A DNA stretch of 64,000 nt from Circinella umbellata (taxonomy: Eukaryota > Mucoromycota > Mucoromycetes > Mucorales > Lichtheimiaceae): contig JAIWNF010000040.1 of the NCBI GenBank assembly GCA_025093555.1, forward strand, positions 186,001-250,000, written 5' to 3'. Positions 1 through 64,000 of the stretch are shown piece after piece. The position numbers were made by a program, and so were the translations under genes. Each line of letters starts with the position of its first letter. The first letter of the stretch is position 1. The notes below the pieces were generated by a model, which worked only from the letters and a program-made list of their open reading frames with translations, searched no databases and had not been told where the DNA came from.

Positions 1-1804
1 CCTGCAGTAGTCAGTGATTTGAAATCTTTACAACAAATTATTCAAACTAATTTAGCACGTGCAGAAAAAGATAATGATGTGATTTATTTAGAAGCAATAC
101 CTTCTCCTTCTGCATTACCTGCTATTCAAAAATCAGAAATGGTTAAACCTGTTGCACCACAAGAAATATCTGATCCAGTAGCATTAATGTTATCCAATGA
201 AAGAAGAGTAGATACACCTCCTCATCCAGTGATTGGATTACCATTATTTCAGAAATTGGTTCCATTTGCTGTACATCAAGCTGCAAGTGTTTATGTGGAT
301 CGAAAAGAAAGAGTTATTAAAGAAGATATTATTGCACGATTAGAAGAATTATCAGCAGTGTATCATAGGTATATATATATTCCAATATATATATGATTTT
401 TTGGTTTCCAAATTTCAAAAACATATCAAAGAGAAATGCCTTTTTATTATTATTAATATCCTTATTCTTGAAAAAAAAAAAGTTCAATACAATCACTGAA
501 TTTATCAGCAACATTAGCAGGATTTGAACAAACAGCTGGATTACCAGGACCATTACGTAATCAAGCATCTGAAGTACGAAATGAAGGTGGATCACAAGCT
601 CTTTATGATATGTGGGAGAAAGTTCAACAAGCATCCAGTAAGAATACAGGATTATTAGAAGATGCATTTAATGCATTAGATGAGGAACAAGAGAATGATG
701 AATCATATAGATCACAATATCGAGAACGTAAGTAAAGAAATGATTTGATTCGATAAACGCTCTCTTTACTTGTATATTTATTTATATTTAAACTATATTT
801 ATTTATAGAATGGAATCGTCCAGAATCTCATGCATTCACATCCCAATTAGTATCACAAGGTCAACAACATCGATCTACTTTAATGTCAGCACAAAAAGCG
901 GATCAAACTGTATTTGGAAAATTAGAAACATGGGCCAAAATTATTGATGTATTAGCTCTTCCAGAACAAGAATTAGAACAATCTGTTCCCGGTGCTAATA
1001 ATGATGATGAAGCTCAAAGTGGTAAAGAAGCCATTGAGCAATTACGAAATCTATTGGATGAAATGGATGATCATTTAATTGCAAGAAGACAAATTGCTGA
1101 CAGAGCAAGAAAATTATCCAATGCCGATGATATTTCTCCTGTATTATTAAAAAAGGCTGCACAAATTACAGCGAAATCACCCGTTGTCAAAATTGATCCG
1201 GCTCAATTTGAAGAATTATTTGTAGATGAATTACGTAAATATGATGATATATTAATGGAAATTGATCGACAAGATGAACGACAAGGACAAGTGTTGAGAG
1301 AAATGGCAAGAGTTCATCAAGAATATTCTAGATCAAGAGAAAGTGGATCTGCAACAGCAAAACGAGAACGAGCATTACAAAATTTGAGTCAAGCGTATTT
1401 GAAATTTAAGGAAATTAAAATGAATTTACAGGATGGATTAAAGGTATATATATGTAAACAAAGTGTGAAGAATGAATTAAAAGGATTATATAAGTGATAC
1501 TGATTTGATATGGATGTTAGTTTTATACGGATCATGCAAGAGGTTTAGTTACTTTACGTGAAAATTGTTTAAAATACTGTTATCATCGAAGTGCACAAGC
1601 AGATCAACTTGTAGAGTAAGTCATTGGAAATATATATCATAAGAAAGATGTTTTGATATACATATAATTAATTAAATGAATGGAACGTATAGACAATTAT
1701 CATTAGGATTTTCTAATATGTCTATTAATGGTCAACATCCAAGTCGAAATGATTCACAGCATTCATCTGATTCAGCTGACTGGGCTCAATGGAATAGAAG
1801 ATAA
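1..1804 (+). CDS. RIM20: pH-response regulator palA/Rim20-type BRO1/ALIX protein (3' part, 5' end outside window)
   Basis: The frame is open from base 1, so the start lies upstream. Exons by phase: 1-368, 483-727, 809-1443, 1521-1615, 1693-1804 (TAA), giving 484 residues of the C-terminal part. Seen: the end of a BRO1 domain (KDNDVIYLEAIPS) followed by the V-domain-like helical region (PLFQKLVPFAVHQAASVY, then GLPGPLRNQASEV), long charged helices, and a short tail ending in DWAQWNRR. Family knowledge: Bro1/ALIX proteins bind ESCRT-III Snf7; the palA/Rim20 branch works with the Rim13/palB protease to activate the ambient-pH factor Rim101/PacC. The spacing and the wording around PLFQKLVPFAVH and the AGLPGPL segment resemble palA more than Bro1. 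The alternative is Bro1 itself, which would carry a longer proline-rich tail; none is seen here. Confidence 0.83.
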
Positions 1805-3166
1805 ATTTATGATCATACTGTTTCAACAAACATCTTTTTGTAAAAAAAAAACATTGTCCTCTTATATATATATATAGCTATATCACATCTTCTTTTTAAT
1901 ATATCATCCATTCCAACAACATATACATATTTAAAAATGTTTTTTTTTTCTTTCGATAGATTCCCCGTAATATAATATAAGGGTTTTATAATAACAAGAT
2001 GATATACATATATAGCTGCTTTCATTCCTATTTGCCAGCAAGCTCATTATTTAATATTTACGGAATGCGTACTCGATTATTACGTAGATTATTACAACCA
2101 GATAAAAAAACAAAATTTAGTTGGGTCATAATAATTATATATAATTACAAATACAGAAATATGGGCGTCAAACCTGTTCACGAAACAAGGATACCTTTAG
2201 TAACGCAATTACTATTATTATTATTCGCATTTTTCTATCATACGGACAAAAACGAAATTTAACAATCTATTGTTTGTCCGAGGTATCTTGTCATGTATAT
2301 AGACAAGGTTGATTAAATAAAATAATTTTTTTTTAATAAGTAAACATTTCTTTTTCATGATAAAAGTAATAAAGAGAAGGGATATAGTTTTTTTTTTGTT
2401 GTATCTACAGGGGCAGGTGATGTATTTAATACATCATGGTGCGTTTTTGTTTATCTGAAGCAACAAAAAATGCAGGTTAAAATTCTTTCTTTTAATTCGG
2501 TCATCACAAGGTTAGCATTAAGCTTATCAGAGGCTACTTGAAGTATTGGTGTTGTCATACGTATATTATTGAGTAACAAGCATAATATTGAAAATTACAT
2601 TACTATTTACGGCTACATTCACTCTCAGTCACTAACAAGATCGCCATACGCACGGGCCTCCTTCAAAGGTACTATGGAAAAAATTGGTTACAAAAACCTT
2701 TCAAAACCATGGTAACCTACTAAAACAATACTTTATTTAAAACAAAATTGGTTTACAAAACTGTTAATAAACAGCAGTTATTTTTATATTAACTATTACT
2801 TTGGCAACTAATTGTCTGTAGCATTATTTTTGACAGTTTCAAGTTTTTAGCTAATTAAATCTTTTAAAGACACGCAATTACATTACCCTCAATGGTCAAT
2901 TCTTTGACTTTGATCGCAAAAAACTACACATATACTGTATGGGTTATTTTTTAAAAAAAAAATTCAAATAATTGATTTTATTACTTTTATTTATGATTTT
3001 GTACATAGAAATAAATCCCATCAATGAATTTTGACAGTGTAGTTATGAAGGCGGGGTTCTTATAGGGTAGCAACGCTTTACTTTTCAAGTTTTATGCTTC
3101 ATGCCCCCCATTTTCTTCTTCCCATTACTTTCTACTTTTTTTATTTCGTGCTAATCAGTCTTTCTT

Positions 3167-3198
<32 letters not shown>

Positions 3199-3640
3199 GA
3201 AATGAAGAACGCGCATTTATTTTTTATGGGGTTTATCTATGGTAACAAAAGAAAGATTATTTCTTTTACTTCTTTTTCCTTGACAACCCTTTTTCCCTCT
3301 CTCCTTCTTTATTTTGTTTCTAACTTGATTTTCATTTACTGTACTATAGTGACAGAGTACGTTTTGTTTCTTTCAAGTCATTGCTTTTCACATTTCTTGA
3401 TTCCTAACTCCATTTTCTGTCAAAATATCTATAAAAAGCCCTGGGACCCATTGTTGTTAAATCACTGTACATAAACACATGACAACGACATATGCATTGT
3501 AGCATGCTTGTGTTTGTGTGCGTGGATGGGGTTAAATGAGAAAGGAGAGAAAGGAAAAGAAAGGAAGTTGTATAAATTAAACTCTGTTCTTTATATGTAT
3601 ATATAGCTTAAACGAACTGGCTGGGAGTTGGGGCGGGTGT
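1805..3640. other. intergenic, AT-rich, no gene seen
   Basis: Between the Rim20-type gene and the repeat arrays there is no supportable coding sequence. It holds poly-T runs (about 3174-3198), a palindrome gatgtatttaatacatc near 2418-2434, and an imperfect direct repeat aaattggtt(t)acaaaa at about 2677 and 2744. Short ORFs here are T-rich low-complexity reading frames. Confidence 0.6.
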
Positions 3641-3644
3641 GGGA

Positions 3645-3990
3645 CAAAAAGGTACGCCGTCGTATTGTTGAAAAGCATATTTATATTACCATACGCCTTT
3701 AGGCCAGAGTTGAATTATAGGTCCATCAAGCGGTTTCTTTGGCGTCTTCTCGGTGAAGGTCTTAAAGGTACGTGATGCTGTTTATAAAAATATATTTATA
3801 TTATGATACTACACATGTCTTTTGGGCCAGAGTAGGATTATAGATCTATCAAGTGGATGCTTTACCGCCTCTTCGGTAAAGTTCTTAAAGGTAAGTAGTA
3901 TTATTGAAAGAATGGTATTATTGTTTCACGCCTTTGGGCCAAAGTTGGATTGTAGGACCATCAGGAGGAATGGGTACTGCCTGTCCGGTA
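3645..3990. repeat. degenerate tandem repeat, about 118-bp unit, three copies
   Basis: Three diverged copies are marked by the block ggccagagt/ggccaaagt followed by tggattatag-like sequence, 'ccatcaa' and a later 'aaagttct': the ggcc marks lie near 3702, 3825 and 3937 (spacing about 123 and 112). The middle copy contains a hairpin with arms ctttaccg and cggtaaag; the others keep only weaker versions. There is no coding signal. Confidence 0.65.
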
Positions 3991-4029
3991 TAAAGTTCTG
4001 GCAAGCTCGACTGGGACGATTTCCCAGAG

Positions 4030-4555
4030 AACTTTTGAATTTTTTGGCCTTGTGTTTACCGAGTACTATTGCATGCCCACTTGGTGCGTTCTAGGTAGCG
4101 AGGTAACAAAGTGCTATCGATATTGCTTTTGTGCCCACTGATAGTTTCTTTAGGGACGGATCAACCCTGCTTGGCGTGGCAAAACTGAGCCTTCCGAACA
4201 CCCGGCCACTACTTTTTCAGTCTTGTGATTTACCGAGTGCTAATGATGGCCGTTTAGTGCGCTATAGGTAACAAGGCAACAAAGTGCTATCGAAATTGCT
4301 TCCGTGCCCACTGATAGTACTTTAGGGAACAAATCGACTTTGCCCGAGGGCATAACTGAGTATTCCCGACCCAGCCACTACTTTGAAGTCTTGTGAAGAC
4401 CAAGTACTAATCCATGGCCACTTAGTACGTTATAGGTAAAGGCAACAAGAAGTGCTATCGAAATTGCTTCCGTGCCCACTGATAGTACTTCAAGAAACAA
4501 TCGATTTTGTCCCAGGGCGAAATTGAGAGTTTCTACCAAGGCCAGTAATTTTTTG
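4030..4555. repeat. degenerate tandem repeat, about 170-bp unit, three copies
   Basis: Three copies are marked by gtgctatcga near 4111, 4284 and 4452 (spacing 173 and 168), each followed by attgctt(c/t)(c/t)gtgcccactgatagt and later a cactt(a/g)gt(a/g)cgtt-like block. Copy 2 contains the stem tgcccgagggca. The segment is noticeably less AT-rich than its surroundings. No coding frame persists across the copies, so this looks like a local satellite or the relic of an element. Confidence 0.7.
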
Positions 4556-5898
4556 AGAGAAATCGAGGGTCACTTTTGTGACATCTCTTTATGATCTCCC
4601 TCGGAAATATTACTCTTTTTTGAGTGATGGCCAAGATATAATTTCTTATAAACATGTATATTCTTTATTATATTATTTGTTATTATGTTATATTCTATAT
4701 AATATTTATTCTAATTATTTTATTTTCTTAATCTTGTACTGTGTTATTCTATTCATCACATAAATGAAATATATTAGTGGTGAAGAAATCATCACCTTAA
4801 AGCCAAAAAAGTATAAATCTTTCCATGATATATAGAATCTATAAAAGAAGCTGATTTAGTACGTATTATTCTTGCCAAATTCGTTACGTAATTATGACAA
4901 TCATTCTAATGAAACTGCTACGTATCTTATACACAAATCTAATTATTACGTTCAGCTTGACATCATACTAGCGACGTGTTCAGCCCAACAAAAGTACTTT
5001 TTTATTACTACTGTAACTTTTTATACTGAATGGAGTTGCCATCAATCAATAACAGTGTTTATGGATGCATAAGTAAACTCAATTATTTGATTTGTCATGT
5101 AATTTTTAAAAGTTGGATTAGTTGATTCCTTATTATAATATTAAAATAAATATAAAAATTATTTGAAGCAAAACAAAAGCGTTGTTTTTTATTAACGTTA
5201 GTGTATGTCAGAAAATATTATTTACGCAAAGATCCATTTGTAGAACAAGATAGTAAGACAGGATCGCTGACCAAACACAGTGGAATAAAAGCAAACTTAG
5301 CCATGGGAGGATGGCAAGACTGCAGGATGGCACGACTTTTAGTACCTGTCTTCTCATCCAGCTTTTTTGAAATTAAACTTTTTAAGTTTGGGAAAAATAA
5401 TCTTAACTATCTGAGTCAGAAAATAAAAGCTCGGTAATAATATTTACCTTCTAGCAATTTCATCCATCTTGTCTGTTTATTTTGTAAAAGTTTAATGCGT
5501 ACGTATATAATTAAATACACTGAATATATAACTTTCTTTTCAAATATACGTCAAAAGCTATCTGACTTGGTTATTTTAATAAAAAAAAATGATTGATGTT
5601 ATTCAATTTTAATCGTTAAAAGCATGAATAATTGCTTATATACCGTGCGAGTTTTTTTTTTTTTTTTCACCTTGTTTTTCTTGTATAGACTTTTCTATTA
5701 TTCTCTTTTAGAAAAGATTATCTTCACCGAGTCAAATACTGTTTAAGGTCTTTTTTTTTTTCACTCGGCCGTTGCCGCGGAGGAACAAAAAGACATTAAA
5801 ATATATATTATCTATTATAACGACCTTAAAAACGTTCTCTTCTTTATAACTTTCTTTTTATTTTCTCCACCAAAAAGATTTTATTAGATATAAAAAAA
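4556..5898. other. intergenic and promoter region of the first amidohydrolase
   Basis: No gene is supported. The section 5200-5440 has a short open frame on the + strand without recognisable motifs. From about 5640 the sequence becomes pyrimidine-rich and carries CACCGAGT at 5725-5732 and the opposite-strand form actcgg near 5762, before the ATG at 5899. Confidence 0.55.
5725..5732. promoter_or_regulatory. CACCGAGT motif shared by both amidohydrolase promoters (copy A)
   Basis: CACCGAGT lies 174 bp upstream of the ATG at 5899. The same octamer is found 160 bp upstream of the paralogue (9311-9318). The regulator is unknown; the conservation may be inherited from the duplication. Confidence 0.4.
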
Positions 5899-8138
5899 AT
5901 GACCACTGATACAAATACCGATGTAAGTAATGTAAAGAGAAAACCATATAGATATAGCATCGATACATGACAAAAACTATGAAGTGTATCAAAAGATGTT
6001 GACTAAAGTATATATGTATATTTATCAAATTATTTATTTTAGAAAATAACTGAGGCAAAAAGCGTCGTTTATGCCGAAATTGATCGTATCTCTACTGAAT
6101 TAAGAGACCTTAGTATTGATGTAAGTTATACCTTTTGTTGTTCCTCTTTCTCTCTCTTCTCTTCTTCTATTTTTTCAAAAAAAAAATTACTATCTATGTT
6201 TAATTGATGATTATCATTAAAAAAAAGTTAAGTTCTATTCAAAACCGAATCAACTTTTATAAACCAAAAAAAAAAAAAAAAAAAACTAATAACTACCATA
6301 TTATAGTTACACAAAAATCCTGAAGTTGGTATGCAAGAAGATCATGCTCATGAAATTTTAACAAACTATTTGGAAAAAAATGGATTTACTGTTACTCGTC
6401 ATGCATTTGATATGAAAACAGCATTTATGGCAAAATATACAAATGGGTCTGGAATTCGTGTAGGTTTTTGTTCTGAATACGATGCTCTTCCAAGTCTTGG
6501 TCATGCTTGTGGACATAATTTAATTGCTGGTAATATATATATATATATATATATATACAGAGGAAATAGTATCATGACAATTTACTTTTTATTTTGTCTA
6601 AACGTTCTTCTATCTATTTCTTTTTAATATATAATATAGTGACTGGTGTTGCTAATGCTATGGCTATGAAAGCATTATTGGAAAAAGGAATTGCATCTGG
6701 AACAGTTGTGTTATTTGGTACACCAAGTGAAGGTAAATAAATAGCACATTTTTCACTTTAACTATACAGAATTAAAAAAAAAAAAAAAACTTCAAAATAT
6801 AAACAATTATAAATATTTTTTTTTCAATAGAACCATTGAATGGTAAAATCTATATGGCTAAAAAAAGAGCATTTCAAGATCATGTCGATGTATGTAGTAT
6901 GCTTCATCCTAATCATGGAAATATGACCTATTGGTCTGGAACAGCTATTCAAGATGTTAAAGTTGAATTTATTGGAAAGGTATAATAATAGATTGTTTTT
7001 TTGTAACATTATAGAAACATGATTTTAATTAAAGACTACGTAATATATATGTATATAGCCCAGTCATGCAGGTGGTGCTCCTTGGCAAGGTATGTTTTAC
7101 AGGGCGGTTTGCTTTTGTTTTAGATATGAAGTTAAGGAATAAATGATAAGCCTATTAATTAACATGAACATGAAACTATGTACTATACCATTTATCATTT
7201 ATAGGTGTAAACGCACTTGACGCAGTAAGTAGATCGAGATTATTTAATTTTATATGTCCAGCATGGAAAAAAAGATGATTTCAAGCTAAATTTCTTCATC
7301 TTATGTAGGTATGTCAAGCTTGGGTCAGTATTGGTTTACTTCGTCAACAATTATTAGGTACTGACAGAGTTCATGGTATTATTACGGATGGTGGTAAAGC
7401 AGTAAGTTTAATAATCAAACAAACAAGAGGAAGAAAAACAATTAAAAATAGAAGTAAAGAAACTAAATGATGTTTTATATATATATATATATAATGTAGC
7501 CAAATATTATTCCAGATCGAACAGCAGCATATCTTTATGTTCGAGCGACAAGTACTGACCGAGTTGAACAACTGATGGTAAAAGTTGAAAACTGCTTCAA
7601 AGCAGCAGCCTTGGCTACTGGATGTACAGTTGAAATGAAATGGCGTGATGCTGGCATGTGTAAAAGTAAGTATGGCTGTTTTTTTTAATATACAATTAAA
7701 TTATTATACACGGTAATAACTTATAACAACAACAAACATGATGCTATAAACTAACAACTACCTATTATAGATGTTACACAAAATTCCATTATGGCAGAAA
7801 CATATACACGCTATTATAATGAATTTGGTAGAGCCGAACCCATTGCTTCCCGTCAAGAACAAGAAGCTCTTCAATTAGGTGGTTCCACAGATTTTGGAAA
7901 TGTATCAGTATTAGTTCCTTCACTACATCCATTTTTTGCTGTTCCAACAGATTCATTTCCTCATACCCATGAATTTGCAAAAGTTGTAGGAACAGTTGAA
8001 GCACATGAAGATGCTATCATTGCTAGTAAAAGTTTAGCAATGGTAGGTACTCACATGTTCCTTGAAAAAGGATTTTTTGAAAAAGCATATGAAGAGTTTG
8101 AAAATGTTTTACCAAAAGAAAAGAGAATTCAAGAATAA
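5899..8138 (+). CDS. M20-family amidohydrolase / PM20D2-like peptidase, paralogue A
   Basis: Ten exons: 5899-5922, 6043-6120, 6307-6529, 6640-6732, 6831-6979, 7059-7089, 7205-7224, 7309-7401, 7500-7665, 7771-8138; 414 residues. Seen: LHKNPEVG (M20D-type first metal segment), GFCSEYDALPSLGHACGHN (metal-binding core), VLFGTPSEG (segment carrying the catalytic Glu), SMLHP and PSHAGGAPW of the lid domain, and GSTDFGNVS near the C-terminus (the usual last metal-site region). Family knowledge: these zinc enzymes hydrolyse amide bonds of N-acyl amino acids or unusual dipeptides such as beta-alanyl-lysine in PM20D2; the exact substrate cannot be read here. No signal peptide is visible, so it is probably cytosolic. 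It is the tandem partner of the gene at 9471-11700 and shares its intron positions. Confidence 0.92.
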
Positions 8139-9470
8139 TTAGAGTTTATTGTAGTAAATGGTTTTATGTGTGTATAATTGTGGGTATTATATAGATTATC
8201 TCGTCCCCTTTTTATTATTATATTATTGCAAACTACTTTTTTTAATAAAAAAAAAACATTGCTAAAAAATTACTGGATCTGTTTAAAATGGATATACTCT
8301 CTTGGTGGTGCTGGGCTGGATTGTGAAATACTAGTTATCCAATTCATTTATATAATACATAGTCGTAAAAGAAAGTAGCGTAATTAAAGTATTAGACAAG
8401 ACATGTATATAGGATTACTGTAATCTATCAAAGTACAATAGTTTTTGTTTTTTTTTTTTTTTGAAAACCGAGAAAAGGTTTCGGGACCAACCGAAATTAT
8501 ATAGAAGAATAAGATTCTCTCAGACGGGGGCTAATCATTACAAATAAAATAATTCACATATTGAAAATAAATATATTTAAAATATAAGAGATATTGTATA
8601 TTATACACTTAAAGGTATCTCCCTTATTTTTATTTTCCTTGAGTAAACTTTAATCAGAATTAACAAGCTGTCAGTTTAAAAAAATATGGGGATCGATGGT
8701 AATTTGGTTAATTCAGGATAAACTATCAAGAGCTATTGTGATACAAATAATACTGTAACTCTAATTACATGATCCAAAGAATCATTTTATTGCCAGCTTT
8801 AATAATATGCTATATATTTATTTTACTTGTAAACATTTTAGACTATATATTTGTCAAGATATTATTTGTTTGCTAAGTAGCAAGTGTCCATATATAGTAA
8901 TATATATGTATGAAATGAAAATCTAGTAAATCCGAAACAAAACAACTCTTTGATCCTGCTAAACTTTCCCACCATCCAAACAATCCTGTGAGAGACCAGG
9001 ATTTTAACTCGGTAGCACGAAAAGTTCAAAGACATTCATAGTTACACTACGTATGACTTGAAACGAAAATACGTAAAAATAAAACTATTATATAACAGCA
9101 AAGATTAATCTTTCTGTAAACAATAGTTAATAACCTATTACTGTAAATTTCTGGTTTTGAAAATTACTCCATCTTACAAAATAATGCTGAAGTATTCTAG
9201 AAAAGAAAAACTTACAGCTTGCGAGTTTCTATTTCTAAAGTTGCCAATTTTCCATTTTTTAGAAAAACCCCTTAACCTTTTTCTTTTATTAACTTTTTGT
9301 TTCTTATCTCCACCGAGTAAAAAAAAAACGGATATACATTCTTCTCTTGGTATTTTTCCGAGTGCTCGGGTAGAGGAATACTTTATTTTTATATGAAACA
9401 TTTTTCTTTTCTTTTTTCATTTCTCTCTGTTTCCCTACCTTGTTTTTAAATAATTAAATATAACAAAAAA
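8139..9470. other. intergenic between the two amidohydrolases, with promoter of paralogue B
   Basis: No coding sequence. It contains two small hairpins: ttcgg...ccgaa near 8480-8500 and aatcctg...caggatt at 8982-9003. The last 200 bp are pyrimidine-rich and hold CACCGAGT at 9311-9318 and ccgagtgctcgg near 9358. Confidence 0.55.
9311..9318. promoter_or_regulatory. CACCGAGT motif shared by both amidohydrolase promoters (copy B)
   Basis: This is the same octamer as at 5725-5732, 160 bp upstream of the ATG at 9471. A related ccgagt lies 40 bp nearer the gene. Confidence 0.4.
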
Positions 9471-11700
9471 ATGGCTACTACTGAAGAAACTAATGTGAGT
9501 TGCTTAGTTGCTTGTGAAAAGTTATTTCCTATAATTATACGTAGCATATATATAGATATATATATTACATGACATTAATTTATAAATATATAGACCCTTA
9601 TTAACGAAGCTCAAAATGTGATTTATGCAGAAATTGATCGTATCACACCTGAATTACGAGAGCTTAGTTTAGATGTAACGTATATATAAAAAATAAACAT
9701 AAACATAAACATAATACAAACAGTTAATAATAATCACCAAACATATTATACTATATAACAGATGCATAAACATCCTGAACTTGGATTGGAAGAGCATCAT
9801 GCACATGAAATTTTGACAAACTATTTAGAAAAGAATGGCTTTGAAGTGACACGTGGTGCTTTTGATATTGAAACTGCATTTATGGCAAAATATACCAAAG
9901 GATCAGGATTACGTGTAGGTTTTTGTTCTGAATATGATGCTCTTCCAGGCATTGGTCATGCTTGTGGTCATAACCTTATTGCTGGTAATATAAAAGAAGC
10001 AAATAATAAAAAAAGTTCATTCTATATATTATCATTGTCATGTAACTTATTTTGGTCTAAACATTCTTCTATCCGTTTCTTTTTAATATATAATATAGTG
10101 ACAGGTATTGCTAATGCTATGGCTATGAAGGCATTATTAGAAAAAGGAATTGCATCCGGAACTGTTGTATTATTTGGTACACCAAATGAAGGTAAATAAA
10201 TATACATAAATGAATAGGTATCGGAAAACATAATTATATGGATAATAATAACAATTTCCATTAATTTAGAAAGATTGGAAGGCAAAATTTTAATGGCACA
10301 AAAAGGAGCATTTCAAGATAATGTTGATGTTTGTAGTATGCTTCACCCTGGACCTTCTAATATGAATTATTGGGGAGCTACCGCTTGTAATTATGCAACT
10401 ATTGAATATCGAGGAAAGGTAATAATTCAATTTCTTTTTCTCTCTTTTTGTTCTATATATATAAAAATATAAAATTAAAATAAAATTGAATCGTCTATAA
10501 TATATATGTTAATGGTTTAGCCTAGTCATGCTGGTGGTTCACCTTGGAGTGGTAAGTTTTAATATCAAGTTTTTTTTTCTTACTTTACATGTTAATATAA
10601 CACCACTATTATATATAGTTATATAAGAACATATGTAAGAATAACAAAAATTATTAACTATAAGAGAGGACAATCATGTCTCATACCATGATATTTATTA
10701 CGTGTAGGTGTAAACGCGCTTGATGCGGTAAGTGAGGAGGGGGGAGGTGAAGCCAAATGATAATAATATATATATGTCATCATAAAAATTCTTTTAACTG
10801 ATTTTTTTTTGCATAATTATATAAAATTAAACATCTGTAGGTATGTCAAGCTTGGGTAAGCATTGGTTTACTTCGTCAACAATTACTGGGTACCGACAGA
10901 ATTCATGGTGTCATTACGGATGGTGGTAAAGCTGTAAGTTTATTATAGTTGATCAAATAGAAAATAAAATAAAACAAAGAGGGAGGAGAGGTTCAAAAAC
11001 TGATAAAAAGATATACATACATATTACACACTAGCCAAATATCATTCCTGATTATACATCAGCGTCACTTGGTGTTCGTGCAAAGACTACTGCACGAGTT
11101 GAAGAACTAATGACCAAGGTTAATAATTGTTTTAATGCAGCAGCTTTGGCTACTGGTTGTACAGTTAATATTAAATGGCGTGATGTTGGTATATGTAAAA
11201 GTATGTATTAAACTTCACCTATTCTAGCTTTTATTTTATTTTGCTACTTAAATGATATTAATAATATTAATATTAGATGTTATTCAAAATTCGGTCTTGG
11301 CTGAATTGTATGCAAAGTATTATAAAGAAAATACGGGTAACGATCTTCCAACTCGTGCCGAACAAGAAGCACAAGAAGTAGGTGCATCCACTGACTTTGG
11401 CAATGTATCAGCATTAGGTTCGTATAAACAAACATAAGAAGAGTAATAATAACAAGTTATTAACATTATAAATTTTATATAGTTCCTGGACTTCACCCTT
11501 TGTTTGAAATCTACACCAATGAATTCCCACATAATCAAGGATTTGCTAAAGCAGCTGAGACTCCAAAGGCTCACGATGGAGCTATGATTGCTAGTAAAAG
11601 TTTGGCTATGGTAGGAGCTCATTTGTTCCTGGAAAAGGGATTCTTTGAGAATGCTTATCATGAATATGATACTAATGTACCAAAAGAACAAAGAAATTAA
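9471..11700 (+). CDS. M20-family amidohydrolase / PM20D2-like peptidase, paralogue B
   Basis: Eleven exons: 9471-9494, 9594-9674, 9762-9984, 10099-10191, 10270-10418, 10521-10551, 10708-10727, 10841-10933, 11035-11200, 11277-11417, 11483-11700; 412 residues. Motifs match paralogue A: MHKHPELG, GFCSEYDALPGIGHACGHN, LFGTPNEG, CSMLHPGPSN, PSHAGGSPW, GASTDFGNVS. Nine introns are at identical positions to paralogue A. A tenth (11418-11482, donor GTTCGT) is present only here and splits the sequence after GNVSAL. Substrate and location are as uncertain as for A. The strong identity and order imply a local tandem duplication. Confidence 0.92.
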
Positions 11701-11735
11701 TGATATTCTTGTCTCTTTCTCTCTTTCACACACCT

Positions 11736-11770
<35 letters not shown>

Positions 11771-11942
11771 CACTTAATCTTCTTCCTTTATTGATAACAC
11801 TTTGTATTAAACAATATAATAAACTATACATACTTATCTATTTTCAACCATAATGCCAAAAAAAAATAAAAATAAAATTAATTTCAGGGGCGACAAACAA
11901 CTCTTTTTCTCACTAGCCTATAACATTTCTTAAACCATCTTA

Positions 11943-13144
11943 ATGAGCAATCAACAATATATTGAATGGACAACAGTACAAAATACATGGATAAATCAGT
12001 ATAGCTCATGTGGCGATTTGCCTCAAAAATTAACAACTGCTTTCTTTGATCCTAACAAACTTTTCTCAAAAAATGCCATACCACTTTATAAAGGCAAGCT
12101 AATTGTACGCAAAAACCAAAAATAACAAATAAAAAGAATAAAAATAAATAGCTGCATAATCTTGTGTAGAAACTAACTCTTTATATATACATATAGCAAA
12201 AGAAGCTACAACTGGAAAAACACAACTTGTAATGTCCATGGCAACGTGTCGTAACTTTCAAGAAACATTATCAATGATGATGCAACGCGTTAATCCCCAA
12301 CTTTCTCCTCCAGAAGAACCTATTGCTTTATGCTCCGAATATATTGATGTACAAGAGTTTCAAACCAATAGTAAAAATGCATTTTCTCGGTTACAAACAA
12401 AAGTGAAAAAAGCAAATAAATCGGCAGAAAAGTTACAACGTGCTAAAGATGATTGGCAACAGGCCAATCAACTTGTACAAAGTAAACAATATGTTTTTGT
12501 TGCTATTGATATTGAAGCATGGGAACAAGATCACAGTATTCTTTTGGAAATTGGATGGAGTTTATATGATTCAAAAACGGATCAATATATGGATCAACAT
12601 TATCTTATGAATACATATCGTCATCTTACCAATGGACGTTATGTAAGTGATCAAAAATTACGATTTGCATTTGGTACTTCTGTTTGGTGTTCATTAGATC
12701 AGGCGCTCAAAGAATTACGAAAAGATTTAGATTGGTGTGTACAACGTGATGGAGGATTCGTTCTTGTGGGACATGGATTGGATAGTGATTTGAGATATCT
12801 TCAAAAGGCAAAGTTCCATTGGCCAGGTGCCAATGGTAATGGTGATACGCTGGACGTGAACCAGAGTGCATTGGTTACTATCTGTAATACAGATGAGATG
12901 TATGCGGCATCTATTGGTAACTTACATAATCCGCCTTCACTTGGAACAACACTTGGATTATTTGGAATCGACTGTTGGAATTTACATAATGCTGGTAAAG
13001 TAAAAACAAAAGAATAATAATAACAATTGATAGCAATCATATTATCAGCACTTATATATACTTATATGTTTATATTCAATAGGAAATGATGCGCATTATA
13101 CAATGCTGCTCTTTATGGAACTTATTAAAAAGGCCAATGAATAA
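11943..13144 (+). CDS. Gfd2/YDR514C-like DEDDh 3'-5' exonuclease-fold protein
   Basis: Exons 11943-12093, 12197-12994, 13083-13144; 336 residues. The first intron only fits if it uses a GC donor (AAG|GCAAGC) with acceptor TATAG; any nearby GT donor leaves the frame shifted. Seen: DIEAWE near the start of the RNase H-like fold (D and E of motif I), LVGHGLDSDLRYL (motif II Asp), and HNAGNDAHYTM (motif III His and Asp), a complete DEDDh set. A coiled segment (NKSAEKLQRAKDDW) precedes the domain. Family knowledge: fungal Gfd2/YDR514C C-terminal domains belong to the ribonuclease H-like superfamily; Gfd2 was linked to mRNA export in yeast. The activity on RNA or DNA is not known from sequence. Confidence 0.78.
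12094..12196 (+). other. GC-AG intron
   Basis: The intron begins GCAAGC and ends ACATATAG. It is the only choice that joins the N-terminal exon (…PLYK) to the downstream frame (AKEATTGKTQ) in phase. Confidence 0.65.
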
Positions 13145-13543
13145 AAACAATTCTCAATGCCGTCATTTGTTTTTTCACATGGTTTCTTTTTTTCTTTGAG
13201 ATCAAAGAACAATCCCATAGTATTTAACTTCATATTTCTCTCCCACACACCCTTAAACCCTATTTTGATTTTATCAACATGACAAAAGAATTATCATTAT
13301 TATGCCAAAAAAAAAATCACATTGATTTTTTTGTTAACTAAATAAACTATTATTATATTTTGTTTTGTTTTAATAGTTTTAGAAGGGGGAGGAGGGAGGG
13401 GCAAGTATATACAGATATTTATATATGAAAAAAAAAATAATTGAAAAAAATCCCATATCTGATATTTTATAAATTATGCAATGTTGCTGCTTTTGTACAC
13501 ACACACAAAAAAAAAGAAAAAAAAAATATACATTTTGGTATGA
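13145..13543. other. 3' intergenic between convergent genes
   Basis: The Gfd2-like gene and the TMEM33-like gene end towards each other here. Only AT-rich sequence with AATAAA-type signals and poly-A/T runs is seen. Confidence 0.6.
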
Positions 13544-14807
13544 TTATTGACGAGGTTGTTGTTGTTGAACAACGGCTTGTCCATATCTAGTAATCATATC
13601 CTTTACAGTCAAATAAGCTTTGCCAACTACTGGAGGTACACGAGGATCTTGCGAGACATTATCCATAGCAGTACGTAATTTGGTAAAAGCTTGACGTGTA
13701 TAAGATGAAAGATGATAACGGAAACGTAAGAATTGTGCATATAAGAAAATACCCATGATTTGAAGTCTAAATAAATAAATAAATAAAAACAATTAAATGC
13801 AATTCTTCTAACAAATAAACTTCTTTATGTTTCCCCCTCCCCTTTTTTTTCCTTTACCTAAAAATACCAAGCAACAAACGACCCATAATACCAACAACTT
13901 CAATCTGAGCAACAAAACGCATTGCGGTATCATAATTCTTATCAGTCCACGACTTAATACGTTGCTGAGTTTTAGCTTGCCATGTTGCAGCCCGAGATGA
14001 CGACGCGGTTGAAGAAGGTACTGGGAAAACAGTTGGAATAATATTGGATCGAACATATCCAAGTGCATGGAATGTTGAAAATGTAGCATAAGGTACAAGA
14101 GTCACTAAAAATTATATAATTTAAAGTTATTAGTTTTCTGATTCACTTTCTTTTCTCTGATTTACTTGTATTCCTATATCCTTCTTTTTTTTTTGCTCTA
14201 TCTATTTCTCCTTTTAAACGTAATTATTTCTTCGCTTCTCTTCCCAGTTTTCTTTTTTCTAATGAAAATCGTTTATATACCTGAAATAGGTTTGGAGAAG
14301 AACCAATACAAGGCAAGAAGAAGATATTGAACATTTTCATCCATGACAAGACGTTGAGCGTAACGAGTATTCAATTGTGGTATCTTTTTATATATAATAT
14401 GTACATGCATACGAAAAAAAAAAAAGTATAAAGATATATTAATATATACATAGTATAGTTAGACCTTCCAAGAAATCTCGCAAGTTTCTTTTTTCTTACC
14501 CCATGGCTTTTATAAATGACGACACCATAAGAAATTAACGCACCAACGTATGCAATAGTATAAGGTTTAGTTGCTGAACGAAACATCAACACTGACAAGA
14601 GATGAATGGCCGAACCAATTAAAGTAAGCACATGACCAGAAAACCAAGCAAACTGTAATGTCTTTATATATATAAAAGAGAGAAAAAGATAATATATTTG
14701 TTAGAACAAACACACCATTTTTTTAGCTTCTTGATAATATAACTGAAAAAAAGAATACTTACTTGTACTAAATTTAAAATACGTTCCTGCAAAGTTGATG
14801 GTGGCAT
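13544..14807 (-). CDS. TMEM33/Pom33-family membrane protein
   Basis: Five exons on the minus strand: 14807-14763, 14652-14500, 14383-14281, 14104-13858, 13766-13544; 256 residues. Seen: QERILNLVQ then FAWFSGHVLTLIG, a conserved TMEM33 start; YTIAYVGALISYGVVIYKS; NVQYLLLALYWFFSKPI; TLVPYATFSTFHALGYVRSNIIPTV; and a C-terminal half rich in basic and aromatic residues. About four membrane-spanning segments are expected. Family knowledge: yeast Pom33/Per33 and fission yeast Tts1 act in ER tubules and nuclear pore distribution. Order and spacing fit the full family length, so the model looks complete. The start MPPSTLQER is the first ATG in frame and is followed by an intron after 15 codons. Confidence 0.87.
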
Positions 14808-15990
14808 TTTTCTTTTATACTTTTCGAGAAATAAAAAAGAAAAGAGAGAGAGAAAATAAAAAAAAGTAGCGCGTGATAAGGAGTGGGGTTTCTTTTCGCT
14901 GGATGGTTGAATCGAAGCTGTATAACTGTAACATAGACATATATTTTTCCCATCACACGAAGCTAATTGGCTACCGCTTTTTGTTAACTTTCCTAATGTA
15001 AGCTCCGACAAAAAACCTTATATTTTTGAATTATCTAATATAAGCAATTATTTCTTAATTTTTTTTGTCAATTCATAATAATACTAAATGTTGTATATTA
15101 CTAGTGAATATAATCATGAGTAATTAATAATGTTATATTATTATTGAAAAATAAAATCATTTTGTCATTTTTTCTTATCATATAGTTTTGATAAATCCAT
15201 TTAAAACTACTAGACACACAAAAAGTCATTTGACAACAAAAGATAAATCTACATTGGATACGAAGTATGTTATTTTTTGCTACAAATCCTATCATGAATA
15301 AATGTAGTAGTAGTTGATGAGCTTAATTTAGAGGGAAAAGCATATAATTGGTTTGTACCATATTGAATATGTGGTAATAGAAAAAGACCAAAAAGAAAAG
15401 TAGAATGAATAATTGTGTTACTAGGTAACAATCATCAACAGACTATTGAAAAAGTGGTAACGAAGTTTCACCATTCTATTTACGTCCTACTTATTAAAAA
15501 GGTTACATATGGTGACGTTGTATGAACCTTTATTAAATGTGAATTAACGACATAAAGTTTAAATAGAATTACGGTTGGTTGGTTTTTTAACCACAGAATT
15601 TTCTTATAAAATCATACGTTGCCGCAAGTTCAAATACATAGCAACCATACCTAATATGAATGATCTATATAGTAATAGTCAAGATAAAATACATTTATTG
15701 TAGAGATTTGTAGCTAAATATATATTGTTTTCTTTTTTTATATAAAGATGTATACGCCCAAATAAATATTTTGCCTATTTAAATAGGGAAAACAACGTTT
15801 TTTTTGATAGTACTAATAATAATAATGATGATGATGATGGTATAACGTAATTTCCTCATTTTCTCATCCTCAGGGACAGGGTTAATGTTTAGATTACTGT
15901 ACAAAAAAAAGTCGGATTTACTGTATTTAAGGGATTTTATCCATATATTACCCTTGTATTATATAATATAAAACTAGATATATATTGTAT
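14808..15990. other. intergenic, AT-rich, nothing recognised
   Basis: Upstream of the TMEM33-like gene there is a purine-rich promoter tract (14815-14880), then AT-rich DNA without coding signal. A short ATG/GATGAT microsatellite lies near 15820-15840. Confidence 0.55.
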
Positions 15991-15998
15991 AAAAAAAT

Positions 15999-16740
15999 AC
16001 AGCTGGAAGACTCCGTAAGATGGCAGCAACTGCCAGAACCACACCATCTTCAAAAAAATAAAACAATCTTATTTACAACAAAACCTTACCAACAAATAAA
16101 CGCCACTACAGGGTCTCTTTCATTATCAGTCTGCCGACCTGCACTTACCATTGATCTAATATTATGGCTCCCAATGTCTCGCATAGAAAGAAGTAGATAC
16201 ATTAGTTGGCGGCTGGGTTGGTTACCTGGTGGTACCCCAAAACGTTGTTAAACTTGTGAATTCATTAACTCCCATAAACAACATGCTATTCACTGCCTTC
16301 AACTTCATCAACGCCTTTCCCTTTTCCACAACAAGCACCTGACCCTATTTTATATGCACTTAATCAACTTCAAAGAACAACCAACATCACCCAAAAAAAG
16401 TATCCTTTTCGAAAACCACCTGGCCCATACCATGTACCATTTTTGCGGAGCTTTACGCCCACCAGCATCCAGACAGCAACCCACAGTAATACGACGACAA
16501 GAATCTCGGAGAAGCGTTTCTTACATGGATTGATCCACCAGCTCCTGATCAACCAACATAAAGAATTAAACTTTACTACTAATATCAAGCACCTTTCCCA
16601 ACAAAAACCTTTTTTTTTATTCTCTAGGTTTTCATACTGGACTTCATTCTTTATTTGGAATCTGTCTCCCTTTCTCCATTTTCTCACATTGCTACTTTTC
16701 CAACTCTTTACATAAAGCTTTTTTGTACGTAGTCCCCCTA
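15999..16740 (+). pseudogene. degraded coding sequence, possibly the C-terminal end of a non-LTR retrotransposon reverse transcriptase
   Basis: Base composition changes sharply here to C-rich on the + strand. One frame reads SWRLGWLPGGTPKRC, a stop, then TCEFINSHKQHAIHCLQLH; a neighbouring frame continues with PDPILYALNQL. A Trp-rich stretch, paired Cys/His and a following 'PDP…LN.L' element resemble the region after the reverse transcriptase in LINE-like elements of Mucorales, from memory of that family. At least one stop and one frameshift separate the pieces, so it is dead. No poly-A tail or target duplication was identified. It could also be a decayed ordinary gene. Confidence 0.4.
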
Positions 16741-19700
16741 CTACTCCACGCCATTTTCTCTATCTTCTAATAGGGCTTTTTATTTTCTAATTTCCTTTTT
16801 ACCCCGTCTCGATCAATATGTCTTATCAGACGCTGGATTATGGGAGACAATAAATAAAAACCACAAATTTTCAAAGCAGGATCCGTATGATAAGTAAATA
16901 AAAATGAAAAAGTACAATAAAAAAAACTTGTTGTCGTTGTTAATATTATCATTCCCATTATATAGAATCATGTCATAGAAGTTTTGATAATAATAATACG
17001 TAATACATATCATATCATAGCATTCATCATCATTTTTTATTTCTTTCGATCATCATAAAAAAAGCCATACTGAGGAGACACTTTTTTTTGGGTTCTTTAT
17101 TGCAACGTTATGTGTGTGTGAGGGGGAGGATGATCTTTTAATTATATTTGAAAGGGAAAAATAACCCTATACATTAGATGTTCCTTGTTTGTTTGCCGTA
17201 AAATAAATAAAAAGTATATAATAGATAATAAAATTCATTGTTGTTCGCATAGAAACTTCTAAATGAGAAAAAAAAACGCCAAAGTTATATGAATACGTAA
17301 TAGGGAGCATAATTTTTTTTTTAAAATGAAAACCACATTACTTTCATTTATATATCAAGTTGAATTTATTTGATAGCGCCATGTGACAAAACAAAGAAAA
17401 GAGAATTAGGCAGTGTGTATATATATAATAAAATATCATTCTTACTTTGTGGTGTAGATAATGATACAAAAGGACACGGATGAAAAAAAAATTGAGGAGG
17501 ATATATTATATAATGAGAATTATTACTTTTAGTGTGTTACTTCGATGGGAAATAAACAATTTACTGGTTTGGTTGATGATCCCAAATAAAAAAATAAGTA
17601 TCTTCCTCTCTAGATATACCACTATAACTGTTATTATTCTGACCATAAACGTCAATTACAAAAAAACTAATATACTCTTGAATTTGATATCATAATAATA
17701 ACTTTGCATACATATTGCATATTTAGTTTAGTAATAATAATACCCATCAACACAATGTTTGATAATCGGTATAGTAACATTCCGTATATCATTGAGATAT
17801 GTACTTATTAAAAATAGCTTTATTATTACTATTATCAATAGTATTCTCATGTGAGTCAAAGGAGATAAATATACAACTTTAATTCAACAAACAAAAAATA
17901 AATGAGAGAGATTTTATATATCTCTTCTTATCTCATATCTATTCTAACTGAGACAATGAATAATTAATTTAAATTATTGACATATATTACTTATAAAAAA
18001 GGGAACATTGTAATAAAAAACCCAACAGTATGGATAGAGGTATTTTTTAATACATTTGAAAGGAGTAAACTATTGATAACTTTTACAATTCAGAAAAAGT
18101 GACATCAAAGAACTCTCCAGACTTTTTTTTTTTGGCCTTTTTCCAGACAAATCGTTGTTGACGATCCTTCCCACCCTTTCTTTCTCTCTCTTTCCATAAG
18201 TTCAATCCTTAAAATATATATAATACGTATCTCCTTATTTTAATCTACTTTCTCTCTTTCGTTTTGCTGTTGTAAAGCATGGAAGTTAGTTACGTTCATG
18301 AATGCTCTTTTTCCTCCTCCTTATCTTTCTCCTCGCAAAACAATTATAACCCTTCGTGCGTAATGAAAAATAAAACCCAAGTAATTTATTGATTGAGAAT
18401 CAAAAAACAAACAAACAACAATAGTCTACGTAATAAATATTTTTAAAATACAAATGAGGACTTTACAGACATTTCTCATATGTTATACGTATGCAGGAAC
18501 AATAACACCTAAAATACATATCCTTATATGTAATACTAATTATTAAGACTGTGACTATATTCCGTTGCTAAATTTTTATTAAAGTAAACAAATAAAAGTT
18601 AAACCTTTTTTTAGAACAAAAAAAAAGGAGAGGAGGATGGTTGAAGAGTTAAAGAAAAAGAACACATTTCATTGTTCTTTGTAATAAAGAAAACTAAAAC
18701 TTTTATTTATTGATAACCAACAATCCATCTTTATAAAAGTATTACTACGAGTCTTTATCTATAACATTTCGATTTATAACAGTAATAGCAGTACAAGATC
18801 ATAATGTAAACTATTCATTTTATACCTATTCCCATGTGAAAAAAAAACAAGCAATAAGAAATATAAACTCGAAATCTCGATTCTATTATTACCATAAATC
18901 AAGGTTGAAATTAACAAATAATCGGTATAAACTCCTGAAAGCTGAGGCTATGTTTAAAGTTACAAAGAAATATGAATCATAATTTTAAAAAAACAAGGAG
19001 ATAAGAGTTATTTCATTCAAAATAACAACCTCCCTTCTTTTTTTTCGATCCTGTTATGTGGTTCTCTGTCTCTCTCTTCCCCCCCAAACCCCCCCCCCCC
19101 TCAATCCTTAATTTTTATTTTGACAGATAATAACTTTTTATATAAAAAGAGTAATAATTTTTGGGGTATTAAAGTTTTTTTTTAAGATTTAAAAAATTCA
19201 CACCAAAAAAAAAATTAAAGTTTTCAGGAAACATTGATTTGAAGTTTACCTCAGTATAAAATCTTTTTATATTATAGTGTTGTTGAAAGCATTGGTCAAC
19301 TATATTCATAATATATACGAGTGTGGTCAGTGCATTTTCTATATTAATTATATACACATATAGAGTTAGTGTGTATATTATAGTCATGGTAACAATAAAA
19401 AAAAATTTGTTGCTACTAAATATAGATAAATAAAGAAAAAACGGATGAAGGGGTTAAAATATAGTATAATGGTTTGTCCATAAATAGTACATTGTATAAA
19501 TCGAAAGAAAAAAATATAACGAGGAAACTATGTACGTGATTCTGGTTAATTTCTAAATAATAAAATAAAAAGAACTTGGTTATATAACTATCATTATCTA
19601 GATTCGATGTTGCAGTAAAGAGGGAAGGAGGAGTTTTAGATAACTAACAAGTAGTTGAATGTCTAATACTCTTCTGAAAAAAAATAGAGCAGGAGGAGTT

Positions 19701-22700
19701 GAGGGGGGGGGAGAGCAAGTACATAGAAAATGAGGAATAAAATATAGTTGATGTCTTTTTTTTTTGGGAGAGTAAAAAGAAAAGGCAAAAAGAATACAAC
19801 AACCAAAAAAAAAGCATTTAAACTTTTTCAACCTTTCAGTTGAAAGAGCAGAAAACAAATTAAAGAATTTGTTGGATTTTTTTTTTCAAGGAGGTTAAAA
19901 TACCTTTAGGGAAAAAAGCCGAAAAGGTTATACAAAAAGTAGCCATCAAATATAAATTATATATCTCTTTTTTTCTTATCCCTGGAAAAATTAAAAGACA
20001 TGCTATTGCTAAGAAAAGGAAGATCGAGGAGAACATGATCCGCAGGTGTTAATCGGCTTGCATCAATGTTAAAATGACATTATTATTCAACATTTATACC
20101 TAAAATATCAGGTTCTCTCTTTCCTTTATATATACAATTACTATCAATGATAAAATGGTACCATTAGAAATTATAAATACTTTTTTTTTTGTTGCTCCCT
20201 CATGGGTTTCCATCATTTAGCCTCCCTGATACAGATTTATATCATATAGTCTGTATAGATTCCTACTTTTTAATACACATGTGATACTTGATTAAACGAC
20301 CTGGTTCTAGGCTAGGTGGATACTTTTTATTCTTATTAATGGCTATTAAAGTAATTGCTTCTAGACATATATTTATGCAAAAGCTCTTATATTTTATTAC
20401 GGATTTTCCCCTGCCTTTTATTTTTGTTCGGCGTTCTTTTTTTTTTGTATTAGAAGAAAGATATACAAAGAAAAAAATATTCAAGTGTAAAAACAAAAAT
20501 ATCAAAGAAGGAAAAAAAAGTAAGGGGAGGAGGGGAATATCGATATGTTCTTATAGTTTTCTTGGGGAGTCTATGCTATGGATGGGAGTGGAAAACAAAA
20601 AACTGTATAAAGAATGACTTGATCAATATGACCCAACATGTATCTTATTATTGAATGTTATATTCTTTTCAATACGTCATTAATATAATTATTATAATCA
20701 AATTACTTACAAAGTAGAAAGACTTAACATTTATTACTATATATCATTTTTTTTAGATGGATATGAACTGATATACTCTGTCCTTATTTTATGATTCCTA
20801 TTTATCAAAGAAAATACTACACATAACGATTAATTTGAATTGATCACCGGATCATCTTAACCGTTATTCTTTGCTCTAATATATATTAAATTAATTTCTT
20901 CCAAAAAATCCCGAAAAGTTTTTTCTTTCTCCCCTTTCTCCCAAACCTACCATAAAGATAAATCATGGGAATTAATATAATATAAAAAACTGACCATTTG
21001 TGACCAAGGAAATAAAAAATAATAACAACAACAACTAAAGAATTAGAAATATATTCCATTGAGAGAAAATAAAGGGGGGGGGGAGCAACCTGTGGGAAAC
21101 TTACCAAGAAGTGATGTGGAACAATTAGTGTGATTTGTAATGAGTGCAATAAATACGTAGTGTAGCGAATAGTCATAGTGTACCCCTCAGATTCTGTTAA
21201 AAAAGAGAGTCTCGATGAGGCTGTTTTTTTTTAGTATCACGAGTTTCTTTTTTATAACATAATAAAAAATGTTACATTTGGAACACCACCAGATTAATCA
21301 TTGAAAAAATAAAAATAAACCGATTTTGAATTGATAACAGGGACAAATGTTAAGTATATTAATAAATTATTTCATATCATTTTTTTTTTGGGGGGGGGAG
21401 GAACTTTTTTCTATTCAAGTTAACATCTAAGTATATACTATAACAAATGTGAATAATCGTTATTATATGAGTGCTAATAAAGTATATTTAAAGAATAGAT
21501 CATATACATATTATATGTTATATATATAAAAATTAGTAGGATTTATGTACATAATGAATATGTATAAAATATTTCATCCTATTATTACCATTCACAGTAA
21601 TCATCAAACAGTAGTAGCAATATATAATTTAGGAATAAAATGATCTTTACTTTAGTTGTCGGCTTTATCCCCTTAATTGACAGGCTCCTGCTATCATAAA
21701 ATCCGATATTTACATTTCCTTGTTCGGGATAGGAGAGGAGAGGAGATTATAAATCTCAAGTAATAAGAACTTACATTTTACAACGGAGATGTGTAAGTAT
21801 TGATCTATAGAAAAAAAAAGTGAACAGGCATTTACATTTTTAATTTCTACACATTCTGAAGAATAAAAGAATCATGTGATTTCTTGTTATATTGAAATAT
21901 TAAGGTCCGGGATCACAGACGCAAAGTCTCTCGTCTCCCTGCTGTCCTTTATTTCTACTCCTTTAATAACTGCACCATTTCCTTCTACTTGTTATTGCCT
22001 TTATTTTTTTTCTTGGTTGATCCTCACTTATACCCCCCCCAACCACCAACAAAAGTATAATACGGAAAGTATATTTGTATAGGCACATCGCACAGGTAAT
22101 TTTTTTCCCTCCTTTTTTTCTCTCTTCTATCCCACTATTAGTATTTACTCCTACCCTACCTTTATATAGCTTCTCTCTGGAATATTTATAATACGTACTA
22201 CGTATTTAACTTTTTTTTTTTAGATTCATCGCTGTATTATATTATTTATTATTATAATGCATATATCTATTTCAACCTAGCAGCATTCATACTCGTCATA
22301 TTGATGTAAGTATGATAGAAACCTGTATTACGTACACCAAACTATATTTTTTACTCTTATTTTTATGTATTTTATGGTTCATAATAAAATGGTAGTTAGT
22401 TAGTAATAGCCCTGGAATCCCTGGTTGATGCTGATATAATTATTACGTATTATTTGTCCAAAAAAAATCGCATAAATGACTCTTTCTTCCTAAAAATCTC
22501 ATATATTGATTAATAAATGGAGTAGAGACTAAATAACCCTAGTTGACCCGTGCACACTTTATATAAGTCATTCTTTCTACTTTGGTCTTTATTTGTTTAT
22601 ATAGAAAACTCGGGGTATGTGTGTGTGGGGGGGGGGCTACGCACGTGTATACATAAATTGATCACGTTACCATTTATATCATTTTACCATAATTGATCTA

Positions 22701-23710
22701 TTACTATTATTTATACAACATCAAAGAACACAGATTCTTAATAAATCAAAGTCAAACAATTCATAATCATATTCAAGACAATAAAAATATAAATTATATA
22801 AATAGGGTTTTGTTTATACAATATGTTATTTTTTTTTCTTTTTTTTCCCAGCAAATTGTATTAATAAAAATTATAATAATAATGAAAAAAGAAAAAGAAA
22901 ATAAAAAATATATATATAAAATAAAATAAATACTACTACTACTTTTTTTTGTGATTGTGATTGTTTGCTCAGGTTGTGTGTGTGTGTGTGTGTGTGTCAC
23001 TTGCATTTGCTATGAATTTTGAACTAGAAGCAAAAAGCATATACATAATAATTATAATAATAATAAAAAAGAATTAGAATTCTAATCTTTTTTTTTTTAG
23101 TTGACGGGGAAGATGATGAAATGGGCATAATGAAGCATATAATAATTAAGAATATAAAGAAAAAAAATGTGTATGTTATGTGTGTTGAAATAGTAGAGAG
23201 AGAGAAAAAAAGAAATATAATAAAATGGAGTTTTTGTATCACGGACCAGGCGATGACATGTAAAAAAAAAATATCAAGATATATACAAACATGCAAAGAA
23301 AAAAAAAGAGAGAGAGAGATATAAATGAAAAATCAAGTGTATGTGCACACGCACGCACATTAGTAAAGAAATAAAATAAAGAAAAAAGCACGCACAGGGA
23401 AAAAAAAAGAAAAAGAAAAGCACATATTAATGCATTCACCAAAGGTATTGCAGAAATAATAGTAGTAAGAGGAGAAAAAAAAAGATAACAAGTATTAAAG
23501 CGGCACGCCGCTTGCAGAAAAGAGAAAATATAGGAATAGTTGTTTGTTGAAATATATAAAAAGATTAATAATAGTTGATTGGTTTTGTTGTGGATGTTTG
23601 TAGTAATAATAATAATAATATTAAATTAACGTTAATGTTATGTTTGATGATGTTGTTTGTTGTTTGTTTGATCAAAAAAGATAGTTGTAAAGAATATATA
23701 TATACTTTCT
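16741..23710. other. 7-kb gene desert downstream of the zinc-finger gene
   Basis: I find no coding region, RNA gene or element. It is composed of AT-rich DNA with homopolymer runs, CT-rich tracts (18120-18250, 21920-22140), TA microsatellites, a (TG)n run at 22975-22997 and (AAT)n near 23600. Many short ORFs exist but all are low complexity. A hairpin at 23498-23513 is listed separately. Confidence 0.5.
23498..23513. repeat. perfect hairpin AAGCGGC-AC-GCCGCTT
   Basis: Seven-base arms with a two-base loop lie about 200 bp beyond the stop codon of the zinc-finger gene, in otherwise AT-rich DNA. It may lie in the 3' UTR or act as a DNA dyad. Confidence 0.5.
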
Positions 23711-30879
<7,169 letters not shown>

Positions 30880-33800
30880 CTAATTTCCAGAGCTACCATA
30901 CTTGGCCTTCCAAGTAGCTTCCATCTTTTCATCAATCTTAGAGAATAGATAAGCAGCACCATTCAACTTGTGTCCACCCAAAATATCACTAGTGAATTGA
31001 TTGGGAATATTTTTCAAAGGAGCATTCAATTGACGAGTGATACTTTCCGAAGTAGCAGGCATAAAAGGATAAAGTAAGGAAGATAAGAGATAAATCAAAT
31101 TGATAGCAATATGAACGACAGCATCACACTTAGCACGGTTTTCAGTGAACAAAGTGTTGCTAACATTAGATTCTTGAAGATATAAGTTACCACGAGCAGA
31201 AATTGCCATGGCAATAGATAGACCTTGACGGATTTTGACAGCATCCATAGCTTCAATATATTGTTCCAAAAGTTGATTTACATCTTTAGTGAGAGCAACT
31301 TCAGCTTCGCCTGATAAATCAGCATCAGGAATAACACCACCATCGTATTTAGCAATGACAAACTTGATGACACGATTGACAAAGTTACCAAGGTTATTTA
31401 ATAATTCACTATTGTTTTTGGTAATAAATTCATTCCAGGTGAACATGGCATCACCTGTTTCAGGACGAGATGATAACAAGTAATAGCGCCAGACAGAAGC
31501 AGGAATACCAGTTTCTTCAGCATTAGTACCAAAGACACCAATGTTACGTGATTTAGAAAATTTACCACCTTCGTAATTAAGATATTCTATTTTTTAATTG
31601 AGGAAAAAAAAAACAAGAAAATTAATTCTTATCCTTCACATATCTTTATTTCTCCTCCCAAAAAATAAATAAATAACATACCAGTAGTACTAATATGATG
31701 GACCATAGTCCAATCTTCCTTGGTGGCGATTTGAGTACCAGGGAAAATAACGGAATGGAAAGGTACGTTATCTTTACCCATGAATTGGTAAAGTTTAACA
31801 TCCTTAGGATTCTTCCACCATTTTTCCCAATCATCGGTATAATTGGCAGTAATACTTGGATAACCAATACAAGCATCAAACCATACATAAAATACTTTAC
31901 TTTCAAAACCTTCAAGTGGGACAGGAGTACCCCACTTCAGATCACGGGTGATACAACGAGGTCTTAAACCTTCCTTTAACCACGATTGTGTAATATGGAT
32001 ACCATTTTGCGACCATTTACCTATATAAGAAAAGTGATTATATAAGTTTTTACATATAAAAAATATTGTAAATAAGTTTTTTTTTGTTCAAAAAAACATA
32101 AATTTATTTTACCTTCAGCGTTGACACGTTCATTGAATTTTTCAATTTCAGGTTGAAGAGTATCAAGATTCAAGAACATATGTTTAGAATCTCTGGTAAT
32201 AGGAGCAGTACCATCAAGTTTACAACGAGGACTTTCGAGCTCAGTAGCGTTTAATAAACGACCACAGGCATCACATTGATCACCACGGGCATCCTATATT
32301 TTTTTAAAAAAAAACCATATCTTAAATTTCCCATCATCTTATTATACTCATTTTCTTTTTTCATGTAGAACCAGGAATATACCTCATATTTACAAGATGG
32401 ACAAACACCTTCAACATATCGATCAGCCAAAAATCTAATAATATCACCCCCCAAGTTATTTGTTAATATGTGACATTTTTGAGACCATATCTAATTCACC
32501 TTTCTTTTTCTTCCGTATATATATCCCTCTTAATAAACCAACCATAGAATTTCTATTAACTACCTTTGACATTTTTCACAAAATAATTGTGTCATGGTAT
32601 CTTCACTAGTAAATCCATTACCATGAACCTTATGGAAAATATCTTGTGTAATTTGAGTTTGCTTAGGTGTAGTTGTACGACCAAAATGATCAAATGAAAG
32701 ATCAAACCATTTATAAACACTTTGATGAATAGCGTTGTATTTATCACAAAGTGCTTGACATGATACACCTTCTTCTAAAGCCTTAGTTTCAGTAGCAGTA
32801 CCATATTCATCAGTACCACAAATAAGAAGAGTGTTATAACCACGAGCACGACAATATCTAATAATAATAATAATAATCATTTAATTAATCCATATTCAAA
32901 TATAAATGGATTGAACCCTTTCTTCCCATCCTTCATTTCCTTTACTAAGCTTTTTTTTTTTATCTATTTACTTACCTAGCATAACAATCAGCACTCAATG
33001 TTGAACCAATAATATTACCCAAATGAGGAATGTTGTTGACATAGGGTAAAGCAGATGTAATAAGGATATTACGTTCTCCATCCTTGGGAAGACTTTTTAT
33101 ATACATTTCTTTAATTAATTTTATTTTCCAAACAAGTAATATGTATAATAATAATAATAATAACTCTCAAACTTACATCTTTTTTGATTTATCAGGAGCT
33201 TGGAAAAAATCAATTTTACCTAATTTTTGAGTAGAAGGATTCAAATCAGGAAGAGCAGTTTGACTTGCACCAGCCTTTTTATCAGCACCAGCTTGTTTCT
33301 TCTTTGCACCCTTGGAAACCTAAAAATAAAGTAAAAATCGACACGTAAGGTATGAATATTGTATTGATTTACCATACTCAAACATAAATTTAAAAATATA
33401 TAATTTCTGTTACCTGTTTATCTACAATTTCAAGAGCTTTAGTAACGAGAGGTGATTTAGATACAAGAGTGAACCAAGCACCCAATGATGGATATTTGCT
33501 TAAATCAGTATCCGATAAAGTTTCATAAAGAGAACCGAAATAAATAACATCCACTACACCGAGTTTTTCAGTCTATAGTAGATTACATAATACATTAGCG
33601 AGTTGAAAAAAAAACATAATATATATATATATTTACAAACATAACAAAAGAAAAAAAGAATGTAATGTATTTTTATATATGAAATCTTACGTTAGTGAAA
33701 ATTTTAGAACCGTATTTCGATACAAAGGATTCAGCAATTTGTAAAGCTTCTTGAGGTTTCTTTTGGAATACAAGTTTAGAGATAGTTGTTCCTTCTTTTT

Positions 33801-34128
33801 CAATAATAGCATTTTGAATCAGGGACAAGTCAGAGGCATCAAAAGAAACGGCATTAAGGATATATCTATTATTTTTATTGTTATTATTCAGTAAAAAATA
33901 AAATAAAATAAGCTATATTATTCATTTTTTCTATTATATTTTAACTTACTTGACAGCAACATTAGCATCAGTAAGAACAACGCCATTAGGAAGTTCAAAA
34001 GTAACGGCATTACCAGCTACAGGTGCGATCTTGGTACCAGCCACACTAATCGCAAGAGCAAGTTTTAATGCACTAGCAAATGGTTTTGTTTGATAACTAA
34101 GTTTTGAAAATGTGATTTTTGCTGGCAT
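30880..34128 (-). CDS. MES1: cytosolic methionyl-tRNA synthetase
   Basis: Ten exons on the minus strand: 34128-33950, 33865-33691, 33572-33414, 33319-33177, 33092-32976, 32857-32564, 32434-32383, 32293-32113, 32020-31682, 31586-30880; 781 residues. The N-terminal 180 residues form a GST-like appendix ([11 protein letters not shown]), as in yeast Mes1, where it docks to Arc1. A linker with [12 protein letters not shown] follows. The class I catalytic core shows [21 protein letters not shown] (HIGH-type signature HLGN), a zinc domain with CEKCQR…CPSCKYE…[16 protein letters not shown], and the second signature as KFSKS in [14 protein letters not shown]. An anticodon-binding helical domain ends the protein; no EMAPII-like or WHEP extension is present. 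It charges tRNA-Met in the cytosol. Confidence 0.97.
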
Positions 34129-34654
34129 AATATTTATTAAAAAAAAAAAAAGAAAAAGGGGGAACTAAGAGAAAATGTGTGTGTGTGTTATGTGTAGGAC
34201 TTTTTTTTATGTTTATTTTTTGACAGATCCGCTCTCTCTTTAGTTATTCTAATCTATCTTGTTCTTTTTTCTCCTCTTTCCCTCTTTCAAGCCACCAATG
34301 AAATCGAAGGAAATGAGTCAGATTCTTCCAATGTCGTAATACTAAGCTTCTATTATGCCAAAAAGTCTATATAAAAAATAAAAACTATTTTCTATCTTTT
34401 CTTTTTTGCATATATACATTTATACCATGGACTTTAAAATAATGACTAATAATTATCATTTCCTTTGAATTTTAATTTTATTTTTTATAGGTGGATGAAA
34501 GGGAAGCCCTATGTAAGAACATTTAAATTAAAAAAAAAAATGTTGGGTTTTATATCATCATCCATTTGTTGTAAATGAAAAAAAAAAAGTCGAGTTTTGT
34601 TTTTTTTTTGTCTATAATGAAATTATAATAAATGGTTGTTTTTTATTTATTTAT
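34129..34654. other. promoter of MetRS and 3' flank of the complex I gene
   Basis: The MetRS promoter side has CT-rich DNA and poly-T. No gene is seen. Confidence 0.6.
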
Positions 34655-35232
34655 TTAAGCAGACTTGACTAATTGTTCCAACATCTTTTCAACATCTTGA
34701 GTTGATGCGTTTTGAAAGATAGCCTTGCGTTCAACACCTTTATCTATTTGATGATTTGAATAAATATCAATATATTTGTGTATTAGAGCCAAAAAAAAAA
34801 AAGAAGTGATAAAAAAAAGGGAATAAATATACACATACCGAAACGGGCAAAAACACGAGCTTCAACACCATTGGCTTCACGAATAAGAATAGGAAGTTCA
34901 GGGTTAGCCTTCTTAATGGCAGTATAGTTTTGAGCAATATATTGTCTAAAATAATTTTTTAAAAAAATGTTAATATTTTTCCTCTTTTTCAATGTTCTTT
35001 TTTTTTAATGGTAATGCAATGCGTTGTATATTTGTATTGAATGGTTTCCATTATAAACAATAAAAAAAAAATGAAAAGAATAAAAAAATAAAATGCTGAG
35101 GTTTTTTTTTTAACCGGGTCGTGTTAATTTTTTTTTCTAGTACCTGAGTCCATTGCTTGCTGGAGAGGTTTGGCAAAAGTGAACACGAAGTTCCTTGATA
35201 CCCTTGCCCAATGATGATCTTAATGCTGACAT
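34655..35232 (-). CDS. NDUFA2: mitochondrial complex I subunit NDUFA2/B8
   Basis: Three exons on the minus strand: 35232-35144, 34945-34839, 34743-34655; 94 residues, the normal length for this subunit. Seen: ELRVHFCQTSPASNGLR at the N-terminus and NPELPILIREANGVEARVFARF in the middle, both diagnostic of the thioredoxin-like L51/S25/CI-B8 family. Family knowledge: it is an accessory subunit of NADH:ubiquinone oxidoreductase on the matrix arm. It is divergently transcribed from the mitochondrial rescue factor gene with 227 bp between the start codons. Its presence shows that this fungus has a proton-pumping complex I, unlike Saccharomyces. Confidence 0.93.
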
Positions 35233-35459
35233 GATTAAAAAAAAGGTATGTGTGTGGTAATAATATACGTATTTACAATGTAACACCTTTATGTCCTAAC
35301 TGTGGTTTTTCAATTTCGTCCGGGCCAAGTATAAACAGCAGTCACGACACATCGAATTACATGCATTAATTGGATATAATATAAGTTCCCCGTATACTTA
35401 CTGTAATTCTTTTTTTTTTCATTATTATCACTTCTCACACTTTTTCTTTTTATTTCATA
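35233..35459. promoter_or_regulatory. shared divergent promoter, NDUFA2 / mitochondrial release-factor homologue
   Basis: These 227 bp separate two opposite start codons, both for mitochondrial proteins. A GC-richer core, tcgtccgggccaag, lies near 35317-35331. Confidence 0.55.
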
Positions 35460-36066
35460 ATGTCTTATTTGTTACAACAATTACGACAATGCATGTTACC
35501 ATACCAACGAATACAACAACAACAACAGCAACAACAAACATGGTTACTATGGCGACGTTTTGTTTCTAATGAAACAATGAATATAAAAAAGGAACGACAA
35601 AAAATTATTCTCAACGACCATGAATTAATTGAAAAGTTTGTTAAAGGATCTGGTCCAGGTGGACAATGTGTGAATAAACGTGTTAGTTGTGTGGATTTAA
35701 GGCATATTCCAACTGGCATTCGTGTACAGGTAAATATCTATTCTTTATTATATGTATATGGAAAGACTAAAAAAAGGATGGATAGTAAGGAAAAGACATA
35801 GAAATATTAGATACCCCTCCTCTCACACTAAATAAATATATAAATATACATAAAAGTGTCAACAAACTCGATCATTAGAACAAAATCGAGGTATTGCACG
35901 TAAATTATTGAAGGATAAACTCGATGATTTGATTAATGGGGATTTAAGCAAACATGCACAAAAAGCGGCAAAAGTAAATAAAGCAAAAGCACGAAAGGCA
36001 CGACGGGCGAAAAAGAAATATGGATCAAAAGAAGAAGAACAAATTGATACAAAAGATGATGTATAG
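35460..36066 (+). CDS. mitochondrial GGQ peptide-release/ribosome-rescue factor (MTRFR/Rso55-like)
   Basis: Two exons, 35460-35729 and 35857-36066; 159 residues. An N-terminal polyglutamine-containing segment with positively charged WRRFVS looks like a mitochondrial targeting sequence. Then [15 protein letters not shown], the GGQ signature that enters the peptidyl transferase centre, [17 protein letters not shown] around the intron, and a very basic C-terminal tail ([15 protein letters not shown]). Family knowledge: short GGQ proteins without codon-recognition domains, such as C12orf65/MTRFR and yeast Rso55, release peptides from stalled mitochondrial ribosomes. The absence of a domain before the GGQ region rules out a classical RF1. 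Confidence 0.88.
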
Positions 36067-37002
36067 TCTAATATCATTCAAAACGAATTACTTTAAATAC
36101 CCCCCACCCCTTTCATTATTATTATGTATATATAAAAAAAGAATAAGTTGCTTTATGAATAGAAAAATGACTTGATTGTGGGATCAGTTATCATTGTTTC
36201 TTTCAATTTTGTAAGGCATGTATAATCCACGAATTGGATCAACAAAACCTTTACTGCTGTTTTTTTTAAAAGAAAAGGTGTTTCGTTGTTCATTGTTTAT
36301 TCATGCTAGCATTTTTTTTTCAATCTTTTATGCGCTGAATGGATCACATGCCTCAACTTTATAATACTTGTCAAAAAAAAACCCCAGTTACTTCGAAACT
36401 CTGAACAATAATTCCAATGATATCTTGTTGCTATGAATAGTAATAAACAAAGAAGTACAAGGAATTCGTCAAATAAAAACTTTATTCGTTCACTTTTTGG
36501 ATCAATTAGATCGTATCCATGATATATCATTTGACCATATCATTACCTAGGATTTAAAGCTGACAAAAAACTAAAGCTACTTGATATAATATATAACATT
36601 ACATCAAAAGGTTTAATCTGTTTTGAAGTCCAACAAAGAAATATTAAATTTCTTTTCATGAAAATAAATATTCGTTGTATCATTTTTTGTATAATCACTA
36701 TTCTGTTATATATTGTTTTATTGAAATTTTATGCATGCACACATTTTTATATCAAATCATGATGAAGCAAAGCAGTAAAAAAAAAAGTTAAATGGGAATT
36801 ACCATATTTGTCCTTTATAAAAAGAAAAGTCCGATTTCGAAAAGCGTACGTCACTGCCCCGCTTGCGAAATGCGTACTTCGCGTACAACTCTCTCTCTCT
36901 GTCTCTCTCTGTCTCTCTCTCCCTCACTTTTTAATTCTTTGTACCTTTTTTTTTTCTCCATATACTCTTTTCTTATAAACTCAATAACAATACTAAAAAA
37001 AA
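36067..37002. other. intergenic and proteasome beta4 promoter
   Basis: No gene is supported between the rescue factor and the proteasome gene. The last 170 bp are the promoter: a GC-richer core (36830-36890) with three GCGTAC hexamers, then a CT-repeat tract (36890-36925) and TATA-poor pyrimidine-rich DNA to the ATG. Confidence 0.6.
36844..36886. promoter_or_regulatory. three GCGTAC boxes upstream of proteasome beta4
   Basis: GCGTAC occurs at 36844-36849, 36872-36877 and 36881-36886, within 160 bp of the ATG. The yeast proteasome element GGTGGCAAA is not found here, though TTGCGAAA lies between the first two boxes. Confidence 0.45.
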
Positions 37003-37762
37003 ATGGAATGTCTTTTTGGTATAACCGGTAAAGACTATACTTTGGTTGCAGCAGATACCACATCAGCACGTAGTATTGTCGTCATGAAAGGAACTGAAGA
37101 TAAATCGCGTCGACTTAACGATCATACCGTTATGCTTTTCACTGGTGAGCCAGGTGATACTGTCAACTTTGCTGAATACATTCAACGTAACATTAAGCTT
37201 TATAAAATCAGAAACGATATTGATCTTAGTCCAAGAGCAACCGCTAATTTCACACGTCGAGAATTGGCTGAATCGCTTCGTAGCAGGGTAAATATATGTA
37301 TATTACATATTTTATGGTTTATGAATATATACTATTGGTTTACAAGTCTTTAGATTATATACAATTGTATATATATACAAATCCCTTATATAGAGATATT
37401 TACTAACAAAAAATCTATATTAATGATTATTATCATCCTTTCGTTTTTTTTAAAAAAAATAGCATCCATATGCTGTCAATATGTTGCTTGGTGGATTTGA
37501 TACAAAGACAAATAAACCTGAATTATACTGGGTAGATTATCTTGGTGCAATGGCTTCTTTACCTTATGGTGCACAAGGTTATGGTGCTTACTTTTGTACT
37601 TCTTTAATGGATCGTTATCATTTTGCTGATATGAATTTGGAAGAAGGCAAGGATTTAATGCGTAAATGTATTCAAGAACTTAAGACTCGTTTCATTGTAA
37701 ATCTTCCAAAATTCAAGGTTCAAGTTATAACAAAGGATGGTACTCAAGAAATTGAATTGTAA
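37003..37762 (+). CDS. PRE1: 20S proteasome subunit beta type-2 (beta4)
   Basis: Exons 37003-37287 and 37463-37762; 194 residues, normal for this subunit. Seen: MECLFGITGKDYTLVAADTT at the N-terminus, with no propeptide and no Thr1, as expected for the inactive beta4; LFTGEPGDTVNFAEYIQRN; and LLGGFDTKTNKPELYWVDYLG, all characteristic of PSMB2/Pre1. It is a structural part of the beta ring of the proteasome core. GCGTAC repeats upstream may be its control site. Confidence 0.97.
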
Positions 37763-38054
37763 AGGAAAATATATATAATATATATGAAACAAAAACAAGA
37801 AAAAAACCAGAAAATATTAAGGGGAAAATACACATATTATCAAAAGACACAATTATTGTTATTTTTATTATTATTATTATTGATGATAATATATACCGAG
37901 GAAATGTCAAAAAACAACCTGTATTACATTTTGATATAAAACAAACAAACAAACTATATATTGATGTTTGATCTCTGTGCGTATGTGTGCGTATGTTCTT
38001 TTATTATTATTATGATTGGTGAGGAATGTACTCTATCTTTTAATTAAATATGAT

Positions 38055-39421
38055 TTATTCTTTGGTGCATAAAAGTTTTTCAAATCCATTTGCAATATCT
38101 TGTCTTGCCTATATTGTAGTTTTGTTGATGAATTAATACGTGAAAAGGATTGATGGATTATCAAAATGAAGAAATGACTTACATATTCACTTGCAGGTGC
38201 TTTAGGATTCAAATAACCCATTATAAAATTGACGGCTAACCATTTGTTATTAACTGTTCCCATATCTTTACCCTATTATAAAATCAATCAAATTTAGATT
38301 TAGTTGAGGAGGTAAAATGTAATTATGTCACGCTAATAGTTTTAAAACTTACTTCATGTTGCATCTTCAAAAAACCATCACTGGTTTTTGTAAATACAAA
38401 TTCAGTACCCTTTTTTACATTACCAGAGGGGAAACATGTCTTAAATTCTTGAATGCCCTTCATAATTTCTCGTTCTTGATCTTCTGTCAAGTCTTGGTCA
38501 CGCATACGTTGTAATAAGGATCGCGTAAATCCATCACGTAAATGCTGAGTATTTGTTCCACGAACTGGAACTAAATATATATCATTTGAACTCGTTAATA
38601 TTTTTATACTATTCTCCGTTTTATTACATAGCAATATACAACATCTATCCTATTATATAGATCATAACATACCAATTCGAATGCTCACATCAATAGGTTG
38701 TTCTAATAATGCATCAGCCATATCTTCACGAGTAAGGAACTCTTCTTTATCAAATTTCTATATGTATATATACACGTTTTCTTAACTATTCTGAAATACT
38801 ATTCGAGTCATAAATATATATATTATGTAGCTTTTTTTACCTCCCATCCTTTGATTGATTTTAATGCACCGATATCTTGACTACGCATATATAAACCAAG
38901 TACATAAACATTGATATTTAGGAAGCTCACTTGTCTAGCACCTAATCCAATCAATCTTTTCCATTCCGAATCACCCGTACTCAAATGAACCGGGAAAGTA
39001 AATTTTGTATTAGGGTCTATTATATCATTATTATTATTACTAGTACGACATTATTGAAGTAAAGTATGTATCAATATATATATAAACAAACCTTCTACTG
39101 TGCCAGCATAAGCTTGTTGTTGTGCTTCGGCAAAAACTGGTGTTTGTGTATTCCAAGCAAAATAAGTACCAGCAGCAACAACACCTGCCATAGTAAAAAG
39201 TGTTGGCTTATGCAAAAGTCGACTCTAATTGTTAATAGTAATATTATGTATGAAAATCACGAATGACAATTGTCCAAATATTTATATAGAGAGAAAAGAA
39301 TGTTTTTTTTATTTATTTATTTTTTTACTTTTGTTTGAGAATGAGCATTGAAAGCAGCAGTATGTAAAGCTGCTCTCACTTTAGGTGTTCTTGACAACAA
39401 AACTCGACCAGCACGTTGCAT
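38055..39421 (-). CDS. AIM18/AIM46-like mitochondrial chalcone-isomerase-fold protein
   Basis: Seven exons on the minus strand: 39421-39329, 39224-39092, 39016-38841, 38757-38673, 38570-38353, 38272-38183, 38108-38055; 282 residues. The N-terminus MQRAGRVLLSRTPKVRAA is Arg-rich like a mitochondrial presequence, followed by a likely membrane segment (LFTMAGVVAAGTYFAW). The core shows RLIGLGARQVSFLNINVYVLGLY, the hallmark of the fungal chalcone isomerase-like family (yeast Aim18 and Aim46), and GTEFVFTKTSDG. Family knowledge: fungal members bind heme in the yeast proteins and lack flavonoid chemistry; the function is poorly known. It is divergent from the COA1-like gene with 222 bp between starts. 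Confidence 0.8.
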
Positions 39422-39643
39422 AATAAATATTGTTTCCTTTTTTTTTTGCGGGGAGAAAGAAAGAGAGAGAAAGAAAAAAAAGGTGCGGTGAACCCGGGCA
39501 GAAAAGAACAATAATAAGGTGACTTTTAATATTTTACCACAGATTCCAATCATTCGACATTTATTATTATTATTATTCTTTCTTTCTTTCTCTTTCTTTG
39601 CCTCTCTCTTTTGTCTATATAATAATAAAAATATCCATAAATA
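39422..39643. promoter_or_regulatory. shared divergent promoter, AIM18-like / COA1-like
   Basis: These 222 bp lie between two opposite start codons for mitochondrial proteins. It contains gtgcggtgaacccgggcag (39483-39501), a GC-rich core, and CT-rich DNA on each side. Confidence 0.55.
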
Positions 39644-40334
39644 ATGTTCCGTTCACGAATCTTTTCAACTATACGACCAACACTTGCACGTGCATGGGCT
39701 TCACCACAAACAAAACGAATGGTACATCATAAAACGAAGGTTGTTCAACGCGAACTTCCTCAAGTACAAACTAAATCGCGTGTTCCATATTATATTGGCG
39801 GTGCTGTACTTGGTGGTCTTGTATGGATTGTAGGTCTTGGTGGTGCTTTGAATTATCAACGATTATCAAGTAGTGTTGTTACTGGTACTTTATTTATGGT
39901 ACGTTATGATCCTCGTGTCATTCAATTATTGGGTGACAAGATTGATTATGCAGACAAATGGCCCTGGATTACTGGTACTGTAAACCATTTTAAAGGAAAA
40001 GTTTGTATTTCTTTCGATATTGCTGGAGATAAGGGTAAGTTAAATATATATACATATACATATATACATGTATATGTGTGTATAAGAAGGGGAATTCTAT
40101 GGCGAGGAGGAGTTGGGGGAATAAATTACATAATAAAAAGACTTACACTTATTACATTATTCTTTTTTATAAGGTGAACGAGGTCGAGTACGTTTTTCAT
40201 CATTACGTCGTGGAGAACAATGGCATACAGTTGAATTTGTAATGGTGCGTGAAAGTGATGGTAAAACGGTTGATTTGGGTGATGAATTCGAACTTTCAGA
40301 TACTGGTGCTCCAGTAACATCATCTTTTGCATAA
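39644..40334 (+). CDS. cytochrome c oxidase assembly factor COA1-like protein
   Basis: Exons 39644-40034 and 40174-40334; 183 residues. The N-terminus MFRSRIFSTIRPTLARAWA is a textbook mitochondrial presequence. A single membrane segment (YYIGGAVLGGLVWIVGLGGALNY) follows, then a domain with LGDKIDYADKWPWITGTVNHFKGKV and GERGRVRFSSLRRGEQWHTVEF. This arrangement and the 'LGD.I…PWI.G' pattern match the COA1 family. Family knowledge: Coa1 in the inner membrane helps the early assembly of Cox1. The domain is also similar to Tim21, so Tim21-like is the alternative, but Tim21 is usually longer. Confidence 0.8.
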
Positions 40335-40552
40335 TAATTGTAACATATCAACAAATTATATACATATCAATATATATATATATATCATCCCAAAACCAAT
40401 TCAATTAAAAAAATGCAAATAGACTCTCCCTCTCATATTATACATATTGATACAATAGAAGAATTAAAAAAACGACCAGTTACAATAATTGTTTATTTAT
40501 ATTATTACAGTCATCATCATTTCAACATTTGAAAAGGGGGTTCTCTGGGGTA

Positions 40553-41305
40553 TCAATTATCAATATGATTATTACTATTAATGGAAGAATTGGTGTTGGT
40601 AGTAGTAGTAGTAATTAAAGTGTTGGATGAATGCAATAAGGGATGGATGTAAGTAGATGATTCGTTATCATTACTTGATCGTTGTTGTGAAGGTAGTGGC
40701 GGTACAGTATCTTCGTAAGATGGTGGAGGTGTTGAACATCCTATTCCTTGATATGCTGGTGGAGGTGTTCTTGGTCGTCTTCGTTGACGTCTTCTTTGAC
40801 GATGTGAATGACGGTTTTGACGACCTCCATATATAATTGTGGTGCGATCCTGTTGATAAAGCCGATAACGTCTCCATGAACCATGATGTATTGATGGTGG
40901 GTGTTGAATTCTAGTATTATTTTGTTGTCCTGAATATTGAATTAACGGAAATTCTCGTCGACAGTAATGATTGTTTGAGTATGTAGTATAGGTTCTGGTA
41001 CTATCATGGTTATGATAATCTGAAGGAGTAGCCCATTCATTATCTATTGTTGTAGAAATAATAGATGTTGATGATTCGTTATTATTATTATTGCTGCTAC
41101 TATAGCCACTATAATATTGCCTTTTTGTATTTCGCCGTGTACGCCTTACTCGAAGACAAATATAAAGACAAAAAACTGCTGCTGTAGGTAATAAAAGTGC
41201 AAGCCACTGTAATTTGACTTTGAGTGATGATGTTGTAGATGTAATAGTAGTATAAGACGCATGATAACTTGGTATTATGTGACCATGGTGATAAGCTGTA
41301 TCCAT
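40553..41305 (-). CDS. single-pass membrane protein with PPxY motifs
   Basis: One uninterrupted ORF of 250 residues; the start at 41305 is the first in-frame ATG. A short N-terminal part is followed by one membrane helix (LQWLALLLPTAAVFCLYICL) and then arginine stop-transfer residues (RVRRTRRNTKR), so the long C-terminal part should be cytosolic. That tail is disordered, rich in Ser, Asn, Gln and Arg, and carries PPPAY and PPPSYED plus RRQRRRPRTPPPAY. Family knowledge: PPxY motifs bind WW domains of Nedd4/Rsp5 ubiquitin ligases, and small membrane proteins of this design serve as Rsp5 adaptors in vacuole or endosome sorting. No close family was recognised. The lack of introns is unusual for this window. 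Confidence 0.7.
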   Translation of the reverse strand: MDTAYHHGHIIPSYHASYTTITSTTSSLKVKLQWLALLLPTAAVFCLYICLRVRRTRRNTKRQYYSGYSSSNNNNNESSTSIISTTIDNEWATPSDYHNHDSTRTYTTYSNNHYCRREFPLIQYSGQQNNTRIQHPPSIHHGSWRRYRLYQQDRTTIIYGGRQNRHSHRQRRRQRRRPRTPPPAYQGIGCSTPPPSYEDTVPPLPSQQRSSNDNESSTYIHPLLHSSNTLITTTTTNTNSSINSNNHIDN

Positions 41306-41790
41306 AGTTTTTTTTTGTTTATCCAGCAGAAGAAAAAATATCGGCAGAAAAATCTAATCAATAAACTATACAAAAAATGAAATAAAAGAGAAGAGATACG
41401 CAAAAATGATGACAACACATATTCTTACAATGGTTTGTAAAAGAGTTCAAAGGAAACCTTAATACTATTTCGGTTACAAGTTCGGCAAACGGGTATCTCT
41501 TTTTTCTGTTCAAAAAAACAAGCACATAGCATCATAATATTTTTATTGATATGCATAATTAATACAATTATTGGAAGAGATTAAAGTTACGTACGTATGC
41601 ATGTTACTGTTTTTTTTTTCTGTTTAAAAGAAGAGGGTTCTATAATGACTTTTTTACCGATAAAATAAAAATAAATAGAGTCTTCTATTATATAATAGTT
41701 GTAATAAAAATTATTGACGCAACAAAAAAGAAGTGATACCCTGCATAATAATTTAATTAATGTTTATCATAATAAAAAAAGTATGCTAGA
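41306..41790. other. intergenic between two minus-strand genes
   Basis: Contains the promoter of the PPxY gene and the 3' flank of the thioesterase gene. AT-rich, nothing else seen. Confidence 0.55.
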
Positions 41791-42872
41791 TTAAATTTTG
41801 CTTTTATATGTTTGAGAAGAAGGCAATCGGTCCTTTATATAACTGGTAATATCCTCAATTTCCTGCAATCCGGCTCCATGACCCAGTCCTGGATATAACT
41901 TAAACTCTGTTTTAAAACCAATCTTATTAAGATATTTTGCTGTAGCTTGACCATATTTTGGTTTGACGATCACATCATTTTCACCGTGACATATTAAAAA
42001 TGGTGTTTGTTTATTTGTTTCAGTACCAATCTATATGAATGGTAATATCATAAACGTTAGCTTTATATTGGTCATATAATTTTGTATAATCATTCATCAT
42101 CGTCTTCTTCATCATCACAGGTATATATATACTAGCTTACATTTTCAATTCCTTCGATTACACCTAACCACCCACTGCATCCAATAATACCACCCAACTT
42201 ATGATGAGTAGAATATCCCGTTAATAATGTAATTACACAACCTAGAAAATTAAATTTGTGAATTAACTTGAGAGCGACAAATATGTACCTTTTACCAATC
42301 TTTTTTTTTTCTTACCTTGAGAGAAACCACCTAATATAATTCTCTCTGAAGGAGTACCGCTATCAACTTCAGTTTGAATAAGTTGATTAACTATATATAC
42401 ATATATACATAATTAATTTCAACCATTTTCATATACATTTTTCTATATATAAAATTATCAATTAAAGTAACCAAAAAAACTTACTCAAATTTGAAGAGTG
42501 AATCATGCCCTTAGAATCTGTCTTTTTTAAATTGGCTGACTTGTCAAAACTAGGCACATTAAACCATGCAGGTAAAAGTGCGTTTCCATTGGCTTCGACC
42601 TCTATAAGTGGACTATGAAGATATTTATATACATATTGGTTTTTTTTTTACTTTTTTTTTTACACTTATGTCTCTACTTTGCATAGCACAAAAAAGAAAA
42701 CAAAAACTTACGCAGTAGGAAGAATCCACTTAATATGAGGAAATAAAGGAGCTAATTCTTCAACAAAAAATAACCAACCAGCTCCACTATCTCCAAGACC
42801 ATGAAGCCAAATGACAGTTCCAGTATGCTTTTCTGTAGCTTCAACAATAATAGGCTTAAGTAATTGCGACAT
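41791..42872 (-). CDS. acyl-protein thioesterase / lysophospholipase (APT1 family)
   Basis: Five exons on the minus strand: 42872-42712, 42612-42485, 42390-42316, 42241-42141, 42030-41791; 234 residues, typical length. Alpha/beta-hydrolase motifs are complete: VIWLHGLGDSGAGW (oxyanion loop), HIKWILPTAP, ILGGFSQG with the nucleophile Ser, HGENDVIV with the catalytic Asp, and GLGHGAG with the His. Family knowledge: LYPLA1/Apt1 removes palmitate from S-acylated proteins in the cytosol. No targeting signal is visible. It is the last conserved gene before the accessory island. Confidence 0.94.
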
Positions 42873-43320
42873 TTATACTTTGTTTTAAATTGATTGATTA
42901 CTGAAATGAAATGGACAAAAAAAAAAAAGATTTGTAATGTTGTTTTTCCTCCCCACACACGCACACACACGGATCAACATTTTCTACTTTATATAATATT
43001 TAATTCTGAGGTAAGCATGTGACACAAAATCAAGAGTGTGAAGAAGCAAAAAGAATGGGGATAGATATAATCCCCACCCCAATAATGCAAATGAAAACAG
43101 TGCTGTACTACATGCTTCAATAGGTAAGCAATGAGAAGACACGATCAAATGACGTATAAGAGGTATCTACAAAAATATTGAACCTACACTCTAGTTTTTT
43201 TTTTTTTTGTGACAATTAATAAAAAATTATAGTAACTTGTATATAATGTAAAAGGCATATATTAGAAGAGGTAAAGATTAAATAAATATCTAAATCGTGT
43301 TTTTTTTTTCAATGGGTTGA
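42873..43320. other. intergenic, nothing recognised
   Basis: Promoter side of the thioesterase gene with CA-rich and poly-T tracts. No coding sequence. Confidence 0.5.
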
Positions 43321-44340
43321 TTATAAGACCATCAGCGGCCGTGGTTGTTAAATTACCCTTCTAATCAACAGCCCGCTTAACAGTATCTAATAATTAAATT
43401 GGCAGCGGATGCTGCGACACCCATTGTTACAGTTAAAATTATTGTTACATTGTTTCAAAAACATAAACAAAGACGCGACCTCGATGAACAATTAGAGCAA
43501 AACACCATTCGTGTTGCAGTCAAGTGTTAAAAAAGTTGTTAAATTTAACATAACAACGACTATAACAAACACCGCTGTGGATGTTCTTACCATTGATAAA
43601 GCTCAGCAATCTCTTTATTTTCACCAATTCCATGAATCCATAATTATAAGAACAAATCGAAAAAATCAGACAGACTTGCAGGTCTCAATTTGGATTGTAC
43701 GAAGATCCCTAGCTATCGCCCCTATGAGGATTGATATTTTATTTGTTGCCCGAAACGTATTTTAACCAACGCGGACCATATTTTCACAGCAAATTCTTGT
43801 TCTGAATTAGGTACAGTCATATATCATTCTTAAAAAGAAATGGACGGTATAAATGGAGCTTGAGAGTGTGCATGAACAAATCATTATAGTCTCGGCTCCT
43901 TCCTTGTCGTTTTTTACTTTAAAGTTTTTAGTTGCTTGATACCAACGCTTTAATTGTTTGTGGTTGTTGTTGCAGGTGATGATGTAAGCGTTCAATATTG
44001 ATTCATATTTTGATACGACATAGTTTGAAAATACTACTACCAGCGCTCTGGATTTTTCAATAGTAGACTCGCCAGTAACAGCATCATACATAGGTAGCTG
44101 TTCATCTTTTTCATTTTTCATTCATTATTTTAATTTCGTTTTTTTAACTGCCATATGAAATATCACTCAGACCCATGATAGCATCCATTCCAAATAACTG
44201 ATATACATTACTGATTCTTCTGAATAGACAGATCCTTTTGTTCTGGCTTGTAGTCCGAATTATTTCATCTTCTCTCGAATTGTATAAACACCCTGTGTGA
44301 ACCCGCGTGTGACACCATTGTATGATGGAATAATGCACAA
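43321..44340. pseudogene. decayed coding-like segment of unknown origin
   Basis: Composition is less AT-rich than around it and amino acid content looks coding-like in broken frames: on the + strand IKLAADAATPIVTVKIIV…RRDLDEQLEQNTIRVAVK then a stop, later DRLAGLNLDCTKIPSYRPYED; on the minus strand KDEQLPMYDAVTGESTIEKS and MHYSIIQWCHTRVHTG. Stops and frame changes interrupt all of them, and no splice-site set repairs them. I do not recognise the ancestor; a decayed mobile element or lineage-specific gene are both possible. Confidence 0.3.
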
Positions 44341-46033
44341 GAAACGATAAAAAATTAGATTAAATTCAGACTGGTAAGCCTAAAAGTGAAGAACTATTGG
44401 CCTATTTATTAGCAATCGCTATACTGTATATCTATAGTAGTACACCTAAAAGAGCAATGTCTCTCATTATAATTTTTTTTACATGCCAGAACACTCACTT
44501 GGCATAAAATTCCAATTTCAATTTTCTTACCATAATCCAATATAGATTAAGGTAACTGTAAGTTGAAAATTAAGAGGAGTGATTATTAGATGGTTACTTG
44601 ATGCATGAACAGTATTTTATTTATTGAACTACTGTGTTTGCCTATTTTATTTTATTACACATATTGAGAAGATACATTTTGAAATATTAGCTCGTTTTGA
44701 CTTGTGCAGCCCTTTTGAATGAACCATTCTATTTTCCTACGAATTGGCCTTTACATAGACCAATATATAACTTGAAATATATGCTATGGTGCAACAAAAA
44801 AAAGTGTATATGTATAAAATAGTAATCAATATACCCAATATTATTTTATTATTATGTATTAATACTAACCAATAAATGATGTGTATTTACAATTAAATAA
44901 GGTAAAAAGGTATTATATAAATTTCTATGAATGTGCACGATTGTAAAATAAAAAATACCTATTATCCAAGTAATCTAATAAATGTTATTAGTAGTTTCAT
45001 TATTAATGTGTGTGATGAATCTTGCCTCTTTTTTTTTTTTTTTTTTTTTTTTTTGTATATAAGATAATATTAGTGTATAATAAGATCGCTGTTGTTGTTT
45101 TGGTTATCATAATAGAGTGATGTGTGTGAACGAGAGAGAACAAAAGAGCTGCTGTTGATATTGATGATTCGTATTTCAATGGATGATCTTTTGTTGTCGA
45201 GGATTTATATTGACTTTTACTCGATACAGAGAATTGTTGATGGATGGTATGCTTTTTTTTTGTTATTGTTGCTCTTGACAACAGTAACTATTGAAATTAA
45301 TTTTGTATGATAGTATTTGATATACTTTTGTGATTATTCCTTTTGATATTGAATAAGAGTTGGGCACATGTATTGATTCTGTTGCTTAGATGGAATTATA
45401 TTTGTATTCATCGACGGTGATAATATAGTTGGTTATTTTGATTTTGAGTATTGCTTCTTGTTTTTCAGATTGTTGTAATTGATGGGTTGTAGCATATTTG
45501 TCATTGGTTTGATTAGACATTTTTGGTCTTGATTGTAGTGCTGGATCTTGAGTTTTTTTTTTTTTTTTTTTGATCCTTGACATGATAGATTTTTTTACGT
45601 TTAGAAATAGATGGACTTGTTTACTGCTTTTGATTTTATCTTTTTTGAAGAATATCCATTGATATAGAATATCTTTTCTATATATCGGAAGCTCTTTTGC
45701 TTCTCTGGTTGCCTGTTGATTTTAGATCTCTTTTGTTGTGTGTTTGTGTCTTTGTGTAGAGAAGGATGTATGAGGGATATGAGGGAATATTTGGATAGTA
45801 ATAATAAAGGTTAATAGTATTTTTTGTATTTTTTTTTGTATATCTTTTTTCATATATCTTTTTTTTTTGTATCTTTTTTTTTGGCAATCATCATCACACA
45901 CACAAATAACAACATTACCATTTACATTTCTTAAGAATACTGGAATTTCAGTATTAATATTTCACAACGTACCTTTCCTTTGTTCTTTTTGGAATAAGAG
46001 GGAATAGTCTTGGGTATATTGATGTTGGATTGA

Positions 46034-46304
46034 GGCAAGACTGGAATATTCATCCACTGTTATTTTCGAATATGGTGGCAGGAATTTGCGTGTGTGCATA
46101 TTCGTCCACGTGTGTATGTATGTGTGTTTGTGTGTGTAACCTCCATATCCAAAAATAACAGTGAATAGAATAAATACATCATGACCTTCTTGAAGTGATA
46201 ATTTAGATTATTGTTCTTGAAATAACTTGAGAAATGATCGTCTTGATATGCAATAATAGTATACGTATGCATAGAAGCGTCGAAAGTCATATTCCAGTCT
46301 TGCC
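46034..46304. repeat. nested inverted repeat, about 270 bp
   Basis: ggcaagactggaatat (46034-46049) is matched by its exact reverse complement at 46289-46304. Inside, cactgttatttt.cgaatatgg (about 46054-46074) pairs imperfectly with ccatatccaaaaataacagtg (about 46142-46163). The innermost loop is a GT-rich microsatellite. It may be a foldback element or a long hairpin; no flanking target duplication was identified. Confidence 0.6.
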
Positions 46305-46531
46305 AACACCGAAAATAAATACGAAGAAGCAAAAATCTTGATAATTAAAAGGTTTTTTGTTGTGTTTCTTGATAAATATAGTTCACCTTCTTGACTAGAT
46401 CGTAATGGATCGTAATGGATGCGCCATACGTAATAGATAGTTCACCATGATAATTTAAATAGATGTGTACCTCGTGTAATACGAGAACGAAACCAAATCC
46501 CACATTTTGTTGTTGTCTACCACATGGAATA

Positions 46532-46566
46532 TTATTATGACACTCATCTGGTCTGTGTCATAATAA
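46532..46566. repeat. perfect 12-bp hairpin TTATTATGACAC / GTGTCATAATAA
   Basis: Arms 46532-46543 and 46555-46566 are exact reverse complements around an 11-base loop. It lies 230 bp from the nested inverted repeat. Confidence 0.6.
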
Positions 46567-47560
46567 CAAATTGCCCACCTTTTTCTTTATTCTTCTTGAT
46601 GTTACTTATGCACTTCATCATATGGATTGATGTATGTTGTTTCTTGAATAACACGGGTTCATACATCACCAAATGATTTGCTACTTGACTGGTTATTGTT
46701 TTTATTCACTGGATGAATATGTAATAAAACTTGAAATTGATTTGATGATGGTTTATCAAATATATCTTGAATGTGGTGTTTGGTTTCTTGTGTGTATATG
46801 TACTCCTTATTTCAAAGACAGATGACAATAGAACAACTATGCTTGATGGATAGCATGTTGTTTCTTGAATAATGAATAAATCATCTGAAATAATTTATCA
46901 ACACCAGATAAATATAAAGCACCATGAAATAAGATACAAAATCGGTTACAGGAGGTACACACCAAGCAGGAGCATATACACACATGAATCCTTCCTATCT
47001 TGTTAATTCCCATCAAAATGTTGCGGTCATAATATGGTTCCAATAAAAAAACAAGTAGTAAAGAGTTACAAGTTTCGTTTAAGATTGATCAAAAAGTTGA
47101 TAAAGTAAGACACCGCATTGTGAAACCAAATAGTGACCGCATCAAATAGCTGAACAATAAATATTGCTCCCTTTTTTTTCTAGACTAGCAATTATATATA
47201 ATTTTTACCAGAATAGTTCCATTATCACCCAATATAATACACACCAAAGTACCAACTATGAGTCTTAATAATAAAAACAATAGCAACAGGTAAATCGGTT
47301 CAATCAATGTAAGAAGAAAGAAACAAAGATTGTATCATAAAGGTAAACATTCCCAAAGGAAATGAATATGTGAAGATGAATGAAAAAAGGTTTTTCATTA
47401 TTAGAGCCGCCAAGAACTAATATCAAAGCACAATAAATTCCATTCAAGCCAAAGACGGGATTCTCTTTTTTTTTGTTTCTCTCTTATACACAGATGTATA
47501 ATAATGGCCTGCTTTCACAAATTAATTTACGAAAACAATTGGATTAACTTTCTAATCACC

Positions 47561-48130
47561 AAAATCAAATACTAAAAAATGACAATAGCTAGCCATAGTT
47601 AGGGTCAAAGTCAGTCGTTACCACGACATCATTAATAAAAAACCACGGGAGCCTTGAATTGCCAAAGCATTGAATAGGGTCAAAGTCAGTCGTCACCAAA
47701 AACGACCATTCACATCGCGTACACTCCATGTTTCTTTTCCATATCGCCAAGGAAATAGAAACAACGCTTTCTTCCACCTTGGAAAGCCCGATTAGAACAC
47801 ATAGTACACCTTCCCACAATGTACCATGATTCCCGACACAGTTGCAATAAGCCCCTTCTTGACAGAAAGACGATCCCAGCTTCAAAATCTCAACGGGAGG
47901 TAAGAAGAAGAAGGAAAAACAGAAACAATGACACAGAGTCTATGCCATAACCGGTGGGAGATCGAGGTACCCATATACACAACAGCCTAGGATGACCAGA
48001 GACTATTCGGAATGAAGAGTCGTTATTGCAGTAGAGCTACTTCGAACGAACTCTTGTATCCACAGCTACCACCTCATTAATCCCGAAGAGCAGAGAATGG
48101 GGTCATAATGGAACTTTTGACAAGATCTTT
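47561..48130 (-). other. GC-richer segment with a 75-bp-spaced direct repeat, possible end of the orphan transcript
   Basis: An open frame on the minus strand (47885-47589) shows no motifs. agggtcaaagtcagtcgt occurs at 47601 and again at 47676. Base composition resembles the orphan gene upstream on the same strand, so this may be the far 3' part of its transcript, but no proof is visible. Confidence 0.3.
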
Positions 48131-48666
48131 GCGACTTGAAAACAGTAACTTGAAACAATGACAACAACTTGTTTTGACCTTGATAATTTTTCTAACAGAT
48201 TTCTTTTCATAACAAATTTATTCCCGTAGATAGAGAAAAAAATGTTATAAAAAGAAACCAATAAAAAATATATGAAAAACTTTCAATATTTAGTAACCCA
48301 CACTTTTAAAGTATATAAAAATATATAGAAATATATAAAAATAAAAAATGATAATGAAAATGATAACTTACAGTAAAATAATATAAAATTAAATGAGTCT
48401 TGTATGTCATTAAGAACAAAAACCGGCGGCTGCAAAAGATCTGTTGGTGTTCCAAATATGCCTCATCTTGCCCACCAAGACTAACAAGGAATGACGTAGG
48501 GGTATACAAAAGCTCGCCCTTTTCACCCTACCACAATAACGAACATCTCCACCCCAAATAGTCTAAGGCCAGAGCCTAGACCGAGCATATACAGATACCT
48601 CTTTACTCCCGGTGGTTATGACACAGGACATCCATGCCACATTCTATTCCCCCAATCCCTTCTTAC

Positions 48667-48982
48667 CTTGATTCCAATGAGACCATCCACCGAAATGCCT
48701 TCCTGCCAACCCGTTTCAAAAGGCAAACTGCCACAGTGCCGACACCAAGCCAACCAAACCTTCTAAAGCGCACACACACGCAGCATAATAACGTCTATAT
48801 ATTCCATTAAAAACAATTAAATGATTAGTTCTCAGCGATTATTAATCTCAAGTTATTTTGTTATGATAGAAAACTTACCATGACACTGTTTGTATCATTG
48901 ACTTCAAAAAGCCAAAGCGCCCAGGACAGACACCCCATCATATGTCCACCCGACATACAAAAAGCACAAACAGAACTCATGC
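48667..48982 (-). CDS. possible small spliced ORF (about 77 residues) in downstream exons E and F
   Basis: Exons 48980-48879 (from ATG; exon begins 48982 after TACGTAG) and 48794 onwards join in frame across a GTAAGT…TATAG intron and read MSSVCAFCMSGGHMMG… into TLLCCVCVRFRRFGW…, ending SLESR and a TAA that overlaps the next GTAAG. The product would be Cys-, Trp- and Gly-rich with hydrophobic stretches. No family recognised. The frame may be fortuitous because the exons also look like a spliced 3' UTR of the gene at 49796-51823. Confidence 0.22.
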
Positions 48983-49783
48983 CTACGTAATATAATTTTA
49001 ATATACAAAAAAAAATTATTAGTAATTGGTGTTAAATTATTTTATTGGAAACTTGTTTTAAAAATAAGTTGTCAATATATAATTTTTTTTATCAACTTAC
49101 CACGACCTTGCATACATAAAAAAAAAAGCGCCAAAAAGAGCGCAGAAAAGACACACACACACCGGGCTGCCGCACAACAGCTATAAGAAAGAAATAAGAA
49201 TAAAATTATATCGTTAATTAGTTTTTATGAACATGAGAGATTGTTTTTTATATATAAATGTTTTTTCTTATCTTTTACACTTACCAGAAATGCTGAAGGC
49301 GTCGTAAAAGAAAAGAAAAAAAAAAGTGCCAAAGAAGACACAAAGGAACACACACGCCGGGCTGCCGCGCATCAGCTATAAAAATAAATAATTAAAGATA
49401 TATTGTCAATTAGTTTTTATGCACATGAGAAATTATTTTTCATATATAATTTTTTTATCTTTTAAATAAACTTACCAAAATGCCGAAGGCGTCGAAAAGA
49501 AAATAAGAAAAAAAAAGCCGTACACACACGGACGTAAGAGCAATCATCAACAGAGGTGCACACACAAACACATGTTGGGAAAGAGAGAGAGAAAGAAAAA
49601 AAAAAGTAAAAAAAAAAAAAGTAAAAAAATAAAAGGAACGCGAGAATTCCTTCCAGCCATCAAACGAACACAGTTACCCGTCGTCTATATATATATATAT
49701 ATATAAAGAATAAAAAAAAAAGTTAATATTTATAAACAGTAAGATAAAAAAAAGCATCAATATAAAAATAAATAATACTTACG
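48667..49783 (-). ncRNA. series of spliced downstream exons, two of them repeated cassettes (3' UTR or separate RNA)
   Basis: On the minus strand, canonical splice signals follow one another after the orphan stop codon: donor GTAAGTA directly at 49782, then exon B 49684-49476, exon C 49375-49285, exon D 49180-49101, exon E 48982-48879, exon F from 48794. Every exon is preceded by T-rich …TAG and followed by GTAAG. Exons C and D share gcggcagcccgg(c/t)gtgtgtg; exons B and C share gacgccttc(g/a)gcattt; and introns B-C and C-D share aattagtttttatg(a/c)acatgaga. Thus an exon plus intron unit of about 190 bp was duplicated. Frames across B-C-D-E do not stay consistently open, so a non-coding role is favoured. 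Confidence 0.4.
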
Positions 49784-49795
49784 AATTATTCCGCC

Positions 49796-51823
49796 TCAAT
49801 CTTCATCATCATCATCCCCAAGGATTTCAGCAAGAATGTCTTCAACGACTGGAGGTCGTGCAGCTTGTGGTGGTGGGAGCAAAGGAGCTTCATCGTCATT
49901 CATAAGACCGTCGACACCTACACGGCCTTCTTCACTACGGCCATGATTTATAGAAATATTGGTATCACCCTCATCTATTCGTCGACGTCTAACTGAGACA
50001 TACTCAGCTTCATCCGTTGAAAAAGTGTCCTCTGTGGTATCAAGACCACGCTTTACACCCCGGACAGAAGGAGCTGCAACAGAAGGGCCTGGCACGGTGG
50101 TATTTTGATCCTGGATTGGCACAATGGCTTCACCATTTTCTTCACTTTGACCATCTTGACTGTCAAGACTCTTGGAATCACCCTCATCCACACGTCGACG
50201 TACAACTGGAGCATACTCAATTTCATCCGTGGAAAAAGTGTTATCATCAGTGGTATCAAGACCACGTTTAACACCCCGAACAGAAGGAGCTGCAACAGAA
50301 GAGTCTGGTTGTTCAACAGCGGGATCTTGATAGGCAGGGATCAGCTCAGAGGCATCACCTTCTGCAAGTTCATCGGCACCTACATGAACTTCTTCATCTT
50401 CACTATAAGTGTCATCTTCTTCTTCAATAATCGGCAAGCTAGCCACAAAAGTAGCACAACGCTGTTTAACAGGTTGGAAAATAGCTGCCTTTGAAAAGTC
50501 TAACTTAAAAGATAGAGCTTTTCCTTCATCATTGGCATCCTCAACCAAAGTGGAAGCATTTGTCATAGTAGAGAAGTCCGAAGACATATCTACAGAACTA
50601 GCATTACCAACAGTAGTATTGTTGGATTGGTCCAAAGACGGTAACATGTTGGTTGCAAGTGCATCAGATGCTGTGGAATCACCCACATCTTGCTCATGTT
50701 CAGAGGCCTCAGCTACAGCAGCATCAGCAATTATTTCAAGACTAAAGTCGTCCGAATAATTATCAGTGCCATTTGCAGGAGTGTTTTCCTCTGGCATTGA
50801 CTGCTCTTGTGCTGGTGGCATAAAAGCCAACGCAGCAGCAGTATGCATAGCATCAGTGATATTAAAACCAACTGTGCTTTCTTGTTGTACATGTTGATGT
50901 TCAAGTTCTTGTACGCGGCTATCCATGGATAGGGAATCACCACCAATACCCATGGCAACAGGACCAATCTCTCCAGCAGCTGCAGAAGGGATTTCATTGG
51001 AATCATCTACGAAAGAATCATCCATTTCCACATCACAATCAGGGAAAGGTGTTCCTGTTGGAGAAGAAGACAAAGTACCATTAAGTGCCAAGGAATCAGC
51101 GTCAGCTTCATTTTCCCATGATTGCACAACAGCATCGCGATTAATATCAACAGGCATCGAAGATGAAGGCTCATCTTGATGTTGAACAGAAGCCGAAGCT
51201 TGGGCACTAGGACCTAAGTCCATGGCCGCGAACTGTTCGCACAAGAGATCAACTGCATCAGGGAGCACAGTTGGCGATCTGTTTGAATGTGACTTTTTAC
51301 GGTCATCATTACGACGGTGAGGAAAGATACCACGCAAGAGATCTTCCAATGTTTCATACACCTCCACATCAACAGGGTAGAAGTTCTTGGCGCCACCATT
51401 AGGTGTGTGAAATCTAATCCAATCATCGTGATTATACTTGAAATATGGAATAGGAGACTTTGGCTCTTCTCGGGTTTTGCCCACAACAGGCGGTTTACAC
51501 AGCACACGCCGCAAACGAGAAACCTCCTCATAACGAGAAGCAACAAATGCATAGTCGAGACTTGGCGGCAACGGCGAAACGAAAAATGGTCCCAATGACA
51601 AGCATTGTTCAACAATAAATGTGCGCAAAGGATTGCAACACGATGAAAAAGAGATGAATGCCACAAGGGCAAGAAATGCATAACTGCAAAACCACAGGAA
51701 GTGGAACAAATAGTAGTAGTAGACAACGTTCAACGCAATGAGAGCGAAATAGCAGGCAAAAACAGCCAAACCGAAAGTAACGAAAGGTTCGTAACGGAAG
51801 GATTCTTCAAGTAGCCGGAACAT
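49796..51823 (-). CDS. orphan 675-residue protein: two N-terminal membrane helices, acidic disordered tail, 72-residue tandem repeat
   Basis: Single long exon; the first in-frame ATG is at 51823 (MFRLLEESF), since the open frame upstream has none. Residues about 15-62 form two membrane segments (VTFGLAVFACYFALIALNVV and a second rich in Phe/Tyr/Leu). A conserved-looking block follows (LGPFFVSPLPPSLDYAFVASRY, YFKYNHDDWIRFHTPNGGAK). From about residue 220 the protein is disordered, acidic and Ser/Thr-rich. Two tandem copies of a 72-residue unit begin near residues 507 and 579, each with SVAAPSVRGVKRGLDTT and EY…RRR(V/I)DEGD, offset by exactly 216 bp; the tail ends DDDDED. Base composition is GC-richer than neighbours. 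No known family was recognised. Its stop codon is followed within 13 bases by an intron donor. Confidence 0.75.
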   Translation of the reverse strand: MFRLLEESFRYEPFVTFGLAVFACYFALIALNVVYYYYLFHFLWFCSYAFLALVAFISFSSCCNPLRTFIVEQCLSLGPFFVSPLPPSLDYAFVASRYEEVSRLRRVLCKPPVVGKTREEPKSPIPYFKYNHDDWIRFHTPNGGAKNFYPVDVEVYETLEDLLRGIFPHRRNDDRKKSHSNRSPTVLPDAVDLLCEQFAAMDLGPSAQASASVQHQDEPSSSMPVDINRDAVVQSWENEADADSLALNGTLSSSPTGTPFPDCDVEMDDSFVDDSNEIPSAAAGEIGPVAMGIGGDSLSMDSRVQELEHQHVQQESTVGFNITDAMHTAAALAFMPPAQEQSMPEENTPANGTDNYSDDFSLEIIADAAVAEASEHEQDVGDSTASDALATNMLPSLDQSNNTTVGNASSVDMSSDFSTMTNASTLVEDANDEGKALSFKLDFSKAAIFQPVKQRCATFVASLPIIEEEDDTYSEDEEVHVGADELAEGDASELIPAYQDPAVEQPDSSVAAPSVRGVKRGLDTTDDNTFSTDEIEYAPVVRRRVDEGDSKSLDSQDGQSEENGEAIVPIQDQNTTVPGPSVAAPSVRGVKRGLDTTEDTFSTDEAEYVSVRRRRIDEGDTNISINHGRSEEGRVGVDGLMNDDEAPLLPPPQAARPPVVEDILAEILGDDDDED

Positions 51824-51969
51824 AAGTAACAAAGTAAAAAAAAAAAGAGGCTCTGAGGGGTAAAGAAGAAGAAAAAAGAAAATGAGAGAACGGGATATAT
51901 TTTGATTCAGAAAAAAAAAACCATGTGATTCCTCATTAGGCAATTTTTTTTTTTACTTTTTAACATATT

Positions 51970-52530
51970 TTTCGGGTCATGGTACTATGTAAGCGTATAA
52001 AGCGTGAATGTGTTTAATAAAAGTAAAAAAGTTGCAGTAGCAACATTGTTATTGAGATGGAATGACGCGACCTATACTTTGTTTGTTCCAGAATGCTCAG
52101 TTCCTGTAGAATTTACAACCAAGTCTATTTTTTTTTACTTTAAGGAATGAACTTTTTTTTTTCTTTTTCCCAATTTCCTTTTTTGTTCATATTTTTTCGC
52201 GTCATGCTACTATGAGCGTGTAAAAAACATGAGTGTTCATAATAAAGGTGAAGAAGTGGCAGTGGGAACATTGTTGTAGAGATGGAGTGACACAACTTAA
52301 TCTTTATTTGTCAGTTTTTGTAGAATTTACACTTGTGTCTAATTTTTTTATTCTAAGGAATGGCCGTTTTCTTTTTTTATATATTTTTTGTGTCATGGTA
52401 TTATGGGTCTGTCAGAGCGTGAATACCTTTAATAAAAGCTACAGTAGCATGAATTAATACAACTTAATTTTAGTTTCCCACGCATTGTGTTCATTCCGAT
52501 AAATTTTATACCCGTGGCTCCTCTTTTTTA
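51970..52530. repeat. degenerate tandem repeat upstream of the orphan gene, three copies
   Basis: Each copy begins gtcatg(g/c)ta(c/t)tatg (51976, 52201, 52392; spacing 225 and 191), continues with agcgt(g)…taataaa(a/g)g, and copies 1 and 2 share gagatgga(a/g)tgac.c.ac and gtagaatttaca…tctaagg-like ends. Located 150 bp upstream of the orphan start codon. Confidence 0.6.
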
Positions 52531-53028
52531 AGATATGCAAGCAGTTTAATATATGTTCATCCTATTTACGTGTTGAAGCTTTACAAATGTATATTACTAC
52601 AACGTACTCTCTTCTTTTTATTAATAAAAATGTTGTATTTTACGTATCATGAGTGAATAATTATCTTCCCAGTGGCATCAGAAATAACATTCAGGAAAAA
52701 TACCAAGATTATAATGATTTTGGTATCTAACTAAATTCAAAGTGATACCTTCAATCATAACATACTATACGTTGATCTTACAACACTATTAGTTAATATA
52801 ATGTTTTACTTGTTGCTAATCAGATCATTGGTATATTAAATTAACTACTAAATGTGTTTCTTTTTATTTTTTTATTTAATTTAATAAAAAACGGACTGTA
52901 CAGTAGTATACAGTATGAACAATCTACAGTATGAAAATATACAAGTCTCATAATAATGATAAGAATTCGTATGTATACGTACGTATAACATGAAGTTACA
53001 GAAATGAAATAAGATAAGCGTACTAGTT

Positions 53029-53030
<2 letters not shown>

Positions 53031-53068
<38 letters not shown>
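53031..53068. repeat. (GA)n microsatellite
   Basis: About 19 uninterrupted AG/GA units in the upstream flank of the orphan gene. Confidence 0.9.
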
Positions 53069-53072
<4 letters not shown>

Positions 53073-53591
53073 AGAAAGGTTTTAAAAAAAATACGTATAT
53101 TTTTATGCCCTCCCTCTTCTCTTTTACCTTCTCCTTCAATTTCATAATGAATTTTTACACATTGAATCCATTTATCTTAAACTATTAATGTTTCTTTCAA
53201 CAATAGCCCTTACGTACTTTTGTAAAAATTCGATAAGGTCAACCCTACTTTTATTAACTTTTATATATTTTGTTCCTTTTTTATTAAATTCCAGAAATTT
53301 CTTGAACAACCTGTTAATGTGTCAGTAAATAATATTATACTCTCTGATCGATGAATACTAACCCGCTCCCTTTTAATTTTTTTTTATCTACCGAAGACAG
53401 TTATTATTGCAAAACTAAAGTACGTAATTCTCACTATATTATTACCACAGTAGTAAATTATACAGTCATGGCATTATTATTATTTAATTTTTTTGCTTTT
53501 CGTTTAATAAAATGCTATCATTCAATCGTAAAGACATCGGATCACTATACTATCACAGTTTATTTTTTTATTTGATTGAATTCCCAAAACA

Positions 53592-53955
53592 ATTATACAG
53601 CCTAGAGCATCGTCGCTATCAGGCGCGAAGCGCCTTTCTGGGGGTCAAGGGGGGTTTTACCCCCCTTGCGACGTGTTTCCCGTTGAATGACTCGAAGCGA
53701 AGCGAGGCAGGCAAACGCTTGTCTTTACTACTACAAAGTTTAGATTTTTATAAGACCTAAAAAAGGAAATTTTGCAAGCTGCGCTTTCTCTGTTGTGGCA
53801 TATATAACAGACCCATTTTAACTGAAAAACTATTATACAGCCTTGAACAAACTTACTACCAGGCGCGAAGCGCCTTTTGGGGGTCAAAAGGGGGGGAAGG
53901 CTTTGCGACGCAAACCGCTAAATGGCCCGGAGCGAAGCGAAGGGTTGCTAGTCCT
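53592..53955. repeat. pair of GC-rich palindromic repeat elements
   Basis: Two homologous copies, 53592-53717 and 53832-53955, 240 bp apart. Both begin tattatacagcct (first copy aattatacagcct), carry the perfect hairpin ggcgcgaagcgcc (53622-53634 and 53862-53874), then tgggggtcaa, a G/C run (in copy 1 the stem aaggggggt/accccccctt-like), gcgacg, and an agcgaagcga block. They stand out as GC islands in AT-rich DNA. The design recalls mobile GC clusters or double-hairpin elements of fungal mitochondrial genomes, but this context is nuclear. Confidence 0.75.
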
Positions 53956-55200
53956 GAATAAAACATTTCATAATTAGACAAAATTAACATGGGCTTTATA
54001 TATGTATATTCGGATCTGATAAAAAAAATAAGCTCACATTACATAATTTTAATGGATATAAAAAAAAAGTAACCCCCTTTTTTTATTTTTATTTAGGGTG
54101 TATCCACTTGTGACATTAAGATATTTTTTTTAAAAAAAAGATATATGTACAAGATCAAATTATCTATCTTATCTTTTATATAACAGTCAACAAATAAAAA
54201 AAAAATCAAGCAAGTTCTTCTTTATTCAAAAGATAACAAAAGTAAAAGACAAAAAAAAAATTGTTCTCAAGATGCATGTGCCAGATTTGAAAATATTGCT
54301 ATGGTATATATACTATTGTTTGTGGGACTCTTCATGTTCATTGGATGGTTAATAAAGATAGCTTACGATTTTATTTTTGCAATATCTTGCTGAGTGATTT
54401 TCCATTTCAAGGCCGTGGAGCTCCCTGTGACGAACGCCATGATAGCTTCTACCTGTGGGCATTACTGCCGTATTTTTTTGTAAGCTCCTCAAATACCAAA
54501 GTTGGCAATATGAATTGCATAAATACAATTCAATAAACAGATCGTAAAAGACCTGTCTACCTGGCAGCATCTGTTGAAAAATAAAACCAGTACGTATGAG
54601 TTAAAATTATATATATAACTTGATATTATTGTCGAAATCAAGGAATACCTACCGCTCATTCCAATTATTGTATAAGAGCGGGTGTCGTTGGGGGACTTCA
54701 TTCTGCCCATATTTTGCAAACGACAGATTTTCTCATTTAGGTTTCAATTTAGGCGTCTTGAAAGTAATGTTTGAAAGTCTTCTCAAATAGATCGTGTATA
54801 TTGTTTAGTAGTGCTTATCAGATGAATTGACATTTCATACCTGAGTAGATGCGGTAACTTGTTAATGTATAAAAAGCAAATAAAGGCATTGATGGATCAA
54901 TAATAAAGCTTAACTTTATTCACAACGAGTGGGGTCCCGCCCTGGTGCTTTTATTTTGTTTTTTTCCTGATTTTTCTTCATAAAAACTGGACCTGGTTTT
55001 ATCATCACACATTTTATATATATCACATATGTAGAGATCTGTAATAGTATTTCTTTTTTTTCTCTATTGTTACAAGTAGCATCGAAAAGTAATTAAATAA
55101 AGTCACTGTAGCTTTAAAAATTTATAATGAAATCTTTTGATACATTCGATCATAAATTATATTTTTTATACAAATGGACATGGTTTTGAAATGACGAGTC
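53956..55200. other. intergenic with a possible decayed coding fragment (minus strand 54349-54719)
   Basis: On the minus strand two short open frames, MQNMGRMKSPNDTRSYTIIG and QVFYDLFIELYLCNSYCQLW…ARYCKNK, are separated by intron-like sequence (GTAGGT … TTCAACAG), but the phases do not join. Either a decayed gene or chance. The rest is AT-rich with nothing recognisable. Confidence 0.3.
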
Positions 55201-55811
55201 ATTTGAAAAGGGTGCACTAAATTTTTGGGTAGTAAACCTTCCTAATTTGGGTTTTTGGGTACTTAGCCTCTGAAAATTTGGGTACTTCGCCACCGATGGA
55301 GCCCAAAACTACCCAAAAACTACCCAAAACTACCCAAAAGTGCCTGAAGAAAGGTATCTTTTTATTTTCTTTTTAGATTTTTGTTTATTTTTGGGTACTA
55401 TGATATACCTCATTTAACTTACTAATACCTCATACTCCTGTCAATATTATCAACTACGAAATTTTATATAAAAACCAATAACAAATAATAACAAAAATAA
55501 GAGTAAAGCTATAAGGCCCAAGAGGACTCAAACGTCGACTTCCTTTTTTCTCATATGTATAAGATTAATTTTTTATTATGATAGTCACACGTATAATTAA
55601 TAAATCAAAGGGGTGTGCCATCGAAAGAGCAAAAAGTAAAATGAAACGAAAGAGAGAGGAAGCAATAGAGTAGAAGACAATGTAAATCAAATAACAATGC
55701 TAAAGTAGCAAAACATCGACTTCCTCCACTATACTTGACTAGAAAAATTGACTGCTTTACTTTTATTACTAAAAATGGAAGTACCCAAAAATTATGGCAC
55801 CCATTTGAAAA
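55201..55811. mobile_element. non-autonomous terminal-inverted-repeat element (MITE-like) with 9-bp target duplication
   Basis: The element spans 55210-55802 (593 bp). It is flanked on both sides by the identical 9-mer ATTTGAAAA (55201-55209 and 55803-55811). The ends are inverted repeats: left GGGTGCACTAAATTTTTGGG, right (reverse complement) GGGTGCCATAATTTTTGGG, about 21 bp with one indel and few mismatches. Subterminal copies of tttgggtac(t) and a triple ctacccaaaa add further inverted and direct repeats. There is no transposase ORF. A 9-bp duplication and G-rich termini fit Mutator-like elements best; that assignment is inference. Confidence 0.85.
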
Positions 55812-56453
55812 TTGAATTGTTCTTATGTAGATCCAAATGTCCATGAAGAAACTACAGAATACGTTGAATACGTATCAACTCTTGGTAAAAATTTTATACG
55901 TGTAATACAGGGAAATGAAGTACAGGGTTTAATATACTTTTGTCCACCAAGCAACTTGGGCTGCTACATAGATAGATTCTTTTGTTTCAAAATATTATTT
56001 AAAGCTTTCTAATTTTTCTATAATGTGGCTTTTCATTATATATTTTACTATGAATGAATATTAAAAAAAAGGGCAAAAAATAATTCCCTGGTGAAAAAAC
56101 TTTGAACTATACCACTTTTAATACTATATGCTGTTGTTAACGAACGATCTTTTAATACTTTATATTACTTTAATATGGTATCATATCTCAGCGAAAGATT
56201 TTCTACGTAGCTAAGCTATGCAAGGAATTTATTTCGAAAAAAAAAGAATCTATACTTTACTCTTATTTATTTAAAAGATACAATAATATACTACCATTAC
56301 TGTATTACTTGTCCCACAGTGAAAATGACGATTTAAAAAGAGTAAAGAAATGGTTACAAGGCAACAGTTATCATGATAATCGAAAAAAACTAGATCTTGA
56401 TTTGACTCCAGAGTTGTTTGTCTTTTTTGTGGCCCGTGCTTATCCCACATCAT
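55812..56453 (+). pseudogene. fragments of a decayed or partial gene next to the MITE
   Basis: Two coding-like pieces on the + strand: 55830-55965 reads VDPNVHEETTEYVEYVSTLG and GNEVQGLIYFCPPSNLG; 56260-56453 reads LYYLSHSENDDLKRVKKWL and LDLDLTPELFVFFVARAYP followed by a stop. They are separated by AT-rich DNA with stops, and I could not join them by consensus splice sites. No family recognised. The second piece looks like a genuine C-terminal exon. Confidence 0.3.
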
Positions 56454-57118
56454 AATGGTCCGTGTATGTACTACACAATTCTTATTTTTTTTTTTAGGAA
56501 ATTCTAATAACTTTTTAAAAATAAATATATACGTAATGTTATATTGAATATAAGATCAATAAAAAAAAGAAATGGTTTAATGAACAATCTTATAAGAATA
56601 TACGTAAATAACAAAAGAAATAGATATTTGTTAATATAGAATATATAGTATCATTTTAGGTTTTGAAGTTGATATATCTATATACCTATATATTAATTTT
56701 TATTATACGTAAACAACTACATTGACCTATTGATATTCTTACGTAGCTGTATTACGTAGTAACTTAAACAAGTCCCTCAAAAACGCTAATTTTTTCCTTT
56801 TGATTAAATTATATAGCATTTTTTTAGTTTTCTAATTTTAATCTCTACTTATAATGGCATTAACTTTTAGTTTATTATTAAAAAAAAGTATTATATCATC
56901 AATTAAAAACACTTCAAATGGGAGAGGGACCTTGATTTAACTTCAAAAAATTAGGACCCTTTGAAAAAGGTGGATTTGTAATCAAATTTGGGGGGGGGGA
57001 CAAGTTCCCGCTGGGACCCGTTGCACGAATTCAGCTATTTTCCGCATATAAGATTTACATTTTTTATAGTAGCTTCGTTTCTTTTCTTTTCCCTTCCTCC
57101 AATATTACTAAAAGAAAT
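56454..57118. other. intergenic and promoter of the UPF0303 gene
   Basis: AT-rich with several tacgta motifs; pyrimidine-rich leader just before the ATG at 57119. No gene. Confidence 0.55.
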
Positions 57119-57835
57119 ATGAGTGATATCAAGGTCCTTTTACAAGAATTATTAGAACAAGAAGAACGTTGTCAATTCACGAAATTTACTAGTGAAGACG
57201 CACTTGAACTAGGTTTACTTATTTTAAAGAATGGCAAAAGTCATTATACACGTCCCATTGTCATTGACATTAATTTAGCTGGTCATCAACTTTTCCATTA
57301 TGCTATGCAAGGAACAGGTCCTGATAATAATGAATGGGTAGCTCGTAAAAAGTATATATTATTATTATTATTATTATTACTATTATTATTTTGATGTAAA
57401 ATGAAAAATGAACTTACAACCAAACTTTTTATTTCTTTTTATAAAATTAGTAAAGCAGTACTTCGATTTAGACACTCTAGTTTTTATATTGGTCGTTATT
57501 GTGAAAGTCAAAATAAATCTCTTAAAGAAAAGTATTTTGTAAGTATAATGAGTGACAATGATAATGATAATAAACTTACTTTATGATTTATATAATTTAG
57601 GTGAGTGAAAAAGAATATGCTGGACATGGTGGATCATTTCCATTAATTATCAAAAATGTGGGTGTAGTGGGTACAATCACTGTTTCTGGATTAGCACAAC
57701 AGGTAAAAACTATATTAAAAATATATCTAATAAAAAGGAAAAGAAGGTCAGTCATTTTAATAACTTTTTTTTTCTCAATAGGATGATCATGCTTTAGTAG
57801 TAAAATCAATTGAAGAATATTTAAACCAACAATAA
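57119..57835 (+). CDS. UPF0303 / HbpS-like (DUF336) protein, YBR137W type
   Basis: Exons 57119-57351, 57451-57538, 57601-57702, 57782-57835; 158 residues, full family length. Seen: [53 protein letters not shown], and [26 protein letters not shown], the signature of the heme-degrading/HbpS-like fold. Family knowledge: yeast YBR137W is a cytosolic decamer linked to the Get pathway; bacterial HbpS binds heme. A catalytic role here is unproven. Confidence 0.87.
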
Positions 57836-58027
57836 AAAATCGATGGGAAATTTTTTTTTAAATAAACTTTTTTTTTTTTGCATAATAATAACACAGAGTT
57901 TTTTTTTTTTGGTTTTGGGGGGTTCAACTTTTGTTGTAAACTGCATATATCCATTCACACACTCACTCACGCTCACACAGAGAAGAAGAGAGAGAAAAAG
58001 GAAGAGAGAGCTCTTTCTGTATTCCAG

Positions 58028-59594
58028 ATGTTTTATGATTCTTCCATTTCATTTGTTACCACTTTTCGTTTATTTCGAGAACAAAATATTCACCATACTC
58101 CTTTTACTGCAGGATGTAAAGCTTTTCTTATATACGATGAAACAAAGGTATTCAATCCATTGAACAAGTTTAATTGATAAAGGAAAATTAATAAAAATAA
58201 CTTTTTTTTTATACCATTTCTATTAGGAATTAACGGATAGATTGCTTATATTATATATATTATATGCACTTTATGCAGACACAACACTTGAACGTAATCC
58301 ATTTTTAACATTCTTTTTGGAATTTGTTGTTTCAAGTGAATATCAAAGAGGCAATTCACTTGAACAACACTTTGTTTATTGTATATTAGAAGGTTCTATC
58401 ATTAAAGTAAGTTATATATATAAATACCTTACGTGGGGGGAAGATATACATATAATTGCTGATATACAAATATAATTATTGGGGGGATTAGATTAAAGAA
58501 CAAACACCAAAACAAATATGTGATAATCCATTAGAAATAGTACCAAAACCTAATTCAAGTATACAACAACGTATCAATGAGTTAGAAAGTAGCGTGGTTC
58601 AATTGATAGGTGATCCGTATGTAATATAAAGAGAAAAGGGTGTATCAATAATGAAGTATAGGAGGGATAATAATTAACAATGTTAAGATATAATGATATA
58701 TAATAATAGGTTAATAACTACTTCATCACCATCCATTAATAATAAAGAGGAAGAACAACAACAACAAATGGATTCAAAAACATTTGCACAAACTATTCAA
58801 TTAATTCATGATGCATGTAAACGAACATTAACGATACCCGAACAACAGGTAATATATTTATAAAAGGTAGAATTGAGGGTGAATGATTCATTTAATAATA
58901 ATATTATACATATATATATAGTTTGTTCAAAAAGCATTTAAATCTCATGCATCTAGTGTTGTCAGTAATTGTGAATTATCACCTGAAAAGTTACATGATT
59001 TAGTGGAAACAAATCATATATTAGCAATGGATGTAGTACCATTATTTTTTGAACAAGTGGATGATAAAGAGTTAGTATGATTATTATTATTATTGATAAT
59101 AGGAGTAGTAATACTAATGATAATATTAATAACCATTTTAGATATTTATATGGACTTGCAAAAGTTCCTGTTGGCAATACAAGTGTCGAGTTAATTTATC
59201 ATTTACTTACATCATCCTCTTCAATCATTCATAAAGATGATGATTTCTTACATATTTATATTTCAAATAGTATTCGTACTTGTGAATTATATGAAGAAGG
59301 ACCAAGAAAAGATAAATATGTTCGTTTAGTAAGTCTCATATGGCCAACATATAAAAGTTATATATGATCTTTTAATTCATAAATCATTATTATTTATAGG
59401 TGGCCAAATTTATTCAATCGTTACTAGAAAAAAGAATTATTCCTATAAATGAATATCTTATTGAAATCCAATCATTTTGTGTTGGATATTTTCGATTTAA
59501 AGGTGTAGCAACATTATTTCAATTAGCATCGAGTGAAGCACAAAAAATGGGATTTGAAATAGATCGTCAACAACAACAGCAAGTGGCCATATAA
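58028..59594 (+). CDS. CNOT11: CCR4-NOT complex subunit 11 (CNOT11)
   Basis: Seven exons: 58028-58147, 58227-58406, 58492-58616, 58710-58848, 58922-59070, 59142-59328, 59400-59594; 364 residues. Seen: LTDRLLILYILYALY and NPFLTFFLEF in the N-terminal helical part, TPKQI and KAFKS motifs of the middle, and the C-terminal domain with LSPEKLHDLVETNHILAMDV, FLHIYISNSIRTCE and VRLVAKFIQSLLEKRIIPINEYLIEIQSFC. These match the CNOT11 family, a subunit absent from budding yeast that binds CNOT10 and the N-terminus of CNOT1 in the mRNA deadenylation complex. The start at 58028 is the nearest in-frame ATG before the conserved part; a longer version from an upstream ATG at 57878 is possible but low complexity. 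Exon 5 uses a weak GTTAGT donor. Confidence 0.9.
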
Positions 59595-59734
59595 TAATAA
59601 TAGTTCTTTTTTTAAAAAATATGTGTAATAATTTTTTCTTGTATGTACACAATAACTTTTTTTTTTTTTTTTTAATTATAAATAATAATAACAATAATAT
59701 AAAAAAGAAAAAAGTTTTTTTTGTTTTGTTTTTT

Positions 59735-60300
59735 TTACATGCCACCACCATATTGGTTAGCGGATTCACGTTGAATTCTACCAACATAAGCGCGTGAAAC
59801 AACGTTCCATGCTTCCATATAACGATCCATACACTTTGACAAACATGCTTGTTCACCACTTTCTAAACGAGCACCAGGCTTGGGAACACACTTGTCATAA
59901 CATTTTTCGTTGATTTTCTAATTTGATTTTTTATAATATAAGTATATTTTTTAATAGACTGACGCACAACTCCCATTTTTCCCGCATAGACAACCTTTTT
60001 AACAACCTCCTCCATTCATATTATTATTATTTTCTGTCCCATTCAAATTCAAAAGAGAGACTTACGTTAATGAGTTCTTGTGCGTTAGCCAAAGCAAGTT
60101 CACCACGAACTTTGTCCATGACTTCTTGCTTCTTGTTACCCTATTATTTTCCCCCAAAATAATAAATGAATAAATATATTCTTAGTATAACTAAAGTTCC
60201 AACGTGTATTATATATTCTTCTTTTCTTTTTCTTTAATAAAAATTCGCGTACCGATTCAGAAGCACCACCAAAGTTGTAACCCGAGTTATAATCGCTCAT
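59735..60300 (-). CDS. TIM13: mitochondrial import chaperone Tim13
   Basis: Exons on the minus strand 60300-60253, 60140-60066, 59917-59735; 101 residues. The twin CX3C motif is complete: CYDKC and CLSKC, with [24 protein letters not shown] before and [19 protein letters not shown] after, as in Tim13. Family knowledge: with Tim8 it forms the 70-kDa chaperone of the intermembrane space that escorts membrane proteins to TIM22 and SAM; the cysteines are oxidised by Mia40. It is convergent with CNOT11, with 140 bp between stop codons. Confidence 0.94.
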
Positions 60301-60629
60301 TGTTTAATAAGTATGTTTTTTCTTTTTAAAACAAAGGTAAAAAAAAAAGAAGGTCTTTAATACTAACACAGTAAAAATTAGCACAAAAAAAAATAATAAA
60401 ACATTTTACTCCGAACTTATTTTTTTTTTGACGGGCAACATTGCTAATGTCCGAGGGGGGGGGAGGAAAGAAAAAAGAAAAGAACAACCGGGGTAAGCCC
60501 GTCACTTTTTTCTTCGTGCGGCTGATTTGCGGGCCAAAAAAAAAAAAAAAGTAATCCAGGTATGGTTTTAACAGATGATTTGGCTTTATTAAACGTCTTC
60601 TTATCATTATTAGAAATGATAATAAATCT
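60301..60629. promoter_or_regulatory. Tim13 promoter and SDR 3' flank
   Basis: Contains a GC-richer core (acgggcaac, aagcccgtcac, gcggctgatttgcgggcc, 60431-60537) amid poly-A/T. Related cccgg(g)c/cgggc words also occur in the NDUFA2 and AIM18/COA1 promoters. Confidence 0.45.
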
Positions 60630-62023
60630 TTAAGAGAATTTTCCTGGAATAACTGGATGACTTGCACTTAAACCACCATCCACAGGTACAGCCTATATAA
60701 AAATTTTATACGAGTAAGTGTATATTCCAACAATGGGGTGTTAAAAATAGTAGTTTTATATATAGATAATAACAGAAATAGTACCTGGCCATTGAGATAC
60801 GAAGCTTCATCACTTGCTAGAAAGGCAACAACATTTGCAACCTAAAAAAACAAAAAGATTAGAGAAAGGTCGTGAGAGGGGCGAAGGTGAGGGTGAGAAA
60901 ATTCGAACAAAATTATAAAGCATAATTACCTCTGCGGGAACAGCATAACGTCGAGTAGGATTTAATTGACCAATTTTATGTGAAGTACCTCTTGATTTTG
61001 CATAATCAAAAGTTTTAACTGTCATACCTGTTTCAATAATACCCTTATAATTATAAACAGAGGTAGATTAGTATATCTTGTATTTTAATATAAATTCATA
61101 CGTAGCCTATTTATAGGCTTATATACATACAGGACAGACAGCATTTGTTCGAACATTTGTTCCCGCATATTGATAAGAACTCGTTTGACACAAATTAATT
61201 ACACTATAAGATATGATAATATAAAATAAAATCATTTAATATATAATATCTATAATGTATATATTTGTATAGTAAAAACTAACGCTGCTTTGGCCGCTGA
61301 ATAATGAGGTGGACCAGCACCTGAACGTAAACCAGCCACTATATTATATATGTATACTTACATTAGCTAAAAGGTTTCAAAATCCACAATAACAACAGTA
61401 AAACTTTACCTGAAGCAGTACAAATAATAGATCCTCCCGAGATTTCTTTTCCACTTTTACCAGTGAGTTGCATAGCTTTACCAGCAATTTTTAATGCCAA
61501 AAAGGCACTTAATGAATTAACACGTATCACTTCCATAAACCAAGCTTCATCAACATCTTTTAATAAAAGATGTTTTGAACTCATACCAGCATTGGCGAAA
61601 AAGACATCTAAACGACCAAAAGATTCTATTGCTTCATTCACAATACGAGTGACACCTTCAGTAGAAGCCGCATCCAATTGTCGTGCAATACAAGCAACGT
61701 TGGGATACTTCATTTCAATATCTCGAGCGAGTGATTCTAAGTGATCCTCTCTCAAATCAGTAGCAAATATTACTTTAGGGCCCCGTTTAGCAAGTGCATA
61801 AACTGTTGCTCGTCTACATATTAATATAAGTGGTAAAGATACGTATAAATTATCAATGACAGAGAAAGAGGATGTCTTTATAATAATAATAAATAGTTTA
61901 TTACCCGATGCCTTGCACTGAATTGGCACCAGTAACAATGCATACTTTTCCTTCAAGAGAAGGTCCTACTTTTGCAAAGTGAGCAGTAATTTGTCCTACA
62001 CGTGTATTTGCAGTTTCATTCAT
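60630..62023 (-). CDS. classical short-chain dehydrogenase/reductase
   Basis: Seven exons on the minus strand: 62023-61905, 61813-61410, 61338-61284, 61203-61131, 61043-60930, 60841-60785, 60692-60630; 294 residues. Seen: VCIVTGANSVQGIGRATVYALAKRG, a Rossmann TGxxxGIG motif enlarged by two residues; FANAGMSS (NNAG equivalent); a catalytic Ser region ICTASVAG; HYSAAKAA as the YxxxK active site; and NAVCPGIIETGM. A final VPVDGGLS closes the fold. Cofactor is probably NAD(H), since the residue after beta2 is acidic (FATDLRED). The substrate cannot be read. No targeting signal is obvious. Confidence 0.9.
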
Positions 62024-62345
62024 ATTTAATAACTTTAAAAAGTAATAAAATCAAAAGTAAAAAATAGGTAAAACAAAAGGGGTGCGAAAAAAAAGAAAGA
62101 AAGAAAAGATACGTATTATGCAAATATATATATTTGACCCAAAGTCTTCAGATTAGGTTTCTCATGTTAGTCATACATTTTCCTCATAATTTTTTTTTCT
62201 TAGAAATACCTGGGAAAATAGTGATGTTGGTTAGTTCTGTGAACCATGTTCAGCTAGTAAGTTTTGAGGTTCAGCTGCTTTAACAAATCATTTGGGAGTA
62301 TACTATTTTTCCCTTATTTAATTTTTTATTTTACATTTATATAAC
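62024..62345. promoter_or_regulatory. divergent promoter, SDR / CCDC90-like gene
   Basis: Head-to-head start codons are 322 bp apart. AT-rich with purine tracts on the SDR side. Confidence 0.45.
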
Positions 62346-63367
62346 ATGAATCCATTTAGACATGGTAACTTTCGAATAAAAGATATATATATATTCCCAA
62401 TTGGATTGAAATACATGTATTTTAAATCTTACTCGTTTATCCCCCAATGCGCATAATTTATTAGTTTCGAATACCTTTATTTCTCGGTCCAAAACACCAT
62501 TCATAACATCCAACATCTTGACTCAACAAAAACAATTACTTCTTCAACAACAACGAAATTCAATCTTTCAATTATTACCCATGCGATGTATTTCTTCTTA
62601 TCATTTTGATACATTTAAATTCGTAGAAAGATTAGAAGCAGAAGGGTTTTCTAGAGAACAAAGTGAAGCTATTATGGCGTCCTTACGTGAAGTAATATCC
62701 GAAAGGTAATATATAGTTTTGATTTACAATAAAAAGGAGGATGACTAATGACAACGATAGTATGACAGACGCTACAAAAGGCATGGTTACTAAAGCAGAA
62801 CAAGAGAAGGTAATATAACATTTAATCACCCATGACAACCAATGATGTAAGAATACAGATAAATAAAATTAACAAAATATGAAAATGAACCTATGACCCT
62901 GGGGCGGATGACATTAGACAGTATACACATATAAAGTGGATTTTGCCCATTTGAAATCCGAAATTCAATTGTTGGAAAAGAACGACTTTACAGTAATGAA
63001 AGCCGAAAATGATCGATTATTAGGCGAAGTAGAAAAATTACGTCAGAAATTAAGAGAAGAAATTACTCGATCTCAAGCCAATGTTCGATTGGATTTACAT
63101 TTAGAAAAAGGTAGAATTCGTGATGAAGCAAGTGCACAAGAAATTAAATTAAAAGAAACCGATACCCGGATAGAAAGTGAAATTGCAGGTTTAAGAACTC
63201 AAATGGAAGCTATCAAATTTCAAATTTTACAATATATGATCGGTAAGTAAAAACCATTGAGGATGTTTTTATGCAGTTCTGTTTTTTTTAACGTTCTATA
63301 TAATTATTTAGGTACTATAACTGGTGCTGGTGCATTATTCCTTGCTTATCTTCGTATGCTTCGATAA
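62346..63367 (+). CDS. CCDC90/MCUR1-family (DUF1640) mitochondrial coiled-coil protein, Fmp32-like
   Basis: Exons 62346-62364, 62465-62705, 62761-62809, 62918-63242, 63312-63367; 229 residues. The start at 62346 is chosen because splicing the 19-base first exon gives a positively charged, hydroxylated N-terminus (MNPFRHVSNTFISRSKTPF) expected of a presequence; without it the frame has no ATG until residue 49 (MRCISSYH). Then FDTFKFVERLEAEGFSREQSEAIM, the family head domain; VDFAHLKSEIQLLEKNDF and MKAENDRLLGEVEKLRQKL, a long coiled coil; and a C-terminal membrane anchor TGAGALFLAYLRML. Family knowledge: MCUR1, CCDC90B and yeast Fmp32 are inner-membrane proteins tied to calcium uniporter or cytochrome oxidase assembly. 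Confidence 0.9.
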
Positions 63368-63627
63368 ATACATTACATATGTATTTGAATTAATTAAGCA
63401 TATTGAATTCTTCCCTGTGATCAAAAAAAAAAAGTGTGAGCTGCTCACATTTACATATGTATATTCAAATGGGATAACACGCGACATCTTGTGAATTCAG
63501 TTTCGACCAATAATATATAAAAAGTCCTTTTTATTTTGATTTTTTTTTGTGTATTTCCTTCTCTCTCCTTCTTTTTTTTTCAACCTTTTCCTTTTTTTCT
63601 ATTTTCTATTATTTTTGAAAAGTATAT

Positions 63628-64000
63628 ATGACAGATAAAGATAATAAAAAATCTTGTCAACCACAACAACAAAGTAGACCCCCTTTAAAAGAAAGTAAAA
63701 GTTCATTAGCTTTATTACCATTAACTCATCGAGCAGGTGGACATGTTCGCATGTTTAGACTTGCTAATGGAGCTATATGTAAAGCTATTAGTGACAAGGA
63801 ACGTGAATTTTATGAAGATCTTGAACTAAAACCTAAATGTCAACCTTTTATACCACGTTATATGGGTGTTATTATTATTTCTGACCATCAAACACAAGGA
63901 CCAAGAATTATTTTAGAACGTGACAGACGTCGTTTGAAACAATATACTCCACCTAATTCTTCTTCTTCTTCAACTCATTTTCATGCTTCAGGTTCAATAA
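63628..64000 (+). CDS. inositol hexakisphosphate kinase (Kcs1/IP6K family), 5' end, runs off the window
   Basis: The frame is open from the ATG at 63628 to the window edge (124 codons). After a Gln/Lys-rich leader it reads PLTHRAGGHVRMFRLANGAICKAISDKEREFYEDL…FIPRYMGVI, matching the start of the inositol polyphosphate kinase domain (…H.(V/A)GGH…F…CK.…E..FYE……F.P.Y.G). This GGH and CK pairing is typical of IP6K/Kcs1, which makes IP7 pyrophosphates; the PxxxDxKxG signature would lie outside the window. An inserted Arg-rich, Ser-rich loop begins at RDRRRLKQY. Arg82/Ipk2-type multikinase is the alternative. Confidence 0.82.
   Translation, partial: MTDKDNKKSCQPQQQSRPPLKESKSSLALLPLTHRAGGHVRMFRLANGAICKAISDKEREFYEDLELKPKCQPFIPRYMGVIIISDHQTQGPRIILERDRRRLKQYTPPNSSSSSTHFHASGSI

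Follow-up and report, generated by a model that had tools for sequence, protein, structure and literature searches.

A GC-rich open reading frame (ORF) accompanied by repeats lies within the 64-kb stretch of Circinella umbellata DNA analyzed here (the window), and the question raised by this locus is whether it represents an orphan gene shaped by tandem duplication, as an earlier note on the sequence had suggested, or belongs to something larger. The gene itself was found as described in that note: the ORF encodes 675 amino acids, has a G + C content of 0.449 compared to 0.309 for the window, shows two hydrophobic segments in a hydropathy profile (residues 13–31 and 39–57) where two membrane helices had been proposed, and contains the 72-residue tandem repeat in two copies. 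Likewise, the two duplicated exon cassettes downstream were recovered as a repeat at 49118–49516 (period 192, two copies), whose two copies correspond to the putative exons E3 and E4, their splice signals being intact. The upstream tandem repeats, three of which had been reported, are real and amount to two copies plus a part (51964–52165 pairs with 52188–52378 at 72% identity, and 51951–52023 with 52367–52438 at 75%). In contrast, neither the orphan status nor the location in an island between conserved genes held, as the locus turned out to be a dispersed multicopy unit, and its distinctive feature is not tandem duplication but a giant RNA hairpin at 47764–48771 that had been missed.

A dispersed unit with one long coding frame

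A search for further copies in the C. umbellata genome (50.8 Mb in 210 contigs) yielded 18 copies of the unit spread over 11 contigs, with four copies each on contigs C146 and C1, two on C101, and one each on C178, C183, C16, C149, C127, C166, C152, and C153. The shared unit begins near position 44825 (Table 1) and not at 47561, where the region delimited previously (47561–53580) starts; from about 53104 onward, that region consists of a dispersed repeat unrelated to the unit (53104–53600; at least 28 other places matched among the 40 scored of 77 candidates), and two copies of a 69-nt repeat come next (53586–53894). When inspected by eye, the left ends were alike across copies and the right ends were not: the match to the C178 copy stops at 52489 and homology to the C153 copy extends to 53072. 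At the left ends of eight copies and the right ends inspected, no terminal repeat and no target duplication could be made out by eye. Helitron, LINE, and foldback identities were rejected: although the copies agree at their left ends, the same inspection by eye showed neither a CTRR end nor poly-A, terminal repeats, or target duplications.

Table 1. Coordinates of the unit and its parts within the window.
Feature	Position	Strand	Basis or remark
Whole unit, ~7.8 kb	44825..52662	-	Common to the C183 and C146_162k copies; ends approximate
Putative last exon E6, first part with giant hairpin	47764..48794	-	Starts at 48794, just before the hairpin; 3' end approximate
Hairpin 3' arm	47764..48190	-	RNA folding
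Hairpin loop, A/T-rich, as conserved as the arms	48191..48375	-	RNA folding
Hairpin 5' arm	48376..48771	-	RNA folding
Putative exon E5, 104 nt, recurs in a Phascolomyces gene model	48879..48982	-	Splice signals
Putative exon E4, 80 nt	49101..49180	-	Tandem cassette, splice signals
Putative exon E3, 91 nt, duplicate of E4	49285..49375	-	Tandem cassette, splice signals
Putative exon E2, 209 nt, non-coding	49476..49684	-	Splice signals
ORF, 675 aa, in putative exon E1 (E1 ends at 49783)	49796..51823	-	Open frame; two N-terminal hydrophobic segments, acidic tail
71–72-aa repeat in ORF, two copies	49959..50308	-	Period 213–216 nt, 83–89% identical
Upstream repeat of ~220 bp, two copies and a part	51951..52438	-	Self-comparison

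The copies differ in their relationships depending on the part of the unit that is compared. Over the N-terminal portion of the ORF, the window copy and the C183, C146_162k, and C178 copies are 0.8–1.6% apart and the C153 copy is 17% away, whereas in the hairpin block the C146_15k copy (1.9%) is closest to the window among eight units compared. This mosaic grouping suggests that copies have recombined or undergone gene conversion with one another. With the C178 copy the window shares a longer segment at the left, including a neighboring gene (41806–43095, which we take to encode an acyl-protein thioesterase) that is 98% identical, indicating that a segmental duplication took this gene along. 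These comparisons place the locus, as one copy, in a dispersed gene family of Circinella that is still evolving. Relatives of the ORF, the left block, and the hairpin block that are distant, decayed, or partial were also observed on contigs C68, C167, C36, C57, C131, and C184 and at C16:30580 and C152:1-1021, a distribution that suggests birth and death of copies.

Some further elements were observed in or near the copies. An insert of ~810 bp, bounded by TA dinucleotides, is present in the C183 copy (locus L039) ~1.28 kb upstream of where the ORF starts; the ends of this insert are like CAGTAAGTATTCGCTAAACCGGT and it resembles a small mariner-type element, and similar ends also adjoin the C1_1167k copy. 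Elsewhere in the window, a tandem repeat with a period of 168 is located at 4058–4527 (2.8 copies, 78% matches), and a scan of the 64 kb with the bacterial setting detected no tRNA genes.

An open frame of 617–675 amino acids is present in 16 of the 18 copies; the N-terminus is disturbed in C146_134k, and C101_91k contains a stop. The dN/dS ratio had a median of 0.60 (range 0.43–0.69) in the 108 of 120 pairs among the 16 open copies that showed enough synonymous change, and on this evidence the ORF is a real, weakly constrained coding sequence. All complete frames (n = 16) encode a surplus of 78–101 acidic over basic residues, and the motif VDLLCEQFAAM is invariant across a 16-row alignment that includes the Phascolomyces homolog. 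The 72-residue repeat is confined to four window-type copies, and in the other 14 copies residues ~322–434 are matched twice instead. Sequence and profile searches, each of which scored the ~8,000 candidates sharing most words, together found 12 relatives among these candidates: two proteins of C. umbellata (one of which, P0001, is 97% identical to the window protein), six of C. minor, one of Phascolomyces articulosus (37% identity over 31% of the query), and three ENA proteins. The claim that the protein belongs to no recognized family was borne out, as no Pfam family reached the cut-off (lowest E-value 0.085); in particular, Pfam revealed no transposase, reverse transcriptase, or integrase domain in this only long ORF of the unit. 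The ORF protein also had no match among PDB chains and phage records, so that the homology to an ordinary known family which the earlier note had named as speaking against its own proposal was not found by Pfam, protein, PDB, or phage searches.

Between the ORF and E6 lie five putative introns of 84–118 nt that have GTAAGT-like donors as well as acceptors, and the GT/AG dinucleotides were found at 80 of 80 sites in all eight copies checked. Divergence amounted to 14% plus 14% gaps in the introns and 13% plus 5% gaps in the exons; gaps excepted, the putative exons are thus hardly more conserved than the introns. The tail of the Phascolomyces gene model P0011, when back-translated, aligned to the spliced E4–E5–E6 across both junctions with a score of 91.6 under lowered gap costs (60 local shuffles, 33.4 ± 6.9, highest 54.4), as compared to a score of 30.5 in an earlier alignment without splicing (shuffles 18.8 ± 2.3, highest 26.5). 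According to this alignment, the same E4–E6 junctions are used in the Phascolomyces gene model. Since indels break the frame of the alignment, E4–E6 appear to be conserved between the genera as RNA and not as protein, and a coding role of the downstream exons was rejected on account of the frame-breaking indels both among the copies and relative to Phascolomyces. A single minus-strand transcript presumably joins the ORF and the hairpin. As the first junction comes 13 nt after the ORF stop codon and is itself followed by four more, nonsense-mediated decay may act on this transcript too.

The giant hairpin and its base pairs

On the minus strand, positions 47750–48720 folded with −366 kcal/mol, compared to −248 ± 7.4 in 20 shuffles (z = −15.9); the plus strand of the same stretch reached −198 (z = −5.0). 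The stem comprises 340 pairs in a 3-kb fold of the window copy (141 A-U, 129 G-C, and 70 G-U) and 296 pairs in the consensus of 10 copies. When 1,100-nt pieces from both strands of the window were folded (230 folds), the hairpin was the most extreme, with a residual z of −7.5 followed by −2.7 for the next. All 10 copies examined out of the 18 form the hairpin, with energies of −431 to −467 kcal/mol for the sense strand and −238 to −278 for the antisense strand, and the hairpin blocks of the family copies are 92–98% identical to that of the window. No Rfam family matched at its gathering score between 41500 and 56000, where the matches with E < 0.02 are located at an AG microsatellite; a microRNA-like locus was rejected because of the stem length of ~300 bp and the missing match at gathering score. 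The G/T-rich stretch at 44930–45920 folded better on the plus strand in eight of eight copies; its candidacy as a second hairpin was dismissed with a z of only −1.4, as was a minus-strand fold at 46.8–47.7 kb with the same value.

Whether the pairing of the RNA is selected can be judged from the imperfections of the stem. A decaying DNA inverted repeat should accumulate G-U and A-C oppositions equally unless mutation is strand-biased, but the arms of the window copy contain 61 G-U pairs and 8 A-C mismatches (54–66 and 4–12, respectively, over 10 copies), so that the RNA fold appears selected. These unequal counts speak against a foldback or decaying DNA palindrome. Strand-biased mutation as the source of the G-U excess was rejected from the minor alleles in unpaired columns, where C>T (n = 11) and G>A (n = 10) are balanced. 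At pairs with a Watson-Crick majority, 34 transitions kept the pair and 14 broke it (p = 0.0055), and the same two classes numbered 24 and 34 in unpaired columns. Pairing was retained in 98.7% of 2,950 cells, compared to 43–49% when the arms were slid against each other, and four pairs show changes on both sides within the family. The within-family shuffle control was modest, with 32, 58, 17, 350, and 25 of 500 shuffles reaching the five observed values. The fraction of variable columns is nearly equal for paired (0.157) and unpaired (0.176) positions. Divergence is 0.048 and 0.047 in the two arms, 0.039 in the loop, and 0.035 in the block beyond; with loop and adjoining block diverging no more than the arms, a low divergence cannot by itself be read as selection on pairing, and that of the hairpin block may result from gene conversion. 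Taken together, the RNA fold itself appears to be under selection in the sense strand.

A DNA search with the hairpin block additionally gave eight weak matches (67–77%), distributed over seven places in the 1.35–1.95 Mb interval of C1, along with one partial copy of the first family on C16. Two loci of this second family were analyzed, L061 with two tandem units (L061:6087-8276) and L062 with one unit (L062:2381-3300). L061 has no stop-to-stop frame of at least 135 amino acids, and the single ORF of L062 (228 amino acids) lies outside the part common with L061. All three units fold into long hairpins (sense/antisense −503/−451, −392/−275, and −467/−407), and the one unit tested against shuffles had a z of −32. 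At 57–60% identity to the first family, 143 of 196, 155 of 207, and 156 of 210 alignable pairs were kept (73–75%, compared to 40–50% when slid), with 27–31 double changes versus 10–21 when slid. The G-U to A-C counts were 14:4, 31:7, and 12:5, a significant excess in two of the three units. The near-perfect arms of the second family may also stem from conversion between arms.

Possible functions of the hairpin

The anatomy of the unit is well supported by the sequence comparisons described above. As the most likely of the explanations considered, though one held at slightly less than even odds, we propose that a natural long hairpin RNA (hpRNA) forms the end of the family's mRNAs and is cut by Dicer into small RNAs restraining the family's own transcripts. 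The transcript would consist of the membrane-protein ORF, five short introns, and a last exon whose two arms pair as a G-U-rich hairpin of 300–340 bp. Dicer would cut this hairpin, and the resulting small RNAs could act on all family transcripts with 92–98% identical hairpin blocks, thereby keeping many copies in check. The G-U pairs would maintain the duplex as RNA, and the arms would be too unlike as DNA to behave as a perfect palindrome. By domain matches, the genome encodes four Piwi-domain loci, five RNA-dependent RNA polymerase (RdRP) loci, two loci with paired RNase III domains (Dicer-like, on contigs C150 and C210), and one locus with a single RNase III domain. Features that mark hpRNA loci were found together, namely a stem far beyond chance, maintained pairing of the sense strand, and encoded Dicer and Argonaute domains. 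In Mucor circinelloides, Dicer, an Argonaute, and two RdRPs are reported to produce small RNAs by which many genes are regulated (PMC4395119).

The targets of such small RNAs would lie within the family. A 35-nt core of the hairpin, with up to three mismatches allowed, is present only at the 18 loci, and in this search and the DNA search with the hairpin block only family members were matched. No targets outside the families were found in limited tests with the 35-nt core and with 17-mers in the window.

A structural 3' UTR duplex that binds proteins and controls how stable the membrane-protein mRNA is, whether it is retained in the nucleus, or how it is translated is a less likely alternative, yet one with evidence of its own. 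The pairing of the sense strand is protected, the hairpin resides inside the putative last exon, and the 70 G-U pairs among 340 might make it a poor Dicer substrate. A role tied to the membrane-protein mRNA is at odds, however, with the second family, as the unit common to L061 and L062 has the hairpin without an ORF of at least 135 amino acids, and the presence of an RNAi gene set favors processing by Dicer over a purely structural duplex.

That the unit is a non-autonomous mobile element, with the hairpin as by-product of an inverted repeat that it carries, is improbable. The 18 dispersed copies with mostly different flanks and the decayed or partial relatives elsewhere would fit such an element, but its only long ORF has no transposase or reverse transcriptase domain, neither terminal repeats nor target duplications were seen by eye at the ends inspected (eight left ends, and right ends), introns were retained, and the 61:8 ratio departs from the equality of G-U and A-C predicted for a decaying DNA inverted repeat. 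No better placed is the view that segmental duplication and gene conversion have spread an ordinary, fast-evolving family of membrane proteins, in which the conserved downstream RNA would be incidental. It would account for dN/dS ratios of 0.43–0.69 in 108 pairs, the longer segment with the 98% identical neighbor gene shared by the window and C178 copies, the different grouping of copies by different parts of the unit, and the conservation of loop and flank to the same degree as the arms. It does not explain why the hairpin block is the most uniform part in comparisons between subfamilies, why the hairpin occurs without the ORF, why exons of the unit recur out of frame in Phascolomyces, or why G-U pairs exceed A-C mismatches 61:8.

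Far more speculative, and very unlikely in our judgment, is a selfish element with its own brake, in which a single transcript would combine a membrane-protein poison from the first exon with an antidote of siRNAs from the G-U-tuned long hairpin of the last exon that silences the family in carrier nuclei; the ORF-less second family would then represent freed brakes. A hairpin exon is not known from the wtf driver family. Membership in that family was rejected, as no wtf protein occurred among the sequence and profile matches and the lowest Pfam E-value (0.085) belonged to another family. The wtf spore killers of fission yeast (PMC5478263, PMC5478261) differ from the Circinella ORF, which matched no Pfam family.

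Relation to known hairpin systems

The proposed restraint of the family by its own hpRNA has a close parallel in the Nmy and Tmy hpRNA loci of Drosophila simulans, with which the Circinella unit shares a long hairpin RNA locus, a genome with RNAi, and a link to a multicopy, fast-changing gene family (PMC10292708). There, siRNAs from the Nmy and Tmy hairpins silence the Dox driver family, as demonstrated by knockouts (PMC10292708), whereas the Circinella case was derived from genomic sequence. Unlike Nmy and Tmy, the Circinella arms have no 17-mer in common with the rest of the window (low-complexity 17-mers left out) and no perfect complementarity to the ORF beyond 12 nt.

Fungal hairpin and miRNA-like loci (PMC9757828) resemble the unit in having a stem-loop RNA near a protein-coding gene; the Circinella hairpin, read from genomic DNA, is distinguished from them by its ~300-bp stem, its 18 copies, and the second family. 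In plants, C to T changes in one hairpin arm yielded effective hairpins via G:U pairs without the self-silencing of inverted repeats (PMC9263138). These transgenes share with the Circinella unit the property that G-U pairs keep the RNA duplex and break the DNA inverted repeat (PMC9263138), but they are designed constructs, whereas the Circinella hairpin is natural, contains mixed pair types, and has this property only in part.

No description of the present case was found in the titles and abstract openings of the literature searched. The proposal of an undescribed system is plausible, and no known family fitted, but the system is a dispersed multicopy unit and not an orphan gene. Natural long hairpin RNAs are poorly established, and PMC9757828 states that natural induction of RNAi by long hairpin RNA still needs exploration. 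Here, a multicopy protein gene of an early-diverging fungus with an RNAi gene set carries in its putative last exon a giant hairpin that is apparently selected as RNA, and a second family has such a hairpin but lacks the ORF. If the proposed explanation is true, it would become testable whether fungi restrain multicopy genes by built-in hairpins, and whether G-U pairs naturally stabilize such hairpins as DNA.
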